A stretch of DNA of 64,000 nucleotides from Dehalococcoidia bacterium. GTDB taxonomy: Bacteria; Chloroflexota; Dehalococcoidia; Tepidiformales; Tepidiformaceae. The position numbers and the translations under genes were made by a program. Positions within the stretch are counted from its first letter, which is position 1. Each line of letters begins with the position of its first letter. Below are positions 1 to 64,000 of the stretch, in pieces. The stretch lies in NCBI GenBank assembly GCA_020432045.1, contig JAGQHB010000043.1, positions 1-64,000 on the forward strand, read 5' to 3'. Below the pieces are notes generated by a model that worked only from the letters and a program-made list of their open reading frames with translations, was not told the DNA's origin and did no database searches.

Positions 1-572
1 CCCGTTCCCGTAGCCTCTGGCCACAGCAGCGTCGTCCGTCCTGACGGGCCGCCCGTGCCATCGAGACGGAAATGGACCGGGGTAACACCGTCGCTGAAAA
101 GTTCTTCCGACGGCTTGTTGAACCAGTCGGAATCGCCTGCGGGCCCACCGAAAGCGAGGCCGCCACTATATTGGACGGTGACTTTCGTCGTGTAGAAGTT
201 GAAAGTGACGACTTCGCCATCGCCAACCGGCTTGACCTGATGGCCGCTTCTGGAGCCGTGCTTCGCGACCCATGTAGCAACCGACGTACCGCCCGGAACG
301 GTGGACTCGCGGCAACCGCTGCCGCCGACGGCGCCGACATAAGCGGTTGAGCCACCGTTGATCTGAATCCAAGCCTGATCGCCGCCGAGGACGATGTTTG
401 CGCCGGTGCTGTCAGTCGCACAAACGACGACAGTGCCGGTCCCGGCAGCACTGGCAGTGCTGGCAAAAGCGGGGAGCGCTGCTGCGGCGACGAGGAAGAT
501 GGCGACTGCCCCGATCAGACGGCTATTTGGCCTGGCCCATCGCCAGCCATCATTTCTAAGGCCCTTGAACAT
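1..572 (-). CDS. Secreted protein of unknown function, 3' end cut by window edge
   Basis: The frame starts at an ATG (572-570) preceded by a good ribosome site (GGAGGAG, about 6 bases upstream) and stays open to base 1, so 190 codons are visible and the C-terminus is missing. The product has an arginine-containing N-terminus, a hydrophobic core (about residues 19-36) and an Ala-rich cleavage region (FASTASA), typical of a Sec signal peptide. The mature part is rich in Gly, Thr and Ser with two early cysteines (VVVCATDS, GGSGCRES), suggesting a beta-rich extracytoplasmic domain. I do not recognise the family. The gene stands alone with a 547-base upstream gap. Confidence 0.75.
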   Translation of the reverse strand, partial: MFKGLRNDGWRWARPNSRLIGAVAIFLVAAAALPAFASTASAAGTGTVVVCATDSTGANIVLGGDQAWIQINGGSTAYVGAVGGSGCRESTVPGGTSVATWVAKHGSRSGHQVKPVGDGEVVTFNFYTTKVTVQYSGGLAFGGPAGDSDWFNKPSEELFSDGVTPVHFRLDGTGGPSGRTTLLWPEATGT

Positions 573-1119
573 ACTCGACTCCTCCGGCGGCTGCGACGGG
601 TCGCAGTCACCAAACTTGGAAACACGCAGTGCAGTGGCGGGGAGTCGATGCCGCGGCGTGTTCGGTGCTCGTGTCGTCAAAGCCATTCATGTGGGATTGA
701 CTGACACCTGGGGACAGATACGTGGTACTCCGGTGGAAAGGGCGTGTCAAGGTGGTAGACGGGAGGAACAGATGTGGGCCTAAATATTTCTCGCAAAGTC
801 GACAGCAGATGTCGCAATTGCTTACAACAACGGCCTCAATGCTGTGTGCCGGACACCATTCGCTATGACTCGTTCTGCATACGTGGGGAGCCGACGGGAT
901 GCTCGCTGCTTGGGACAGAATTGATCGCCCTTCGAACGTGTCGACTGCACGGTGACTGTGGTGTGGCTCGTGTATCGTTGCGGTTGCACAAATGCCGGTT
1001 ATTTCTTTTTCGTATTCGCGAGATCCTCCGCGATGGCCTTCCGATGGCGGATGTCACACGTCACAACGGGCCGAGCAGCGCGCGCTGCGATTCGTGACCC
1101 AGGCGCCCACGCGACCGCG
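573..1119. other. Intergenic region, no gene recognised
   Basis: This 547-base stretch lies between the start of the secreted-protein gene and the stop of the acyl-CoA dehydrogenase-like gene, both on the minus strand. It is less GC-rich than its surroundings in places (for example near 990-1020). Short open frames are present on both strands but none has a convincing ribosome site or recognisable protein. It presumably holds the promoter of the leftward secreted-protein gene. Confidence 0.5.
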
Positions 1120-2238
1120 TCAAGCGCGCAGGACGACGTCCTCGAACTGTTCGACTATCGATTCGAGCGCCAAAGCGAGCGGGGGCCGAAGCGCCGTGCC
1201 GGCGAACGTGTCCGCCAAGAGCCCGGCGACGTAGTCGTTTCGCCGGTAGTGGCGCCCGCCACTGAGGCTGAATAGTTCGGCCGACAGCTTCGCCGCTTCC
1301 ATCGTGACGTACGTCTTCGCACGAAGGACACGTCCCGCATAGGCGGCATCCGCCCCGGGAGTCCAGGCCTCCGCCGTGGTTTGCAGATACGCATCGATGG
1401 CTTCGTAGCGCATGACCGCGTCGGCAATCCGCAGGCGCAGAGCAGGTGAGGACGGGGCGGGGGTCGTCAACGCGTCGATGATGCCCCGAACGCATCCGAG
1501 GGGGATGGCAGCAAAGAGGCAAAACCAGTACTGCAGCGGCCGTACCGTATTGATGAAGTTCGGGAACCCGAGGAGAGCGTGGGCCGGTGCGTCTTGATAG
1601 TGGACTGACTGGCTTTCGGTGGAGCGCATGCCGAAGCCGTCCCAGTCATCGCGCACGTCGACACCTTTGCCTGCCGCCGGCATCAGGAAGAACTCGACGA
1701 CACCGGCTCCGGGGAGGTCCGCCGGGTCGACTTTCGCGGTTGAGAAGAACCACGATGCGTTCCGGCCGCCGGAGGCGAGGATCTTCTCACCGTTCAGCTG
1801 GAATCCGCCTCCTGACACTGTCGCGACCGTATTGATGGCCGCAAGCGAGCCACCAGCGCCCTTTTCAGAGTTGCAGGCGGCAAACAGCCGGTGCGCCCGA
1901 TATTCGGAAGCTGCCCACTCGATCTGCTCGCGCCAACGGTCCCGCCAACCCGGGGGAGCGAAGCCACGATCGGTTGCGAAGCAAGCACCAGCCAGGCCAA
2001 GCGGCATCGACACGATAAGGGCGGTGGATGGCGACTGCGAGGCAATCGTGCATATCGCATCGACTGACTCCCGCAGGGTCCACCCTCTGCCACCAAGACT
2101 GGCTGGGAACGGGCCGGGCACCATGCGGGCGTCGTAGAGAGAAGAGATGTTCTCAGCGGGGTAGCTTTCGGGTGCCGCTGCATCGCGCTCGCGGAAGCTT
2201 GCCGCTATCTCAGAAACTTCGCCGGTTGCCAAGAGCAT
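1120..2238 (-). CDS. Acyl-CoA dehydrogenase-like flavoprotein
   Basis: This 372-residue protein has the acyl-CoA dehydrogenase architecture. An N-terminal helical part (GRGWTLRESVDAICTIA) is followed by a beta domain (about residues 120-215, including FQLNGEKILASGG) and a C-terminal helical part with the family-like SLSGGRHYRRNDYV. The ATG at 2238 is chosen because an AAAGGAGG ribosome site lies just upstream; a longer frame reaching 2364 would run into the divergent neighbour. It probably oxidises an acyl-CoA or a related small substrate with FAD. The nearest relatives may be the more divergent DszC-like or hydroxylase-type members, and the catalytic base cannot be placed with certainty. It is divergent from the LLM oxidoreductase gene. 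Confidence 0.8.
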   Translation of the reverse strand: MLLATGEVSEIAASFRERDAAAPESYPAENISSLYDARMVPGPFPASLGGRGWTLRESVDAICTIASQSPSTALIVSMPLGLAGACFATDRGFAPPGWRDRWREQIEWAASEYRAHRLFAACNSEKGAGGSLAAINTVATVSGGGFQLNGEKILASGGRNASWFFSTAKVDPADLPGAGVVEFFLMPAAGKGVDVRDDWDGFGMRSTESQSVHYQDAPAHALLGFPNFINTVRPLQYWFCLFAAIPLGCVRGIIDALTTPAPSSPALRLRIADAVMRYEAIDAYLQTTAEAWTPGADAAYAGRVLRAKTYVTMEAAKLSAELFSLSGGRHYRRNDYVAGLLADTFAGTALRPPLALALESIVEQFEDVVLRA

Positions 2239-2358
2239 GAACCTCCTTTGAGTCGTCTGAATGATATCCGTTCGTCGTGGGGGCACCATGCATGACAGTC
2301 GTTCCCGCAGCCGTAACAAGCGGCGCCGCTGCGCTGCGCACCGCCGGGCCTGTAGGCT

Positions 2359-3426
2359 ATGCATGTGAGTTCTTCCCTTGGTATTCCCCTCTCAGTCCTC
2401 GACCTCGCACCCGTCCCGGAAGGTTCCAGCCCCGGTGACGCGCTGCGCAATTCGCTCGACCTCGCACCGCGCGTGGAACGGCTGGGGTTCGAACGCTACT
2501 GGGTCGCGGAGCACCACAACATGCCGGGGATCGCGTCATCGGCGCCGGCGGTATTGTTGGCGCACATCGCCTCGGTGACGTCGACGATGCGGATTGGATC
2601 GGGCGGCGTCATGCTGCCGAACCATTCATCGCTGGTGATCGCGGAGCAGTTCGGGATGCTTGAAGCGCTGCATCCGGGGCGCGTGGATCTCGGGCTCGGC
2701 CGGGCTCCAGGGACTGACCAGCTGACCGCACGAGCACTGCGCCGTACCCACGTGCCCGGCCGGGACGCGGATGACTTCCCCGATCAGCTGGTGCAGCTCT
2801 TCGGCTACTTCGACGGCCAGTGGCCGGCGAACCACCCTTACGCGAGCATCACAGCGACGCCCGGCCTGGGAAACCGGCCGACGATCTGGATGCTCGGCTC
2901 TTCGGACTACGGGGCGGAGGTTGCGGGCTATCTCGGGCTGCCGTATTCGTTTGCGCACCACTTCATGGCAGCGAACACGATGGCAGCGGTACGGACATAT
3001 CGCGACTCGTTCCGGCCGAGCGCCGTGCTCGACGCCCCGTATCTCATGCTTGGCGTCTCAGTCGTGTGCGCGGAAACGGACGAAAGTGCGCAGTGGCTGG
3101 CAGGATCAGGCTTGCTCTCCTTTGTGCGGCTGCGGAGTGGGCGGCCGGGACGGTTCCCGTCACCTGAGGATGCCGCAGCCCATACGTATTCCCCGTTCGA
3201 ACAGGCGCTGCTCGACGACCGCGCGAGTTCGCAAATCGTCGGCGACCCGGCAACCGTGAAGGCAGGTCTCGCGGAACTGGTCGAGCGTACGGGTGCAAAC
3301 GAGCTGATGATCACGACGATGGTCCATGCTCACGGGGAGCGCGTCCGGTCCTATGAGCTGGTCGCAGGGGTGACCGGACTCGAGCCACGTGTTGAGGAAC
3401 GAGCGCCAGCCGTCGGCGCGCACTGA
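2359..3426 (+). CDS. LLM-class flavin-dependent oxidoreductase (luciferase-like, MsnO8 type)
   Basis: This 355-residue TIM-barrel protein belongs to the bacterial luciferase-like family. Diagnostic segments are the N-terminal [12 protein letters not shown], the [18 protein letters not shown] block, the [22 protein letters not shown] block and [13 protein letters not shown]. Such proteins use reduced F420 or FMN to oxidise small molecules; the substrate cannot be told. The start at 2359 has no strong ribosome site, and the next codon but one is a GTG, so the exact N-terminus is open. The 120-base gap to the divergent dehydrogenase gene must hold both promoters. The methyltransferase gene follows 39 bases downstream and may be co-transcribed. 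Confidence 0.88.
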
Positions 3427-3465
3427 GGAGAACGGCCTGGTGGTAGCCGCGGGAGCCTGAGACGA

Positions 3466-3990
3466 GTGGACCACTCCGACCACGTCAACCTGTTACGAAA
3501 CGGCGTCGTGGCGACCGGGGGCGTTTGGGCGGACCTTGGCGCCGGCTCCGGGGCATTTACGCTTGCGCTGGCGGAGCTGCTGGGGCCCGGCGGCGAGATC
3601 CACGTGGTGGACCGCGACTCCAAAGCGCTCCGAGCGAACGCGGAGGCGACGTGCCGACGTTTTCCGGCAAACGCTGTCCACTACCGGACTGCCGACTTCA
3701 CGGAAGCGTTGGAGCTGTCGCAGCTCGACGGGATCGTGATGGCCAACTCGTTGCATTTCCAGCTGGAGCAGGATGCCGTGGTGCGGCTCGTTCGCGGGTA
3801 TCTGCGCACGGGCGGGCGGCTGCTGGTGGTCGAATACAACATCAACCGGGGGAACTTTGCAGTGCCGTATCCGGTGCCATACGCCAGCTGGGAACGGATG
3901 GCGCGAGCTGCCGGGTTCTCGCACACGGAGCTGCTTGGGAGGCGTCCGAGCCGCTTCCTGAAGGAGATCTACTCGGCGGCAAGCTGGTAG
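3466..3990 (+). CDS. Class I SAM-dependent methyltransferase
   Basis: This 174-residue Rossmann-fold methyltransferase has a clear SAM-binding motif I (WADLGAGSGAFTLAL, about residues 24-38) and an acidic motif II at the end of strand 2 (HVVDRD). Motif IV-like VMANSLHF is also present. The start is a GTG, and the resulting N-terminus MDHSDHVNLL is characteristic of a small stand-alone methyltransferase group, which supports this start. The substrate is unknown. It follows the LLM gene on the same strand. A 12-bp inverted repeat about 410 bases downstream may end transcription. Confidence 0.85.
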   Translation: MDHSDHVNLLRNGVVATGGVWADLGAGSGAFTLALAELLGPGGEIHVVDRDSKALRANAEATCRRFPANAVHYRTADFTEALELSQLDGIVMANSLHFQLEQDAVVRLVRGYLRTGGRLLVVEYNINRGNFAVPYPVPYASWERMARAAGFSHTELLGRRPSRFLKEIYSAASW

Positions 3991-4480
3991 TGCGGCTCCG
4001 GCCGCGTTGTGGTGCCGGGAGCGTTCGGGCGTTATGTGGACAAGTCGTACGGGGGCCCGCTCCCGGGTGGTACGCTGAGCATGTAGCGAACGGCCCGGGC
4101 TTGCCGAGAGCGTTGCCCGACCGTCCCGTCCGAAGAGGCCACGATGGCTTCCCGTCGAACGGGCTATGCCGCCGTCCCGCTCAAAGGCACACCCACATGG
4201 AGTCCTCATCCCGTTCTGCATCTGCCACTCCGCGGCGGACGTTTCGTCGCTGTGCGACCGGCTGTGGCCGCCGCGCGACGGTGGTCTCACAATCACGCGA
4301 CTTTTGCACGACGTGTTATTCGCTGAGGCGGTCACGGGCGGCCGCCAAAGCCCACGCCAGAATGTAGGCGGCACACCTAGGCCCGCGGCAGAGCACAAGG
4401 GGATGGCCCGGGAATGCCCAGATGAGCTCGCCCGGGCCATCCTGTCGTAGTTGAAGCGGCGTCCCGTGGTGGCTTGCTGG
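3991..4480. other. Intergenic region between convergent genes
   Basis: These 490 bases separate the methyltransferase stop from the stop of the convergent repeat-domain secreted protein. A 94-codon open frame (4166-4450, plus) exists but lacks a recognisable protein or ribosome site, and I do not call it. Apart from the hairpin at 4401-4442 I see nothing definite. It could be a degraded gene. Confidence 0.45.
4401..4442. terminator. Perfect 12-bp inverted repeat between convergent genes
   Basis: GGATGGCCCGGG (4401-4412) is matched exactly by CCCGGGCCATCC (4431-4442) around an 18-base loop. It sits 38 bases from the stop of the leftward gene at 4481 and could end transcription from both sides. 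There is no clear T-run, so a Rho-independent role is an inference from position and stem strength. Confidence 0.5.
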
Positions 4481-6103
4481 CTAACGCCCGGACGCCGACC
4501 CGGCCGGCAGCGGCTTATCGACGCTCGCGATGCCGCCCCCCTCCTGGAGCGTCGACGGGTCGAGCGCCGGATCCATGCTGCGGGCGACGGCTATAAGCGT
4601 GTCACGGCTCACCGGTGCAACACCCTCTTTTGAGTAGGAGTAGACAGCGTAAAACGTCCCGTCTGAAGCCATCCAGTTTATTCCGCCATCGAAGATGAAA
4701 CCCGGAGATTGGTCACCAGCCTTCGGATGGCGTGAGGCTGTTGCTTCGATGACCATTCCGTCTTTGCCTTCGAGCGTCCAGTTCAGGTTGTATTGAGGGT
4801 AGTAGTCCGCATCCGAAAGTCCCGCACAGTCACCGGCTCCCGGGGCTTCCGTCGCCTGGAGGTTTGCGGAGGTGACTTCGAAGCCATCCGGTGCTGCCGG
4901 TGCTTTGAACCCGAGCACGGCCAGCTCACCGGGGGTGAGATTGCGGGTGGTGACGAAGCACGCCGCGGAGAAGTTCGAGTCCATGGCCGACGCAATCGCG
5001 CGGATGGCGTCTTTGCCGATAGGACCATTCGGGCCGTAGCCCCAGACGCTAAAGCTGAGGCCCCCCGCCATCCAGCTGGCGCTGCCGTCGTCAAGATATC
5101 CAAGTCCGGGAACGGGCCCGTTCCCGGCAGGATACGCGCTCACGGAGACCGACATGCCAGACCGATCGCCCCAGGAGGCCGAAAAGCTGCCGACGCCATC
5201 AAGTTTGGCGGCGTTGCAGTCCGCGGGCGGCGCGGTGAAAACGACGAACTCTGAATACTGCTCTTCCAGCCCGGCGGGAACGGCAGGGCGCGGATCGCCG
5301 ACGCCAAGGGACCCGAGGTCGTCCCAGCTGCCCTGAGCCTGCTCGTAGTAGCAGCGCTCGGCGACAGACGGAGCAAGTCGTGTCAGCACCTCACGGAGAA
5401 CTTCCGCGCCTCGTGGATCTGGCTCCGCAGCGGGGCGGCCGGCAGATTCGATAGCCGGGCCGTCGAGTGGGATGACCGGATAGGCATTCACCCAGACCGC
5501 GTAACTGTAGCCATCGGCCCAGACCTGGCCGTTGTATGGCGTGTGGAGATTCGCCACGGGTTCCGCGGCGGTTCGTTGCGACACGTAGGCTTCGATGCCG
5601 GTCGTGCGGTGAACCCAGGCGGTGTCGACGACCACAGCGGGCTCACCAACGGGAGCTCCGCTTTCGTCGCATTCGCTCTCGGAGCGAACGGAGATGCTGC
5701 GGAGGGAGTAGCCCTCACCGAGGGGGGTGAGCGCGAAGCCGGCCTTCGAGAGGTCGATAGCCGAGCCGGCGAGAATTGGCGGGAGGTCGCCCTGGCAAAG
5801 GGGCTGCGGCACGATGCTGAAGGAGGCGCCGCCGCGGTCTACCGAGTCCTCTGCGCCAAACGCGGCGGGGATGCTGCGGCCAGGTTGCGGAGCAGGAGCC
5901 ACGCTGCCGGATGTTCCGGTGGTGACGATGCCGGTCGCGCCCCGCTTGACGCCATCGCCGTTGGCAGCGTTGCCATCGGAGTCGTTTCCACCCCCGGATG
6001 CGGAAGCCGTGACGAAACCTGCACCGAACAGGGCCCCGGCGACGACGACGCCACCGGTAGCAGCGAGGAGCCTCTGGCGATTGAAGTGGAGTAGTGGACT
6101 CAT
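4481..6103 (-). CDS. Secreted protein with three tandem repeats of an unassigned domain
   Basis: This 540-residue protein starts at an ATG with an AGGAGGA ribosome site. It has an N-terminal hydrophobic segment (about residues 11-32) followed by a low-complexity Gly/Asp/Asn region, so it is probably exported and may be membrane-anchored. Three copies of one unit can be aligned by eye, at about residues 145-225, 300-385 and 440-520. The last two share a pattern W-M-A-x-x-x-x-x-x-x-V, then Y, G, D-x-I or L, then A-M-D or S-M-D; the first is more diverged (GQVWADGYSYAVWVNAYPV). Scattered Cys residues could form disulfides. I know of no family with this layout. The gene is a single unit, divergent from the acyl-CoA dehydrogenase gene. 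Confidence 0.75.
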   Translation of the reverse strand: MSPLLHFNRQRLLAATGGVVVAGALFGAGFVTASASGGGNDSDGNAANGDGVKRGATGIVTTGTSGSVAPAPQPGRSIPAAFGAEDSVDRGGASFSIVPQPLCQGDLPPILAGSAIDLSKAGFALTPLGEGYSLRSISVRSESECDESGAPVGEPAVVVDTAWVHRTTGIEAYVSQRTAAEPVANLHTPYNGQVWADGYSYAVWVNAYPVIPLDGPAIESAGRPAAEPDPRGAEVLREVLTRLAPSVAERCYYEQAQGSWDDLGSLGVGDPRPAVPAGLEEQYSEFVVFTAPPADCNAAKLDGVGSFSASWGDRSGMSVSVSAYPAGNGPVPGLGYLDDGSASWMAGGLSFSVWGYGPNGPIGKDAIRAIASAMDSNFSAACFVTTRNLTPGELAVLGFKAPAAPDGFEVTSANLQATEAPGAGDCAGLSDADYYPQYNLNWTLEGKDGMVIEATASRHPKAGDQSPGFIFDGGINWMASDGTFYAVYSYSKEGVAPVSRDTLIAVARSMDPALDPSTLQEGGGIASVDKPLPAGSASGR

Positions 6104-6306
6104 GGGCGATCCTCCTGGGTGCCGCGGGAGCGGCTCTGCACCTCAAGACGCTATGTGGCCCGACGTGGTTCCACCAACACGTTTACCTGGGCTGAACTGA
6201 CGGGTTCCTTTAAGGCGGCTCCCGCCGCACTTGCGGGCGACATGGGGGCGCGACGGCACCGGGCCACCCCAAAGCGTCCGACGGCAGCTCACAACGATTC
6301 GTCCCT

Positions 6307-6335
6307 ACCGTCCCGCCTTTAAAGGCCGCGACGGT
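6307..6335. promoter_or_regulatory. Interrupted palindrome upstream of acyl-CoA dehydrogenase (candidate operator)
   Basis: ACCGTC (6307-6312) pairs with GACGGT (6330-6335), and between them lies the perfect 12-base palindrome GCCTTTAAAGGC (6315-6326). The symmetric element ends 61 bases before the ATG at 6397. Its position and dyad symmetry fit a binding site for a dimeric regulator such as TetR-type proteins often found near acyl-CoA genes. This role is an inference; a transcript hairpin is also possible. Confidence 0.4.
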
Positions 6336-6396
6336 GGCCAAACCCGTGTCCAAGCCGCCATACTGCGCGCACTGTTCACCGAGTTGGAGGTTCACC

Positions 6397-7572
6397 ATGG
6401 AATACGCATTCACAGCCGAGCAGGAAGCGTTCCGCTCGCGGGTTCGCACGTTTATCGACGAGAACTGGACGGCGCCGCCGGCGACGGCCAGGCCGGGCGA
6501 CGATGACACAAACACGGCTGAACGAGCATATGAGAAGCGTCTTGCGGCCAATGGTTGGCTAACGATGGCGTGGCCGAAGGAATATGGCGGCCTCGCGGCG
6601 AGCCATATGGAGCAAACGATCTTCCGTGAAGAGAGTGCCTACGCGGGCGCGCCGGGCGGCGGCGGCCAGGGCATCACGATGGTGGGACCCTGCCTGATGG
6701 TGCACGGGAGCGAAGAGCAGAAGAAGGAGCATCTGCCCAAAATCGCCAGCGGTGAAGTGCACTGGGGCCAGGGTTTCAGCGAGCCGGGCTCTGGTTCGGA
6801 CCTTGCGTCGCTCCAGACCCGCGCGGTCCGCGACGGCGATGATTTCGTGATCAATGGCCAAAAGATCTGGACGTCCGGGGCACATCATGCCGATTGGATC
6901 CATGTACTCACGCGGACGGCGCCGGACGCGCCGAAGCATCGTGGCATTTCATATTTCATGGTGGATGCGAAAGCGCCGGGAATCACCGTGCGGCCGCTCA
7001 TTAATATGCTGGGTGACCACGAGTTCAACGAAGTGTTCTTCGAGGACGTGCGGGTGCCGGCCGCCAACATGATGGGTGAGGAGAACCGCGGCTGGTACGT
7101 GGCAACGACGTTGCTGGACTTCGAGCGATCAGGCGTGACTTGGTCTGCAACGGGCCGCCGGCAGATCGAGCAGCTGGTGGAATACGGCAAGCAGGCCCAG
7201 GGCCGTTCCGGCCGCCTGGTCGACGACCAGACAATCCGGAATGGACTAGCCGACCTGCGGGTGGCGACAGAGATCTCGCGATTCCTGAGCTACCAGGTGG
7301 TCTGGATGCAGAGCAAAGGGAAGGTGCCGAACCACGAGGCATCCATGTCCAAGGCGTTCGGGAGCGAGCTGGGCCAGCGGATCGCGAACTTTGGGATGCG
7401 GATGATCGGGCTTGGGTCGCAACGGGTGGCACAGGACGACGCTGGCGCACCGCTTGGCGGCGCGTTCGCGCGGGCCTATATGCGCACTGTGCCTTCGACG
7501 ATCGCGGCGGGCACAAGCGAGATCCAGCGGAACATCATTGCCACACGGGGCCTGGGGTTGCCGCGAGGCTAG
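6397..7572 (+). CDS. Acyl-CoA dehydrogenase
   Basis: This 391-residue protein is a standard FAD-dependent acyl-CoA dehydrogenase, introducing an alpha-beta double bond into an acyl-CoA and passing electrons to ETF. The N-terminal helical part contains NGWLTMAWPKEYGG. The middle FAD/substrate block has the family signature QGFSEPGSGSDLASLQT and FVINGQKIWTSGAH. The C-terminus carries GTSEIQRNIIATRGLGLPRG, the usual end of this family. The ATG at 6397 is preferred over a start at 6334 because of the nearby TTGGAGG site and the normal start of the family (EYAFTAEQEAFRSRV). It is convergent with the anti-sigma gene, with only 55 bases between stops. Chain-length preference cannot be read from sequence. 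Confidence 0.93.
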   Translation: MEYAFTAEQEAFRSRVRTFIDENWTAPPATARPGDDDTNTAERAYEKRLAANGWLTMAWPKEYGGLAASHMEQTIFREESAYAGAPGGGGQGITMVGPCLMVHGSEEQKKEHLPKIASGEVHWGQGFSEPGSGSDLASLQTRAVRDGDDFVINGQKIWTSGAHHADWIHVLTRTAPDAPKHRGISYFMVDAKAPGITVRPLINMLGDHEFNEVFFEDVRVPAANMMGEENRGWYVATTLLDFERSGVTWSATGRRQIEQLVEYGKQAQGRSGRLVDDQTIRNGLADLRVATEISRFLSYQVVWMQSKGKVPNHEASMSKAFGSELGQRIANFGMRMIGLGSQRVAQDDAGAPLGGAFARAYMRTVPSTIAAGTSEIQRNIIATRGLGLPRG

Positions 7573-7627
7573 CAGCAGCGGAGCCCCCTGGCGGAGCGCC
7601 AACGCGCTCAAGCACCGCTTTCAACGT

Positions 7628-8386
7628 TCAGTACAGCGGCCCCACAAGGATGGGGCCGCCGATTGGCGTGCCCGGTTGATCGACGTCCACACGGCTAATC
7701 GTGAGCGCGACGTATCGTCCTGAGACGGTCCAATCGTATTGAAGGTCCGGCAGGGAGAGCGCGGCCACCGCCGACCCCTCGCCATCGACCGCGAATGTAC
7801 CGGCGGCGAGGCGGATATCATCATCACGAACGATCCAGACGGCGTAGAGTTCGGTGGCTGGGAGCGGCAGCAGCCCCGTGACAGCAATCACGCCTTCTGT
7901 CCGGGCGTTGTTCATGAATATACGTCCGGCCGCTGTGGAATCAGCGTTGAGCGTCGCCAGCGTGAAGACGGCGTCGTCGGTGGCGATCTGCTGTATGGCA
8001 TCGAGCGGCCCTGGTCGGCCAGTATCACTCCCGACGCGCGTGACGGCTGCTCCAATGAGCGCGGCAACGAGGGCAGTAGCGGCAACGCCGCCCCACCAGG
8101 ACCAACCTGGAAGCGGTGGGCGTCCCTGGGGGCGGGCGAGTCCGCCCGGCCCGGGGAGCGCTTGTTGGATCCGTTCCCAGAGGTCCTGGCCGGGAGCGTG
8201 GAGCTCGTGCTGCCGCAGCGCTGCCGCCGCCTCCTTGAATGCACTGAGTTCGACCCGGCAGTGCTGGCAGTCGAGCAAATGCCGTTCCGCGACGAGCAGA
8301 TCTGCCGGGTTGAGCGTTCCGACGGCCAGCGGCGCGAGGAGATCGTCGACGTGCTCGGAAAAAGGTGACGTGGCGATGTCAGGCAT
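7628..8386 (-). CDS. Anti-sigma factor, RskA/anti-sigma-K type with zinc-finger N-terminus
   Basis: This 252-residue membrane-spanning anti-sigma factor has an N-terminal ZAS domain with the H-x3-C-x2-C motif (ERHLLDCQHCRVEL, about residues 38-51). One transmembrane helix follows (GVAATALVAALIGAAV, about 103-118), then an extracytoplasmic RskA-type C-terminal domain (ELYAVWIVRDDDIRLAAGTF). It should hold the preceding ECF sigma factor inactive until an envelope signal releases it. Its ATG overlaps the end of the sigma gene by 8 bases, so the two are translationally coupled. A GC-rich 8-bp hairpin (7636-7659) lies inside its last codons and could help end transcription. Confidence 0.88.
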   Translation of the reverse strand: MPDIATSPFSEHVDDLLAPLAVGTLNPADLLVAERHLLDCQHCRVELSAFKEAAAALRQHELHAPGQDLWERIQQALPGPGGLARPQGRPPLPGWSWWGGVAATALVAALIGAAVTRVGSDTGRPGPLDAIQQIATDDAVFTLATLNADSTAAGRIFMNNARTEGVIAVTGLLPLPATELYAVWIVRDDDIRLAAGTFAVDGEGSAVAALSLPDLQYDWTVSGRYVALTISRVDVDQPGTPIGGPILVGPLY

Positions 8387-9026
8387 CAGCGGACCTCCCG
8401 GCGGTCAACTGCTCACGCAGACGCAGCAACCCTCGCCGAATCCAGCTCTTGGCGGTTCCTTCGGGTACGTCCATGAAGCGGGCGATCTCCGATTGGGTGA
8501 GACCACCGTGTGAGGCGAGCAGGATCGCCGTGCGAACTTCAGGGGGAAGCTCACGGAGAGCACTTGCGATATCGCCCGTTTCGAGGCGCGAGCCCACGTG
8601 GCCGTGAAGGGTGAGGAGCCGCTCTGGAACGTGCTGGAGCGGGAGCATCTGCCCTCCACCGCGCTTTATTGTCCGGTCGCGGCGTCGGTGGTCAATGGCC
8701 CGGCTTCGGGTCAGGGTGACCAGCCAGGCGGCAGGACTTCCCCGCGCGCTGGTGTAACGGTCCGACTGGTTCCAACATTGCACGAACACGTCCTGTACGA
8801 CTTCCTCCGCTGCTCCCCAGCTCTGCAGGGTCTCGAATGCGATGTGCAGCAAGAGCGCCGAGTGCCGCTCGTACAGGCGCTGCAGCGCGAGCTGGTCGCC
8901 GCCGGCAACCGCGGAGACGAGCAGCTGGTCCTCACGACTCAAGTCGTGAGGGCCAGCTGTGGACGTTGCGGGGCGCACTTCGGCCCGGCGCCCCGATGGC
9001 AACTGGCGCGGCGCTATCGCCACCAC
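8379..9026 (-). CDS. ECF-type RNA polymerase sigma factor (SigK-like)
   Basis: This 215-residue sigma-70 family protein has region 2 (about residues 40-110, with EEVVQDVFVQCWNQSDRY and the -10 recognition helix) and region 4 (about 145-205, with QSEIARFMDVPEGTAKSWIR as helix-turn-helix). The partner anti-sigma gene overlaps its end, the usual layout for SigK/RskA pairs. The start is uncertain: two adjacent GTG codons at 9026 and 9023 are available and no strong ribosome site decides between them. It is the fifth gene of a leftward series of secreted-protein genes, which are the likely targets. Only 13 bases separate it from the cupredoxin-CHRD gene upstream. Confidence 0.92.
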   Translation of the reverse strand: MVAIAPRQLPSGRRAEVRPATSTAGPHDLSREDQLLVSAVAGGDQLALQRLYERHSALLLHIAFETLQSWGAAEEVVQDVFVQCWNQSDRYTSARGSPAAWLVTLTRSRAIDHRRRDRTIKRGGGQMLPLQHVPERLLTLHGHVGSRLETGDIASALRELPPEVRTAILLASHGGLTQSEIARFMDVPEGTAKSWIRRGLLRLREQLTAGRSADA

Positions 9027-9039
9027 ACCATGGCCGCAA

Positions 9040-10065
9040 TCATCGGGCTACGGTCCGACGGCGGCTCAAGGCGATGACGACGAGCAGAGCGAGGACGATG
9101 GCCGCTGCCGTGCCAGTCACCAGCGGGAGAGTGTATGAATCACCCTGGAAGTCCGGGTTTGCCGCGCCTGACCCGGTCGCGGGGGCGCCGGGCGAGCCTG
9201 TATGCGCGGGGATCTGCCCTCGAAGCACGCCTGCCGGATGTTCCGCGGAGTGCACGTTTACGTAGAGACCTCCCTTGCTGAGGGCGGCGATGAATCCCGC
9301 CATGTCCCCCGCCAGTGGGCCGACGAGCTGCGCCGTGGAGATGGTGCCGGCATTGTCAATGGATGTAACGCCTGCGGCGTTGGGGCCGAAAAGGAAGGCG
9401 ACGACCGGGCCGTTTGCCCCTTTATCCCCTAGATGAATGTGTGCCATTGTCAGACTGGTTTCGTTCGCACGCAGGACGTACGACAAGGTTTGGCCGTCGA
9501 GCTTCCACTGGAATGAGCCCGTGGCGGCCGTCGTAACCGGTGGCACTTCTTCGCCGCCAGACAGCGTGAGCGTGCGAGCGCCGGCCAGCGGGGTTGTCGC
9601 GGCCGGCGCGGACGTGGTTGGTGTCGCGGTTACGGGCTGGGTCGCCGTAGCTGCCGGCGATGTCGTTGCCGTCACGGTGGCTGAAGCCGTTGCAGTTGCG
9701 GTTGATTGGGCTGCTTCGACCACGACCGTGCCGGTCATGCCGCTCGGATGGATGGTGCAACGATATGTGTACGTCCCGGCCTGGGTGAAGGTGAAGGCAA
9801 ATGATTTGTCCGTACCGGTGAGCACGGTGCTGTCGAAGGTGACGGGAGCAGTCACAGTGGTGACGGAATGCGGCAGGGCATCGGCCCAACCCCATGTCAC
9901 CGTGTCACCAACCGAAATAGTCAGCGAACTTGTCGTGGGCACCGACCATTGGACTGTCTGGTCGGCTGCGATGGTTGCTTGCGGCGACTGAAGCACGAAT
10001 GCAGCGACAAACGACGCTGCGAGCAGCATTCCGGCCACGACTGGGGCTCTGTGAAATCCGGGCAT
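9040..10065 (-). CDS. Membrane-anchored cupredoxin-CHRD fusion protein
   Basis: This 341-residue protein has a signal peptide and an N-terminal plastocyanin-like domain with type 1 copper ligands (His in ALPHSV, Cys-His-Met in CTIHPSGM, about residues 35-115). A Thr/Ala-rich linker of about 50 residues follows, then a CHRD (chordin-like) domain with MAHIHLGDKGANGPVV and NVHSAEHPAGVLRGQI. The C-terminus has one transmembrane helix and a short RRR tail. ATG at 10065 is chosen because GAGGAG lies 7 bases upstream; a TTG two codons earlier would leave no spacing. It is likely an outward-facing electron-transfer or copper-binding surface protein. It lies between the signal peptidase gene and the sigma factor gene, so it probably belongs to the same envelope module. 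Confidence 0.85.
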   Translation of the reverse strand: MPGFHRAPVVAGMLLAASFVAAFVLQSPQATIAADQTVQWSVPTTSSLTISVGDTVTWGWADALPHSVTTVTAPVTFDSTVLTGTDKSFAFTFTQAGTYTYRCTIHPSGMTGTVVVEAAQSTATATASATVTATTSPAATATQPVTATPTTSAPAATTPLAGARTLTLSGGEEVPPVTTAATGSFQWKLDGQTLSYVLRANETSLTMAHIHLGDKGANGPVVAFLFGPNAAGVTSIDNAGTISTAQLVGPLAGDMAGFIAALSKGGLYVNVHSAEHPAGVLRGQIPAHTGSPGAPATGSGAANPDFQGDSYTLPLVTGTAAAIVLALLVVIALSRRRTVAR

Positions 10066-10162
10066 GGACAACTCCTCACACCTTGGGTCTGAGAGTCACT
10101 ACGAAAAGTAAAGAGCGAAAAGATGCAGCGTGTTCGAGGCGCCGGGGCGGGGAATCGCCGGA

Positions 10163-10843
10163 TCAGCGGCGTGATCCGTGGTTGGCCTTGAATCGTTCCG
10201 GGGTGCGGGCACCGAAGAGCGGGCCGGCTTCCGCGACGTAACTATCCCTCGCACTTCGGTGCCCGGTCGCCGAGCGTCGCTGACGGTATCGCCGAAACGC
10301 GAGGAGTTGGCCCGCCAGGAGTATCGCCGCGGGGATGAGCACGAGCAGCAGGTACCCGGAGCGGCTCGCCGCGAGGTGGATGACGGTGCCGGCGAAGGGG
10401 ATGCTAAAGAGGTACCGCCCCGTTACGGCTTCGACGGGAACTGGATCGAGATCGAGTGAGCCGTTCGCGTCGCCTTTAGTCGTGAGCTGGCTGCCATCGG
10501 CCGATATTGCGACGACGCGATGGGTGCGGGTGCCGCCCTGCACCTGGATAGTCACGATCTCGCCAGGGCGCACATCGCGCCCATCGACATCCGCCATCAC
10601 GGCAAGGCTGCCGAGTGGGATCGTGGGTTCCATGCTGCTGCCGGTTACAACGAGGAAGTGCCAGCCCACAACCGGAGGCGCCAGCAGTGCGATGAGGCCG
10701 CCGAGCAGAATCGCGGCGAGCAAGACGGCTGCGGCCCAGTTGCCCACTGCTCTCGCGGTTCTCGAGCGTGCCCACGCGAGGGGCAACGCGTTCGGGCGGC
10801 GGGATGGAATCAGTGTTTCAGCAGTATTCAGGGCATCGCTCAC
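10163..10843 (-). CDS. Signal peptidase I, ER/SipW type
   Basis: This 226-residue membrane peptidase of family S26B carries the catalytic serine in VTGSSMEPTIPLGSL (about residue 70). A histidine in GGTRTHRVVAI replaces the lysine of the usual bacterial enzyme, which is the mark of the SipW/ER subtype. Transmembrane helices lie at about residues 32-58 and 165-182. SipW-type enzymes process special substrates such as TasA, and two such candidate substrates are encoded directly upstream. Its ATG overlaps the stop of the preceding secreted-protein gene by 4 bases (ATGA), so translation is coupled. The basic C-terminal tail is longer than in typical SipW. Confidence 0.9.
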   Translation of the reverse strand: MSDALNTAETLIPSRRPNALPLAWARSRTARAVGNWAAAVLLAAILLGGLIALLAPPVVGWHFLVVTGSSMEPTIPLGSLAVMADVDGRDVRPGEIVTIQVQGGTRTHRVVAISADGSQLTTKGDANGSLDLDPVPVEAVTGRYLFSIPFAGTVIHLAASRSGYLLLVLIPAAILLAGQLLAFRRYRQRRSATGHRSARDSYVAEAGPLFGARTPERFKANHGSRR

Positions 10844-11862
10844 TTGTGTTTGAACGTCGCGATCTGGATGCGCCAGTCGGGATTGGTCCCGGCATTACTC
10901 GTCGCGCGGGCGTTGTAGCTGCCGGGGGCACCCGAGATCCTGTGCGCACTCCCAGAGACGATCTGGCCGCTGTCGGAATCCGGGTAGCCCTTCGTGACGT
11001 TTGCCTGCTGCACGTACGGACTGATCCACGAGCCGATCGCCGAGCCGCTCCAACTTGAGGCGGCGGCGATGATCAGGTCCCCCTCGAAGTTGGTCGTGGC
11101 ATTGGTTGACGTGATGGTGGTGCCGACGCCCAGCTGGCTGCTTGTGGAGTCGAGTGGCGAAGTGGTCGCGACGTTGCTGTATTCGAATACCTGGAGCGTC
11201 GTGACGTTACTGGTTGCAGTGGTGGTCACCGTCACCGTCGAAGACTCACCCGCACCCGCGACCTTGTAGTAGATGGACTGGCTGGGGAACGGATAGCTCG
11301 AACCAGTGACGGCCGTCGACCAGCCGGCCGGGGCCGTTAAGGCCGCGTTCTCGTAGGTGGCGGCGATTGCCACGAGAAGGTTGTTCGCGGTCGGCGCGCT
11401 CGGGAAGGTGGCGCTCATTTTGCCGACGGTACCGCCGCCAGTGGCCGACTGAACGAGGGCAGGGACGGCAGCGACCACGGTCACTTTCACCGTAGGACTT
11501 GCAGCGCTCTCCCAGTTTGCGAAGTAGGCGACGACGAAGTAGTAGTAGGTGCCCGCGGCGGGCCAATCGACATACGTAGTCGTCGTTTGCGGGGTCACCT
11601 TCTCAATCACCGCGTAGGGTCCGCCAGAGTTTGTAGCCCGATAGACGCGATAACCCGTGGCGAACGTGCTCGCCGTGGGTTTCCAGGAGAGACTGGCAGC
11701 GGAGCCCCCTGTGCCCTCCAGTGCCGGTGGGGCGCTGAGCGTGGTGGCCGTGACGGTGTTGGCACTGCTCGCAACGGTGTCCACGAAGGACGCCTCAGTG
11801 CCCCGGCCACCCGTGAGGATGGCCAGGGCGCTTGCGATAATGATGACTGCGCACAACCGCAC
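10840..11862 (-). CDS. Secreted protein with fibronectin type III domain, candidate SipW-type substrate
   Basis: This 340-residue protein starts at a GTG with GGAGGG 8 bases upstream. A hydrophobic segment is followed by EASFVDTVASSANTVTATTL, which matches the post-cleavage region of the adjacent TasA-like protein (A-S-F-x-D-T-V-x-S, then N-T). Residues about 45-135 form a fibronectin type III domain (SLSWKPTASTFATGYRVYRA). The C-terminal half is a beta-rich domain with many Thr/Ser and an aromatic end (NPDWRIQIATFKHK), possibly a jelly-roll or adhesin module. Location between the TasA-like gene and the signal peptidase gene, with a 4-base overlap to the latter, supports a joint role in an extracellular matrix or surface layer. 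Confidence 0.8.
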   Translation of the reverse strand: MRLCAVIIIASALAILTGGRGTEASFVDTVASSANTVTATTLSAPPALEGTGGSAASLSWKPTASTFATGYRVYRATNSGGPYAVIEKVTPQTTTTYVDWPAAGTYYYFVVAYFANWESAASPTVKVTVVAAVPALVQSATGGGTVGKMSATFPSAPTANNLLVAIAATYENAALTAPAGWSTAVTGSSYPFPSQSIYYKVAGAGESSTVTVTTTATSNVTTLQVFEYSNVATTSPLDSTSSQLGVGTTITSTNATTNFEGDLIIAAASSWSGSAIGSWISPYVQQANVTKGYPDSDSGQIVSGSAHRISGAPGSYNARATSNAGTNPDWRIQIATFKHK

Positions 11863-11884
11863 GGCGAGCCCTCCGAGCGAACCC

Positions 11885-12385
11885 TTAGCTGATAGAGAAG
11901 CTCATGTTGACGGTTGCGGACTGACCCTGGCAGCCGTTGCCCGCGGCTGCATTGAGCTGAACGCTGGCGTTGTAGGTGGTGGAAGCCCCAGCGGCGAGGG
12001 CCGTGACGGCAGGAGCGGAGGAGATAGTCCAGTTGGCCGCGCCGCAGTTCGTGCTATCGCTGTAGGAGACCGTCTGCGTGCTGGTGAGGCTGCCAGCGAT
12101 GCTGCCGACGTTCTTGATCACGATCGCTTTCGTCGTCGCCGGGTCGCCCGGCTTGATCCCGCTGGCCGAGAAGGACACGCCACGAGAACAGACGGTGGCG
12201 CCGGATGTCCGGGGCTGGGCATCTGGCGCCGGGCCGCAGTTGCCATCAACGGACAGATAGAGCGTACCTGCCGTGAAGGTGTTGCCGTCGCTTGTCACCG
12301 TGTCGGAGAAACTGGCCCCAGTGGCGACCAGGACGATGGCGCTGATTGCCCCGAGGAGCATCATGCTGAGGAGGATCTTCTTCAC
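11885..12385 (-). CDS. TasA/camelysin-like secreted protein
   Basis: This 166-residue protein begins MKKILLSMMLLGAISAIVL and continues into GASFSDTVTSDGNTFTAGTL, the arrangement typical of TasA and camelysin precursors cleaved by SipW peptidases. The remaining part is a compact beta domain with several cysteines (DGNCGP, TVCSRG, TNCGAAN, NGCQGQ) that could pair. The predicted start is a GTG with a weak AGGT site. In Bacillus such proteins form matrix fibres; that function here is inferred from the signal region and from the SipW-type peptidase two genes downstream. It is the first gene of the leftward module. Confidence 0.8.
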   Translation of the reverse strand: MKKILLSMMLLGAISAIVLVATGASFSDTVTSDGNTFTAGTLYLSVDGNCGPAPDAQPRTSGATVCSRGVSFSASGIKPGDPATTKAIVIKNVGSIAGSLTSTQTVSYSDSTNCGAANWTISSAPAVTALAAGASTTYNASVQLNAAAGNGCQGQSATVNMSFSIS

Positions 12386-12750
12386 TGTCTGTACCTACCG
12401 GCGGATGTATCACCCAGTCGCCCCTGGCCGTCTCCGGATTCCGCCACCGGAAAGGGCTTATGGTGACGGACTGGCGTCCCGTCGGTTGCAAGTTCGGCGA
12501 CCATCCGGTGTACAGGTAGGTGCGCAACACATGCGTAGCGTGTCAACTTGGTGACTCGTATTCGGGATATCTCTCCAGAGATCGCTCTAGCGGGCCCTAT
12601 CAGGCCCGGTACGGCTCGTTCGGCGATGACGCCGGGCCGGAGTACCCGTCAAGCTGGTTTCCGACGGATGGAGGCCGTTGGGGGAACGCAGCCTCGGACG
12701 GCCCATGGAGTCGCGCGAAGGGGTGGGAGGTCACCGGGCCACATCAGTAC
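12386..12750. other. Intergenic region upstream of the envelope module
   Basis: These 365 bases separate the start of the TasA-like gene from the stop of the leftward DUF1295 gene. A 6-bp hairpin (CGGGCC 12591-12596 with GGCCCG 12603-12608) could weakly end the DUF1295 transcript. The part nearest the TasA-like gene should contain the promoter, possibly one read by the ECF sigma factor of the module. I could not identify an ECF promoter motif with confidence, and no gene is recognised. Confidence 0.45.
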
Positions 12751-13623
12751 CTATCGCGGCGGACGGGGGACGAGAACGGGGGTCCGGCGGCGGTACTGCT
12801 GGTAGTCGGGGTCATCGCCCCAGCGACGCTCTGCGCGACGGTCGAGGGTTGGAATGCCACTGATGCGAGTGAGCAGGACGAAGACGAAAACGGGTGAGAC
12901 CAGGGTCAGCCACTGCCAGCCCGAGAGTACCGGAATGGCGATGATAGCGATGCCGGTCCAGAGGACAATTTCGCCGAAGTAGTTTGGGTGGCGGGACCAG
13001 GCCCAGAGGCCGCTCGTAATGAAGTGCCCTTCGTTGGCAGGGTCCTTCTTGAAGGTGGATTTCTGGGCGTCGGCTATGACCTCGATTGCGAAGCCGGCAA
13101 GCCAGACGCCGATTCCCACGAAGGCAACCCACTGCACGGGCTCGGGACTCTTCGTCGTAATGGCCGCGATCCCGGCCGAGGCCGTGAGCAACACCCAGAG
13201 ACCCTGCAGCGTCCACGTCAACAGGAAGCTGGGGAAGTGCGTCTTCATGACATCGAAGCGGCGGTCGCCGCCGGAGCGCCGGACGCGAAGGAAGAGAAAC
13301 GAACCAAGTCGAAGGGCCCAGGCGCCGATGAGCGCGGCGATGACGAGGGAGCGTGGTTCCCAGCTACCGGTAGCGATGACTGCGACGGCGGCTACGGTGA
13401 TGTAGGTGGCACTGCCGGTGAGGTCAAAATAATGCTCGGTGCGCGCGAGGAACGACGGCACGAAGACGACCCACTGGACGGTGAAGGCGATGACGGCGCA
13501 GAGCGCGAACACGGGGATTCCCCCGATGGAGTCGCTGTTGTCGCTGCCGGCCAGGGTGACCATACCGGCGATCGCGAGAATCGCAGCGATGGCGGCAAAA
13601 GGGAGCGCATCAGCCTTTTTCAA
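12751..13623 (-). CDS. DUF1295 / steroid 5-alpha-reductase-like membrane protein
   Basis: This protein of about 290 residues has seven or so hydrophobic helices and the diagnostic C-terminal block SGLWAWSRHPNYFGEIVLW, which binds the nicotinamide cofactor in the isoprenylcysteine methyltransferase/5-alpha-reductase superfamily. The upstream block THFPSFLLTWTLQGLWVLL is also typical of DUF1295. The TTG at 13623 is a tentative start with AGGAAG about 11 bases upstream. The frame continues to an ATG at 13785, but that extension looks unlike the family. The substrate is unknown; an isoprenoid or sterol-like lipid is plausible. It is divergent from the cupin gene. Confidence 0.85.
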   Translation of the reverse strand: MKKADALPFAAIAAILAIAGMVTLAGSDNSDSIGGIPVFALCAVIAFTVQWVVFVPSFLARTEHYFDLTGSATYITVAAVAVIATGSWEPRSLVIAALIGAWALRLGSFLFLRVRRSGGDRRFDVMKTHFPSFLLTWTLQGLWVLLTASAGIAAITTKSPEPVQWVAFVGIGVWLAGFAIEVIADAQKSTFKKDPANEGHFITSGLWAWSRHPNYFGEIVLWTGIAIIAIPVLSGWQWLTLVSPVFVFVLLTRISGIPTLDRRAERRWGDDPDYQQYRRRTPVLVPRPPR

Positions 13624-13859
13624 CCTGCGTTCACTTCCTGCTTCGAGGCTAGCTGGCAAGTGTGCCCGGAACAAGATGACATCGACGAGAGCGGCGGCGG
13701 GGTTGCCAGAGAGAACCGGACTGGGGAATTCACGGCCGTGGCGATCAGTTCGGGCGCCGACAGGTACAAAAGTTGAACTGGGCATCCCGGCCGTGGCCCG
13801 CGATCCTGAGGTTGTGGAAGCCAGAAGTGGCCCACGTAAGAACGGGAGGAGTTCAACCT

Positions 13860-14228
13860 ATGCACGCAAAACGAACCGACTTGGAGATCCTGGTAGAGGC
13901 CGGACCTGCAAAGATTCGAGGGGCCGACTGGGGCGACATGCGAGTCGCGGTCGTGTCGGTCCCGGCCGGGACGGACTTCAGTCCCCTGCTGAAGGGGCTG
14001 CCGAACGACCGATGCCAGGCCGAACACTGGGGCTACGTCATCAAGGGGAAGCTTCGGATCAAGCATGCTGACGACCGGGAAGAGGTGCTCACCGGTGGCG
14101 ACTTCTACCACATGCCCGCCGGACACACGGGTGTCGCGGAGGAGGAGACGGAGTTCCTCGAGATCGGTGAACCACAGGCCTACCAGCAGTTCGTCAACAA
14201 CGCGAAGCGTGTGATCGCTGCGATGTAG
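13860..14228 (+). CDS. Small cupin-domain protein
   Basis: This 122-residue single-domain cupin starts at an ATG with a strong GGGAGGAG site. Metal-binding cupin motif 1 is seen in AEHWGYVIKGKLRIKHADDR and motif 2 in GGDFYHMPAGHTG, with two histidines and an acidic residue as probable ligands. No enzymatic assignment is possible; related stand-alone cupins bind small ligands or act as dioxygenases or isomerases. It is flanked by the divergent DUF1295 gene and the convergent HxlR-type regulator gene, only 34 bases away. Confidence 0.85.
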   Translation: MHAKRTDLEILVEAGPAKIRGADWGDMRVAVVSVPAGTDFSPLLKGLPNDRCQAEHWGYVIKGKLRIKHADDREEVLTGGDFYHMPAGHTGVAEEETEFLEIGEPQAYQQFVNNAKRVIAAM

Positions 14229-14262
14229 GAGATCGAGTGATCTCGCCATTGCGCAAGCCGGG

Positions 14263-14937
14263 TCACGTGGACCGCATTGCAGCGGCAGCTCGAACGATGC
14301 CACTCACGGGACTGAGCCGCAGTGAGCGCGCGAACGCGCTGACGATGGCGGGGTCTCCGGCTAGCTCGATGTCACCCGCGAGCAGTGCACTCCCTATTTC
14401 TATCCGGCCAAGCCAGACGAGGTACATGGTCCGCAGCGTGGACGTGAGGACGACGTCGACCACCAGGCCCGGGTCAGTAAGGCAAACCGAGACGTCGCCC
14501 GGTTCGATGACGAGCCAGTAGTGGGCGTTGCAATCGGTGAAGTTGATTGCGATCACGACGTTGGAGTCACGGGCGAGTTCCTGATCAATCTGGCCGTGCA
14601 TCCACCAGACGAGCAGATCGGGATCGAGATCCTCGGGTTCGGGGTCCGGGAATGCCCATTTCGCGCCCCACTCCGCCATCGCAAAGACGACGGTCTTGAG
14701 ATCGAGGCCCGCATCTGTCAGTACGTACCCGGTATCGGCGCGTGCGATCAGACCTGCGCTCTGCAAGTCCCGCAACCGCGCACTCAGCAGCCCGCGGGAA
14801 ATTCCGGGCAAGCCCCGGGCAAGGTCGTTAAAGCGGTGGCCACCAACCAGCATGTCGCGCAGGATGAGGATCGACCAGCGATCGCCGATGATCTCGGCGG
14901 TCTTCGCAATCGGACAGTACTGGGCGTATGGCCGCAT
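14263..14937 (-). CDS. HxlR-family transcriptional regulator with C-terminal SCP2-like domain
   Basis: This protein of 224 residues has an N-terminal HxlR winged helix (about residues 5-95). It includes the redox-type N-terminal cysteine YCPIAKTAEIIGDRWSILIL and the family block FNDLARGLPGISRGLLSARL. The remaining 110 residues contain WWMHGQIDQELARDSNVVIAI and a beta-rich end resembling sterol-carrier-type domains fused to some HxlR proteins. ATG 14937 gives the normal family start (MRPYAQYCPIA); a start 8 codons earlier cannot be excluded and no clear ribosome site is visible. It probably responds to a hydrophobic ligand and controls neighbouring genes. Confidence 0.85.
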   Translation of the reverse strand: MRPYAQYCPIAKTAEIIGDRWSILILRDMLVGGHRFNDLARGLPGISRGLLSARLRDLQSAGLIARADTGYVLTDAGLDLKTVVFAMAEWGAKWAFPDPEPEDLDPDLLVWWMHGQIDQELARDSNVVIAINFTDCNAHYWLVIEPGDVSVCLTDPGLVVDVVLTSTLRTMYLVWLGRIEIGSALLAGDIELAGDPAIVSAFARSLRLSPVSGIVRAAAAMRST

Positions 14938-15009
14938 GAAGACGATGCTACAGGACGTCACGGCCGGGCATCGCTGGATCGCTGAGTCACAGGCAACCGG
15001 GCGATGCGC

Positions 15010-15579
15010 TTAGCGAACCAGCGGCCACCGTCTGAGGCGCGGCGGAAGAAGCGCTGCGACGTGCGCATCCAAACCCCAGAAACGGCCGGCCGCCAGGAAG
15101 CAGAGCGCGAGCAACGGGAGCCACTCGATCGGGCCTTCCCAGGCCCAGAGCGACCGGTCGGCATAGCGGCCCCAGTTTGCGAACCAGATGTGGAAGAGGC
15201 TCAGGAATCCGACCAAGGCCGCTGCGCTGGAGAACACACCGAGGATGAGGAGTACGCCGATACCGATCTCAGTGATGACGAGGCCGACGCCGAATGGCGC
15301 GTAGTGTTCGAGGACAACGTCCTGGACGAAGTCGCGATAAAGCGGGATGGGATGGTTGCTGGTGTCGCTGCGGAGGCTGTTTTCGGCGCCGTCGTAGCTG
15401 ATCAGGAAACCAGGGAACGGGATGTAGTCGACTTCTTCGAGGCCGGGCAGCTTGGCGACGCCGTTGGCAAGAAAGAGGAGCCCGAAGGTGATGCGGAGTA
15501 GAACGATTGCGAGCGGAAATGCGCGGAGTTGCCACGCTGGCAGGTCCGAAAGCACACCGGAAGGACTTGGCGTTTGCAT
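15010..15579 (-). CDS. DoxX/TQO-small-subunit-like membrane protein
   Basis: This 189-residue protein has four hydrophobic helices. Its first helix block IVLLRITFGLLFLANGVAKL is typical of DoxX and the thiosulfate:quinone oxidoreductase DoxD/DoxX group. The second half shows GLVITEIGIGVLLILGVFS and a C-terminal helix rich in Leu and Trp. The role is uncertain; the family is linked with quinone-coupled thiol or sulfur oxidation. Its ATG follows the stop of the AsnC-domain gene without a gap (TAG-ATG at 15580/15579), which implies translational coupling with that damaged or recoded gene. Confidence 0.82.
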   Translation of the reverse strand: MQTPSPSGVLSDLPAWQLRAFPLAIVLLRITFGLLFLANGVAKLPGLEEVDYIPFPGFLISYDGAENSLRSDTSNHPIPLYRDFVQDVVLEHYAPFGVGLVITEIGIGVLLILGVFSSAAALVGFLSLFHIWFANWGRYADRSLWAWEGPIEWLPLLALCFLAAGRFWGLDAHVAALLPPRLRRWPLVR

Positions 15580-15828
15580 CTAGAACTCCAACACCGTGAG
15601 CGTGAGGATGCGACGGACGCCACCGGCACCCGCAATGCCTTCGCTCAGTCAGTGGCCGAGCTGGGACAGGTCCGTACTCTCTACTTCAAGGACAAGGTCG
15701 TAGGGCCCGGCGACTATGTCTGCACGGACGATGCTGGAGCCGTCAAGCTGGATATCCGGGAGCGTGGCCTTCAACTCTTCGACCCGGGTTTGATCTGCTT
15801 CAACGAGGACGTAGGCACGAACGGACAT
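15580..15828 (-). pseudogene. AsnC/Lrp ligand-binding-domain protein interrupted by an in-frame TGA
   Basis: An ATG at 15828 with an AGGAGAG site begins a stand-alone AsnC effector domain (MSVRAYVLVEAD, then VAGPYDLVLEVESTDLSQLGH). After 59 codons a TGA (15651-15649) interrupts the frame, which then continues for 22 codons with clear family ending GVRRILTLTVLEF and a TAG directly abutting the DoxX start. The intact frame on both sides shows the stop is recent, a sequencing error, or read through. A 9-bp hairpin with a 3-base GGT loop starts 15 bases after the TGA, resembling a bacterial SECIS, but the TGA aligns with a hydrophobic position rather than a cysteine, so selenocysteine is the less likely reading. 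Confidence 0.65.
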
Positions 15829-15884
15829 GGGTTACTCTCCTCTGGATTGCGTTGGCTCCCGACCGGGAGCCGTGCGGACTAGGC

Positions 15885-16670
15885 TCACCTGAATCGGTCA
15901 GGCATGCCCCCGGCCTCGATGACCTGGTGATACAGCGTGTGTGTTTCGCCGAGTGCATCGGCGAAGGGGAAGAGGCGGCGGGTGACGAGGAGGTCGTCTT
16001 CGCAGGCGAGCGGGTGCCAGAAGACGCCGTCGCGGCTCACTGTGACCTCCGGTTCAAGCGTGCTGGCGGAGACTTCGATGCCGTCGTCCGAGTAACCACG
16101 CTTTGCCAGCGGCCGGAAGAAGTGGGCTTCGGGCTGGATGCCGAGCTGCACAACGGCGTCCCGGGTCTGGCGTTCGAGGCCACTGTTCGCGGCGGTCTCG
16201 GTGGTGCTCACGGATACATCGAAGCCGCGTCCGCGGAGTAATTCGATGCCGCTACAGGCTTTTTCCCAGCTTCCGGCGCCCCGGATTGGATCGTGAGCTT
16301 CCGGGGAGGGGCCGTCGAGGCTCACCTGGAACCGGACCGAGCCGCCGGCGAGCGTATCAAGTATGCGGAGGCGGGCGCCGTGAAAGAGCATCGCGTTGGT
16401 CAATACGGTGGTCGGGACACGCTCCATCGCATAGGTGATGCGATCGCCGATATCGGGGAGGAGGAAGGGTTCGCCGCCGGTGAGGAACACCTCCGTGATG
16501 CCCGCTTCGACCGCTTCATCAATCAGGCGCCGGAACTGTGGCATGGCAAGGGCGCGCCGTTCGACGCGGGGCCCAGAGCGAGCGCAGCAGTAGCTGCAGT
16601 GAAGATTGCAGTCAAAGTTCGTATACACCCACAGGCGCGGAGCGAAGACGGCCGGGCAAGCGTGATCCAT
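15885..16670 (-). CDS. Radical SAM protein
   Basis: This protein of about 261 residues has the radical SAM cluster motif C-x3-C-x2-C (CNLHCSYC) near its N-terminus and the GGEPFL motif that contacts SAM. Later beta strands (VRFQVSLDGPSPEAHD) match the partial TIM barrel of MoaA/PqqE-like enzymes. No SPASM domain with extra cysteines is visible; only single cysteines occur later (KACSG, LACED). The start is uncertain between ATG 16670 and GTG 16697, neither with a strong ribosome site. Substrate unknown. It is divergent from the selenoprotein gene and upstream of the AsnC and DoxX genes on the same strand. Confidence 0.85.
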   Translation of the reverse strand: MDHACPAVFAPRLWVYTNFDCNLHCSYCCARSGPRVERRALAMPQFRRLIDEAVEAGITEVFLTGGEPFLLPDIGDRITYAMERVPTTVLTNAMLFHGARLRILDTLAGGSVRFQVSLDGPSPEAHDPIRGAGSWEKACSGIELLRGRGFDVSVSTTETAANSGLERQTRDAVVQLGIQPEAHFFRPLAKRGYSDDGIEVSASTLEPEVTVSRDGVFWHPLACEDDLLVTRRLFPFADALGETHTLYHQVIEAGGMPDRFR

Positions 16671-16828
16671 CGGCGTCACACTACCGCCGGTTCGCACGGC
16701 AAATGTTCACGGTTCATTACGAGCATGGCGATCTGCGAAACAGGCAAGGGAGCGCCGGTAGGACAGCCGTGGAGTTCGGACTCTAGGATGTAAGGGTACG
16801 TACGAATGAAGACGGCGAGGGGACAAGA

Positions 16829-17830
16829 ATGAGCCAGGAACCGGTCGAGCGAGCGCGGCCCGCAATGCGAAATCCGGAGACATTCGACTTTCCGACCGGG
16901 CCGGAGGAAGGCGAGATCCTGCCGGCCTCGGGCGGCAAAGACCAGTACGGGAACGCGGTGAGCTTCGGTGGACCCACGCCCGGCCAGGGCGAGTACGTCG
17001 TCTTCATCCGCGCAACAGCGTGGTGACCGTTCTGCAGAACGCAGCTCGTCGAGCTGCAGCGAAGGATCGAGGACTTCAAAGCGGCGGGGGTCAGGGTGAT
17101 CGCGGTATCCCCTGAACCGGTCGATGTGGTTGCGGCGTTCACCAGTGAGTATGGGATCACGTACCCGGTGGTCTGCGACGAGGACTCGTCAGTGATCAGT
17201 ACTTTCGGAATCCTGAATACGCTGATCGACCCTGACGAGCCACTGTACGGGCTGCCTTTCCCGGGCTCGTACCTGACCGATTCGGAGGGCCGGGTCACGG
17301 CGAAGTTCTTCAACAGGCGCTACCAGGAACGCGAGGCGCCTGAGATCGTCTTCCACGACGGGCTTCACCTGCCCGTGGATCTCTCAGCACATCCGGGCGC
17401 GACGGGAGAAGCGGGCGTTTCCGCCGTACTGGCCTCACCGCGGCTCACCTTCCAGCAGAAGACCGCAGTACTCGTACGCCTGGACCTTGATGCAGGCATG
17501 CACGTATACGGGCAGCCGATCCCGGACGGGTATGTGGCGACAACCGTGACGGTGAGCGCACCCGAAAGCGTCGTCGTGGGCGAACCGATCTACCCTGCAA
17601 CGAAGCCGTTCGCGGTGGAGGGGCTCAACGAAGCGTTTCATGTGTTCGAAGGCAAGGTGGAGATAGAGGTGCCGCTGCTCTCATCGGAAATCGAAGCAGA
17701 GACTGTCTCGCTGGACATCCAGGTGCACTACCAGGCATGCGATGAGCGGGCCTGCTACATGCCGCAGACCGTGCGGCTGGCGGTCGAGGCGCCGGTGGGG
17801 AAGCTCAACCGGCCGCCGCGGCGCGGCTAG
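16829..17830 (+). CDS. Selenocysteine-containing peroxiredoxin-like protein fused to a DsbD-alpha-like domain
   Basis: The frame is read through the TGA at 17024-17026 and gives 333 residues. Residues about 15-160 form an AhpC/TSA-type thioredoxin fold; the TGA falls at codon 66 in FIRATAW-U-PFCRTQL, exactly where relatives have the first Cys of C-x2-C. Downstream the fold continues without shift (VRVIAVSPEPVDVVAAF). Residues about 195-325 resemble the periplasmic alpha domain of DsbD, with the Cys pair in YQACDERACYMPQ. The start ATG has GAGGGGA upstream. No signal peptide is obvious. The role is probably peroxide or disulfide reduction using a highly reactive selenolate. Selenocysteine genes are not in this window. 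Confidence 0.85.
17024..17057 (+). promoter_or_regulatory. In-frame UGA with SECIS-like hairpin
   Basis: The UGA codon (17024-17026) is followed after 14 bases by GCAGCTC (17041-17047), a GTC loop (17048-17050) and GAGCTGC (17051-17057), a perfect 7-bp stem. A small apical loop with G at its first position about 22 bases after the UGA fits the bacterial SECIS pattern recognised by SelB. The hairpin lies within the coding region, as bacterial SECIS elements do. Confidence 0.75.
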
Positions 17831-17876
17831 ACCCGGTTTGTCACGAATGACGGGGAGGTCTTCGCGGGCCTCGCCA

Positions 17877-18212
17877 CTAAGGGCCGTGAATCTCGATGAC
17901 TTCCACGCCGGAGCCGGGGCGCACAAGTCCGGGGCACCCCCTGGCGACCTCGATCGCCTCTTCGAGCGTGTCCGCCGAGACGATCATGTAGCCGCCGGCC
18001 ATCTCGTTCACCTTTGCAAACGTCCCGTCAACCAGAGGGGCTGAGGCGACCAGGCGACCGGTGCCAAGTTGCCCGCCGAGGTCGACGAGGTTGTGCTGGA
18101 ATTTCGTACGCCAGTCGTTGAAGCGGGAGTACATTTCTTGCATTTCGTCGGGAGAAGGTTGGCCGGCATCTTCGGCAGGCAGCCGTCTCTGCAGACACAG
18201 GTACTTTGGCAT
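17877..18212 (-). CDS. YCII/DGPF-domain protein
   Basis: This 111-residue YCII-related protein (ferredoxin-like alpha-beta fold) starts at an ATG with GGAGGAT just upstream and begins MPKYLCLQRRLP. Typical family features are the central FNDWRTKFQHNLVDLGGQL, the GGYMIVSADTLEEAIEVARG block and the acidic end. Members are often encoded with ECF sigma factors (SigF/ECF41-like groups) or act in small-molecule catabolism. No such partner is adjacent here. It is convergent with the selenoprotein gene (46-base gap holding a small 6-bp hairpin at 17855-17872) and divergent from a phosphoesterase gene. Confidence 0.85.
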   Translation of the reverse strand: MPKYLCLQRRLPAEDAGQPSPDEMQEMYSRFNDWRTKFQHNLVDLGGQLGTGRLVASAPLVDGTFAKVNEMAGGYMIVSADTLEEAIEVARGCPGLVRPGSGVEVIEIHGP

Positions 18213-18347
18213 TGATCCTCCTTGGGGAGCCGGGTTCAAACCGTGTCCCATACCCTACGACATCTGGGGAGGGCCGATGTCACGCACCTCTCACTGGGGA
18301 AGTCTCCGAAAGCTGCAGGGTTCGTGCGCGGATCATCAGCTTCGGGC

Positions 18348-18866
18348 ATGCTCCTGCTGATGGCCACGACGCGAATAGTCCTGATCGGCGACACCCACGC
18401 ATACCGTTGGGATGAGGTGCATCCCCGCGTGCGCGAGGCGGTAGCAGAGGCCGATATCGCCGTCCATGCGGGCGATATCGTCCGGCCGGCCGTCGTGGAG
18501 GGGTTCCGGGCAACGGCCAAGCGATCTTATGTAGTTCATGGAAACTCGGATCCGCCGGAGCTTCGAAAGCAGCTGCCGGATCGAGAACGGTTCGAGGTGG
18601 ACGGTGTGCGCATTGGCCTGACACACCCGGCATGGGGCGGGCCGGAATTCGAGCCTGACGAGCTTCTGCCGGACTTCCCCGAGGGCGTGGACGTGATCCT
18701 GTATGGCCACCTGCACGCGACCGTGTGCGAGGTCCGCGACGGCGTGCTGTACCTGAACGGCGGTCAGCCGTACCCGCAATTCCTTGTCGCGACGACGATC
18801 GCCTGGCTCACGATTACTGATGGCGTACCGAGCGGCGAGATCGAGATGATTGCCCCGCCGGGTTAG
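18348..18866 (+). CDS. Calcineurin-like metallophosphoesterase (YfcE/MJ0936 type)
   Basis: This protein of about 172 residues shows the ordered metal-binding motifs of small phosphodiesterases: IGDTHAY (motif I), HAGDIV (motif II), VHGNSDPP (motif III, GN-D), LTHPAWG and YGHLH (motif V, GH-H). The N-terminus is uncertain between ATG 18348 and ATG 18360 (MATTRIVLIGDTH); neither has a convincing ribosome site. It probably hydrolyses a phosphodiester with two divalent metals; natural substrate unknown. A second member of the same family lies nearby on the opposite strand. Confidence 0.9.
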   Translation: MLLLMATTRIVLIGDTHAYRWDEVHPRVREAVAEADIAVHAGDIVRPAVVEGFRATAKRSYVVHGNSDPPELRKQLPDRERFEVDGVRIGLTHPAWGGPEFEPDELLPDFPEGVDVILYGHLHATVCEVRDGVLYLNGGQPYPQFLVATTIAWLTITDGVPSGEIEMIAPPG

Positions 18867-18883
18867 GCCATGCGGCCGGCGCC

Positions 18884-19417
18884 TCAGTTGATCTTGTCGC
18901 CGATCTCCCAGCCAAGGTCGCGGGCACCAACGCCAGGTTCGAGGCCCCCTGTCTTGATAGTGAGTGGGTACTTGTCGCCGGTCGCGGAATCGGTGACCTC
19001 ACATGGGAAGTTACCATCGGCGTCGAGGACGACGTTGCCATCAGGGCAATCCAAGTCTTCGACGGCAACGGCGGCGCCGACCTGTTCCGAAATAGACGAG
19101 GCAACGACGGGGAGGAGCTTCTGCATGTCGTCAACCGTCAACAAATTCGACGTAACAACCTCAAAGTGATCCTTCTTGGTCAACGTTCCGACGAACGTGA
19201 TTGTCATGCCGTCCGTGGTCGTGGCCGTGCAGTCGAAGGTTTCACCCTCGGCGTTTTCGGGTGGCTCGTGGCAGGTTGCGGTCAACTTACCGAGCGCGAT
19301 CTGCTTCTCAAGGTCGCCCTCGATGGTCTTTTCTGCGCCCTTTGCGATGCTATTTTCCCCACACGCCGCAAAGGCGAGCGTGACCACGGCAACGGTGGCG
19401 ATGATGAGTGTTTTCAT
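18884..19417 (-). CDS. Lipoprotein with repeated DUF4333-like domain
   Basis: This 177-residue protein starts at an ATG with GGGGAGGT upstream and has a lipoprotein signal MKTLIIATVAVVTLAFAAC with the lipobox LAFAAC. The mature part has two similar halves, each with a Cys pair (ATCHEPPENAEGETFDCTAT and LDCPDGNVVLDADGNFPCEV) followed by a beta-hairpin. This pattern matches DUF4333-type domains seen in actinobacterial secreted proteins. Function unknown; it should sit on the outer face of the membrane. It is convergent with the phosphoesterase gene at 18866, with 17 bases between stops. Confidence 0.82.
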   Translation of the reverse strand: MKTLIIATVAVVTLAFAACGENSIAKGAEKTIEGDLEKQIALGKLTATCHEPPENAEGETFDCTATTTDGMTITFVGTLTKKDHFEVVTSNLLTVDDMQKLLPVVASSISEQVGAAVAVEDLDCPDGNVVLDADGNFPCEVTDSATGDKYPLTIKTGGLEPGVGARDLGWEIGDKIN

Positions 19418-19530
19418 TCGAAGCGGACCTCCCCTGGCGCACCACGCGGGCAAGCATTCCGGCGCGACCACTGCCGACTATACGAGTGACGCTTTTACGA
19501 GCGACGCCGCCGACCTTCTGCGATGCTGAT

Positions 19531-20106
19531 TTAACCAAGCCGGATGACGCCAGTTTCGGGGCGGAACGAGAACTCAATCCCGGGATTGGAGCGGCCATCA
19601 CTGTGCCCGAGCCGCATGATCTTCGCTTCGACAATGCTTCCGCCGGCAATCTCTAGCAGACCGACGGTGCCGAGCCTCGTCGACCAATGGTGGGGGAGCG
19701 TGGGACTACCGGAGTTCATCTGAAGTACGCCATCGCGGTGATAGATCAGCTCGCGGTGCGTGTCGCCGGCGATGAGGATGTCGAACTTCTCGCTGTTCCA
19801 GTAACGATCCAGGAGCGTTTGGACAGGGCGATCTTCGGGCTCCATGTCGTGGCACATTGCGATGCGCAGCCCTTCAAGTTCCAGGACGACCGTCTCGGTC
19901 ATCCGCGGATCATCCCAGCCGTAGTCGTTGTTGCCACGGCAGGCAAGCGTCGGAGCGATCTCCTCGAGCCAGTCGAGCACGCTGGGGCTGACGATGTCGC
20001 CACCGTGAAGGATGAGATCGACGCCGGCGAAGGCGGTGTAGACCTCGGGCCAGAGGTTCTTCAATTCGGATGGCTGGTGGGTGTCGGAAATGAGTCCGAT
20101 GAGCAT
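19531..20106 (-). CDS. Calcineurin-like metallophosphoesterase (YfcE family)
   Basis: This 191-residue protein begins MLIGLISDTHQP and shows all family motifs: SDTH, HGGDIV, CRGNNDYGWDD, MCHDME and AGDTHRE. ATG 20106 is chosen because it gives the normal family N-terminus; upstream codons run into the palindrome at 20143-20193. The C-terminal 30 residues (AKIMRLGHSDGRSNPG) extend beyond the minimal fold. Likely a phosphodiesterase of unknown substrate. It is about 28 per cent of the size of its upstream neighbour on the same strand, the CoA transferase, from which the palindrome separates it. Confidence 0.9.
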   Translation of the reverse strand: MLIGLISDTHQPSELKNLWPEVYTAFAGVDLILHGGDIVSPSVLDWLEEIAPTLACRGNNDYGWDDPRMTETVVLELEGLRIAMCHDMEPEDRPVQTLLDRYWNSEKFDILIAGDTHRELIYHRDGVLQMNSGSPTLPHHWSTRLGTVGLLEIAGGSIVEAKIMRLGHSDGRSNPGIEFSFRPETGVIRLG

Positions 20107-20142
20107 TGGGAGATGATACGTGCGCCGGCATCGTGGCGGTCG

Positions 20143-20193
20143 CCCGATGCCACCGGTGAGCGGCGAGCTTCGCTGCTCACCGGTGGCATCGGG
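20143..20193. repeat. Perfect 19-bp inverted repeat (51-base palindromic element)
   Basis: Bases 20143-20161 (from CCCGATGCCACC to GTGAGC) are matched exactly by 20175-20193, and the 13-base centre can itself form a 4-bp stem (GCGA/TCGC). It lies between the stop of the tandem CoA transferase gene (20257) and the start of the phosphoesterase gene, both leftward. It may be a transcription terminator without T-run, an mRNA-stabilising hairpin, or one copy of an intergenic palindromic repeat family. Confidence 0.6.
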
Positions 20194-20256
20194 GTCATGA
20201 GTAATCATGCTCGTGGGAAGTCGCGGCCGTCTCCGGTCGCTTTCACCAGCAGAGCG

Positions 20257-22722
20257 TCAGCGAGCGGCGAGGGGCACGGTCCCGATGACGTCGGCGGCTT
20301 CGAGTTCATCGAGTTCAGGGAGGGAGAGCCCAAGACGCTCCAAGAGCACCTCGCGCGAGTGCTCGCCAAGGAGCGGAGCGCGCCGGTTTGGCGAAGGCGT
20401 GGCGTATCGGAACGAGTAAGGCTGAGCCGGGTAGTGCTTCACGCCGATACCAGGGCGATCCTGTTCGATGAAGGCCTGGCGGGCTGCGAGCTGCGGGTCA
20501 TCGAGGATCTCGGATCCTGAAAGGACTGCACCGGCCGTCACACCAAGCGACTGAAGATATTCCGCGAGGGCGAGGTGTGAACCGGCACGGGTCCATTCGC
20601 TGAGTGCCGCGTCGATCTCACCGCGACAGGCAACGCGCCCGGGCACGTTTGCCAGGGGAGACGACGGTTCGCTCCACTCCGGGCGCCCGATGGCCGCTGC
20701 CAAGGGCCCCCACTGCTCGTCGTTGCGACAGTCGACGGCGATCCACCCGTCATCCCTGCACGGGTAGATCCCATAGGGCGCATGGGTTGGGTGGAAATTG
20801 CCAACGCGGCCGGGATCGACTCCGGCGAGGGTCCAACCGGCGACGGCGTCGCTGACGAACAGCGTGCAGGCCTCCACCTGGCTGAGATCAATATGCTGGC
20901 CCTCACCGGTGTTCTCACGGTAGTGGAGCGCGGCGAGCAGGGCAGTTGCAGCGATGACCCCCACAAAGGGATCGCCACCGTTGGTGCTCGTGAAGAGCGG
21001 AGGGCCGCCCGCATACCCGGTGAGGTGGCTGATGCCCGACATCTGTTCCGTGGACATCCCGAAGGCGACGTAGTCCCGCCAGGAAACGTCACCGCCGAAG
21101 CCCGGCATGGACATCATGATGATCCGAGGATTGATTGCGCGAAGCGTTTCGTAGCCGAGGCCGAAGTTTCCCATCACGCGGGGCGTGTAGTTCTCGATGA
21201 CTACGTCGGCATCTGCGATGAGCCGTTTGACGAGGGCAACGCCGCGGTCATCGGCGAGATTCAAGGTGATGCCACGCTTGCTGCGGTTCACCCAGTTGAA
21301 GTTGGGGGCGCGCTCCCACGGTGCTTCGCCGGGCCCGGCCGTTGCGCCGCGCCAGCCGTCGATGCGCTGCACCGATTCGACCTTAATGACATCAGCGCCC
21401 GCATCTCCAGCGATCTGGGTCGCCAGCGGGCCGGAGAAAAACATCGTGAGGTCGACAATCTTGAGGCCTGCGAGAGGTGACGGGTTTCGATCGGAGTCCG
21501 AGTGCAAGGCAGCAAGAGGCCACGTTGGCGGTTCCGCGCGATCAGTCAGAACTTCGTTGTTATGTTCGCCCAACAGTGGTGGACGGAACGGTACGGGTTG
21601 CGTGGCAGTCGATTTGAACGGGATGCCTGGGACTTCCACCGCACCCGCCACCGGATGGTCAAGTGAGACGAAGAAGCCCCGTTCCCTGTGGGGCGGCAGT
21701 TCAAGCAGTTCGGCAATGCTCGGGATGAGGCCGAACGGCAGCCGCCACGTCTGCCCCTCGTGGAAGAGTTCGGCGACCGGCCGCTCGCGGACAGCCTCGG
21801 CGAAGGCGGCCGAGACCTCTGCCGAGAGACGGACGCGCTCCGAGCCAGCGTATCGCGGATTCCCGGCGATATCGGGACGGCCAAGGAAGTCGCACATCGT
21901 GCTCCACTGGAGGGGTGTGAGGACATTGACGCCGATGTAGCCATCGACGGCCGGGAGAATGAAGGACGGCCCAGGCCCGAGCGCCGAGTTCCGATCGGCG
22001 AGGGCGCCGCTGTACTCGTAGCGGAGCGAGGGGAAGAGCGCAGCACAGAGGGCCGCCTGCTGGGCGCTCACATCGACGTGATCGCCGATGCCGTGCTGCC
22101 GGCGACCATAAACGGCAAGCAGCGTAGCCACCGCGGCGAACGCGCCCGTGAGGGTTTCGGTGATGGCGCCGCCAGCCTGCAGTGGTTCGCGGTCGGGGAG
22201 GCCGCAGGTCCGCGCCCAGCCGCCGGTTGCGCAGGTTGTGAGATGCGACCACTTCCAGGGTGCACGAGGGCCTTCGGAGCCGAAGCCGCTGATGGTCGTG
22301 AGGATGACGCGCTGATTCCAGGCGGCGAGCTGGTCGAAGCCGAGGCCGCGCGCGGAGAGTTCGCCGGCCGTCTCGCCAGCGATGACGACGTCGTGGGTGG
22401 CGAGCAGGTGCGCGAGTGATTCGCGGCCAGCGTCCGTGTCGACATCAAGGGTGATGCCGCGTTTGCTGGTGTTAAACGCGAAGAATGCGGCGCTTTGCTC
22501 GGCATCTTCGACGCCGCCGGGGAACGGCCCCAGTCGCCGGGACCAGTCGCCGCCGGGCCGTTCCACCTTGATGACATCAGCGCCAAGGTCGCCGAGGAGT
22601 CGAGCGCAGAAGGGCCCGGCAATCCCTTCGGAGATGTCCAGGACCCTGAGCCCCGAAAGCGGTCCGGTCACGGCCTTGCCCTCCACGGCGCGGATGCTAC
22701 GCGCTTTGAGTGGCGCCTGCAT
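20257..22722 (-). CDS. Tandem two-domain family III (CaiB/BaiF) CoA transferase
   Basis: This 821-residue protein has two full family III CoA-transferase units in a row. The first spans about residues 18-400 (GPLSGLRVLDISEGIAGPFC, GADVIKVERPGG) and the second about 415-800 (LAGLKIVDLTMFFSGPLATQ, GADVIKVESVQRID). By eye-alignment to formyl-CoA transferase, the catalytic Asp169 position is Asp in the second unit (NGGDPFVG) but Glu in the first (AITETLTG). Such enzymes move CoA between carboxylic acids. The gene follows the acyl-CoA carboxylase gene by 18 bases on the same strand, so both probably act in one acyl-CoA pathway. An in-frame GTG (VEGKAV) is an alternative start. Confidence 0.9.
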   Translation of the reverse strand: MQAPLKARSIRAVEGKAVTGPLSGLRVLDISEGIAGPFCARLLGDLGADVIKVERPGGDWSRRLGPFPGGVEDAEQSAAFFAFNTSKRGITLDVDTDAGRESLAHLLATHDVVIAGETAGELSARGLGFDQLAAWNQRVILTTISGFGSEGPRAPWKWSHLTTCATGGWARTCGLPDREPLQAGGAITETLTGAFAAVATLLAVYGRRQHGIGDHVDVSAQQAALCAALFPSLRYEYSGALADRNSALGPGPSFILPAVDGYIGVNVLTPLQWSTMCDFLGRPDIAGNPRYAGSERVRLSAEVSAAFAEAVRERPVAELFHEGQTWRLPFGLIPSIAELLELPPHRERGFFVSLDHPVAGAVEVPGIPFKSTATQPVPFRPPLLGEHNNEVLTDRAEPPTWPLAALHSDSDRNPSPLAGLKIVDLTMFFSGPLATQIAGDAGADVIKVESVQRIDGWRGATAGPGEAPWERAPNFNWVNRSKRGITLNLADDRGVALVKRLIADADVVIENYTPRVMGNFGLGYETLRAINPRIIMMSMPGFGGDVSWRDYVAFGMSTEQMSGISHLTGYAGGPPLFTSTNGGDPFVGVIAATALLAALHYRENTGEGQHIDLSQVEACTLFVSDAVAGWTLAGVDPGRVGNFHPTHAPYGIYPCRDDGWIAVDCRNDEQWGPLAAAIGRPEWSEPSSPLANVPGRVACRGEIDAALSEWTRAGSHLALAEYLQSLGVTAGAVLSGSEILDDPQLAARQAFIEQDRPGIGVKHYPAQPYSFRYATPSPNRRAPLLGEHSREVLLERLGLSLPELDELEAADVIGTVPLAAR

Positions 22723-22740
22723 GACTTCGGGGAATGCCTA

Positions 22741-25700
22741 TCACGGCCGGAACTGGAGGGGGCGCGGGCCCTGCTGAGCCTGCTGGGCCACCATCCGGTA
22801 GGCGTTCTCCACCCATTCGCAGACGAGCCGGCGGGTATCACGCGGGTCGACGATCTCTTCCAGCTGGAAGCGCGAGAGGGGTCCGAGCGGGCCACGAGCG
22901 CTTTCGATGCGAGCGTACAGTTCGGCACGGAGGGCTTCGGGATCGGCTGCTTCCGCGAGCTGGCGCTTATACGCAGCTTCGATTCCGCCTTCCGGAGGGA
23001 TGCCGCCAGTGTCCGCGGCGGGCCAGGCCACTCGAACGGAGGGACGAGCCTGCGGGGTCGCGTAGTTGTTGCCGGCGACGCCGAAGCTGCGGCGCATGAG
23101 GACGGTGAACATGGGCACGTGCATCTGGGCGAAGGCGATCATCCATTCGCCGCCCTTGCGAATGGTGCCCGCGGTCTCGTGTTCGATGCCAACGGCGAAG
23201 CCGGGGTTATCGACCAGGTTGAGCACGGGGACATGGAAGAGGTCGCAGAGGTCGATGTGCCGCGTGAGCTTGCTGCAGCCATCGGCCGTAAGCGCGCCGC
23301 CGTTCACGTGGCGGCTGTCGGAAGCGATGACGCCCATAGGATGGCCGTTCATGCGGACGAAGCCGGTGACCTGGTCGCTGCCCCAGAGCGGGCCAACTTC
23401 AAAGAACGAGTCTTCATCGGCGAGCAGGCGGATAGCACGCCGGATGTCGAAGGTCGTCGTGCGTTTCCGGGGGACGAGTGTGAAGAGTTCTTCGTCGCGA
23501 CGGTTTGCCGGGTCGGTCGAACGCGGAGCGACGACGGGCGGCGCCTCGTAAACGCTTGAGGGAAGGTAGGAGAGGAAGCGCCGGGTCATTTCCACCGCTT
23601 CCTGTTCTGACTCGGCCAGGTTGTCGACCGAGCCGTTGGTGCAATGGATGCGCCAGTCGCCGAGGTCTTCCTTGGTGACGTCGTAGCCCATGGCATGGCT
23701 GACGACAGGGGGCCCAGCGACGAAGAGCTGGGAGATGTCGCGGACCATCACGGAAAAGTGGCCGAGGACAGCCTTTGCCGCGCCAATACCGACGACACTC
23801 CCGAGGAGCATATTGACGACGGGCACGGTTGCGAGCTGTTCGGCGTACATAGTGCTGCCAAGGTGGCCGGGCAGGAATGAGCCGCCCCCACCAGTGACAC
23901 GGGGACGCCCGGCAGTGATAGCGCCGCTGCTCTCTTTTGCAGCACTCTCGCCCTCCTGCCGTTGGGCGGGGACCATGGAGGCGACGCTACCGCCGCCGGA
24001 GGAGCCATCGAGCAGCCGGATCGCAGGGACGCGTAGTTCTATCGAAAGCCGATCCAGGTAGCTGGACTTCGCACCGATGGCGCCGTCGGAGTGGCCGCCC
24101 CGCGATGTGAAGTCGTCGGCGCAGACAATGACCGTACGTCTTCGCACCTGGCCCCAGCCGCCGACGTGATTGGCCGGAGTGAAGGCGGAGATTGCCCCTT
24201 CATCGTCATAGGACGCGAAGCCAGCGACGCTCCCGACTTCGTGGAAAGAGCCGTCGTCGAGGAGGAGGTCGATGCGCTCGCGGCAGTTGAGCTTGCCGCG
24301 GCTCCGCTGACGCACGACGCCAGGTTCGGATGAACCAGGCGCGAGCCGCGCGTGGGCGAGCGATTGCAGCGTGGCGATCTGTCCGAGCACAGGCGCCCAT
24401 GTCTCATCTTCCGGCAGCGCAGTGGCGGCGGCGCCTTCTTCAGGAGCGATGACAACGACGATCTGGCCAGCAGCAAGCTGGTCGCCAGGGCGAACGTCCG
24501 CGACGGACGTCACTGTGCCAGCGCAAGGCGCGGTTACATTCGTCTCCATCTTCATCGCACTGATTACGGCGAGGATGTCGCCGAAGGAGACTTCATCTCC
24601 CTCTTTGATGCGGAGTTCCAGGAGTGCACCGCCGAGTGGAGCTTCCACACCTACCTGGCCAGTTGCAACGGGCAATGCGGGGACGGGAGAAGAAGCCGGA
24701 ATTGCACGAGCGCTCATCAGCGATGTCTGACGTTCAAGCAGGGAGAGCGGGCCTTCGGACCTGGCAGGCTGCACGGTGAGGATCTCCGGGTATTCAGCCA
24801 GAAACGTGGTGCGGGCGTCTCCAGCGACGAACTCCGGGTGGGCGAGTATTGCCCGCAGTTGGGCGAGGTTGTTTGGGAGACCGGCGACATGGAACTCGGC
24901 GAGGGCCCGCAGTGTGCGGTCCACGGCGGAGGCGAAGGAGCCGGAGGAGTTCGAAGCACCAATCACCTTGGCGAAGAGCGGGTCGAACTGAGGACGCGGG
25001 GCATAGCCCTGGTACCCGCAGGAATCGACACGGACCCTCGGGCCGGTGGGTTCCTTGTAGGCGGTCATGACGCCGGCGCCACGGGCGACAACACGTGCCT
25101 GCACAGCGAACCCGCGCGCACCAGGAACAGCTTCCTGGCTCGCAAGCCCAAGCTGGGCGAGCGTTTCGCCGCCTGCAATACGGATCTGGGACTCAACGAG
25201 GTCGATGCCAGTGACCATCTCGGTGACGGTGTGCTCGACCTGGATGCGGGGATTGCATTCGATGAAGTAGTGCTCGCCGGTCGCGGGCGAAACGAGGAAT
25301 TCAACAGTACCGGCATTTACGTAGGAGGCAGCTTTCGCGATCTTCACGGCGTGGTCGAAGATGCTGTTACGGAGGGCGGGGTCGAGATTCGGTGCCGGGG
25401 CGATCTCAACGACTTTCTGGTTTCGTTCTTGCACGGAACAGTCGCGGTCGTAGAGGTGGACGATGTTGCCGGCCGCATCTCCGAGGATCTGTACTTCGAC
25501 GTGACGCGGGCGAGCGATCACCTTCTCCATAAAGAGCGTGCCGTCGCCGAACGCCGAGAGGGCCTCGCCGCGGCAGCGTTCGAAGGCAGACCGGATGTCC
25601 TCCGTGCGCTCAACCAGCCGCATTCCACGGCCACCGCCGCCGGCAGCGGCTTTGAGCATGACCGGGAAACCCAGGCCGTTCGCGATGATGGCGGCGTGGT

Positions 25701-26142
25701 CTGGTGAAGCGAGGGGAGATTCACTTCCAGGGACGATTGGGACGCCGACCGAATGCGCGAATGCCCGCGCCCGGACCTTGTCCCCGAACAACGATAGGAC
25801 GGACGGAGGCGGCCCGACGAAGGTGAGGCCGTTGGCGGCGCAGAGGTCGGCGAAGGCCGCGTGTTCGGAGAGAAATCCGTAGCCAGGGTGGACGGAATCG
25901 CAGCCCGTTTCAAGCGCGATGCGAACGAGGCCCTCGCGGTCGAGGTAAGGGGCGAGCGGATCCTGGGGCGACACACCGTTTGCTGGACCGAATTCAACCG
26001 CGCGGGTGGCACACCGCGTATGGAGTGACTGGGAATCGGCTTGCGTGAAGACGGCGACGGTGTCGATGCCGAGTGCGTCCGCGGCCTTCGCGATACGGAT
26101 GGCGATCTCTCCCCTGTTGGCAATGAGCATTCGTTTGAGCAT
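22741..26142 (-). CDS. Single-chain biotin-dependent acyl-CoA carboxylase (BC-BCCP-CT)
   Basis: This 1133-residue polypeptide combines all parts of an acyl-CoA carboxylase. Biotin carboxylase is at about 1-450 (MLKRMLIANRGEIAIRIAKA, KAAAGGGGRGMR, EHTVTEMVTGIDLV). A biotinyl carrier domain is at about 500-570, with the biotin-accepting lysine in SAMKMET near residue 530. Carboxyltransferase is at about 590-1133 (GGSVASMVPAQRQEG, MGVIASDSRHVNGG). The start has GGGAGGAG upstream. It carboxylates an acyl-CoA with ATP and bicarbonate; acyl length cannot be told. The layout resembles single-chain long-chain acyl-CoA carboxylases, which are shorter on average than two-subunit systems combined. It is co-directional with the tandem CoA transferase. 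Confidence 0.92.
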   Translation of the reverse strand: MLKRMLIANRGEIAIRIAKAADALGIDTVAVFTQADSQSLHTRCATRAVEFGPANGVSPQDPLAPYLDREGLVRIALETGCDSVHPGYGFLSEHAAFADLCAANGLTFVGPPPSVLSLFGDKVRARAFAHSVGVPIVPGSESPLASPDHAAIIANGLGFPVMLKAAAGGGGRGMRLVERTEDIRSAFERCRGEALSAFGDGTLFMEKVIARPRHVEVQILGDAAGNIVHLYDRDCSVQERNQKVVEIAPAPNLDPALRNSIFDHAVKIAKAASYVNAGTVEFLVSPATGEHYFIECNPRIQVEHTVTEMVTGIDLVESQIRIAGGETLAQLGLASQEAVPGARGFAVQARVVARGAGVMTAYKEPTGPRVRVDSCGYQGYAPRPQFDPLFAKVIGASNSSGSFASAVDRTLRALAEFHVAGLPNNLAQLRAILAHPEFVAGDARTTFLAEYPEILTVQPARSEGPLSLLERQTSLMSARAIPASSPVPALPVATGQVGVEAPLGGALLELRIKEGDEVSFGDILAVISAMKMETNVTAPCAGTVTSVADVRPGDQLAAGQIVVVIAPEEGAAATALPEDETWAPVLGQIATLQSLAHARLAPGSSEPGVVRQRSRGKLNCRERIDLLLDDGSFHEVGSVAGFASYDDEGAISAFTPANHVGGWGQVRRRTVIVCADDFTSRGGHSDGAIGAKSSYLDRLSIELRVPAIRLLDGSSGGGSVASMVPAQRQEGESAAKESSGAITAGRPRVTGGGGSFLPGHLGSTMYAEQLATVPVVNMLLGSVVGIGAAKAVLGHFSVMVRDISQLFVAGPPVVSHAMGYDVTKEDLGDWRIHCTNGSVDNLAESEQEAVEMTRRFLSYLPSSVYEAPPVVAPRSTDPANRRDEELFTLVPRKRTTTFDIRRAIRLLADEDSFFEVGPLWGSDQVTGFVRMNGHPMGVIASDSRHVNGGALTADGCSKLTRHIDLCDLFHVPVLNLVDNPGFAVGIEHETAGTIRKGGEWMIAFAQMHVPMFTVLMRRSFGVAGNNYATPQARPSVRVAWPAADTGGIPPEGGIEAAYKRQLAEAADPEALRAELYARIESARGPLGPLSRFQLEEIVDPRDTRRLVCEWVENAYRMVAQQAQQGPRPLQFRP

Positions 26143-26233
26143 TCGCTGGCTCCTCCCGGCGTTTCAGACGGCGAGGATGCTACAGGGTTCGCGGGTGGGG
26201 TTGGGGGTGGGCTGGGCAGACGCATGAAAACCT

Positions 26234-26270
26234 CCCGTCCACATCGGGATACCAACCCGATGCGGACGGG
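26234..26270. repeat. 15-base inverted repeat with one mismatch
   Basis: CCCGTCC-A-CATCGGG (26234-26248) pairs with CCCGATG-C-GGACGGG (26256-26270) around a 7-base loop. It lies 91 bases upstream of the carboxylase start and 59 bases upstream of the rightward membrane-protein gene. In this divergent region it is more likely an operator or leader hairpin than a terminator. Confidence 0.5.
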
Positions 26271-26329
26271 AATGCGCGAGGAGCAACCTTCGATGCGACG
26301 GGACGACCGTCGAATCCAGGAGGTGTTTC

Positions 26330-26722
26330 ATGACCGCAACAGTCCAGTCACAGATGGTCACCAGGGCGAGGCCGGGGACGCTGGCCGCCGCCGTAGCGCT
26401 CACGGTGTTTAACGCGCTGGCACCCTTTCCGCTCCTGCCAACCATGAGCGGCGTCAACGGCTTCGTCGTCACGGTAGCCGTAGTCTTCGCGGTCGTTTCG
26501 CTGTTGGGTGCCTGGGGCCTCTGGCGGGGCTGGAAGTGGGCCGCGATCCTCCTGTTCGTGATCAGCCTGCTCAACGCCCTGCTGTCATTCGGAGGGATCT
26601 TCACCGCACCGGACGGCAGCCCGGACACGTGGGATCGGACCCTCAACTCGATCGGCGTGATCATTAGCCTCGGTATCTGCGCGCTGATTACGGTGCGGAC
26701 CACTCGCCGGGCGTTGCACTGA
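26330..26722 (+). CDS. Small four-helix membrane protein of unknown function
   Basis: This 130-residue protein starts at an ATG with a strong CAGGAGGT site. Four hydrophobic segments can be seen at about residues 18-37, 45-67, 69-92 and 103-121, with charged short loops (RGWKW, PDGSPDTWDR). No family is recognised; the layout resembles small DUF4383-like or DoxX-unrelated membrane proteins. It lies just upstream of the histidine kinase gene on the same strand, separated by a 9-bp inverted repeat, so a shared role is possible but not shown. Confidence 0.75.
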   Translation: MTATVQSQMVTRARPGTLAAAVALTVFNALAPFPLLPTMSGVNGFVVTVAVVFAVVSLLGAWGLWRGWKWAAILLFVISLLNALLSFGGIFTAPDGSPDTWDRTLNSIGVIISLGICALITVRTTRRALH

Positions 26723-26729
26723 ATTCGCC

Positions 26730-26768
26730 GGCCTGCTCGCGTGATACCGTTGGCGCCGTGAGCAGGCC
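26730..26768. terminator. 9-bp inverted repeat between membrane-protein and kinase genes
   Basis: GGCCTGCTC (26730-26738) pairs with GAGCAGGCC (26760-26768) around a 21-base loop that may fold further. It starts 8 bases after the stop of the small membrane-protein gene, which fits a terminator or attenuator ahead of the kinase gene. No T-run follows. Confidence 0.45.
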
Positions 26769-26795
26769 CTCTCCAGCCCGTTGATGGGACGTCCG

Positions 26796-28823
26796 ATGAA
26801 TAATCGTTCGAACGTGCTGTTCCGCCTTTCTTCCAGTGAAGCACTCGCCACGGTGGTGGGCGTGTTCGCGCTCGCGCTGGCCGCCGCAAGTCTGCTGTTC
26901 GCCCAGGCGAACAGAGACCTTCCGATCGACGAAGTAGTTCGGGACGCACCAAAGTGGTTCGGGACGCAGAACGCCATCTCGGCTGTTGCATTCCTCATCC
27001 CCGGTTGGTACATCGCCGTGAAGGCGCCGCGCATGCCGTTTGGCTGGCTCCTGCTTGCCGGTGCGATAGGGCACGGGTTAGCGGGTTCAGGCTGGGGATA
27101 TCTGATCGCGTCGGAAGTTGGCGGCGGTAACTACCCGGTACCATGGCTGGCGCCCCTGCTGTCCGCGCCGGGCACTGGCATCGAAGTACCGATCCTGGCC
27201 GCGGTCCTCACGTTCTACCCGGACGGCAAACGTCCTCCCGGCTGGATCGGCTGGCTGGGTATCGCCGCAATCGTGCTCGGCTCGATCGGCGTCCTTGCGG
27301 CGATCCTGGACCCATTCACGGACCTTGCCAGGGACCCGAACTCTGCGCTTGGCGGCGTCCGCAACCCGATCGGTACGACCCTGTTCTCCCGCTTTGACCA
27401 GGGCGGCGTCGTGTTCATGGCGCCCGCAGGGATCATCCCGGGGCTGGTTATCATCGTCCGTTGGTTGCGCGCGCGCGGCGAGATGCGCCAGCTATTGCGA
27501 TGGATCGCACTCGGTGATTTCGCCGGCGCGATCTTCGCGCCGCTAGTCTTGCTCGGCGGCGAGTGGTTCTTGCTCTCCGTCCAGCTACCGACGGTCCTGG
27601 TGCTGGCGGTGCTCGTTGCCGGGAGCCTGAGAAACCGGGTGTATGGCATCGAAGTCGTGGTGAGCCGGGCATTCCTGTATTTCGCCTTGTTGGCCGTGGT
27701 GGCGGGGATCTACGGTGCGATCATCGGCGGCATGACGCTGCTCGCAGGCCAGGCCACCGAAACCACCTCGTTCATAGCGGCCGTGGCAGCGGCGTTCGCG
27801 CTGGCTCCACTCCGTGGGCGAATCGAGCGGTTCCTCAACCGGATGCTGTTCGGCCAGCGCGACGATCCGTACCAGGTGATTTCGCGAGTATCTGCAGAAC
27901 TGGCCGAGGCCACGGACGAACTACTGCCGGCTTTCGCTTCCCAGGTGGCGTCCGCCCTTCGCGTCCCCTTTGTTGCTATCGAATATGGCGATGCGGGTGA
28001 CCGGAGGGTGATGAGCGTGGGCGAGAGCCAGGCTTCGAGCGAATCGTTCCCTCTCATCCAACAAGGAGTAGATGCAGGACGGCTGCGGGTTGGTCATCGA
28101 AGCGGCGAGCGAGAGTTCACGCCGGCCGAACGGCAGCTCCTTGGGGATCTCGCGCGCCAGGCGTCGGCCACGCTTACGAACGTACTCCTCGAAGAGGACC
28201 TTCGGCGTTCCCATGAGCGGCTGGTAGTGGCACGTGAGGAGGAGCGACGGCGGCTACGCCGAGACCTCCACGATGGTCTCGGACCAGTGCTGACTGGAGC
28301 GGCGATGATGATCGATGCGGGTCGGAACCTCATGCGGCGGGACCCCGATGGAGCCGATCAGCAACTTAGTGACGCCCGGGCGCAGGTCAAGGCTGCCATT
28401 GATGACATTCGCAGGCTTGTGTACGGCCTGCGGCCGCCAGCACTGGACGACCTTGGGCTGGTGGGAGCACTGCAAGAGCAGGCAAGAAATGGGCCGGTCA
28501 GGCTCTCGGTCGACGCCGATGGCCCCATCGAGAGCCTCCCAGCAGCGGTGGAGGTAGCCGCCTTCCGCATCGTGTCTGAAGCCGTGAACAATGCTGTGCT
28601 TCATTCGACTGCGACCGCCTGTACCGTCCGGATCAGCATGAACGGCGCGCTCCAGCTGGAAATTCTCGACAACGGGTTCAGTACGAATCCGTGGCGTGCC
28701 GGGGTGGGAATCATCTCCATGCGCGAACGGGCGGCGGAGCTGGGAGGTATCTGCGACGCCGGCCCGGCAAGCGATGGAGGAGGCCGGGTGCATGCGGTCA
28801 TCCCGGTTGAGGTGAACTCATGA
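26796..28823 (+). CDS. Membrane sensor histidine kinase (NarL/DegS-type HisKA_3)
   Basis: This protein of about 675 residues has eight or nine transmembrane helices in its first 340 residues, a GAF-like domain (about 355-470), a coiled HisKA_3 dimerisation segment with the phospho-accepting histidine near residue 492 (RRDLHDGLGPVLTGAA), and an HATPase_c domain (LEILDNGFSTNPWRAGVG). ATG 26796 has GGGA upstream; ATG 26784 and TTG 26781 are alternatives. The partner response regulator gene overlaps its stop by 4 bases (ATGA). The signal, probably sensed in or at the membrane, is unknown. Confidence 0.92.
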   Translation: MNNRSNVLFRLSSSEALATVVGVFALALAAASLLFAQANRDLPIDEVVRDAPKWFGTQNAISAVAFLIPGWYIAVKAPRMPFGWLLLAGAIGHGLAGSGWGYLIASEVGGGNYPVPWLAPLLSAPGTGIEVPILAAVLTFYPDGKRPPGWIGWLGIAAIVLGSIGVLAAILDPFTDLARDPNSALGGVRNPIGTTLFSRFDQGGVVFMAPAGIIPGLVIIVRWLRARGEMRQLLRWIALGDFAGAIFAPLVLLGGEWFLLSVQLPTVLVLAVLVAGSLRNRVYGIEVVVSRAFLYFALLAVVAGIYGAIIGGMTLLAGQATETTSFIAAVAAAFALAPLRGRIERFLNRMLFGQRDDPYQVISRVSAELAEATDELLPAFASQVASALRVPFVAIEYGDAGDRRVMSVGESQASSESFPLIQQGVDAGRLRVGHRSGEREFTPAERQLLGDLARQASATLTNVLLEEDLRRSHERLVVAREEERRRLRRDLHDGLGPVLTGAAMMIDAGRNLMRRDPDGADQQLSDARAQVKAAIDDIRRLVYGLRPPALDDLGLVGALQEQARNGPVRLSVDADGPIESLPAAVEVAAFRIVSEAVNNAVLHSTATACTVRISMNGALQLEILDNGFSTNPWRAGVGIISMRERAAELGGICDAGPASDGGGRVHAVIPVEVNS

Positions 28824-29467
28824 TGCAGCCCGTCCGCGTCATCCTCGTTGACGACCATCCCGTCGTGCGGGCGGGATTGCGAGCTCTACTCTCAACGACG
28901 GCGAATATCGAGCCGGTGGGCGAGGGGAGTTCCGGCTCGGAGGCGATCGAACTGGCACAAAGCCTGCTCCCAGACGTGCTGGTGATGGACATCCACATGC
29001 CCGGTGTGGACGGTATTGAGGCCACGCGACAGGTTGCGTTGCGGTGCCCGAGCGTAGCGGTGCTTGTGCTGACGATGCACGATGACGACGACACGGTGTT
29101 CGCGGCGTTGCGGGCCGGCGCGCGTGGCTACCTGCTGAAAGGGTCTGAGCAGGATGAACTGACTCGCGCGATCGTGTCCGTCGCATCCGGCGACGTAATT
29201 TTCGGCCCGGCGATCGCGGACCGCGTCCTGCGGTACTTCGCCGCGGGGCCGGGAGTGCAAACGTATCCGTTTCCGGAGCTGACGGCGCGCGAGCGGGAGG
29301 TCCTGAACCACATGGCGGCCGGGATCAGTAACCAGGTGATCGCCCGGCTGTTGGGGCTAAGCGCGAAGACGGCCGCCAACCATGTTTCCAATATCCTCAA
29401 CAAGCTGCAGGCAGCCGACAGGGCTGAGGCGATTGTCCGCGCCCGGCGAGCGGGGCTCGGAGATTGA
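28820..29467 (+). CDS. LuxR/NarL-family response regulator
   Basis: This 215-residue two-domain response regulator has a receiver domain (RVILVDDHPVVRAGL, phospho-acceptor Asp in LVMDIHMPGVDG, Thr in VLVLTMHDDD, Lys in YLLKGSEQDE). A C-terminal LuxR helix-turn-helix follows (ELTAREREVLNHMAAGISNQ and LLGLSAKTAANHVSNIL). Its ATG overlaps the kinase stop, so the two are made together. It should bind DNA as a dimer after phosphorylation; targets are not evident from the window. Confidence 0.95.
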   Translation: MMQPVRVILVDDHPVVRAGLRALLSTTANIEPVGEGSSGSEAIELAQSLLPDVLVMDIHMPGVDGIEATRQVALRCPSVAVLVLTMHDDDDTVFAALRAGARGYLLKGSEQDELTRAIVSVASGDVIFGPAIADRVLRYFAAGPGVQTYPFPELTAREREVLNHMAAGISNQVIARLLGLSAKTAANHVSNILNKLQAADRAEAIVRARRAGLGD

Positions 29468-29554
29468 GCTGCACTTCTCATTTGCGACCGGGACACTAAG
29501 AGGCGGGGCGGCGTGGAATGGCCGGAAAAACTGGCCCGGGTCTATATTCCTCCC

Positions 29555-31081
29555 ATGAGGGCGATCTGCGTCACGCTCGCCGCCGTGTTCTGTATGGCGT
29601 TCATAGCGTGCGGAGGAAACGGGACGGCCACCCGGGCAACCACGACCGCGGCCGCCCCGGCTGCCACTGAGGTGGCCGCTGCGAAGACAACCGAGTCGCC
29701 AACGGCTTCTGGCGACAACACCACCGTCGCACCGGCCACCCCCACAGCGATCGTCCTTAACCCGAGCATTGCTGATGCGCTGAGCTGCCGGGTACCGCCG
29801 GTCAGGCCTGCAACCGGGCCGGGCTCCGGAGCGTTCCAGCGCTATGACCTGACAGCATTCCCCCTCGCCGCATGCAATGACGGGTCTCCGGCCGTGCTCT
29901 ACTTTCGGCCGTATGCGGGGGACACCAACCGGGACAAGTGGCTCATCGTGCTGAACGGCGGAGGCGGCTGTGATACCGGAGAGGAGTGCGCAAAGCGCTG
30001 GTGCGGCGTCGATACCAACTTCAACGCGGACAACATGAGCACCGCGAATGCCAGCAATGGGGTGGGTGGAGGCGGCATCCTGGCCCGGGAGGCCGGGAAT
30101 CCGTTCGCAGACTACAACCAGGTCGAAGTCCGGTACTGCACGAGCGACGCATGGGCGGGCCGTGGAATGGCAGTGACCACGACCGCGATGGACCCGAAGA
30201 CCGGGGCGACGGTTACCTATCAAATCCACTTCGCAGGTGCACACGTCTACGAAGCCGTTATGGCGACCCTGCGGCAGGATGGAGTCCCAGCACTCGTGTA
30301 CCGCCGCGACAACATGGCGATGCCAGACCTGGATGACGCAGCCGAAGTCGTATTCGCAGGCGGTTCCGCAGGTGGCGCGGGCGTAATCAACAATCTCGAC
30401 CGGCTGGCCGACATGCTCCGCGAGGGATCGAACAAGCCCGTCGTCCGCGGGTTTGTCGAAGCCATCGTGGGGCCGGACCGATCGCTACTGGGTTATGACT
30501 CAGCCACATTCTGCAAGGAAAACGAGTTGTGCAGCTACGAAGTGCTGTACAAGGGCATCTACGCACGCCAGACCGCCGAGGGTGGGCAACGGAGCTGGAC
30601 CGACGACAGCTGTATCGAGTGGCACCGGGCGAACGAGCCAGGTACAGAGTGGCAGTGCTACGACCCGAACCACCTGTTGGCCAACCACATCACGACGCCC
30701 TATTTCGTGCGGACGAGTCTCACGGATCAATTGCTGTCGAGTAATTTCATCGACGCAGGATTCACGACGGCGACGGGCCAACCTCTGACGATACTTGAGT
30801 ACGGGCGGGCGACGGCGGCGTTCGTCAATGGGCTGCAGAGCGCTGTGGAACGCGGCCACGAACACGAAGTTGTGGCGGTTCTACCGGGCGTCTTTGCACC
30901 GTCGTGCAGCACGCACTACACGCTTCTGCAGTCCGATCTTGTGAACGGCGTGAGCATCAGCGTGGCGGGTGGTCCGGCGTACACGCTGTTCGACGCATGG
31001 AATCACTGGGTCACGGGCACGGGTCCGAGCGTCATTGTGACGTCAGCTCCCCGCACCGATGTCTGTCCGGGTGAGCGCTGA
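29555..31081 (+). CDS. Pectinacetylesterase/Notum-family lipoprotein hydrolase
   Basis: This protein of 508 residues has a lipoprotein signal (MRAICVTLAAVFCMAFIAC) and a Thr/Ala-rich linker (about residues 25-75). The catalytic domain matches the pectinacetylesterase/Notum alpha-beta hydrolase family: oxyanion region LIVLNGGGGCDTGEECAKRW, nucleophile serine in FAGGSAGGAGVINN, and paired cysteines throughout. It probably deacylates an extracellular glycan or lipid-modified target. ATG 29555 is chosen because it starts the lipoprotein signal; an upstream in-frame start at 29513 would bury it. It stands alone and ends before a strong hairpin. Confidence 0.85.
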   Translation: MRAICVTLAAVFCMAFIACGGNGTATRATTTAAAPAATEVAAAKTTESPTASGDNTTVAPATPTAIVLNPSIADALSCRVPPVRPATGPGSGAFQRYDLTAFPLAACNDGSPAVLYFRPYAGDTNRDKWLIVLNGGGGCDTGEECAKRWCGVDTNFNADNMSTANASNGVGGGGILAREAGNPFADYNQVEVRYCTSDAWAGRGMAVTTTAMDPKTGATVTYQIHFAGAHVYEAVMATLRQDGVPALVYRRDNMAMPDLDDAAEVVFAGGSAGGAGVINNLDRLADMLREGSNKPVVRGFVEAIVGPDRSLLGYDSATFCKENELCSYEVLYKGIYARQTAEGGQRSWTDDSCIEWHRANEPGTEWQCYDPNHLLANHITTPYFVRTSLTDQLLSSNFIDAGFTTATGQPLTILEYGRATAAFVNGLQSAVERGHEHEVVAVLPGVFAPSCSTHYTLLQSDLVNGVSISVAGGPAYTLFDAWNHWVTGTGPSVIVTSAPRTDVCPGER

Positions 31082-31116
31082 CGAATCCAGCAAACCTGGA
31101 AGACCACGTTTGCCCC

Positions 31117-31145
31117 GCCCCGCTGCGGCCGTGCCGCAGCGGGGC
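31117..31145. terminator. Strong 13-bp hairpin between convergent genes
   Basis: GCCCCGCTGCGGC (31117-31129) and GCCGCAGCGGGGC (31133-31145) pair perfectly with a CGT loop. It lies between the stop of the esterase gene (31081) and the stop of kup (31154), so it can serve both directions. Confidence 0.7.
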
Positions 31146-31153
31146 CGGGGGCC

Positions 31154-33040
31154 TCAGATTTCGACCTCGCGGCCGACTTCGATGACGGACTCGGCGGGGA
31201 TCCGGAAGTAGAGGGCGGCAGGCGCCGCATTGCGGTGCATCATCGCGAACAGTTCTTCGCGCCAACGGGCCATGCCCGGCTTCTCGCTGGGGATGACCCG
31301 CTCGACCCCGAGGATGTAGTTCACGCTCTCTGGCGCCAGGTTCAACCCTGGCGATTTCAGCGTCGCAAGTTCACGGGGCACATCGGGCTGCTCGAAGAAC
31401 CCGTATCGTAGCTCCACCGAGTAGAAGCCATGGCCGAGCGCCTTCAATCGCGAACGACCGAAGGCGGGGACGCGGGCTCGTTCGTCCGTGACAATCCGGA
31501 CGATCACGACATTTTCAGCGAGGACGTGGCTCATTCGCAGGTTGGTGAGCAAGGGCGGCGGCACGGTTAGCGCCTGCCGGTGGAGGTAGACGGCGGTCCC
31601 CGTGACACGAGTGGCAGGGTGGTCGACGAAGCCCCGAAGGAATTCATCAAGGGGGATTCCGATGGTGTCGAGGTTGGCGTTGACGTGGCTCTTGCCGGTA
31701 CTCCAGGTTGTCATTGCGGTGAAGATCATTGCTGCGACCGCGAGCGGAAACCAGCCGCCATCGACCACCTTGAGGAGGTTGGCACCGAGAAAGGCAAAGT
31801 CGAACACGAGAAACCCGGCCGCCACCGCGCCAGCCTGCCAAAGCGGCCAGTCCCAGCGCCGGCGGGCGACGAGGAAGAGGAGGACAGTGGTGATCAACAT
31901 GGTGGTGGTGACAGCGACACCGTAGGCGGCCGCAAGCCGTTCGGACGAACCGAAACCGATCACAAGTCCGACGCAAGCCGCTAGCAGGAGCCAGTTCACG
32001 GTGGGGACGTACACCTGGCCGGCGACCGAATCGGACGTATGTTCGATGCGCAGGCGCGGTGAATAACCGAGCTGGATGGCCTGGGCGGTGAGTGAGAACG
32101 CACCGGTGATGAGTGCCTGCGACGCGATGACCGTGGCTGCCGTCGCAAGGACGGCGAGAGGAATGAGCGCCCACTCCGGACCAACGAGGTAGAACGGGTT
32201 CTCGATGACAGCGGGGTCGGCGATCAGCGCCGCTCCCTGGCCTGCGTAGTTGAGCAGCAGCGCGGGGAAGGCGACGGCAACCCAGCTCAGTGCGATCGGG
32301 CCGCGGCCAAAGTGCCCCATGTCGGCGTAGAGGGCCTCACCGCCAGTCACGACGAGGAAGACGGAGCCGAGCGCGAGAAAGCCGCGGCCACTGTTGTGGG
32401 CGAAAAACTCGATCGCGTAGACGGGAGAAACGGCGCGCAGGATAGAGGGCTCGCGAACAACTTCGGCGAAGCCAAGCCCACCGATGACAAAGAACCAGAC
32501 GAGCATCAGGGGCCCGAAAACCTTGCCAACGGAACCGGTACCACGGCTCTGGATGAAAAAGAGGCCGATAAGGATGGCGATCGCGACCGGCACGACGGCA
32601 CGATCGAGTGCGGGGACAGCGACCTGGAACCCTTCAACGGCGCTGAGGACGGAGATCGCGGGTGTGATCATGCCGTCTCCCAGGAGAAGTGCCGTCCCGA
32701 AGAGCGCCATGAGGACGATGAGATTGCGCCGGCCAGCGCGGGTCTTGGGGCCGACCAGGACGAGGAGGGCGAGGATGCCGCCTTCGCCGTCGTTGTCGGC
32801 TCGCATGACCACGGCGACGTACTTGATCGAAATCACGAGTACGAGTGCCCAAAAGATCAGCGACACGACACCCAGGACGTTGGTCTCACTGATCGGTACG
32901 CCTCCACCGCTGAGAAAAATGGCCCGCATGGCATAGAGGGGGCTCGTGCCAATGTCACCGAAGACAATGCCCAGCGCCGCGAGCGCGGTGCCGGCCATCG
33001 CAGCCGTTCCTTTGTCCAGATGTGCGCTACGGGAATTCAT
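31154..33040 (-). CDS. kup: Potassium uptake permease, Kup family
   Basis: This 628-residue protein has the KUP/HAK/KT signature near the N-terminus (ALGIVFGDIGTSPLYAMRAI) and about 12 transmembrane helices up to residue 450, followed by a cytoplasmic tail of about 170 residues as in Kup of other bacteria. The block LGDGMITPAISVLSAVEG is a further family hallmark. It imports K+ with protons. The ATG has GGGAGCGGA upstream. The H+-pyrophosphatase gene lies upstream on the same strand, with two hairpins between, so the two are probably separate transcripts. Confidence 0.95.
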   Translation of the reverse strand: MNSRSAHLDKGTAAMAGTALAALGIVFGDIGTSPLYAMRAIFLSGGGVPISETNVLGVVSLIFWALVLVISIKYVAVVMRADNDGEGGILALLVLVGPKTRAGRRNLIVLMALFGTALLLGDGMITPAISVLSAVEGFQVAVPALDRAVVPVAIAILIGLFFIQSRGTGSVGKVFGPLMLVWFFVIGGLGFAEVVREPSILRAVSPVYAIEFFAHNSGRGFLALGSVFLVVTGGEALYADMGHFGRGPIALSWVAVAFPALLLNYAGQGAALIADPAVIENPFYLVGPEWALIPLAVLATAATVIASQALITGAFSLTAQAIQLGYSPRLRIEHTSDSVAGQVYVPTVNWLLLAACVGLVIGFGSSERLAAAYGVAVTTTMLITTVLLFLVARRRWDWPLWQAGAVAAGFLVFDFAFLGANLLKVVDGGWFPLAVAAMIFTAMTTWSTGKSHVNANLDTIGIPLDEFLRGFVDHPATRVTGTAVYLHRQALTVPPPLLTNLRMSHVLAENVVIVRIVTDERARVPAFGRSRLKALGHGFYSVELRYGFFEQPDVPRELATLKSPGLNLAPESVNYILGVERVIPSEKPGMARWREELFAMMHRNAAPAALYFRIPAESVIEVGREVEI

Positions 33041-33080
33041 TTGGTCCGCTCCCGAGGGTACGGCACAGAGGCGCGGCAGT

Positions 33081-33150
33081 CCGCCGGGGCCGGGGCGAGG
33101 AATCTCCCGGACCCCGGGCCGGCGGAGCTGCAGGGCAGTGCTGCGGCTCC
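33081..33150. terminator. Two adjacent hairpins between hppA and kup
   Basis: The first hairpin pairs CCGCCGG (33081-33087) with CCGGCGG (33119-33125), plus an inner CCGGGG/CCCCGG stem. The second pairs GGAGC-GCAG (33124-33133) with CTGC-GCTCC (33141-33150). The second lies 12 bases beyond the hppA stop and is a good candidate for its transcription end. Confidence 0.55.
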
Positions 33151-33161
33151 GCCGGAGTGCA

Positions 33162-35603
33162 TCAGCTGATAAACAGCGGTGCGAGGACGAGCGTGATAGT
33201 GCTCAGCAGCTTCACGAGGACGTGAAGGGCCGGGCCGGCGGTGTCCTTAAACGGGTCACCGACGGTATCACCCACAACGGCCGCAGCGTGAGCGTCGGAG
33301 CCCTTCCCGACGGTTGTACCGTCGGGATTTTTCATGCCACCGCTTTCAATGAACTTCTTGGCGTTGTCCCAGGCGCCACCCGCGTTGTTGAGGTAGGTGG
33401 CGACGAGGACACCGCCGATTGTCCCGACCATCAGCATGCCGGCCACGGACGCCCAGCCTTCGTTGCCATCTCCGCCGAAGGCGTAGCGGAAGACGAGACC
33501 GACGGCGACTGGGAGGCCGATAGCGAGGAGGCCGGGCGCGATCATCTCGTGCAGTGCCGCTCGGGTAGTAATATCGACCGCACGGCCATAATCGGGGCGA
33601 ACCTCTCCGGTCATGATTCCCGGGTTTTCGCGGAACTGGCGCCGGACCTCTTCGATGATCCCACCGGCCGCCTTGCCAACGGCGCGGATGGCGAGCGAGC
33701 TGAAGAGGAAGACGAGCATGACGCCGAGAAGAGCCCCGACAAAGACGTCAACCTTGGCGAGGTTGACAGGCATGATCCTGGGCAAGGCAACGGGCGCACC
33801 GTTCAATCCGGCGACCTGCTCGGCAGTTATATCGCCATTGCGGATCTTGTTATCGAGGATCGCGCGTGTTTCGTCCTGATTTGCGACCAGCAACGCGTTC
33901 CGGTCTGTCTCTGGGAAGTTGTCTTCGCCGACCGCGTCTGCCACGGCGAGGAGTTTTTGGTCGTACGCCTCGACGGCCTGAGTCGCCGAATCGGAAACGG
34001 CGGTGCCGCCGGGGATGAGGTTCTGGTCCTGGACGAGCTCAACGAATCTGCCTGCGTTATCGCCCGCGATCTTGGAGATCTCGACACGTACTTCGTCCAG
34101 ATAGGCGGTGAAGAGGAGGAACGCCGCGAGGGCAGCCGAGCCAACGGCGTAGCCCTTGGTCAGCGCCTTGGTGGTGTTGCCAACGGTATCGAGGGCGTCG
34201 GTGATTTCGCGTGCTTCGGGCTTGGTGCCCTCGGCCATCTCGGTGATGCCGCCGGCGTTGTCAGTAATGGGTCCGAAGGTATCCATGGCGAGCACGTAGG
34301 CGGCGGACATCAGCATGCCCATCGTGGCGACGGCCGTGCCAAAAACGCCGGTGGAGATGGAACTCACATTCTGAAGGTCCGCCTGGGAGCCGAGCGTGAA
34401 GGCAGCGACCAGTCCAACGCCGACAGTGATGGCTGTAATTGCTGTGGTTTCGAATCCGACGGCGGTGCCGATGATGATGTTCGTTGCGGCGCCCGTCCGG
34501 CTGGCATTCGCTATCTCCTGGACAGGCCGCCAGGCGCCTGCGGTGTAGTACTGGGTGATGTAGACGAAGGCTATGCCGACAGCAATACCAACCAGTCCGC
34601 AGATGAAGAACCAGTACCAGACGTCGTCGAGCATCGCGTATGTCGTAATGCCGAGCCCAATGATGCTGAGGAGCGTGATGGTCCAGTAGCCACCGTTGAG
34701 CGCGCCCATGGGGTCGGTGATGCGCTTCGCCCAAAAGGGGACGGTAAGCATTCCGATGATGGTGGCGAAGACACCAAAGGAGCGGAGCACGAGCGGAAAC
34801 AGCACCCATTCGATGCGGCCCGTCGCGACATAGATCGAGGCGCCAAGGATCATGGCGCCGATATTTTCGGCACTCATCGATTCGAAGAGGTCCGCACCAC
34901 GCCCTGCGCAGTCGCCGACATTGTCGCCGACGAGGTCGGCGATGACGGCGGCGTTCCGAGGATCGTCCTCCGGAATGCCGGCTTCCACTTTGCCGACGAG
35001 GTCGGCGCCAACATCCGCCGCCTTGGTATAGATGCCGCCACCGAGCTGAGCGAAGAGCGCAACAAAACTGGCGCCGAATCCGAACCCGACGATGAGGAAC
35101 GGCGTCTCCTGCACGCCGTGGCCGAGCAGCTTGCTGTAGATGCCGAAGATCGAGCTCACGCCTATGAGGCTGAGCGCCACGACCAGGAATCCCGAGACGG
35201 CTCCTCCGCGGAGGGACGTGTTGATAGCGTCGGCGAGGCTGTTCTGCGCAGCGGCAGCAGTGCGGCCGTTCGCACGGACGGCGATCGACATGCCAATGTA
35301 GCCGGACACGCCTGATGCGAGGGCACCGACGATGAAGGCTACCCCGGTGAGGATTCCGACTTCGGCGGAATCCTTGAAGATGCCGACAACGAAGGCAACA
35401 ACAATCGCGGTGACCAGCGCGAACAGCCCGATGGTGCGGTACTGACGGCTGAGGAATGCGTTGGCGCCTTCAAGGATGGTGCCAGCTACTTCCTGCATCG
35501 CGGCTGTGCCCTTATCGCGCTTGAGGACGTCGTAGGCGAGCCAGATGGCAAAGAGCACGGCAGCTGCACTCGCCGCCGGGATCATGATTTGTGCAAGCAG
35601 CAC
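33162..35603 (-). CDS. hppA: Membrane-bound H+-translocating pyrophosphatase, K+-independent type
   Basis: This 813-residue protein is a membrane pyrophosphatase with about 16 helices. The substrate-binding acidic motif is DVGADLVGKVEAGIPEDDPR and the second DNVGDCAGRGADLFES. The segment GNTTKALTKGYAVGSAAL carries Lys where K+-dependent enzymes have Ala, which marks the K+-independent, proton-pumping class. The start is a GTG with AAGGAGGT upstream. It couples PPi hydrolysis to proton export, saving energy in acyl-CoA ligase-rich metabolism. It is upstream of kup on the same strand. Confidence 0.95.
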   Translation of the reverse strand: MLLAQIMIPAASAAAVLFAIWLAYDVLKRDKGTAAMQEVAGTILEGANAFLSRQYRTIGLFALVTAIVVAFVVGIFKDSAEVGILTGVAFIVGALASGVSGYIGMSIAVRANGRTAAAAQNSLADAINTSLRGGAVSGFLVVALSLIGVSSIFGIYSKLLGHGVQETPFLIVGFGFGASFVALFAQLGGGIYTKAADVGADLVGKVEAGIPEDDPRNAAVIADLVGDNVGDCAGRGADLFESMSAENIGAMILGASIYVATGRIEWVLFPLVLRSFGVFATIIGMLTVPFWAKRITDPMGALNGGYWTITLLSIIGLGITTYAMLDDVWYWFFICGLVGIAVGIAFVYITQYYTAGAWRPVQEIANASRTGAATNIIIGTAVGFETTAITAITVGVGLVAAFTLGSQADLQNVSSISTGVFGTAVATMGMLMSAAYVLAMDTFGPITDNAGGITEMAEGTKPEAREITDALDTVGNTTKALTKGYAVGSAALAAFLLFTAYLDEVRVEISKIAGDNAGRFVELVQDQNLIPGGTAVSDSATQAVEAYDQKLLAVADAVGEDNFPETDRNALLVANQDETRAILDNKIRNGDITAEQVAGLNGAPVALPRIMPVNLAKVDVFVGALLGVMLVFLFSSLAIRAVGKAAGGIIEEVRRQFRENPGIMTGEVRPDYGRAVDITTRAALHEMIAPGLLAIGLPVAVGLVFRYAFGGDGNEGWASVAGMLMVGTIGGVLVATYLNNAGGAWDNAKKFIESGGMKNPDGTTVGKGSDAHAAAVVGDTVGDPFKDTAGPALHVLVKLLSTITLVLAPLFIS

Positions 35604-35685
35604 TGACCAAACCTCCTTGAACAGAGGACGGCACGGCAGGCCACCCGGAGTTCCAGGACGGCGCGCCGTTGATGCGGTAAGGGAG

Positions 35686-35853
35686 CTAGAGCAGCTTCGC
35701 CAGGAGCGCCTTTAGCCGGTCTTCGTCGGCATGAAGCGATCTGCGCCAGTCGAAGTTCTCGGTGTTCGAGATCTCCATGCGCAGATTGCCCAGGTGCCGT
35801 TCAAGAACGCGACGTAGCAGCTCGAGATCGGCGGAGTCGAGTTCAAGGTGCAT
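35686..35853 (-). CDS. Conserved-looking 55-residue soluble protein
   Basis: A short frame beginning MHLELDSADLELLRRVLERH and ending in DEDRLKALLAKLL is predicted to form two amphipathic helices. The ATG at 35853 is preferred over a start at 35937 because the helical protein begins there and a GGGGGTG site lies upstream. Similar tiny proteins with an LELDSADLELLRRVL-type start occur in many bacteria, as I recall, without known function. It is 82 bases from the hppA start on the same strand and may be its operon leader gene. Confidence 0.65.
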   Translation of the reverse strand: MHLELDSADLELLRRVLERHLGNLRMEISNTENFDWRRSLHADEDRLKALLAKLL

Positions 35854-36186
35854 GAATTGCACCCCCGGACTGAGCCCTTGGAGGGCTCCCATCCAAACCG
35901 AAACCGTTCCACGGCGACCGGACCGCCAGGGGATCATGACTTTCCGGTCGCCTGGACCGGCACCGGCGGAGTGGGGAAACGAAAAACATAGTGGCCCCCT
36001 CGCGTGGTGTCGGTCGCAGGGGGAGGCGCACCAATACGGTGCTTCGCTGCGTGGTCAGAATCGCCTGCACGAAATGTGCCGCCGATTGCCTTTCCCGGCC
36101 CCTCTGCGCTGGCGGCGATAATAGGAAGAGTTAGGCGAATGCGCCAATGCCCAGAAGGCCTGACGCCAATGCGAACGAGGCGGCAG
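35854..36186. other. Intergenic region, nothing definite
   Basis: These 333 bases lie between the 55-residue protein start and the CoA transferase B stop, both leftward. Open frames on the plus strand here are antisense or unsupported. A hydrophobic stretch (minus strand, 36131-36200) overlaps the end of the CoA transferase gene in another frame but has no start codon. The promoter of the 55-residue gene is presumably here. Confidence 0.4.
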
Positions 36187-36852
36187 CTACTGCAGCGAAA
36201 TTTCGCGCATCACCGGACTGGCGACGAGTTGAGCACCGGTGATGTGTTGGATGTCGTCGAGCGTCCAGCCAGGGGCATATTCCTCGACCATCATCTTGCC
36301 ATCGAGGACCTGCATGACCGCGACATCCGTGTAGATCCGGTCGACGCAGCGCGCGGCTGTGAGTGGAAGCGTGCAGCGCTGGACGACCTTCGGCGCGCCG
36401 TCGCGTGATGTGTGCGTCATCATGACGTAGGTGTTGCGGGCACACTGGGCGAGGTCGGGGGCGCCGCCGACGCTGCCCGACAATCGTCCGGGCCGCATGA
36501 AGTTCGCCAGATTACCTTCCGCGTCGACCTCCAGGGCGCCCAGTACGGTGTAGTCGATGAAGCCACCACGGACGAGCGCGAAGGAGGCGTCGTGGCTCAT
36601 AAAGCTCATGCCGGGCCTGGGAGCAACGAAGTGACCACCGGCCGTTTGCAGGCGATGCCCGTCCGGCACCGGGTCGAGGATCGGCCCAAAGCCGAGCAGG
36701 CCTTGCTCCGAGTGATAGATAACCTCCACGTCCTGCGGGGGATTGAGAGCACAGTAAAGGGGCATGCCGATTCCGAGGTTCACAACATCGCCATCGCGGA
36801 AACGGCGTGTGACCAGAAGCGCGACTATTTCAGGTGGGAGCCGTTCGAGCAC
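36187..36852 (-). CDS. Family I CoA transferase, subunit B
   Basis: This protein of 221 residues matches the beta subunit of 3-oxoacid/glutaconate-type CoA transferases, with GDVVNLGIGMPLYCAL near the start and the catalytic glutamate in IYHSEQGLLGFGP. The GTG at 36852 is chosen because AGAGGAG lies 8 bases upstream and the start is 2 bases after the stop of subunit A; an in-frame TTG at 36873 would overlap A. Together with subunit A it transfers CoA to a carboxylic acid, for example in catabolism of aromatic or branched acids. Confidence 0.9.
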   Translation of the reverse strand: MLERLPPEIVALLVTRRFRDGDVVNLGIGMPLYCALNPPQDVEVIYHSEQGLLGFGPILDPVPDGHRLQTAGGHFVAPRPGMSFMSHDASFALVRGGFIDYTVLGALEVDAEGNLANFMRPGRLSGSVGGAPDLAQCARNTYVMMTHTSRDGAPKVVQRCTLPLTAARCVDRIYTDVAVMQVLDGKMMVEEYAPGWTLDDIQHITGAQLVASPVMREISLQ

Positions 36853-36854
36853 GC

Positions 36855-37637
36855 TCAGTGCTCCTCTCGCCAAGACTTCATCGGGACTGGCGGACGGACG
36901 ACAACGCGGTCGACCAGCACACCGGGGACCTCGATCTCGGCCGGGCCAAGGTCACCCACGTCAACCAGCCGGTCGACCTCTGCGATCGTGATGGTTGCGG
37001 CGCCAGCCATCGTCGCATTGAAGCTGGAGGGATGCTCCCACACGAGGTTGCCATACCGATCGGCAGCGGCGGCCCGAATCAATGCGAAGTCAGCGTGAAG
37101 GGCCTGTTCGAGCACGCACTCGACACCATCGAATGTCCGCGTCTCGCGCCCCGCGGCAAGCGGTGTCCCGACACCAACGGGCGTGTAGAACGCGGGAATC
37201 CCGGCTTTCGCGGCACGAATACGCTCCGCGAGCGTCCCCTGGCCGACGAGCTCCAGCTGGATTCTGCCCTGTTCGAGCATCGATTCGAAGGCGCTGCCGG
37301 TGGAGCCTCGCATGGGCGCCGAGAAGGTCGTGATTCCTTTACGCACCTGGCCGCGTTCGATGAGGAGAGCAACGGTGACGTGGTCCATGCCAGTTCCCGC
37401 CATGCCCGTGAAGCCGCGGAGCGCTTCTTCGCCGGCGAGCTGTTCGCGTGCGATCGGGCCGATGCCGGACATGTTGCAGCAGGCCACGGTCAGGTCTTTC
37501 GCGCCCTTCCGGCCGAGTGCCGAAATCAAGTAGGCAGGCCAGTCCGCGGGGCCAATAAAGCCGCCGACATGAATGGACGCTCCGTCATTGACGTCGGAAA
37601 CAGCCTCGTCGAAGGAAGGGACCACCTTGTTGATCAC
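36855..37637 (-). CDS. Family I CoA transferase, subunit A
   Basis: This protein of 260 residues is the alpha subunit partner of the downstream gene. Typical blocks are GASIHVGGFIGPADWPAYL, DLTVACCNMSGIG and IPAFYTPVGVGTPLAAGRE. The GTG at 37637 (MINKVVPSFDEAVSDV) gives the usual family N-terminus and has AAGGGG upstream; ATG 37661 is an alternative 8 codons earlier. The annotated genes lie 2 bases apart and must be co-translated. It is divergent from the transglutaminase-like gene. Substrate not known. Confidence 0.9.
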   Translation of the reverse strand: MINKVVPSFDEAVSDVNDGASIHVGGFIGPADWPAYLISALGRKGAKDLTVACCNMSGIGPIAREQLAGEEALRGFTGMAGTGMDHVTVALLIERGQVRKGITTFSAPMRGSTGSAFESMLEQGRIQLELVGQGTLAERIRAAKAGIPAFYTPVGVGTPLAAGRETRTFDGVECVLEQALHADFALIRAAAADRYGNLVWEHPSSFNATMAGAATITIAEVDRLVDVGDLGPAEIEVPGVLVDRVVVRPPVPMKSWREEH

Positions 37638-37844
37638 CGGATGCTCGCCCCTTCGCTGCATTGGTCCCCGCGAGTCTACTGCGACACGAGATTCAAAGGG
37701 TGCGGAGCCGGGGAATGCATCACGCGGCCCCAACCCGGTGGACCATTTTCGCTGGCGCCCTGCCCAGAGACCGCAGCGTGGGGACGGCAACTTGCACTAC
37801 GCTGGTGGCCCAGGGGTCCGCGACGCGGACGGAAGAGGTTCTCT

Positions 37845-38669
37845 ATGAAGATCCGGGCCGGGTACGAGATTTCCTATGAGTGCCCCCAGCCGACTCCGAT
37901 GATCCTGCAACTGAGCGTGCACCCTTCACGGATCGATGACTTGCTGACCTGGGATCGGATGCTGATTGATCCTCCGGTCCCTGTGCACACTTATCACGAC
38001 GGGTTCGGGAACTTCTGCCAGGTGCTTACAGCGCCCACAGGCCGGATCACCATGGCGACGGACTTTGTCATACAGGATGCTGGCGATTTGGACGTCTTCG
38101 CCCCTGAAGCGGAACAGCACACGTTGGAGCAGCTGCCGAGCGATTGCCTGGTCTATCTCCTGGGCAGCCGCTACTGCGAGACCGACCGCCTCTCAAACCT
38201 GGCCTGGTCGCTCTTCGGACACCTGCCGAAGGGCTGGCCGCTGGTGCAGGCGATCTGCGACTACGTCCACAACCGGATCATGTTCGGGTACGAACATGCT
38301 GACCCCACGATGTCAGCCTGGGAGGCCCATAATCGAGGGCGTGGCGTGTGCCGGGACTACGCTCACCTCGCCATTGCACTGTGCCGTTGCATGAACATCC
38401 CGGCGCGCTACTGCACTGGCTACCTTGGCGATATGGGAACCGCGCCCCCATATGGACCAGGAGACTTCGCGGCCTGGTTCGAGGCGTACCTCGGAGGGAA
38501 GTGGTACACGTTTGACCCTCGGAACAACGTGCCACGCGTTGGGCGCATCTTGATGGCACGCGGCCGCGACGCCACGGACGTGGCAATTGTGACCTCATTC
38601 GGCCTTTGCACGCTCTCGGGCTTCAAGGTGATCACGGAAGAAATCGGGGCGAACCCGCCAGGGTCCTAA
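37845..38669 (+). CDS. Transglutaminase-like protein lacking the catalytic histidine
   Basis: This 274-residue protein begins MKIRAGYEISYECPQPTPM with AGAGG upstream, the usual start of a bacterial transglutaminase-like group. The nucleophile cysteine is present at residue 169 (GRGVCRDYAHLAIAL) and the aspartate at 224 (YTFDPRNN). Where relatives have F-H-A-W, this protein has F-A-A-W (residues 208-211, codons TTC GCG GCC TGG), so the middle member of the Cys-His-Asp triad is missing. It may be inactive as a protease or transglutaminase, or use another residue. It is divergent from the CoA transferase genes and is followed by a hairpin. Confidence 0.88.
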   Translation: MKIRAGYEISYECPQPTPMILQLSVHPSRIDDLLTWDRMLIDPPVPVHTYHDGFGNFCQVLTAPTGRITMATDFVIQDAGDLDVFAPEAEQHTLEQLPSDCLVYLLGSRYCETDRLSNLAWSLFGHLPKGWPLVQAICDYVHNRIMFGYEHADPTMSAWEAHNRGRGVCRDYAHLAIALCRCMNIPARYCTGYLGDMGTAPPYGPGDFAAWFEAYLGGKWYTFDPRNNVPRVGRILMARGRDATDVAIVTSFGLCTLSGFKVITEEIGANPPGS

Positions 38670-38749
38670 TGGCCGAGCCAACGTGAGCCGCGCGATATCG
38701 CAGATGGCCCCGTAATACCGGAACGGCGCCGGTTGGAGTGGGCAATAGG

Positions 38750-38775
38750 GCTCTTTGTCGAAGCGCACAAAGAGC
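38750..38775. terminator. 9-bp hairpin downstream of the transglutaminase-like gene
   Basis: GCTCTTTGT (38750-38758) pairs perfectly with ACAAAGAGC (38767-38775) around 8 bases. It is 80 bases beyond the stop at 38669 and 59 bases from the stop of the convergent small gene, so it may end both transcripts. Confidence 0.55.
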
Positions 38776-38834
38776 GGGCAGCCCCATGGCGACGTGGCCC
38801 GCACCCTCCCGCAAGTTCCACGGTGGAGGGTGGC

Positions 38835-38957
38835 TTACTTTACGGCGGGCCGGATCCTGGCGGCGTCGGCAGCGGCTTTCTTTTCGCCCTTGGCCGTGGT
38901 GGCGTCAGTCTTCTGCTTGGCGGATTTGCGCGTGTTTTTCGGGCTCTTGTCGCCCAT
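38835..38957 (-). CDS. 40-residue lysine/alanine-rich protein (MGDKSPK type)
   Basis: The frame encodes 40 residues starting MGDKSPKNTRKSAKQK and ending in an Ala-rich stretch. A very similar start (MGDKSPK) occurs in tiny conserved proteins of many bacterial phyla, as I recall, which supports it as a real gene despite its size. It is highly basic and likely disordered; nucleic-acid or ribosome association is a guess. The ATG 38957 lies inside a longer frame that could start at 39020. A GGGAAG site is somewhat far upstream. Confidence 0.65.
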   Translation of the reverse strand: MGDKSPKNTRKSAKQKTDATTAKGEKKAAADAARIRPAVK

Positions 38958-39081
38958 CACTCGCACCAACTTCCCGCGATACCTACCGGTGTTATCGCTG
39001 CGGCTACTGTACCACCACACGGAGCCCTGGCGGGGAAAGGCAGACGCGTACTATCGGTGCGCGGCAGGCCGGGACGGGGCT

Positions 39082-41787
39082 CTACGGCTCGCGCGGGGGC
39101 AGGCTGAGTCCGATGGCCTTCGTTTTGAGTGCCGAGACAACGTATACGGCGAAATCGTTCAGTCTCATGCCGGGAGCAGGCAGAGCGGCAGCGGCCGGGC
39201 CAGCCGACTCAAGTGCGAACAGCGCCCTGGCTTTCGAGAACGACGTAGTTGCCGGGTGGGCGAGGACGAAGGCCTGGATTTCATTCGCGAATTCTGACTG
39301 CCCGCGTATCGCGAGGATTTCGCCAATGCCCTGGAGCCAACTCAGGACGTTGTTTGCTGACCCGGCCTGCTGCGACGTGCTGACGGCCGAAACGAACATT
39401 TCCAAGGCCCGATCAAGGTCCCCTTCGACGAAATAAAGGAAGCCCATCGCACGCTCGTATTCCGTGAGCGTATTGATGTCGCCGAGCCGGTGAACGAACC
39501 CCTGCGCTTCGGCAAGGACAACACGCGCGGCATCGGGCTGTTCGAAATCCAGGTATGAGTCGCCGAGGCGAATCAACGCATCGACGATCCCACGCTGGTC
39601 GCGGAGGGCTCGCCGGAGCTCGACGGCCTTCTGGCCAAAGGCTATGGCTGCGGTCGCCACGCCCAGTGCCTTGGCGTTGACGGCGCGCTCAATGTGGAGG
39701 GTGGCCGTGAACCAGTGTTCACCGTCCGCGATCAGGCCATCGGACCGGACGAGTTGATCCGCAGCTTCGCGAAGGGCCGACTCGGCGATGGTATTGGCCG
39801 GGATGTACTGGCCATGCCGGACGCCGTCCGGCTCCCAAACGACGGGCGCGAGGCGATCCCTGGCGACGGCACCGAGCCAGAGCGCACTCGCAAGACTCGC
39901 GGCGTCACCCCGCTCGACCGCTCGAGTTTCAGCGCGGGCTGCCGCATCCATGAGCCCTTCGTACCTCCCGGCGCCCCAGTGCAACATGGCTTCGAGCTCG
40001 GCCGGGTCGGTCCCGAATCCAGAAGGCGGCAACCCTTCGTGGTCGTGATAGAGCATGGTGGCCCGGCGAGCGTCGCTGAGCAGTCGCGGCGAGCGGGCGG
40101 TGCGAATGTCGAGCCAGGTGCGAATCGTGAGCAGGAGGGCAAGGAGACGCCACGACGGTTCGCCGGCATGTTCGGCAGCAGCGACGGCCTGGTCAATGGC
40201 TTCGGCGATGTCCAGCAGCCGGCCGCGCACCTGTGCGTAGTGGGAGAGCGGATAGGCGAGACGTTCGATGAGATCGAGCCTGGCATTTCGGCTGGCCCAG
40301 CGAAGTGCTGCTACCACATCGCGGAACTCAGCGTCGATGGAAGCGACAGTCGCCACCTGGTCAGCCGATTCGAGCGGAATCCGGCACCGGTCCATGAAGT
40401 CGGCGTAATGCCCGGCGTGCACCTGCTCGATGCTGTGACGGAGCGGACCGAGGCGCTCGCGGGCGAGTTGCCGGAGCAGTGGATGCAGTGAGTACGCGCC
40501 TCCCGTCGTCTGCAGGAGCGAGCGGTCGACGAGACCACGGACGACAGGGAGGGGAGCTCCGGCAACCCGGTGGGCCGAAGCAAGCGCAAAGGAGCCTTCA
40601 AACACCGACATAGCGAGGAGGGCATCCAGGGCATCAGGGTCAAGTCTGCGCAGGCTCTCATCGAGGAGACCGGGCACGCTTCGGTGGCGCTGGGGAACGT
40701 CGCGAAGGTCGGAACGAAGGACACCGAGGTCCGCAGCGATATGTGCGGCAATTTCTTCTCGCGAGAGGTAGCGACGGAGTGCTGCTGCCAGTTCAAGGCC
40801 AAGCGGCATGCCGTCCACCTGTTCGCAGATGCGGCGCACAGCGTCGTCTGACGAACCGTCCGATTCGAGGCCAGCCTGGGCCTCGCGCTCCATGAAGAGG
40901 CGCTCGGCGTCGGAGATCCCGTCGTTCCCGGCTGTCTGGGCCAGCCCCCCGATCGGGAAGACCCATTCATCGCGAAGCCCGACGACTTCGCGGGACGTGA
41001 CGACTACGCGCAGCGTGGCCGTTTCAGTGACGAGCCTGGAGAGACTTGCAGCCGCATCGGGGAGGAGCGGTTCGATGTTATCGAGGACGAGGGTTCCATC
41101 GTGGTTGGCGAGGGCAGCGGCGATCTGTTCGACCGTGGGCCCGGTCAGCTGCAGTTCCATTTCACGGGCAATCGCGAGGTGCATGTCGTGGATGGTCTCC
41201 ACGCCGTGGAGCCCGATGACAGTGACCTGTGCGCCGGCGACCCGGAGGCGAGAGGCAAGCTGGTTAGCGAGGCGCGTCTTTCCAACGCCTCCGGGGCCGG
41301 CGATGGTCACGAGCCTGCAGGTGGGGCGCTTCAACAGTTCAGCGAGTCTCCCCAGTTCGGAATCGCGGCCGACAAAGGATGTGGTGGGGACCTGCAGGGG
41401 AAGCGGCGACGGACCGGGCACGGCGTCAGATCGGTCGTGCCGTTCCAGCGTGGGTGCCGTGGGTGTTCCGGCGTGGCTCACGTCGCCGACAAAGCGGTAC
41501 CCACGGCCGCGGACGGTGCGAATCATCCGCTGTTGTTCTCCATCGTCAGAGACCGCTTTGCGGGCGGCCATGATGCGGCTGTTGAGGGCAGCATCGGAGA
41601 TAAACCCGGAGGGCCAAACGGCCTGGATGATCTCATCTTTGGGCACGACGCGGCCGGCGTTTTCGACAAGCAGGGCGAGGACTTCGAACACCTGGGGTTC
41701 CATTGGAACGGGCTGGCCAGCGCGCCGCAGTTCGAACGCATCGGCGTCGAGTTCGAAGTCGTCAAAGGTGAAGACGCGGCTCGCCAT
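39082..41787 (-). CDS. Large transcriptional regulator: OmpR-type winged helix, NTPase, helical repeats
   Basis: This protein of 901 residues has an OmpR/PhoB-type winged helix at about 1-95 (VFTFDDFELDADAFELRRAG, MIRTVRGRGYRFVGDV). An AP/NB-ARC-like STAND NTPase follows at about 140-400 with Walker A GPGGVGKTRL, Walker B-like GTLVLDNIEPLL and sensor VVVTSREVVG. A long helical TPR-like C-terminal half completes it. Such proteins act as ligand- or partner-controlled switches that activate genes after NTP-driven assembly. ATG 41787 is chosen because the winged helix starts there. It is divergent from the OsmC gene across 165 bases, a likely target promoter. Confidence 0.88.
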   Translation of the reverse strand: MASRVFTFDDFELDADAFELRRAGQPVPMEPQVFEVLALLVENAGRVVPKDEIIQAVWPSGFISDAALNSRIMAARKAVSDDGEQQRMIRTVRGRGYRFVGDVSHAGTPTAPTLERHDRSDAVPGPSPLPLQVPTTSFVGRDSELGRLAELLKRPTCRLVTIAGPGGVGKTRLANQLASRLRVAGAQVTVIGLHGVETIHDMHLAIAREMELQLTGPTVEQIAAALANHDGTLVLDNIEPLLPDAAASLSRLVTETATLRVVVTSREVVGLRDEWVFPIGGLAQTAGNDGISDAERLFMEREAQAGLESDGSSDDAVRRICEQVDGMPLGLELAAALRRYLSREEIAAHIAADLGVLRSDLRDVPQRHRSVPGLLDESLRRLDPDALDALLAMSVFEGSFALASAHRVAGAPLPVVRGLVDRSLLQTTGGAYSLHPLLRQLARERLGPLRHSIEQVHAGHYADFMDRCRIPLESADQVATVASIDAEFRDVVAALRWASRNARLDLIERLAYPLSHYAQVRGRLLDIAEAIDQAVAAAEHAGEPSWRLLALLLTIRTWLDIRTARSPRLLSDARRATMLYHDHEGLPPSGFGTDPAELEAMLHWGAGRYEGLMDAAARAETRAVERGDAASLASALWLGAVARDRLAPVVWEPDGVRHGQYIPANTIAESALREAADQLVRSDGLIADGEHWFTATLHIERAVNAKALGVATAAIAFGQKAVELRRALRDQRGIVDALIRLGDSYLDFEQPDAARVVLAEAQGFVHRLGDINTLTEYERAMGFLYFVEGDLDRALEMFVSAVSTSQQAGSANNVLSWLQGIGEILAIRGQSEFANEIQAFVLAHPATTSFSKARALFALESAGPAAAALPAPGMRLNDFAVYVVSALKTKAIGLSLPPREP

Positions 41788-41952
41788 GGCGCCATCCCCG
41801 CGCGAGGCTGCGAACGCGTGGACCGCGAACCTCGATGGTCTCTCCACGGTGTCTCCATACAGTCTCCAAGCTACGACGGAGCGGCCCGGATACGTTGTTG
41901 CTGCCGGGAAAACACCACAGACCCGGCGAGACTACCACGGAGGAACAAAGAA

Positions 41953-42522
41953 ATGACCACCCCCACGCAGACCGTCCGCAACGGCATCAGCACCGAGCAG
42001 ATGTTCGGGACACTCGACGCGATCAAGGCGCAACCGGCTATCGCGAAGTTCCAGTTCCGCGCCACCAACCGCTGGATGGGCGGGTGCCACAACCAGTCCT
42101 TCATCAAAGACTTCTACGGCGGCGGGCAGGAAGACCGTTCTCGCGCTGCGGGATGGAGCCTCGATGCTGGCGAGCCTGGCATCCTGCTTGGCAAAGACGA
42201 AGGCCCGAATCCGGCTGAGTACCTGCTCCACGCCCTCGCGGCGTGCCTGACCACGTCGATTGTCAACGTCGCCGCCGCCCGGAAGGTCGAGCTCACGTCC
42301 GTCGAATCGACGCTTGAGGGCGATGCAGATGTCCAGGGAGCGCTCGGACTGGACAACAGAGTCCGCAACGGGTTCCAGCGCATCCGGGCAAGCTTCAAGG
42401 TCAGCGGCAACGCGCCCGACGAGAAGCTTCGTGAGGTTGTCGACCGGGCCAAGGCACGCTCCTTTGTCTTCGACGTCGTCTCGCACGGGACCGCCGTCGA
42501 CGTCGACGTCGTCACGGGCTGA
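41953..42522 (+). CDS. OsmC-family hydroperoxide reductase-like protein
   Basis: This 189-residue OsmC/Ohr-superfamily protein starts at an ATG with GGAGGA upstream. Visible marks are NPAEYLLHALAACLTTSIVN with the first reactive Cys, and the C-terminal block RSFVFDVVSHGTAVDVDVV, where some relatives carry Pro-Val after Ser. The second redox cysteine of classical OsmC is not in the usual place, so it belongs to the YhfA-like group whose chemistry is less clear. Typical role: reduction of organic peroxides or a related thiol reaction in the cytoplasm. It precedes the flavin monooxygenase gene, separated by a strong hairpin. Confidence 0.88.
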   Translation: MTTPTQTVRNGISTEQMFGTLDAIKAQPAIAKFQFRATNRWMGGCHNQSFIKDFYGGGQEDRSRAAGWSLDAGEPGILLGKDEGPNPAEYLLHALAACLTTSIVNVAAARKVELTSVESTLEGDADVQGALGLDNRVRNGFQRIRASFKVSGNAPDEKLREVVDRAKARSFVFDVVSHGTAVDVDVVTG

Positions 42523-42537
42523 GCCCGTCATCAGCAG

Positions 42538-42577
42538 GCGGGCAGGGCGCTTGCGTGAACCCCCACGCCCTGCCCGC
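42538..42577. terminator. Perfect 12-bp hairpin after the OsmC gene
   Basis: GCGGGCAGGGCG (42538-42549) pairs with CGCCCTGCCCGC (42566-42577) around 16 bases. It lies 15 bases beyond the OsmC stop and 26 bases before the monooxygenase start. It could separate two transcripts or stabilise the OsmC mRNA. Confidence 0.6.
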
Positions 42578-42603
42578 GCGTCACCAAAGGGAAGGGATCT
42601 GAC

Positions 42604-44193
42604 ATGGAACAACGGGAATTCGAAGTAGCAATCGTGGGCGGGGGCCTGGCGGGCGCCGCCCTCGCGATCACGCTGGCACGTACCGGAGTTGAAGTGGCCG
42701 TGCTTGAGAAGGAACGGGTCTTCAAAGACCGCGTGCGCGGAGAGTTCCTGGCTCCATGGGCCGTGCCGGACCTTCGCCGTCTCCAGTTGCTCAACACGCT
42801 TCGGAGCGCCGGAGCGATCGACCTGCCGGCACTGGCCGGCCGATCATTGAAGCCACGAACCGTTGCAACGCCTGGGGGAGACGTTTCCCTCTCGTATTCG
42901 CACACGGCCGTGCAGGAGGCGCTGCTAAGCGAGGCACACGCGGCGGGAGTGGCCGTGATCCGGGGTGCGCAGGTGACTGCGGTAGAGGGGAGCCCTGGCG
43001 GTCCCTCCACAGTCGTGACACGGGACCCATCCCAAGCCGTATGCGCCCGTCTGATCGTGGGTGCGGACGGGCGGAACTCGCTCGTGCGCAAGACGCTGGG
43101 TCACGCCGAAACGGTACGCCGCTCTGACCGGGTACTGGCTGGCGTACGCCTCGGGAACCTCCCCGGGGACGCGGCGTTCGGCTATTTCGTTGTCCGGGAG
43201 GACCTTGGCGGGCTCGCATCGATCTTCCCGCAGGCGGAGGGCATGGGAAGGGCCTACATCTTCATGTCCGGCCGCGACCAGGTCGCCTATCGGGGCGCAG
43301 GAGGATTCCAGAACTTCGTTGAGTCACTGGTTCGGCTCGGAATTCCGCCCGAGGCCGTCGCGGGTGTCACCCAGGCCGGACCGCTGGCCGCCTTTGTTGC
43401 TGATGATTCGTGGGTCGAGCGGCCAGCCGCACCCGGACTGGCTCTGATTGGCGATGCAGCCGGGATCAGTGATCCGACGTGGGGACAAGGGATGGCACTG
43501 GCGTTCCACGATGCGCGCGTCCTCAGCGACTGGTTACTGTCTGAACCGAACTGGGACGTGGCGCTCGATCGCTATGCGGAGGCGCGCGACCGGTATTTCC
43601 AGACGATCATCACCGCGGAGAGTTGGCTCACTGAACTGCAGTTGACGCCCGGCGAGGATGCGACAGCACGGCGCAACCAGGTGATGGCGGCGTGGCGAGC
43701 TGACCCTCGGCGGGCCCAGGGCCTCGACCTGAATGGCTTCGGGCCGGCACTGGACACATCGGAAGCTGCGCGAAGGCGGATCTTCGCCGAGGGTGGCGAG
43801 GCGACGGTTGAGGCGCTGGTGGGCGCCGTACGGGGGCGAAACTTTGAGGCCATCAGGAGCACATTCACGCCAACAGCCCGAATGAGGGCGCTGCTCCCGA
43901 GAGGTCCCCGCGAACTCCACGGCGCCGAGGAGATCGGCCGGGCATTCGAAGGCTGGTTCGGCGATGCGACAGAGTTTGAGCCAATCAACACGAACGTCGA
44001 TTTGGTCGCGGACCGAGTGCGAGTAAGCTGGAAAATCCGTCTGCGCTGGGCGGACGAGCCGTTCTCAAGGATCATCGAGCAGCAGGGGTACGCCAAGGTA
44101 GTAGATGGCCAGATCGGCACGATCGACTTGCTGTGCTCGGGTTTCCGGCCAGAGGTCGTCCGCGAGGGAGTGACAGAGAAATCAGCGGCATAG
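42604..44193 (+). CDS. FAD-dependent monooxygenase with C-terminal SnoaL-like domain
   Basis: This 529-residue protein has a PHBH-type flavoprotein part of about 400 residues: dinucleotide-binding VAIVGGGLAGAALAITLART, the RVRGEF region, GADGRNSLVRKTLG and the GD motif LALIGDAAGISDPTWGQGMA. The last 120 residues (ALVGAVRGRNFEAIRSTF to the end) look like a SnoaL/NTF2 domain, an unusual addition. It probably hydroxylates an aromatic or polyketide-like compound with NAD(P)H and oxygen. The start has AGGGAAGG upstream. It follows OsmC on the same strand and ends before a hairpin. Confidence 0.87.
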   Translation: MEQREFEVAIVGGGLAGAALAITLARTGVEVAVLEKERVFKDRVRGEFLAPWAVPDLRRLQLLNTLRSAGAIDLPALAGRSLKPRTVATPGGDVSLSYSHTAVQEALLSEAHAAGVAVIRGAQVTAVEGSPGGPSTVVTRDPSQAVCARLIVGADGRNSLVRKTLGHAETVRRSDRVLAGVRLGNLPGDAAFGYFVVREDLGGLASIFPQAEGMGRAYIFMSGRDQVAYRGAGGFQNFVESLVRLGIPPEAVAGVTQAGPLAAFVADDSWVERPAAPGLALIGDAAGISDPTWGQGMALAFHDARVLSDWLLSEPNWDVALDRYAEARDRYFQTIITAESWLTELQLTPGEDATARRNQVMAAWRADPRRAQGLDLNGFGPALDTSEAARRRIFAEGGEATVEALVGAVRGRNFEAIRSTFTPTARMRALLPRGPRELHGAEEIGRAFEGWFGDATEFEPINTNVDLVADRVRVSWKIRLRWADEPFSRIIEQQGYAKVVDGQIGTIDLLCSGFRPEVVREGVTEKSAA

Positions 44194-44207
44194 TGAGGAG
44201 ACTTCGT

Positions 44208-44241
44208 CCCAGGGTGCGACGCCGCGGTGTCACACCCTGGG
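44208..44241. terminator. 9-bp hairpin after the flavin monooxygenase gene
   Basis: CCCAGGGTG (44208-44216) pairs with CACCCTGGG (44233-44241) around 16 bases, starting 14 bases after the stop at 44193. It is a plausible terminator; no T-run is seen. Confidence 0.6.
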
Positions 44242-44366
44242 GCGGTTGGGAAGAACGGGCGGGCCGGGGGCGGTCGACGCAGTCACTTCCGCGTCGCCGG
44301 GTTGATTTCAGGGCGTGGAAACGGCCGGCGCTTCCCGAGCGGTGTGCGGCGTGCCATTCTGGAGTC

Positions 44367-45275
44367 ATGAGGATCGGGGCTTTCGAGGTCAACGAGACGA
44401 TCAGTGCTTTGCGGGACCCCATTGCCGTCGCGACGCTGCGGCCGTGGATAGACGCCGGAAACGTAGGCACGCTCACCCTTCGAAGATTGCGGAACGCACT
44501 CGGTGCACGCGACCTTGGCGAGCTGGTGAAGCCCGGCGAGTTCTTCGACTTCACGCGTTACCGGCCGACGGTCCGCTATGACGGCGAGGAGCGCGAATTC
44601 GTCATTCCGAACACGCGGATCAGCTACGCGCGGCGGACCGAGGGTCCGGACGTTCTTTTCCTCGATGTGCTCGAACCCCAGGCGCACGCAGAGGAGTACA
44701 TGGAATCCATTGTGGAGCTGCTATCAGCGGCCCATGTGAAAGCTCATTGGCGGCTCGGGGCGTGGTTCGGCGGCGTGCCGCACAGCCGACCGCTGCGGGT
44801 GAGTATGTCGATGGGACAACGGCAAATGGACGTGAAGACCCGGCGCGAGGTGAGGCGGACAACGCGATACGAGGGGCCGACTTCGATCATGAGCCTGTTG
44901 GGGCCCCAGCTTGAGGCGCGCGGGATCGAGAACAACGCGCTGATGCTTCAGCTTCCGCACTATGTGCAGTTCGAGGATGACCATTCGGGAGCGGCCGCGA
45001 TGCTGGAAGCGGTAGGTACTGCCCTGGGACTGTCATCGGACGTTGCGGAAGCGATCGTAGGGATGAAGGCACGCGGGGAGCGCCAGTACGAGCAGTTGAG
45101 CCGAATGGTCGCGGCGGATGCCGACCTGAGCCGCGCCGTGGAAAGCTTTGAGCAGATCTACGATGCTGAGCACGACGACCGGGAACCGGAAGGAAGCGCG
45201 CTCTCGCCGGAGATCGAGCGATTCCTGGGTGAGGTCGTTCGCAGGATCGACGACGGTCAGGACCGCGACGACTGA
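44367..45275 (+). CDS. PAC2-family protein
   Basis: This 302-residue protein has the PAC2 (proteasome assembly chaperone 2-like) fold: IAVATLRPWIDAGNVGTLTL, the central GPDVLFLDVLEPQAHAEEYM, VKAHWRLGAWFGGVPHSRPL and NALMLQLPHYVQFEDDH. The acidic C-terminal tail is typical. In Actinobacteria and some other phyla such proteins are of uncertain role; archaeal members relate to proteasome assembly. No proteasome gene is in this window. ATG 44367 is chosen as the start of the conserved region, with GGAG only 6 bases upstream; ORF extensions upstream overlap the neighbouring gene. Confidence 0.88.
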   Translation: MRIGAFEVNETISALRDPIAVATLRPWIDAGNVGTLTLRRLRNALGARDLGELVKPGEFFDFTRYRPTVRYDGEEREFVIPNTRISYARRTEGPDVLFLDVLEPQAHAEEYMESIVELLSAAHVKAHWRLGAWFGGVPHSRPLRVSMSMGQRQMDVKTRREVRRTTRYEGPTSIMSLLGPQLEARGIENNALMLQLPHYVQFEDDHSGAAAMLEAVGTALGLSSDVAEAIVGMKARGERQYEQLSRMVAADADLSRAVESFEQIYDAEHDDREPEGSALSPEIERFLGEVVRRIDDGQDRDD

Positions 45276-45407
45276 CCGTGGCGGCTAAGCACCCCGATGA
45301 GCCGGCTGCGACGGCACACCTTCACTGCCAGCCTGTTCATATGAATCTGCTTGACGACGTGCTGCCATCCCGGTAGGACAGGAGCATCACCTACCGAGGG
45401 TATTGAA

Positions 45408-46316
45408 ATGGCGAGCGCGCAGCTAGAGGCAATGCTGCAAGCTTCACGGGAGCGGCAGGCGGCGGGTCCGGCAGCATCAGTGGTTGAAATGCGGTCGATG
45501 ATGCAGAACATGCCACGGCAGCCAACACCGGAGGGAATCGACCTGCAGGAGGTCCAGGCCGGGGGTGCGCGAGGCGAGTGGGTGAGTGTGCCCGGAGCGT
45601 CTTCGGGCATGGTCATGCTGTTTTTCCATGGTGGGGGCTACTGCCTTGGAGATGTCGCTGACCGCCGGGACTTTGCAGCGCGTGTTTCGGCGGCCACTGG
45701 CGGCAGTGTGCTGAATCTCGACTACCGCCTGGCGCCGGAAGCGCCGTTCCCGGCCGCGTTCGACGACGCTGTGTCCGCATACGAGTGGCTGCTCGCGGCG
45801 GGTCATGCTCCTGAACAGATAGTGGTTGGTGGCGATTCGGCGGGCGGCGGGTTGGCACTGGCGGCAACGATGGCCGTCCGTGACAGGGGTCTGCCCCTTC
45901 CGGCCGCGATCGTCGCGCTCTCGCCGTGGACCGACCTGACGATGTCCCAAGCTTCTATCACCGGCCGTGCGAAAACTGACACCCTGGGCGAGCCGGTGCT
46001 GACGATGCTGGCGAAGGCATACGCCGGACCGGCGGATCGCAGCGACCCGAGGATGTCTCCGCTGTTCGGCGACTCTCGCGGATTGCCGGCGATGCTCATC
46101 ATGGTGGGCACGATCGAAATCCTGTATGACGACGCCGCACAATTCGCGACGCGGGCCATCCAAGCGGAGGTGCCGGTGCACTTTGAGCCGTGGCCGGAAG
46201 TACCGCATGTCTGGCCAACCCTGCCGCGCAGCATTCCGGAGGCAGTGGCAGCCACCGACCGCATCGGGGCGTTCATCAATATGTACGCGGCGGCACGTGT
46301 AGCGACAGCGGTTTAA
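45408..46316 (+). CDS. Alpha/beta-hydrolase esterase, HSL family
   Basis: This 302-residue hormone-sensitive-lipase-type esterase shows the oxyanion motif FFHGGGYCLGDVADRRDF, the nucleophile elbow VVGGDSAGGGLALAATM, and plausible Asp and His of the triad in the C-terminal third (EILYDDAAQF, PHVWPTLPRSIP). It hydrolyses short acyl esters or lactones (MlhB-like). ATG 45408 has GAGGG upstream; an earlier in-frame start at 45351 would add a non-homologous leader. It follows the PAC2 gene on the same strand and is convergent with the NXR-type operon. Confidence 0.9.
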   Translation: MASAQLEAMLQASRERQAAGPAASVVEMRSMMQNMPRQPTPEGIDLQEVQAGGARGEWVSVPGASSGMVMLFFHGGGYCLGDVADRRDFAARVSAATGGSVLNLDYRLAPEAPFPAAFDDAVSAYEWLLAAGHAPEQIVVGGDSAGGGLALAATMAVRDRGLPLPAAIVALSPWTDLTMSQASITGRAKTDTLGEPVLTMLAKAYAGPADRSDPRMSPLFGDSRGLPAMLIMVGTIEILYDDAAQFATRAIQAEVPVHFEPWPEVPHVWPTLPRSIPEAVAATDRIGAFINMYAAARVATAV

Positions 46317-46360
46317 GCGGCGAGTTCCGGGCCCACGGAGATGTCCCGCGGGAGGATGAC

Positions 46361-47326
46361 CTACCGCGTCCGCGCCTGACGCTGGCTGGTCGCGAGGGCA
46401 AGGCAGGCCAGGCCAGTACCGATGAGCATCGACTGGTACGTGTTTTGCATTGCGACACCACCACCGACGAGGAGAAGTAGCCCGCACGCGGCGAGAGCCA
46501 TGCCCCGTTGATGGAGACTAACGGCCACTGCCACGAGGCATCCAGCCGCGACCGCGTAGGCGATTGCGGGGAGCGAGCCCGTGAGCCCGTGAGTCCAGAG
46601 GAGCAGAAAGCGGGTCGTGTGCGGGTTCCCCAGCAGCACCACCATTACAAACGTTGCTGCCACAGCACCGGAGATCGCGGGCCGACGACTGCTAGAGGAT
46701 ACGGAACCGGCCGTCCAGGGGAGTGAGACCGCGAAGGCGATCGCAGCCCATTCGGCCAGGTCCAGGAATCCCGCGGACAATCCGTGTCCGGTCCCTTCCG
46801 ACGCCCACATCTGCCCAACGCTGAAGATGCCGGACAGGGCCACTGTCAGCGTCGCCAGGACCACGGCAATGGCCATGCGGGCACCGACCATACCTGCTGC
46901 ACCAATACCGACGAGGACAAGCGCAGCGAGGAGGAGCGTATTGAGTGCGGCGGCCTCACCCAGTCCCGGTCCAGCGCGGAGCAGCGCAGCGGCGAGGATG
47001 AGGCTTGCTATGCCGGCAGCCATGGCGCGGCCCCCGGCAGTGCCGACCTGCCAGGCAGCCACGGCGAGGGCGGCTGCGACGACGACGGCGAGCACGGTCG
47101 CAACGTAGTAAGCGAAGCGGCCGGCGTCGGCGAGCATCTCATAGGGCCCGGCGATTGCACCGAGCCCCGGGACGTGAATTGCCACACGAGTGAGCGTCCG
47201 GAGGATGACGAGTTCGAAGGCGACTGCGATGACGAGCCACACGGCAAGCGTTTCGAGGTGAACCCTGGCCAGGCTCCATTCACGCAGATTGTGGTCCTGG
47301 GCACGAACACCGGAGAAGCTGGCCAT
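46361..47326 (-). CDS. Polytopic membrane protein, last gene of the molybdoenzyme operon
   Basis: This 321-residue protein has about nine or ten hydrophobic helices and few charged residues. The N-terminal part (REWSLARVHLETLAVWLVIA) has a helix followed by an extracytoplasmic loop. His residues that could bind heme occur in loops and helices (RVAIHVPG, TRFLLLWTHGLTG) but the pattern is not that of NarI. Its ATG overlaps the gamma subunit stop (TGATG), so it is part of the operon. It could be the quinone-reactive or membrane anchor component of the enzyme complex, but this is inferred from position only. Confidence 0.75.
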   Translation of the reverse strand: MASFSGVRAQDHNLREWSLARVHLETLAVWLVIAVAFELVILRTLTRVAIHVPGLGAIAGPYEMLADAGRFAYYVATVLAVVVAAALAVAAWQVGTAGGRAMAAGIASLILAAALLRAGPGLGEAAALNTLLLAALVLVGIGAAGMVGARMAIAVVLATLTVALSGIFSVGQMWASEGTGHGLSAGFLDLAEWAAIAFAVSLPWTAGSVSSSSRRPAISGAVAATFVMVVLLGNPHTTRFLLLWTHGLTGSLPAIAYAVAAGCLVAVAVSLHQRGMALAACGLLLLVGGGVAMQNTYQSMLIGTGLACLALATSQRQARTR

Positions 47327-48294
47327 CACTTTGCCCCGCTGCGCGTGCCGATGACGGCGAGACCGACACCGAGGCCGCTCAGTCCGACGAGGAGGCCGAG
47401 GGCAATGAGCCAGGCGGGAGTAGCGCTACCGCCAGCGTCGCCAGGGAAGATGTGAATGCGGACGAAAGCGGAGACGGACTTCTGGCCGTTGCGCTCGGAC
47501 AGGCTTCCGTCCCAAACCGCGAAGGCAAGATCGGTAGTGCCGGTTTCATGGAAGGCCGTGAGGCTGGCATCGCCCGGGTTGAGTGGCCGCGCGAAGACGA
47601 CAGCCCACTTTCCGGCCTGGTAGACGCCCTGGCCCTGAACGGTCTGTGAGCCGGCGGGCCCGATATTCCCGAAGGATGCCGCAACAAGGTCCTGGACAGG
47701 GCCGCCATCGGCCAGTGCATAGGGGTTGCCGGCGGCGCGGGCGGTATAGAACTCAGGTCCGTCTCCCGGGTATCGCTCCACCCAGAGATTCGGGTAACGC
47801 TCCGAAGGGTCGCCGTGTCCGACCTGCGAGTCGGCGCGCCACTGCCAGATGTTGACGCCCGCACCTACCTGTCCCATGCAAATCGACGGGACAGTCGCCG
47901 AGGCGGACGCGGGGAACTCCAGCGCGACGGCATCGGAGAAGTTCTCGACTTTGAGGGTTGAATCGTCCTGGGTCGCATCAGTCCATTCGACGCGGACGTA
48001 GAGATTGCCGTCCCGATGAAGGGATTTCGCGGAGATGGTGGCGATTGAGCCTCCACCGATCGGGTAGGCCTGCTGTTGCGCGGTCAGAGGCACGTCGATG
48101 CTGGCGGATTCGTTCCAAACGGCTGCATTCGGATCGAGGCCGGGATCACTGGATGCAGCCCGGCTGATGAGCATCAGCGACTGCGACGCGGCGGGGTTGG
48201 CGTTGGTGAGTTGCAGGATGCCGGCCGTGGCGAGGACCAATGCAAGCACGAGCAACGTGGGCATCCGGCGGCGAACCATGGCAGGCATCTTCAT
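47326..48294 (-). CDS. Heme-b-binding gamma subunit of a type II DMSO-reductase-family enzyme (NxrC/EbdC-like)
   Basis: This 322-residue protein has an N-terminal signal/anchor helix (TLLVLALVLATAGILQL), an ethylbenzene-dehydrogenase-gamma-type domain and a C-terminal anchor helix (WLIALGLLVGLSGLGVGLAV). The block SICMGQVGAGVNIWQWRAD contains the methionine expected as heme ligand, and a lysine before VVFARPL may be the second. ATG 48294 is chosen over GTG 48303 because GAGGTG lies 7 bases upstream. It should carry electrons between the beta subunit and a periplasmic or membrane partner. The operon order is alpha, small protein, beta, chaperone, gamma. Confidence 0.85.
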   Translation of the reverse strand: MKMPAMVRRRMPTLLVLALVLATAGILQLTNANPAASQSLMLISRAASSDPGLDPNAAVWNESASIDVPLTAQQQAYPIGGGSIATISAKSLHRDGNLYVRVEWTDATQDDSTLKVENFSDAVALEFPASASATVPSICMGQVGAGVNIWQWRADSQVGHGDPSERYPNLWVERYPGDGPEFYTARAAGNPYALADGGPVQDLVAASFGNIGPAGSQTVQGQGVYQAGKWAVVFARPLNPGDASLTAFHETGTTDLAFAVWDGSLSERNGQKSVSAFVRIHIFPGDAGGSATPAWLIALGLLVGLSGLGVGLAVIGTRSGAK

Positions 48295-48299
48295 CTCAA

Positions 48300-49052
48300 T
48301 CACCTCGTTTCAAGGATCTGTTCGACGGAGATCAACGCGGCGTTGTCCGGACCGACATCGCGGCGCTGGTCGGGGAATGGCATGGCGGGGCTGGAAACGA
48401 CGGCCGCATCCAGCACACCTGCAAGCACGCGCTCGGATTCGAGCCAGGCAGCAAGTGCTGTTCCGAGGGCTTCGTATGGGCTGGCACTGTGGGCGTGCGC
48501 AGCGATGAGGTGGCCGAGTGTTTCGCCCCAGCGGCCAAGGTGTTCGGATACAAACACCCGCTGGTTGCGGCGCGCCTGGAGCACGCGGGGCTTGCCCATG
48601 TGCTCTATCGCGTACGCCTCTTTCCGGCAAAGGAAGCCCATGAACTCCAGCTCGAGGCTGATGTCGTCGGGCCGCAGCCCCTGTCCCAGCTCGAGCCCAA
48701 ACGCACGGTAGAAGCCGGCTACATCAGCCATGACGGACGTTTGCTGATTGATGTCGGTGCAGACGTAGGCTGATTCATACGTGGGGCAATCAGGCGATGT
48801 TGCGAGCGTGAAGAGCTCAATGTATTCGGCCTCGAGGTCGGTGCGCGGGCGTTCGATGAATTCGCGGGCCAACCTGGATACGATGCCCTCTGAGTCGAGG
48901 GTGAGGACGAGGCCGGCGACGTCGCGGATGCTCTCGATCGCACCGGGATCGGGATATGCGAGTGCGCGCGCAAGAAGTTCGTACGCGAGTCCACGCCGGA
49001 CGGCTTCCGCTACGCCGGGCTTTGATGGATCGTGGGGCATCCTGTTTGGCAC
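48300..49052 (-). CDS. TorD/DmsD-family molybdoenzyme chaperone
   Basis: This 250-residue all-helical protein belongs to the TorD/NarJ-like chaperones: AYELLARALAYPDPGAIESI near the start, LEAEYIELFTLATSPDCPTYESAY and the DDISLELEFMGFLCRKEAYA block. It should bind the alpha subunit and its Tat signal until the molybdenum cofactor is inserted. The start is a GTG with GGAGG just upstream. It lies between beta and gamma genes, as in other type II enzymes. Confidence 0.9.
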   Translation of the reverse strand: MPNRMPHDPSKPGVAEAVRRGLAYELLARALAYPDPGAIESIRDVAGLVLTLDSEGIVSRLAREFIERPRTDLEAEYIELFTLATSPDCPTYESAYVCTDINQQTSVMADVAGFYRAFGLELGQGLRPDDISLELEFMGFLCRKEAYAIEHMGKPRVLQARRNQRVFVSEHLGRWGETLGHLIAAHAHSASPYEALGTALAAWLESERVLAGVLDAAVVSSPAMPFPDQRRDVGPDNAALISVEQILETR

Positions 49053-49062
49053 GCCGGCCTCC

Positions 49063-50301
49063 TCAGATGGTGTTCATCGTGAATTGCTGGGGTCGTTCGA
49101 AGACTTTTTCTTCGACTCCGACGCGAACGACCTCGCGACCCTGGCTGTCGTAGCCGACAACGACATCGTCATAGATCTCGTGGACCACGCCGTTCAGGCT
49201 TAGCTCCTGGATCTTCGGCCCCTTTTCGATCTTAAAGCTGAAGACGATGGTTTGAGAGGCGCGGAAGAGCTGGAGGACAGCGAGGAGCTCCCGGCTCGGG
49301 TTCGAATAGCGTTCGATGGCGTGGTCCACGCCGGGCCCGAACATCTGCTTCAGGTAGTCCCGCGGTACCCAGCGCGGCGGAATGTAGTAGACATTCGGTT
49401 GGGTGCCGAACTGGGGATACAGCGGCAGCGCTACCTTCTCGACGTGGACGAGGAAGTAGAGGGGGTTAGTCGGGTCTTCGACCCAAAGACCGGCATCATC
49501 GACTTTCGCCAGTCCCTGCAGCCGGATCTTGCCGATGCAGGCAGTCATACAACGGGTCTCCATCGGAAGGCCTTCGGTCAGGGGGTCGGAGCCTTCGACG
49601 CGTGGGAAGCAGCCGATGCACTTCTCGGACGTGCGTGTGTTCGGACGGTACATCGACTTCTTATAGGGGCAGGCGTCAACGCACTTTCGATAGCCGCGGC
49701 AGCGTCCCTGATCGATGAGGACGATGCCGTCTTCCTCCCGCTTGTAGATGGCGTTGCGCGGGCAGGCAGCGAGGCAGGCGGGGTACGTGCAGTGGTTACA
49801 GATCCGCTGGAGGTAGAAGAACCAGCCATCGTGCACCGGCAACTGCACGCCGTCTTTCGGGAACTTCGTCGCCGAGTCCTCGTGGATGTTCGGTGCCTTC
49901 CATTCTTCCTGGGTAGGCGTATATCCGGTGACCATTTTCGTCAGCCCGTCGGCCGTCTCGAACACGGTTTTGCCGTCGAACGTTCCGTACGGGGCACGAG
50001 TCGTGAGCGGCACTGATCTGTCCCAGACCTGGCCGCCGGGGTTCGCCTTTTCCTGCAGGTCGAGTACCTTGACGTCCCAGTTCTGGGGATAGCCCCCATA
50101 TGGCTTGGTCTCGACGTTGTTCCACCACATCAGTTCTTGACCGGGCGAGAAGGTCCAGGTGGTCTTGCAGGCCATGGTGCATGTCTGGCAGGCGATGCAC
50201 CGGTTTGTATTGAAGACTGCGGCGAACTGCCACTTGGCATTGCCGTTGTCGAAGCGGTAGTCCATTTCGCGGCCGAGTTGCCAGTTGTAGACCTTTGCCA
50301 T
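49063..50301 (-). CDS. Iron-sulfur beta subunit, NxrB/NarH-like
   Basis: This 412-residue ferredoxin-type subunit starts MAKVYNWQLGREMDYRFD with GGAGG upstream. Four cysteine groups can be seen: CIACQTCTMAC, CNHCTYPACLAACP, CRGYRKCVDACP and CIGCFPRV with CMTAC. Together they make room for three [4Fe-4S] and one [3Fe-4S] clusters, as in NarH/NxrB. The sequence matches what I recall of periplasmic-lineage NxrB over its length (TWTFSPGQELMWWNNVETKP, YIPPRWVPRDYLKQMFGPGV). It passes electrons from alpha to gamma. There is no signal peptide; it should be exported with alpha. Its ATG overlaps the stop of the 90-residue gene by 1 base. Confidence 0.92.
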   Translation of the reverse strand: MAKVYNWQLGREMDYRFDNGNAKWQFAAVFNTNRCIACQTCTMACKTTWTFSPGQELMWWNNVETKPYGGYPQNWDVKVLDLQEKANPGGQVWDRSVPLTTRAPYGTFDGKTVFETADGLTKMVTGYTPTQEEWKAPNIHEDSATKFPKDGVQLPVHDGWFFYLQRICNHCTYPACLAACPRNAIYKREEDGIVLIDQGRCRGYRKCVDACPYKKSMYRPNTRTSEKCIGCFPRVEGSDPLTEGLPMETRCMTACIGKIRLQGLAKVDDAGLWVEDPTNPLYFLVHVEKVALPLYPQFGTQPNVYYIPPRWVPRDYLKQMFGPGVDHAIERYSNPSRELLAVLQLFRASQTIVFSFKIEKGPKIQELSLNGVVHEIYDDVVVGYDSQGREVVRVGVEEKVFERPQQFTMNTI

Positions 50302-50573
50302 CACTGCACCTCCAGTGCGCGGGCCGGACCGTAAACGCCGTCAATAAGTCCGCGGATGAATGCCTCCCCTCGTGCTTCCAGGACGGCGTGTGTGCCGGCA
50401 AAGAAGCGCGAGGAGAAGATGTGGAAGACCTTCTCTTTGGGCATCCCCATCAGTGCGAACTCCTCAATGAAGCAGCGAGCCATCTCGGCGTCGATGTCGA
50501 CTCCGGGGGGAACGGGGAAGCGGTGGGCGACGAACTCCATCGGGTCGTCGCCTTCGAACTCCTTCTCGGCCAT
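50301..50573 (-). CDS. 90-residue protein encoded between alpha and beta subunit genes
   Basis: The frame begins MAEKEFEGDDPMEFVAHRFP and ends GLIDGVYGPARALEVQ. It is acidic, without signal peptide or membrane helix, and likely helical; one Cys (MARCFIEEF) is present. Both ends overlap the neighbouring genes by a single base (TGATG), so translation is coupled to alpha upstream and beta downstream in matching amounts. I know of no named subunit of this kind. It may be an assembly factor or a small structural subunit of the complex. Confidence 0.8.
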   Translation of the reverse strand: MAEKEFEGDDPMEFVAHRFPVPPGVDIDAEMARCFIEEFALMGMPKEKVFHIFSSRFFAGTHAVLEARGEAFIRGLIDGVYGPARALEVQ

Positions 50574-53500
50574 CAGGCGCCTCCCCTCGAACGGTTGAAT
50601 CCACCCCTGATGTAGGCCTGCATAACGGCGTTCTCTGCCGCGGGGGCCATTCCGTTCTGGCCGGGCGCCCAATTCCCGTCCTCGGCCTTCGTGATCTTGA
50701 CAAGGGTTTCCTTCGGGACAGTGTTGACGGCGTGGTTGTCGGCCTCGCCACCGAACATGAAGGCCTGGGCCGCCTTGGCCTTGTGGAAGAGGGTGTCGGT
50801 CTGATGCATGGGCATCGACCAGTCCTTGGTGACGCTTTGATGCGAGCCGTAGCGGAAGTTGGACTGGTAGCCGGTATCTTCTGAAACGGCCCGGCCATCG
50901 GGGCGTGTCTCGTGACCCTTCACGCTTTTCGGGGTGGACCCGAAGCCTCCGTGCTTGGTCATCACGGTGCCGCGAGGGTAGGACTGGTTGGTCTTTACGC
51001 GGAGCATAAGCCGGGCGACCTTGTATTCCGGGTCATCCGGCTTCCAGCCGATATAGGGCCGGTCCGCGGGGTTGGCATCGACCCAGACGTAGTCGCCGTC
51101 CTTGAGGCCGAGGGCTTTTACGTCCTCGGGGTTCATGTGCAGCTGCTGATCTCCAACGTGCGGGAGCCGCTTGTCCTCCCGGTATGGGTCGGCGAAGTTC
51201 GACTGCCAGAGCACCATCAGATCCTGGCTGTACCAGGAGGAGTGGACCGAGTGGCGCGTCTTCGGGGTGAGGAAGTAGAAGTTGTAGCCCTGTTCCCAGA
51301 GCGGGTTCTTCGTCTGTTTCGCTTCTGCCCAGGGCAGCTTGATGTTGCGGACAGTCCGCCTCTCGGGGTCCATGTCGTCGCGGGAGATGCCGTAGTCGTT
51401 CGGGCGAATGAGTGGGTTGGAACTGACGATGACGTTCGGCAGGTAGGGGGTTGCCTCGGGGCCTTCGCGATGAACGATGAAGTTCTCGCCGAAGTCGATT
51501 GCCTCGGGAATGTCGCAGTAGGAGTTCATGCGTCCCGTATCGGTGTGGAACGGCATGTCGTCGTGGACCTGCTCCCAGTAGGGAATGCGAGGATAGGTGC
51601 GGAACAGCAGCAGTGCTGAACCAGGTTCTCCATATTTGCCAGCCATCATGTCGTCGACCTTGTAGCCGCGCGTCGTGGCACTGGCATCCAGGAGCCGCTG
51701 CACATAGATATCGGTGCGGCCTTCGATTGCGAACTTCCAGTAGTCGGCAAAGCGGGTGTCGTTGAGTTCGACGCCAAGGGCCTGGGCGACGCCGGCCATG
51801 ATGGAGATATCGTCCTTGGTGTCGTAGATGGGCTTGACGCCGCCCTTCCAGACATTCAGGAACGGATTCTGGCAGGAGGCGGTGACTTCGTGTTGCTGGA
51901 ACTCAAGCCAAGAGTTGGCAGGGAAGACGAAGTCCGCGTACTCGCAGGTAAGCGTCATCTCGATGTCCTGCGTCATGATCATGTCGACTTTGGGGAGGAC
52001 GTTGAAAAGGACGCCATAGAGCCACTTCGCGTTGTTGATGAGGTTCACGTTCGTGACCCAGATCACCTTGGTGGGCGATGGCATATGGGTAGCGCCGGTA
52101 AAGACCTTCCGGCCCGCCTTCGGCGTATCGACGATGAGCGCCTGGTCTCCGTGATCCCAGTACGCGGGTTCCTCGTCCTTCGTGTACTTGTGAGTCTTGA
52201 TGAGCTTGCCGTCGACGGCCGGGTCGAGGTTCGGGGCGAACGGATCCTCGGTGAGCCAACCGGGCCAACCCGGGCCAGATTCCGGTGATCCCTGGAAGAG
52301 GCCGCCCTTGTAGTTCCCGGCCCACGAATACACTCCGGCACCGGGTTTGCCAATGTTACCTGTCAGCATCATGGGCAGATGAACGGCACGGTTGTGGAGG
52401 GTGGCATGGAACCAGTGGTTAATGCCTTCACCGACGTGGATGGCAGCAGGCTTGATCGTCGCGAGATCAATCGCGAGCTGCTCGATAAGGGTCTTCGGTG
52501 AGCCACTGATCTCGGCGACGGTGTCGAGGTCGTAGTCGGCAAGGTGCGTGCGGTAGGCCTGCCAGATAGTGAGGACTTCGACTTGCTTACCGTCGACAGT
52601 TGTGACGGTGCCCTTGTATTCGAGATCCGGATCGACGCCCTTCGCGGTCAGGTTCGCGCCAACGTCATCGCGGGTGACGGCCTTGAGGGACTGGCTGGCG
52701 GCGTCGTAGACGACGTAGTCCTGGAGCTTGCCGTACTGGGCGTCGGTGAGGTGCTGGATCTTGTAGCTGGGGCCGTCCTTCGAAAGCCCCGGCCGGTAGC
52801 CAGCGATCACATCTGCCGGGTTGAGGCGCTTGAGGGTGTCCGCGCGCATGAGCAGCGGGAAGTCGGTGTGCCCTTTGACGAAGGGTGCATCGTAGAGGTT
52901 CCGGTCCATCAGCAGTTTGGTGACGCCGAGGAAGATCGCAAGGTCGCCGAGGCCGGGCCTGCATGGAATCCAGTAGTCCGCCTTGGTGGCCGGAGGACTG
53001 TACTCCGGGGTGATCGTGACGATCTTGCCGCCCCGCTCCATCGTTTCGATGAAGAAGTGCGCATCGGCCATCTTGTTTTCGACAAGGTTCTTACCCACGC
53101 CGACGTGGAGGCGCGTGTTGCGCATGTCGTTGAAGTCGCAGTCGGGATTTTGGAGTCCGGTAACGAAGGGAACTCCGGGCGCCTGATCGCCGTGCCAGGT
53201 GTAGTTGGACCAGTTTCGGCTGCCATGGGCCTCTTCGGGGCCGACGCCACGGACGTGCGTATCGAGCAACGCCATCATGTTGGCGTTCCGGTACATGCCG
53301 TACTTGCCCATGACGCCGAGCAGGCCCATGCCGCCGCGCATCTTGAACGTCATGGTCCCTGCGCCGTCCATCTTGTCGACCATCTCGGGCTGGTAGCCCT
53401 CGGAGAGGAGAAGCTGTTTGCCCTTGTCGCCCGAGTAGCGGGTAGCAGTCGAAATCAGGCCCTTGGCAGCGTACTTGAACGCGTCGTCCCAATTGACCTT

Positions 53501-54013
53501 AACGAACGTGTCTTCGCCACGGGCCGAGAACATGTACTTGGCACGGGTGGCAGTATCAAGGTCCGGGAAGCCGTCATCGGCCCACTGCTTCCAACCCTTC
53601 CGGATCATGGGGCCCTTGAGACGATGAGGCCCGTAGATCCGGCGTGTGAGGGTGACGCCCTTGTTACAGCCACGCGGGTTCCAGGCTGCCGTGGCCTTGT
53701 TGCCGAACATGTCGCCAACGTTTTGCGAGTCATAGTTCTGTTCGGTGCGCATGACGACACCGTTGCGCACGAACGCGCGGAGGCGGCAGTTGTGTGTGCA
53801 GTTCGGTGCGCAGATGAAGGTGAATGAGGAGTCGTAGCGGTACTGGTCGCGGTAGATCTTCTCCCAGCCACGGTTTGGGTAGAAGGCGAGGGGGTTATCG
53901 AGATTCGGCGTTGTCTGGAGGAAGGCCAGCTGGCTTTCCATGTAGACCGCCGTCGCAGCGGCGGCAGTGCCGGCGCTGATCTTCAGGAAGCCTCTGCGGC
54001 TCAGTTTGGACAT
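50573..54013 (-). CDS. Molybdopterin alpha subunit, NxrA/periplasmic nitrate reductase-like (type II DMSO reductase family)
   Basis: This 1146-residue protein starts at an ATG with GGAGGGG upstream and has a Tat signal (SRRGFLKISAGTAAAATAVY). FS0 cluster ligands are C68-x3-C72-x3-C76 and C116 (GCNKG). The likely molybdenum-ligating Asp is D276 in YTWHGDQAPG. Blocks such as MRGGMGLLGVMGKYGMYRNA and DAHFFIETMERGGKIVTI resemble the NXR lineage of Nitrospira/Kuenenia type rather than cytoplasmic NarG. It interconverts nitrite and nitrate or a related oxyanion on the outer side of the membrane. Direction is not set by sequence; the adjacent nos operon favours nitrate reduction. Confidence 0.9.
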   Translation of the reverse strand: MSKLSRRGFLKISAGTAAAATAVYMESQLAFLQTTPNLDNPLAFYPNRGWEKIYRDQYRYDSSFTFICAPNCTHNCRLRAFVRNGVVMRTEQNYDSQNVGDMFGNKATAAWNPRGCNKGVTLTRRIYGPHRLKGPMIRKGWKQWADDGFPDLDTATRAKYMFSARGEDTFVKVNWDDAFKYAAKGLISTATRYSGDKGKQLLLSEGYQPEMVDKMDGAGTMTFKMRGGMGLLGVMGKYGMYRNANMMALLDTHVRGVGPEEAHGSRNWSNYTWHGDQAPGVPFVTGLQNPDCDFNDMRNTRLHVGVGKNLVENKMADAHFFIETMERGGKIVTITPEYSPPATKADYWIPCRPGLGDLAIFLGVTKLLMDRNLYDAPFVKGHTDFPLLMRADTLKRLNPADVIAGYRPGLSKDGPSYKIQHLTDAQYGKLQDYVVYDAASQSLKAVTRDDVGANLTAKGVDPDLEYKGTVTTVDGKQVEVLTIWQAYRTHLADYDLDTVAEISGSPKTLIEQLAIDLATIKPAAIHVGEGINHWFHATLHNRAVHLPMMLTGNIGKPGAGVYSWAGNYKGGLFQGSPESGPGWPGWLTEDPFAPNLDPAVDGKLIKTHKYTKDEEPAYWDHGDQALIVDTPKAGRKVFTGATHMPSPTKVIWVTNVNLINNAKWLYGVLFNVLPKVDMIMTQDIEMTLTCEYADFVFPANSWLEFQQHEVTASCQNPFLNVWKGGVKPIYDTKDDISIMAGVAQALGVELNDTRFADYWKFAIEGRTDIYVQRLLDASATTRGYKVDDMMAGKYGEPGSALLLFRTYPRIPYWEQVHDDMPFHTDTGRMNSYCDIPEAIDFGENFIVHREGPEATPYLPNVIVSSNPLIRPNDYGISRDDMDPERRTVRNIKLPWAEAKQTKNPLWEQGYNFYFLTPKTRHSVHSSWYSQDLMVLWQSNFADPYREDKRLPHVGDQQLHMNPEDVKALGLKDGDYVWVDANPADRPYIGWKPDDPEYKVARLMLRVKTNQSYPRGTVMTKHGGFGSTPKSVKGHETRPDGRAVSEDTGYQSNFRYGSHQSVTKDWSMPMHQTDTLFHKAKAAQAFMFGGEADNHAVNTVPKETLVKITKAEDGNWAPGQNGMAPAAENAVMQAYIRGGFNRSRGGA

Positions 54014-54015
54014 GT

Positions 54016-55065
54016 TCAGCCCCTCCCGTTCCAGAGATGGTGTGTGCCAGCACATGGCCGGCATCGAATTCCCGCATCCGTTAACACTTCGCGACCATCG
54101 GAGACTTCTTCTCCGCATTGGCCACAGCTCGTCCGGCGCGCCGGTGGCCCGGGCCGGTCGAACTGGTCGATGTCGGCATCCACGGCGGTTGCCGTGAACA
54201 GATCTTCTGGTGTCCACGTGGCGTAGGCCCGGCGCTGGGCATCGTGGCGGTCTTCGCCGTCGTTCGCGCCAGCGGTGGCGCGGTCGCGGAGATCAGTCCG
54301 TGCCGCGACGCGGACGGCCTTACCGGTCGTTGTATCGAGGAAGGTTGCTGCGAGCTTCCCGTAGTCGAGAAAGCGCAGTGTGCGCCTGCCGGGACGACAA
54401 CCAGTCACAGCCTGGACGGCGTCGGCTGCACAACGATCGGTTTCGAGTACTACGACGAGGCGTTTGGCGCGGTCGGGCACGGCGAGTCCGAGCAGAGCGG
54501 TCCCATGGAGGGCGAGGCGTGTGCCAAGGACGAGCCCAGCACAGGCGTGGCCGCCATGGAATTCGGCTGCATAGCGGACAGTCCGCTGTAGTTCGCGGTC
54601 CTCGCCCGCCAACGCAGCGGCATAGATAGCGGCAGTTTCGGCATCGGCCTCAAGCGAATCGAGCGACCAACGTCCGACGACCATCTCATCCGTGGCTGGT
54701 TCTAGCAGGGCAGAGAGGATCGTCGGGTATGGCTCGGGCGAATGCGTCTCAACGAGCACGAGGTCGAGGCCGCCCGGAAGTGTGGCTGCGAGCGACGGAA
54801 TCGCTTCGTCTGCAGCGGCGACGTTCAGCTGCGTGCGCTCGGGCGTGCGCAGGAGCATTGCCGAGGGAGCAGCCTTCCAGATCCGGCCGGATGATTTCTC
54901 AGGCAGGTCGAGGGTGTGATGGGAGCGCTTGATATAGCCAACCCGGATGCCCTGGGTTTGCAGGTTCTCTACTATTCGGACGGCCATGGAAGTCTTACCG
55001 GACCGCGAGGGGCCGCGAACGCAGAGGATCGGGGGCAGTGTTCTAGGTGCAGATTCGTGAATCAT
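54016..55065 (-). CDS. MobB-FmdE fusion with C-terminal zinc ribbon
   Basis: This 349-residue protein has an N-terminal MobB P-loop domain (about 1-140; GPSRSGKTSMAVRIVENL, VGYIKRSHHTLDLP), which assists synthesis of molybdopterin dinucleotide. An FmdE-type domain follows (about 155-290; EFHGGHACAGLVLGTRLAL, GCRPGRRTLRFLDYGKLA). The C-terminal zinc ribbon is CGQCGEEVSDGREVL with CRPC. It ends 2 bases before the alpha subunit gene and contains its ribosome site, so cofactor maturation and enzyme synthesis are coupled. The start ATG has GAGG upstream and follows a CRP-like box by 43 bases. Confidence 0.88.
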   Translation of the reverse strand: MIHESAPRTLPPILCVRGPSRSGKTSMAVRIVENLQTQGIRVGYIKRSHHTLDLPEKSSGRIWKAAPSAMLLRTPERTQLNVAAADEAIPSLAATLPGGLDLVLVETHSPEPYPTILSALLEPATDEMVVGRWSLDSLEADAETAAIYAAALAGEDRELQRTVRYAAEFHGGHACAGLVLGTRLALHGTALLGLAVPDRAKRLVVVLETDRCAADAVQAVTGCRPGRRTLRFLDYGKLAATFLDTTTGKAVRVAARTDLRDRATAGANDGEDRHDAQRRAYATWTPEDLFTATAVDADIDQFDRPGPPARRTSCGQCGEEVSDGREVLTDAGIRCRPCAGTHHLWNGRG

Positions 55066-55108
55066 GCTTGGCCTCGCCGCAACAATGCGGCCGGACGATT
55101 GGTGATGA

Positions 55109-55124
55109 TGTGACTCTTGTCACG
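55109..55124. promoter_or_regulatory. CRP-like box upstream of the molybdoenzyme operon
   Basis: TGTGA-CTCTTG-TCACG (55109-55124) is one base from a perfect TGTGA-N6-TCACA dyad. It is 43 bases upstream of the MobB-FmdE start. A -10-like CATTGT (minus strand, 55087-55082) is centred 32 bases further on, the spacing of a class II activator site. The Crp-type regulator at 62441 is the likely binder. The rest of the 295-base gap to nosY (55125-55360) shows nothing definite. Confidence 0.6.
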
Positions 55125-55360
55125 GGCCGCGCGGTATCGGCGCGGGGCATGGGAGGCACGACGGCCGACGACGAATCCGGATGGTCTGCCGTGTGCGACC
55201 GCCGTTTCCCCATCGCTGTCCATCCATATCTTCTGAGCCGGGGCGGTGGGAGATTAAAGGCCTACCCGGGCCGGCAGTGGAGATTCACCAGTAACGGTTG
55301 AGATGCGGCGCCAGTGCGGATCGGGATTGGTGACCAGGGCCCTGAATGCTGACGCTGTAC

Positions 55361-56182
55361 TCAGGCGTCGCGGGTGCGGGCGACGGCGAGGGCAGCGGCC
55401 AACGGCGCAAGTGCCCAGACCGCGAGCATCGAGCCGAGCAGAGCAATACCGGCGGCTGTCCCAACTTCATTGGCCACGTAGGAGCCCAGCGGCCCGAGCA
55501 CCTCCAGGTCTGGTTCGAGGCTCATGATCGCGAGGATTCGGACGCATTCGATCGGGTTCCCAAGGACGACGAGGAGGAGCGTACGCCCCGACGAAGACAC
55601 GGCGAGGGCGAGTCCTACGGCCCCGAGGTCGTACAGCAGGACCATGACGAACCAGGCGACGATCGCAATCGAGAGTGCCTTGAGGCGCCCATCGGAAAGC
55701 ACGGAGATGAGCATGCCAATGCTGAGCATGGCAGTGGCGAGCACGGCCGAAAGGGCGACGAAGAGAAGATAGTGGTTCACGTCTGTGATAGGGCTGACAA
55801 GTGCCATGACCATCCCGGCGGTGCCGAACCCGAGGGCGATGGACGCCCAGACGGCGGCCACAAGGCCAAGGTATTTCCCAATGATGACCTGGCTGGATGA
55901 GATTGGCTGGGCCAACAGGGTGGCGAGCGTGCCGCGCTCACGTTCTCCGGCTATGGAACTGGCGCCGAGGACGAGCGCAAGAAGTGGGACGAGCAGCAAG
56001 CAGAGATTGATGAGTCCTGCCGTAGTACGGCTAAAGCCTTGCTGGCCGATATCGCCACCGCTGCCCTGAACAAGGGATAAGAGGAGGGCGACAAGCGCGA
56101 ACGTCCCGGCAAACGCGATGAGCCAGCGGCCGCGATATGCGTCGCGCAGCTCCTTCCGGAATATGACGGCGATTTCTCTCAT
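55361..56182 (-). CDS. nosY: NosY, ABC-2-type permease of the Nos copper-site maturation system
   Basis: This 273-residue protein has six transmembrane helices and the N-terminal MREIAVIFRKELRDAYRGRW typical of NosY. The SIAGERERGTLATLLAQPIS block is a hallmark of ABC-2 permeases that work with NosF. It forms the membrane part of the NosDFY complex needed to mature the copper centre of NosZ. Its ATG overlaps the nosF stop by 4 bases (ATGA). It is the last gene of the nos operon, 295 bases ahead of the MobB-FmdE gene. Confidence 0.9.
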   Translation of the reverse strand: MREIAVIFRKELRDAYRGRWLIAFAGTFALVALLLSLVQGSGGDIGQQGFSRTTAGLINLCLLLVPLLALVLGASSIAGERERGTLATLLAQPISSSQVIIGKYLGLVAAVWASIALGFGTAGMVMALVSPITDVNHYLLFVALSAVLATAMLSIGMLISVLSDGRLKALSIAIVAWFVMVLLYDLGAVGLALAVSSSGRTLLLVVLGNPIECVRILAIMSLEPDLEVLGPLGSYVANEVGTAAGIALLGSMLAVWALAPLAAALAVARTRDA

Positions 56183-57093
56183 CGGATGTCTCCCTCATGC
56201 GTGAGGTCGTGGAACGAAGATGCCGTCTCTGCAGGTGCCTCTTCGACACGGAAGTCGAGGACACGGATTCCCGACGCGAGGAGGCGTTCGACAACCATCG
56301 CTTTGTCGAGCGCCTTGCAACGGACAACAAGCCAGTCACCGGAGCGGGCGACAGCACCGGCTGGTGCAGCTTCCTGGATAATGCCGATGGCATCGGGTGT
56401 GTGTCCGTTGAGGCGGAGGTAGAGGCGGCTCAGCGGCGAGATGGCGGCGGCGGACTCGGAAGCCGGACCAAGGAAGGCGCACTTGCCTCGTTCGAGGGCG
56501 AGGACGCGATCCGCGATGTACGGGACATCTTCCAGCCAATGGGTGGAGAGGACGACGGCTCGTCCGGAATCGCGCTGTTCAAGTACGAGTCTTCTGAGCT
56601 CGAGCCTGGCGGGCATATCGAGACCCGCGACGGGTTCATCGAAGACGAGGAGCATCGGCTCCGCGAGGAGGGCAACGGCCAGGCTGAGGCGTTGGCGCAT
56701 GCCGCCTGACAGAGCCCCGACCTTCTTGGCGGCGTGTTCCCCGAGGCCAACCGTTTCCACAAGCTGGTGAGCGCGGGCGGCGGAGACGCGTTTGAGGTCC
56801 GCGTAGAAGAGTGCAGTCTCAGCAACCGTGAGGTCCGTGTGGAAGGCGGGATTTTGGGGCAGATAACCGATCTTTCTCCTTGCGGCAGGACCTGAACGGG
56901 CAACATCAATGCCATCCACCGTGACATTGCCCTGGAACTTTACGAGGCCCATGAGGCACTTGATGAGGGTTGTCTTGCCAGCACCGTTGGCGCCGATTAC
57001 AGCGAGCACTTCGCCAGCGTTGAGTTCAAAGCCGACGTCGTCGAGTGCGGCTACATCTCCGTAGCGCTTTGTCAGTCCGGTAGCGTTCAGCAT
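56179..57093 (-). CDS. nosF: NosF, ABC transporter ATPase
   Basis: This 304-residue ATPase has Walker A GANGAGKTTLIKCL, Q-loop GYLPQNPAFH, signature LSGGMRQRLSLAVALL, Walker B LLVFDEPVAGLD and the H-loop STHWLEDV, all intact. The long C-terminal part is usual for NosF. It powers NosDFY in copper-sulfide delivery to NosZ. ATG 57093 is chosen over GTG 57102 because GGAGGTGG lies just upstream. It overlaps the nosD stop by 7 bases. Confidence 0.93.
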   Translation of the reverse strand: MLNATGLTKRYGDVAALDDVGFELNAGEVLAVIGANGAGKTTLIKCLMGLVKFQGNVTVDGIDVARSGPAARRKIGYLPQNPAFHTDLTVAETALFYADLKRVSAARAHQLVETVGLGEHAAKKVGALSGGMRQRLSLAVALLAEPMLLVFDEPVAGLDMPARLELRRLVLEQRDSGRAVVLSTHWLEDVPYIADRVLALERGKCAFLGPASESAAAISPLSRLYLRLNGHTPDAIGIIQEAAPAGAVARSGDWLVVRCKALDKAMVVERLLASGIRVLDFRVEEAPAETASSFHDLTHEGDIR

Positions 57094-59129
57094 GCGGCCC
57101 ACCTCCGCCGAGCAGACCCGGCAACAAACATGAGCCCACCCAGCGGGACGATGGCGAGCGCGGTCACGACCAGAAACACGACGACCGACGGTGGTCCATC
57201 GGACGAGCGGCCGAGCGTCATGGTCGGCGCCATGAGTGGATGGTCGTCGAACGCACGAGCTTCCGGCCGATACACGGGGAACCAGCGTGCTGCCATGTCG
57301 AGTGCCATCCGGGCAGGTGTGTAGTCGTAGGCGCGCAGCGCTACGTTCTTTTCAACAAGTGCGTCGTAGGTGCCGGCGTAGCGGTAAGGGAGATCGCCGA
57401 CTCCGTCGCCATCCGCGTCGTATCCCTGGTAGTCATCCCAGTAGTTGCCACGGCCATCCTCGGACCAACGGTTCTTCTGACCGATGTTGCCGGCGACAGC
57501 ATCAATCTGCTGGAGGTTGCCGACGAATGTATTTTCACGAAACGTTATGTCTGTGGTCGTGAACAGCCCCACAGCGGTCTGATTGTAGCCGACGAGGTTA
57601 CGATCGATTTTGACGAAGGCTCCGGGTGTAAATGGAGCTCCTTCAAGTGCCAGCCCGATTCGGTTGTGGTGAATGTAGTTACCGGACACTTCGACGTCGT
57701 CAACATCTTTGAACATAATACCGTATCCGGACGCAAGCGAACGATTGTATGCAAACTCATTATCGCGAAATATAGTCCCGTTGGAATACATGAGGACACC
57801 GCCATTCACGTTGTGTGAAAACACATTGTTGGTCATCGTATTACTGCTGGCATACATGAAATGAATACCGTATCGCACTTGCGTAACTGTATTGTCTCGA
57901 ATGATGTTCCGGTCGGCGAAGAGAAGGAGAATACCGTCCTTCGTGTCTTTCACGATATTGCCTTCGAGAACATTATCATATGAGTTGTGGAGATAAATAC
58001 CGTTACCGCGGCGCTCCTGTGTGAATTCCAGGACGCTCTGCACGTGATTGTTCCGGAGGGTGTGGCTACCAGTTTCCTGAAGGACGATCCCGTAGAGGAC
58101 ATCCCGAAGAACGTTATCTTCGATCGTCGCACCGGGAGCCATAACGCGGATACCCGCGGGCTCGGCGGAGACACCCCGGCCGGAGCCCTGGATGACGAAG
58201 CCGCGGAGGGTGACCCCTTCCGCGGCAATGACAACGACATCACCCGCCTGTCTGGCGTCTATCACAGGCGAGTCTTCGCCGATGAGGACAACCGGCTTAT
58301 CGATCACAAGCTGTTCATGGTGGATGCCGCCTTTGATGCGGACGGTATCGCCGGGGGCGGCTCGGGCCAGGGCATCGGATATCGATTCAGCTGCTGCAGC
58401 CGACGATGGCCCGGCACCTGGAATGACGGGGCTTCCCACGGCAATGGCAACGGCGAACACGACCGCGCCGGTGGCTGCAACCTTGCCAGTGTTGCTCCAA
58501 CTGGAGCGAAGCCAACGGAAGACCGGTGGGCCGGCAAGAAGCAGGGCGGCGGCCGCGACCATCAGCCAGAAACCTGAAGCGACCGTGGTGACGCTGTGAA
58601 AGTTCAGCACGCGCGTGTTGCCGAGCACTTTGGGTGTAAACGGATCGAGGTGCAGCGCGGCATGCGGATCGATGTCATGGCCGTAGGTGTAGAGCCAGAA
58701 CTGCAGGTCAGCGAGCATGACGATCGGGAGGGAAGCAGCCGCCAGCACGCTCAGGGCGCGGGTTTTCCGTGACTGGAAGCGATAGGCCCCAAAGAGGAGA
58801 ACGGCGATAACCCCGGCCACGCCGAACGGGAAGAGCTTTAATTCGACGACGCCATCGGGTTCGAGTGGCCGCAGGCCGACGTAGTGATTGAGGCCATTGA
58901 CTTCGGTGATGTCGCCGGTCATCTCGTAACCATAGGCGGTGATGTAGAGGCCGTTTGGGTACTGGGGAGCGACGAGTTCGAGGCGCCAGAGTGGCAGAAA
59001 TGCAGCGATGGCGATGAAGACCACTGCAATCGCGGAACAGACGGCCCAGACGGGGTCGGCCGGGCGAGCCAGCGCCTTGAGGGTACGTGGGGTCGCGAGC
59101 GTCGTGGCTGGCATTCCGGCAGTCACCAT
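57087..59129 (-). CDS. nosD: NosD fused to an N-terminal polytopic membrane domain
   Basis: This 680-residue protein has about 240 N-terminal residues with five hydrophobic helices and motifs LWRLELVAPQYPNG and EVNGLNHYVGLRP. These recall a separate membrane protein encoded in many clade II nos clusters. Residues about 255-610 are NosD proper: a right-handed beta-helix of Asn-rich repeats (NVLEGNIVKDTKDGILL) followed by the CASH-type end (RGNYWDDYQGYDADGDGVGD). One C-terminal helix follows. NosD is the periplasmic part of NosDFY. ATG 59129 overlaps the nosL stop (TAATG). The repeat region near 57.7-58.0 kb is markedly AT-richer than its surroundings. Confidence 0.9.
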   Translation of the reverse strand: MVTAGMPATTLATPRTLKALARPADPVWAVCSAIAVVFIAIAAFLPLWRLELVAPQYPNGLYITAYGYEMTGDITEVNGLNHYVGLRPLEPDGVVELKLFPFGVAGVIAVLLFGAYRFQSRKTRALSVLAAASLPIVMLADLQFWLYTYGHDIDPHAALHLDPFTPKVLGNTRVLNFHSVTTVASGFWLMVAAAALLLAGPPVFRWLRSSWSNTGKVAATGAVVFAVAIAVGSPVIPGAGPSSAAAAESISDALARAAPGDTVRIKGGIHHEQLVIDKPVVLIGEDSPVIDARQAGDVVVIAAEGVTLRGFVIQGSGRGVSAEPAGIRVMAPGATIEDNVLRDVLYGIVLQETGSHTLRNNHVQSVLEFTQERRGNGIYLHNSYDNVLEGNIVKDTKDGILLLFADRNIIRDNTVTQVRYGIHFMYASSNTMTNNVFSHNVNGGVLMYSNGTIFRDNEFAYNRSLASGYGIMFKDVDDVEVSGNYIHHNRIGLALEGAPFTPGAFVKIDRNLVGYNQTAVGLFTTTDITFRENTFVGNLQQIDAVAGNIGQKNRWSEDGRGNYWDDYQGYDADGDGVGDLPYRYAGTYDALVEKNVALRAYDYTPARMALDMAARWFPVYRPEARAFDDHPLMAPTMTLGRSSDGPPSVVVFLVVTALAIVPLGGLMFVAGSARRRWAAC

Positions 59130-59614
59130 TAGCCTCGTGCCGCCACGGAGGAATCGAGGCCGTCCCACATTGAAACCGTTGCCGACTCGAATCGTTTGGA
59201 GAGCGCCTCAGCACGGTCCGGGGTAGCGGAGGCCGCGATGCCATACGCCATGGGAGAGTCGATCGCCTTTGACAGGACGTAGGACGCAGAGGCCGCATCG
59301 AGCCATGTTTCGGTTTCGTAATCGTTCACCCAGAACTGTGTCGTCTCGGGGACACCGTTGTCGCGCTGGAGGAGGACCATGCAGCCGATGTCGTCGAAGT
59401 GCTTTTCCTTGCCTCCCGGTTCGCGCCAGGCGGCCGCAAACCGCGCGTCGCTAATCGTCATGCGGCAGCGCGCGCAGTTCTCCTTGCCGTAGCGGACTAC
59501 CGGGTCGCCGGTAGGGGCGGACTCGCCCGGGAGGAGCTGGATCCCGGCCACCGTCGCGACACCGGCTGCGCCGGCGGCGCCAACGAGAGATAGGAATGCG
59601 CGTCGTGTGACCAT
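59129..59614 (-). CDS. nosL: NosL, copper chaperone for NosZ
   Basis: This 161-residue protein has an N-terminal twin-arginine-like signal (VTRRAFLSLVGAAGAAGVAT) rather than the usual lipoprotein signal. The copper-binding motif ENCARCRM (family C-x2-C-x-M) and the block WVNDYETETWLDAASASYVL identify NosL, which delivers Cu(I) for assembly of the CuZ centre. It starts with GGGG upstream and follows nosZ across an 89-base gap with a strong hairpin. Its stop overlaps the nosD start. Confidence 0.93.
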   Translation of the reverse strand: MVTRRAFLSLVGAAGAAGVATVAGIQLLPGESAPTGDPVVRYGKENCARCRMTISDARFAAAWREPGGKEKHFDDIGCMVLLQRDNGVPETTQFWVNDYETETWLDAASASYVLSKAIDSPMAYGIAASATPDRAEALSKRFESATVSMWDGLDSSVAARG

Positions 59615-59651
59615 GGTGGTGGCCCCTTTCTGAGGACTGAGATGCGGCGCG

Positions 59652-59687
59652 GGGTGGAGCTGGCGGAGGGAGGTGCCAGCCCCACCC
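59652..59687. terminator. Hairpin between nosZ and nosL (13-base arms, one mismatch)
   Basis: GGGTGG-A-GCTGGC (59652-59664) pairs with GCCAGC-C-CCACCC (59675-59687) around 10 bases. It begins 17 bases after the nosZ stop on the minus strand. No T-run follows, so it may partly stop transcription or protect the nosZ message, giving more NosZ than maturation proteins. Confidence 0.55.
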
Positions 59688-59703
59688 GGGCCTTTTCGGG
59701 CGG

Positions 59704-61743
59704 CTAGGCTGAGACCAGCATCCAGCCCTGCATCTCAAGGTGGAGCGCCGAGCAGAACTCGGTGCAGTACATGGCGTAGGAGCCCTCGGCATCCGCAGCG
59801 AACTCAACGTTCGCCACTTCGCCTGGATCGAGGCTGATGTTGACGTTGTAGCGAGGGATGGCGAATCCGTGCGTCGCGTCCGGCGTCTTTTCGATGTTGG
59901 TGATGTGGAGGACGACCTTGTCGCCCTTGTTCGCGCGGATGATATCGGGCTTGAACTGGCTGCGTTTCACCGACATCCAGACTTCGACCGTATTGCCGTT
60001 TCGCTCGGACCGCTCCTGGCCGGCCTCGACGGCTTCCGGGTCGGGCTTCATGGTCATGGGGTTGGTGCCAGGCGGGTACACATTCCAGGCTTTGATGCGG
60101 TCAGCCTTCATTCCCTGGACGTAATGGGGTTCGCCGACGCCGATCGGCGTGTCGGAAAGGACGTCCATCTTTTCGCCTGTGAGATCGACTAACTGGAAGT
60201 TCTGTGGATGCAACGTGCCGATGGCCGGGAACCTGTCGATCGACCACTTATTAAGCGATACGAGGTACTTACCATCGGGCTTAACCGTATCGCCTTCCAT
60301 CGTCACGAGGTGGCCGATGTTGTAGTTGACCTTGAGCTTGTCGACGAGCTGGAAGGCCGCGTCACCCTTGAAGTAGGGTTCGCCGAGCGACCATTTTGCC
60401 ACGGCACTATCGAGGAAGAGGCTGGTGTAGCCGTGGCCCTCGGCGTCGTACTGGGTGTGCAGCGGCCCGAGACCAACTTCGACACGACCGGCGACGATGG
60501 AGTCGAATTTGAGGATAGGGACACCGTACTGGTCGTTCCTCTCGAAATCCTTGGCTTCGATGGCAGCCTTGACCTTGGTGAACGAGTAGATGGTTACGTG
60601 TGGGTCGAGCTTGCCAGAAACCGTGAGGTACTCGCCGTTGGGAGCAACGTCGACGCCGTGAGGGCTCTTGGGCTCGGGGGCCAGAAAGAGGATGCCTTCG
60701 GAAACGGCCGTTTCGAGTTTGATGACCCTGACGCCGTTGATCGTCGTGGTCTTCCCGGCCTTGACGACTTCCTCAGCCTTCTTCCAGTTGATGATGTGCA
60801 TCATGTCGAAGTCGTTCTGGGAGGCACCAACTTCGAGCGGTTGGCCACCTTCGTTGTTGCCTCCGACGGCCATCTCCGAGTTGTAGGAGTTGATGAACAC
60901 CCAACCATCACTGACGAGCTTGCCGGAATCGGCGAGGTCCTGCGTGTAAGGTGGAAGCTCGACCTGGAAGCTACGGTCGAGCTCCATCTGCCCGGTCTCC
61001 TGGTTGATCGCCAGGAATGTTGAATAGCCGCGCATGATATCGGGGAACTTGGTGAGCGCGTCCGTCGCGCGGGAGCGGTCGGTGAGCGTCGGCGTCATCG
61101 TTGAGATGTGGACGTACTCGCTGTTCTGGGTAACGAAGCAGCCGCCATGCGATGAGTCCAGGTTCGGTACGTCGAGCACCTGCTTCGTCTTGAAGTCGCG
61201 GAGGTCGACCATGCCGATCCGGCCGTTGGCGCGGTCGTTTATATAAAGGAAGCGCCCGTCGTATTCGCCGCCGGTCTCACTCAGTGCAGGGTGATGAGTA
61301 TCGCCCCAGGTAAGCGTGTTGCGCGCTTTGGAGATACCACCGCCAGCGGGCGTTGTGCCGCCGGTGATGAGAACATCAGCGTCGGACCCATAGCCGTAGC
61401 CCTGCCACGGTTCCGGTGTGAACACGCCGATGACCTTCATGATCTTCATCGAGGGCACACCCATGACCAGCACCTGACCGCTGTGGCCGCCAGAGCAGAA
61501 GAGCATATGGGTGTCCATGTCTGGCCTGCCGGGCGGGACGAACGTCTTGACGGCCCTGGTTACGTCGTCGGGGCTGAGACCGCGCTCGTCGGCGACCTTC
61601 TGTGCCTGGCCGGAAAGGCCACTCGCCCCACCGCCACCACCGCTATCGTCACCGAGGGCGACTTTGCCGACGACACCGCCGACAACAAGGCCGGCTCCGC
61701 CGACCGTTGCACCCTGGATTAGCTCTCGTCTCGTGATTGCCAT
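59704..61743 (-). CDS. nosZ: Nitrous-oxide reductase NosZ
   Basis: This 679-residue enzyme reduces N2O to N2. ATG 61743 has GAGGAGAGG upstream and gives a twin-arginine signal (MAITRRELIQGATVGGAGLV). The seven-bladed propeller binds CuZ through histidines seen in LFCSGGHSG, WGDTHHPALSETGGEYDG, DSSHGG, SPHGVDVAPNG and GPLHTQYD. The C-terminal cupredoxin holds CuA: His in DATHGFAIPRYN and the motif YCTEFCSALHLEMQGWML. The nos cluster has no nosR or nosX in this window, typical of clade II, yet clade II enzymes mostly use Sec signals, so the Tat signal is notable. It follows the cupredoxin lipoprotein gene. Confidence 0.95.
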   Translation of the reverse strand: MAITRRELIQGATVGGAGLVVGGVVGKVALGDDSGGGGGASGLSGQAQKVADERGLSPDDVTRAVKTFVPPGRPDMDTHMLFCSGGHSGQVLVMGVPSMKIMKVIGVFTPEPWQGYGYGSDADVLITGGTTPAGGGISKARNTLTWGDTHHPALSETGGEYDGRFLYINDRANGRIGMVDLRDFKTKQVLDVPNLDSSHGGCFVTQNSEYVHISTMTPTLTDRSRATDALTKFPDIMRGYSTFLAINQETGQMELDRSFQVELPPYTQDLADSGKLVSDGWVFINSYNSEMAVGGNNEGGQPLEVGASQNDFDMMHIINWKKAEEVVKAGKTTTINGVRVIKLETAVSEGILFLAPEPKSPHGVDVAPNGEYLTVSGKLDPHVTIYSFTKVKAAIEAKDFERNDQYGVPILKFDSIVAGRVEVGLGPLHTQYDAEGHGYTSLFLDSAVAKWSLGEPYFKGDAAFQLVDKLKVNYNIGHLVTMEGDTVKPDGKYLVSLNKWSIDRFPAIGTLHPQNFQLVDLTGEKMDVLSDTPIGVGEPHYVQGMKADRIKAWNVYPPGTNPMTMKPDPEAVEAGQERSERNGNTVEVWMSVKRSQFKPDIIRANKGDKVVLHITNIEKTPDATHGFAIPRYNVNISLDPGEVANVEFAADAEGSYAMYCTEFCSALHLEMQGWMLVSA

Positions 61744-61823
61744 ATCCCAGTCCTCTCCTCTACCCCACGTGGTTGCCCGCCTCAAATTGCGGGCGAAAGT
61801 GCAGACGTATTGCAGCGCGTGCG

Positions 61824-62276
61824 TTACTTGGCGGTGATCGTCCCTACCATGTCGGGCACGTGGTAGTCGCACTGGAAGTCGTACTTCCCGGCCTTGCTGA
61901 ACTTCACGGTGAAGGAGTCGTCCTTGCCGGGCTGGACGAGTGCTTCGCTGCTGAAATCCTTGCCCTCGGCCTTTTCACTAAGGACGTGCATGTTGTGGAC
62001 GGCGGCGCCTTCGTTCTTAACCTCGATCTTCACTTCTTTCCCGACCGGGACGGTGATGTCCTTGGGCGTGAAGACATTGTCGGTCATGACGATGGTGATC
62101 TCTTCGGTAGCCCCGCCGTTGTCGCCTGAGGCCGTGGTTGCGGCGCCGGTTTTTCCGGCCGCGGTGGCGGTCGAATCGCCGCCGTCGTCATCATCGCCGC
62201 CACAGGCGACGAGGCCGGTGGTCAGCAAAGCACCGAGTGCGATTGCCACCAAGAGACCGTGCTTTCGAAATTCCAT
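61824..62276 (-). CDS. Cupredoxin lipoprotein, first gene of the nos operon
   Basis: This 150-residue protein has a lipoprotein signal with lipobox LTTGLVAC, an Asp/Gly/Thr-rich linker and a cupredoxin domain (ITIVMTDNVFTPKDITVPVG). Copper ligands are His in AAVHNMHV and Cys/His/Met in FQCDYHVPDMVG. It is likely the periplasmic electron donor to NosZ or a copper store. ATG 62276 has AGGGGGGAA upstream. A perfect CRP-like box lies 70 bases upstream. It is divergent from the Crp-type regulator gene. Confidence 0.88.
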   Translation of the reverse strand: MEFRKHGLLVAIALGALLTTGLVACGGDDDDGGDSTATAAGKTGAATTASGDNGGATEEITIVMTDNVFTPKDITVPVGKEVKIEVKNEGAAVHNMHVLSEKAEGKDFSSEALVQPGKDDSFTVKFSKAGKYDFQCDYHVPDMVGTITAK

Positions 62277-62345
62277 GTTTCCCCCTTCGTCCCGACGTTG
62301 CGGGTTCCTTGCCACCCAATCCTTTACGGGGGCGTGGCGAAGAGC

Positions 62346-62361
62346 TGTGATTTTTCTCACA
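62346..62361. promoter_or_regulatory. Perfect CRP-like box between the nos operon and the Crp-type regulator
   Basis: TGTGA-TTTTTC-TCACA (62346-62361) is an exact TGTGA-N6-TCACA dyad. It is 69 bases from the cupredoxin start (minus) and 79 bases from the regulator start (plus). On the minus strand a -10-like TAAAGG (62326-62321) is centred 30 bases beyond the box, fitting direct activation of the nos operon. The site could also control the regulator gene itself. Confidence 0.75.
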
Positions 62362-62440
62362 AGCGACGGGTTGGAATGCGAGACAGGCGGGGGCGAAGGG
62401 TGGATTTCGCTTCCTGTTGGCGAGATGCCAAACTGACGGC

Positions 62441-63124
62441 ATGTCTGTTGCGAGCCCGGAGGATATCCGGCTGATCCCATACCTCAGTTCGCTTTCCGAC
62501 GACGAGTCGGAGGCGTTGGCTCGCGAGCTGCCGGTGACCACGTATAGCCCGCGCGAGATGGTGCTGCACCAGGGCGAGCCGGTCGCCGGGGTGTACGTCA
62601 CGGTGGCTGGCCGCGCGCGCCTGTTCGTGACGAGCGGAGATGGAAAGGAACAAACCCTGCGCATCCTCACTCGCGGAGATACGTTCGCGGAGGTACCGGT
62701 ATTTGACGGCGGGGACTCACCGGCGACAGTTGAGGCACTCGACCATTTCGAAGTGATCGTCATTTCGCGAGAACGGCTCCGGGCGCTGATACGGACCCAT
62801 CCCGATGTCGCGGACGCGGTGCTTCAGCACTTCGCGCGCCGCCTCCGAGGGTTCACAGCGATCATCGAGCAGGTGAGTTTGCAGTCGGTGACATCGAGGC
62901 TCGCCCGGTACCTCTACCAAACGGCGAAGGTTGAGGGTACGCGATCGGGATCGACGATCATCGTCCAGCGGGAAGTGACGGTGCATGACCTCGCGACGAT
63001 CGTGGGTTCGGTACGCGAGGTCGTAACGCGATACCTGAAGGAGTTCGAATCGCAGGGGATTCTGACGATTTCGCGGCGTGAGTTCGTCATCCACGATATG
63101 GGAGCACTCGAGGTGCTGCTCTAG
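62441..63124 (+). CDS. Crp/Fnr-family regulator without cysteines
   Basis: This 227-residue protein has a cyclic-nucleotide-type sensor domain (about 1-125; VLHQGEPVAGVYVTVAGRAR, GDTFAEVPVFDGG), a dimerisation helix (FARRLRGFTAIIEQVSLQSV) and a winged helix (VHDLATIVGSVREVVTRYLK). The recognition helix carries R-E-x-x-x-R in the positions of CRP Arg180, Glu181 and Arg185, which predicts a TGTGA half site. No cysteine is present, so it is not an Fe-S FNR; a DNR-like heme/NO sensor or another ligand is possible. ATG 62441 has no clear ribosome site. Its stop overlaps the convergent MIP18-type gene by 4 bases. Confidence 0.92.
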   Translation: MSVASPEDIRLIPYLSSLSDDESEALARELPVTTYSPREMVLHQGEPVAGVYVTVAGRARLFVTSGDGKEQTLRILTRGDTFAEVPVFDGGDSPATVEALDHFEVIVISRERLRALIRTHPDVADAVLQHFARRLRGFTAIIEQVSLQSVTSRLARYLYQTAKVEGTRSGSTIIVQREVTVHDLATIVGSVREVVTRYLKEFESQGILTISRREFVIHDMGALEVLL

Positions 63125-63429
63125 GCGGCCGGGGGCAGGCCAAGCATGTCGCGGCCCAACTCTGAGATCATCGCCGGCGACCAGCGTGGCTCGAACGTGT
63201 ACTCGACCGACACATGGTGATCTGGCCAGCCGCTTGCGAGGCAGGCGCGGGCTGCTGCCAACATGATGTCACCCATCGGACAGTGGTCGGATGTGGTGGT
63301 CATGCTCACGTGGAGGTGCCCGCCCTCAGCGAGGATCTCGTAGACCAGGCCGAGTTCGACGACGTCGATGCCCAACTCAGGGTCGACGACGCTGTGGAGT
63401 TTGTTCGCTACTTCCGCTGCAATCGTCAT
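63121..63429 (-). CDS. MIP18/PaaD-type Fe-S assembly factor (DUF59)
   Basis: This 102-residue protein has the DUF59 pattern: HSVVDPELGIDVVELGLVYE and the conserved region TTSDHCPMGD with the reactive Cys, followed by VEYTFEPRWSPAMISELG. Such proteins help build or deliver Fe-S clusters or act in similar maturation roles. ATG 63429 has AAAGG upstream and overlaps the stop of the membrane-protein gene (ATGA), so both are one operon. Position beside nitrogen-oxide respiration genes suggests a role in maturing one of those enzymes. Confidence 0.9.
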   Translation of the reverse strand: MTIAAEVANKLHSVVDPELGIDVVELGLVYEILAEGGHLHVSMTTTSDHCPMGDIMLAAARACLASGWPDHHVSVEYTFEPRWSPAMISELGRDMLGLPPAA

Positions 63430-64000
63430 GTCGTTGCCTTTCTGGCGCCAATTGGCTGGCGGGTGGAGTGCGCGGGCAGGAGTGACCACCAGAGCGCACC
63501 CGTGAGGCTCACGCCCCCGGCGGCAAAGATGACTCCGCCAGCCCGAATGAAGAGGAGTGATCCGGCCAGTGACCCGGCAGCCACGGTGTAGCTGCCGAGG
63601 ACGATGAGGCCGAGGGCGAGGTGTTGGAGCCTGACGTTCACCAGATCGGAAATGACCGGCACGGGTGCCTTGCCCGCAAGGCGCTGGTAGCGATGGATCC
63701 AGATAAGAAAGGGAACGATCTTCAGGCTATTTCCTACCAGCGTCGCGCCGACAAAGCCGCCGAGGAGTAGAGCACCGTAGGCGAGGAGCCACCGGGCAGG
63801 TTCGGCATCATTGGTGAAGGGCGTCCCGATTGCTGCTCCGACACCGACGACAGCGGCGAGAAGGAGGCAGGGCAACGCAGCCATCGTGGCACGGCCATGG
63901 ATATCGAGCTTCCGCCGGCTGCGCCTGCGAAAGCCGCGCACGATGCCGAACGCCCAGACCGCGGGCCCCACCGTGAGGACAAGTGCCAGGAGCACGCGCA
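63426..64000 (-). CDS. Polytopic membrane protein, 5' end beyond the window
   Basis: The frame is open to the window edge, so 191 or more residues are visible and the N-terminus is unknown (GTG 63995 is only an internal candidate). At least five hydrophobic helices can be seen. The segment NSLKIVPFLIWIHRYQRLAG is conserved-looking, with a His and aromatic residues at a membrane border, and PVPVISDLVNVRLQHLAL follows. I do not recognise the family with confidence; it may be the C-terminal part of a larger polytopic protein of nitrogen-oxide clusters. It is coupled to the Fe-S assembly gene. Confidence 0.65.
   Translation of the reverse strand, partial: RVLLALVLTVGPAVWAFGIVRGFRRRSRRKLDIHGRATMAALPCLLLAAVVGVGAAIGTPFTNDAEPARWLLAYGALLLGGFVGATLVGNSLKIVPFLIWIHRYQRLAGKAPVPVISDLVNVRLQHLALGLIVLGSYTVAAGSLAGSLLFIRAGGVIFAAGGVSLTGALWWSLLPAHSTRQPIGARKATT

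Follow-up and report, generated by a model that had tools for sequence, protein, structure and literature searches.

Positions 16829–17830 of the forward strand of the window, the 64,000-nucleotide stretch of DNA from a Dehalococcoidia bacterium analysed here, encode a single predicted selenoprotein of 333 residues in which a peroxiredoxin-like (Prx-like) domain is followed by a DsbD-alpha domain, a reading confirmed by our sequence comparisons. The frame runs from an ATG at 16829 to a TAG at 17828–17830, with GAGGGG at 16817–16822, 6 nt before the ATG, a possible ribosome-binding site by its sequence. Its single internal TGA, codon 66 (17024–17026), lies in W-U-P-F-C and is predicted to encode selenocysteine (Sec66) as the first residue of a U-x-x-C active site, with Cys69 (17033–17035) as its partner. 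An earlier note on this DNA had pointed to this TGA, with coordinates, frame and codon that all proved exact, and had counted 267 more sense codons past it, as our reading of the frame bore out; given the base composition, 267 open codons would arise by chance with a probability of about 3.5e-4. The note had also anticipated that gene finders would split or truncate the gene, and the standard ORF call indeed returned only a 244-aa C-terminal piece starting from GTG 17096.

In the window alone, neither the length of the open frame nor the hairpin described below is overwhelming as evidence. We regard the selenoprotein reading as settled because the same TGA recurs in at least 40 other genes, Cys homologues exist, the hairpin is conserved and the genome encodes the full Sec machinery. 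The relatives with a TGA at the same codon, at least 40 in other genomes with 24–38% identity, fall in the window's phylum (Chloroflexota) and in Acidobacteriota, a recurrence that also speaks against a TGC or TGT in place of the TGA, which would have undone the proposal; alignment against Cys homologues, which the earlier note had suggested, placed Cys in the Sec66 column in 18 homologues. That the region holds two ordinary genes or a pseudogene, with the TGA either a genuine stop or an error of sequencing, would fit the split made by standard ORF calling but is hardly credible in the face of this recurrence at such low identity, full-length conservation on both sides of the TGA, the Cys homologues, the conserved hairpin and the Sec machinery. 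We also rejected a global reassignment of UGA: within the window it serves as the stop of several clear genes, those for radical-SAM, HxlR and CoA-transferase proteins among them, and the code is therefore not reassigned.

The SECIS-like hairpin occupies 17041–17057 of the forward strand, beginning 14 nt past the TGA, and has exactly the form that had been described for it, with a perfect 7-bp stem and a 3-base, G-first loop, GUC (GCAGCTC-GTC-GAGCTGC). In folding energy, the 43-nt hairpin region RNA was no more stable than shuffled sequences (z −0.40), in an Rfam scan of the region no RNA family, SECIS included, passed its cut-off, and the window hairpin on its own gave p 0.03 against a synonymous-codon null. 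Across loci, 6–7 of the 7 pairs were present in 37/37 distinct Sec loci versus 6/24 Cys loci. Within the window's phylum, where the 16 Sec loci comprise 15 fusions plus the single-domain lipoprotein L036, 94.6% of hairpin cells were paired, compared with at most 43% when the partner was slid by 1–3 columns, and two of the pairs carried compensatory changes with both sides altered. The combined p under the synonymous-codon null was 4e-8 for these 16 loci, 3.5e-8 for 21 distinct Acidobacteriota Sec loci and 0.40 for Cys loci, values that assume independent loci and are to that extent optimistic. Two main forms of the hairpin, differing at codons 73–74 (17045–17050 in the window), were found across Sec loci: in one, Leu CTC with Val GTN gives 7 bp and a GUN loop; in the other, Leu CTG, always accompanied by Val GTC, gives 6 bp and a GGUCG loop. 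One Sec locus had CTA-GTT. All Sec sequences counted have GTN as codon 74, a position that varies among Cys homologues. The comparison thus supports a role for this hairpin in directing Sec insertion at codon 66.

The machinery for insertion, named in the earlier note as selA, selB, selD and tRNA-Sec, with absence of selB or tRNA-Sec counting against its proposal, is all present in the genome to which the window belongs (97% complete; 3.48 Mb in 115 contigs): SelB scored 310 bits, above cut-off, SelA 520 bits, SelD 355 bits and tRNA-Sec, with anticodon TCA, 70 bits. This SelD (L019, about 1399–2685, plus strand) has an in-frame TGA of its own in a CGGU motif and is itself a selenoprotein. SelA was above cut-off in 14/16 Sec-form genomes versus 3/16 Cys-form genomes (Fisher p 2.4e-4), a contrast that is confounded with phylum; the two Sec-form genomes lacking a SelA match are 77% and 81% complete.

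Gene neighbourhood offered no pointer to a substrate, since among 14 loci nothing was conserved beyond the gene itself, and a second cluster in that comparison was the antisense frame of the selenoprotein gene. The neighbouring genes in the window are unrelated (radical SAM, DoxX, HxlR, cupin, YCII and metallophosphoesterase); the radical SAM gene (15885–16697, minus strand) is divergently transcribed, with no link to the selenoprotein found. Promoter and terminator scans were empty, and a plasmid search gave partial matches only, all under 60% identity.

The first domain, residues 30–160 (16916–17308), combines an AhpC/TSA (Redoxin) sequence domain (PF00578, 80.3 bits; PF08534, 51.7 bits) with a Prx fold, its structural neighbours being peroxiredoxins (Bcp4, Z 19.9; AhpE, Z 19.3), and the AhpC-TSA model matched all 53 aligned members, covering residues 36–158 in the window protein. 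The earlier note had called the protein a peroxiredoxin; fold and domain stand, and the name is too strong for a protein with a UxxC active site and no PxxxTxxC signature. That signature is absent from the 53-member alignment, with F at −7 in 50/53 and A at −3 in 49/53; the window protein itself has F at −7 and T at −3. PF00578 together with UxxC defines the Prx-like thiol:disulfide oxidoreductase selenoproteins (PMC13188914), and the window protein has both; because the peroxiredoxin signature is absent, 'Prx-like thiol:disulfide oxidoreductase' fits better as a name. No NCBIfam model reached its cut-off for the window protein. The best matches were ResA (43.3 bits versus 170) and the SelL-related model NF040769 (42 versus 120), the latter matching 53/53 members at E 0.001 or better. 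A true peroxiredoxin, a hydroperoxidase in which Sec serves as the peroxidatic residue, would account for the AhpC/TSA score and for AhpE and Bcp4 as neighbours, but the missing signature and the identity of the best sub-threshold models, ResA and SelL-related, make it an unlikely description, though the protein may still have peroxidase activity as such. With ResA/TlpA the protein shares a W-C-x-x-C-type active site, and it has the ResA match given above; unlike them, it has Prx-like fold extensions, Sec and a fused domain, and is without a membrane anchor.

The second domain, residues 208–317 (17450–17779), bears out the proposed fusion to a DsbD-alpha-like domain with its own Cys pair. It matches DsbD_N (PF11412) at 49.4 bits against a cut-off of 25, as do 50/53 members at E 0.001 or better, and in a structure search the top 11 rows were all nDsbD or ScsB N-terminal domains (Z 11.3–11.9; next 9.4). 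AlphaFold modelled the full-length protein with a pLDDT of 92 and a pTM of 0.88 and the second domain with 94 and 0.86. The predicted structure has the nDsbD immunoglobulin-like fold and an equivalent of its C103/C109 pair: in the profile alignment, Cys304 (17738–17740) and Cys309 (17753–17755), set in the YQxC...C motif of nDsbD and ScsB, align with Cys103 and Cys109 of E. coli DsbD. Unlike in those proteins, the domain is fused to a Sec domain, is apparently cytosolic and has no DsbD transmembrane or gamma domain attached; the 333-aa protein consists of its two domains only. It is the only DsbD-alpha of the window genome, which has no other PF11412 match. The genome's only match to the DsbD transmembrane domain is a separate CcdA/DsbD_TM-like membrane protein (G000:C57:48507–49304; L126, L127).

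Only four thiol or selenol positions are conserved across the 53 aligned proteins, namely 66, 69, 304 and 309. Positions 66 (Sec or Cys) and 69 are invariant (53/53 for Cys69), and C304 and C309 are each present in 51/53. Of the two proteins without them, L053 has a last match that stops early, and L073 (G408) is a divergent Sec protein in which the active site reads W-U-G-F-C and the second domain is degenerate. The C304/C309 pair is thus not strictly required, because L073 retains Sec and has lost the pair.

Localisation was judged from the hydropathy of the N-terminus rather than by a signal-peptide predictor. By this measure none of the fusions from the window's phylum begins with a strongly hydrophobic segment, an upstream extension of the window frame would add 14 hydrophilic residues at most, and most Acidobacteriota members carry a signal-peptide-like segment. 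The window selenoprotein is therefore probably cytosolic and the Acidobacteriota versions mostly secreted.

The explanation we favour, and consider somewhat probable, is a cytosolic selenoprotein whose UxxC site is reduced within the molecule by the fused DsbD-alpha domain. Within DsbD, nDsbD receives electrons from a Trx-fold domain and hands them on to Trx-fold CxxC clients (PMC7347389). In the fusion, SelB bound to the hairpin just inside the reading frame would deliver Sec-tRNA(Sec) to UGA codon 66. Judging from UxxC chemistry, Sec66 would attack an oxidised substrate, which may be a hydroperoxide or the disulfide of a protein or small molecule, and Cys69 would resolve it as a selenenylsulfide. 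C304/C309 would then reduce the selenenylsulfide intramolecularly, as nDsbD does with DsbC and CcmG, and cytosolic thioredoxin, at a guess, would recharge the pair. The secreted Acidobacteriota versions would carry out the same reactions in the cell envelope. ScsB, a DsbD relative, was reportedly found by Cho et al. in 2012 to serve a cell-envelope peroxiredoxin. As nDsbD donates to Trx-fold clients and ScsB reportedly to a peroxiredoxin, the fused domain would most simply be an intramolecular donor to the Sec site. The four conserved positions and the confident two-domain model make such a relay plausible, and it would work in the cytosol because no signal peptide is apparent in the window protein, whose DsbD-alpha is the genome's only one. 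Against it, nDsbD is normally periplasmic and paired with cDsbD, so that a cytosolic nDsbD without cDsbD is unusual, and L073 keeps Sec without the pair. For the broader picture of a self-contained selenium relay, in which DsbD-alpha is the built-in reductant of a cytosolic selenoenzyme in bacteria without a full DsbD, with secreted versions in Acidobacteriota and many Sec/Cys swaps, we judge the case evenly balanced.

Electrons could instead flow in the opposite direction, with the UxxC domain acting like cDsbD to load DsbD-alpha, whose C304/C309 would reduce an outside client. This is the sequence of transfers in DsbD itself, and a Trx-superfamily domain does precede nDsbD in the fusion. Sec in the attacking position, however, is usually the residue that contacts the oxidant or substrate, and the fold of the first domain is Prx-like rather than cDsbD-like; we therefore think this direction rather improbable. 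We are more doubtful still that the domains work independently, as a Prx-like Sec reductase and a DsbD-alpha that serves only to dock partners or stabilise the fold. The loss of the pair in L073 would suit that arrangement, but the near-complete conservation of C304 and C309 and the confident joint AlphaFold model speak against it. The favoured intramolecular relay would place DsbD-alpha, a periplasmic electron carrier, in the cytosol as the fused partner of a Sec enzyme, and the fusion puts a Se–S relay of this kind within reach of direct tests on a single purified protein.

Prx-like thiol:disulfide oxidoreductase selenoproteins (PF00578, UxxC/UxxU) are a class known by prediction, exemplified by WP_010940744.1 (PMC13188914, PMC9312934). 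The window protein shares with that class the AhpC/TSA fold, the UxxC active site and Sec/Cys pairs; the class is listed without DsbD_N, and it is the description in that listing that sets it apart. Sec Prx-like domains fused to other Cys-bearing domains are also known from the GOS survey (PMC2398784). There, Unknown_3 resembles our protein in joining a Sec Prx-like domain to a Cys-bearing one, and it differs by description in having three conserved Cys including a CxxC, where the DsbD-alpha here has two in Cx4C; on that description, Unknown_3 is unlikely to be identical with this DsbD-alpha domain. TsoB, a rhodanese/DsbD fusion-like selenoprotein, is listed in PMC13188914. In the main texts of open-access papers we met with no account of a selenoprotein that joins Prx-like and DsbD-alpha domains; TsoB and the Prx-like fusions of the GOS survey came nearest. 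The DsbD-alpha fusion adds a conserved selenoprotein architecture, spanning two phyla; gene finders break it at the TGA, and its member in the window falls below all NCBIfam cut-offs.

The fusion recurs in both phyla. Five other full-length copies were found among 99 close genomes and nine more, including L073, among 400 genomes of the window's phylum, with TGA in all of them; beyond the window gene, 14 fusions were thus found in that phylum, and all full-length ones found have TGA in the Sec66 column. In Acidobacteriota, 38/297 genomes searched contained the fusion, and the Sec codon was TGA in 27 of the 30 loci fetched, the other three being Cys forms that had already been found. A pattern scan of GTDB genomes, which by design could detect Cys codons only, turned up Cys relatives of two kinds, full-length fusions from Acidobacteriota and single-domain proteins from Alphaproteobacteria; as the Cys codon itself was the means of ascertaining the first Cys set, the Sec and Cys counts are not prevalences. 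A maximum-likelihood tree of 53 rows, built by a short search with SH-aLRT support, contained a well supported clade of 21 proteins, all Sec and including the window protein, and a second clade of Acidobacteriota with Sec and Cys mixed. Parsimony required at least nine Sec/Cys changes, four of them forced by well supported branches. These many natural swaps, in which Sec forms retain the hairpin and most Cys forms do not, provide a system in which to ask why selenium is kept or lost.

Several sequences in the search stood apart. L035 (G040) had the look of a free DsbD_N domain; no AhpC/TSA frame was recognised beside it, and we dropped it. A full-length Cys fusion that nests among Acidobacteriota sequences lies on L054, a contig labelled Bifidobacterium breve, and the label is probably a binning or labelling error. 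The alphaproteobacterial L055, L057–L059 and L061 are single-domain secreted Cys proteins of about 180–210 aa, possibly kin of the N-terminal half of the fusion. Finally, L036 (G094, minus strand) is a single-domain, lipoprotein-like Prx-like protein with W-U-T-F-C and without DsbD-alpha, in which the hairpin is partly kept.
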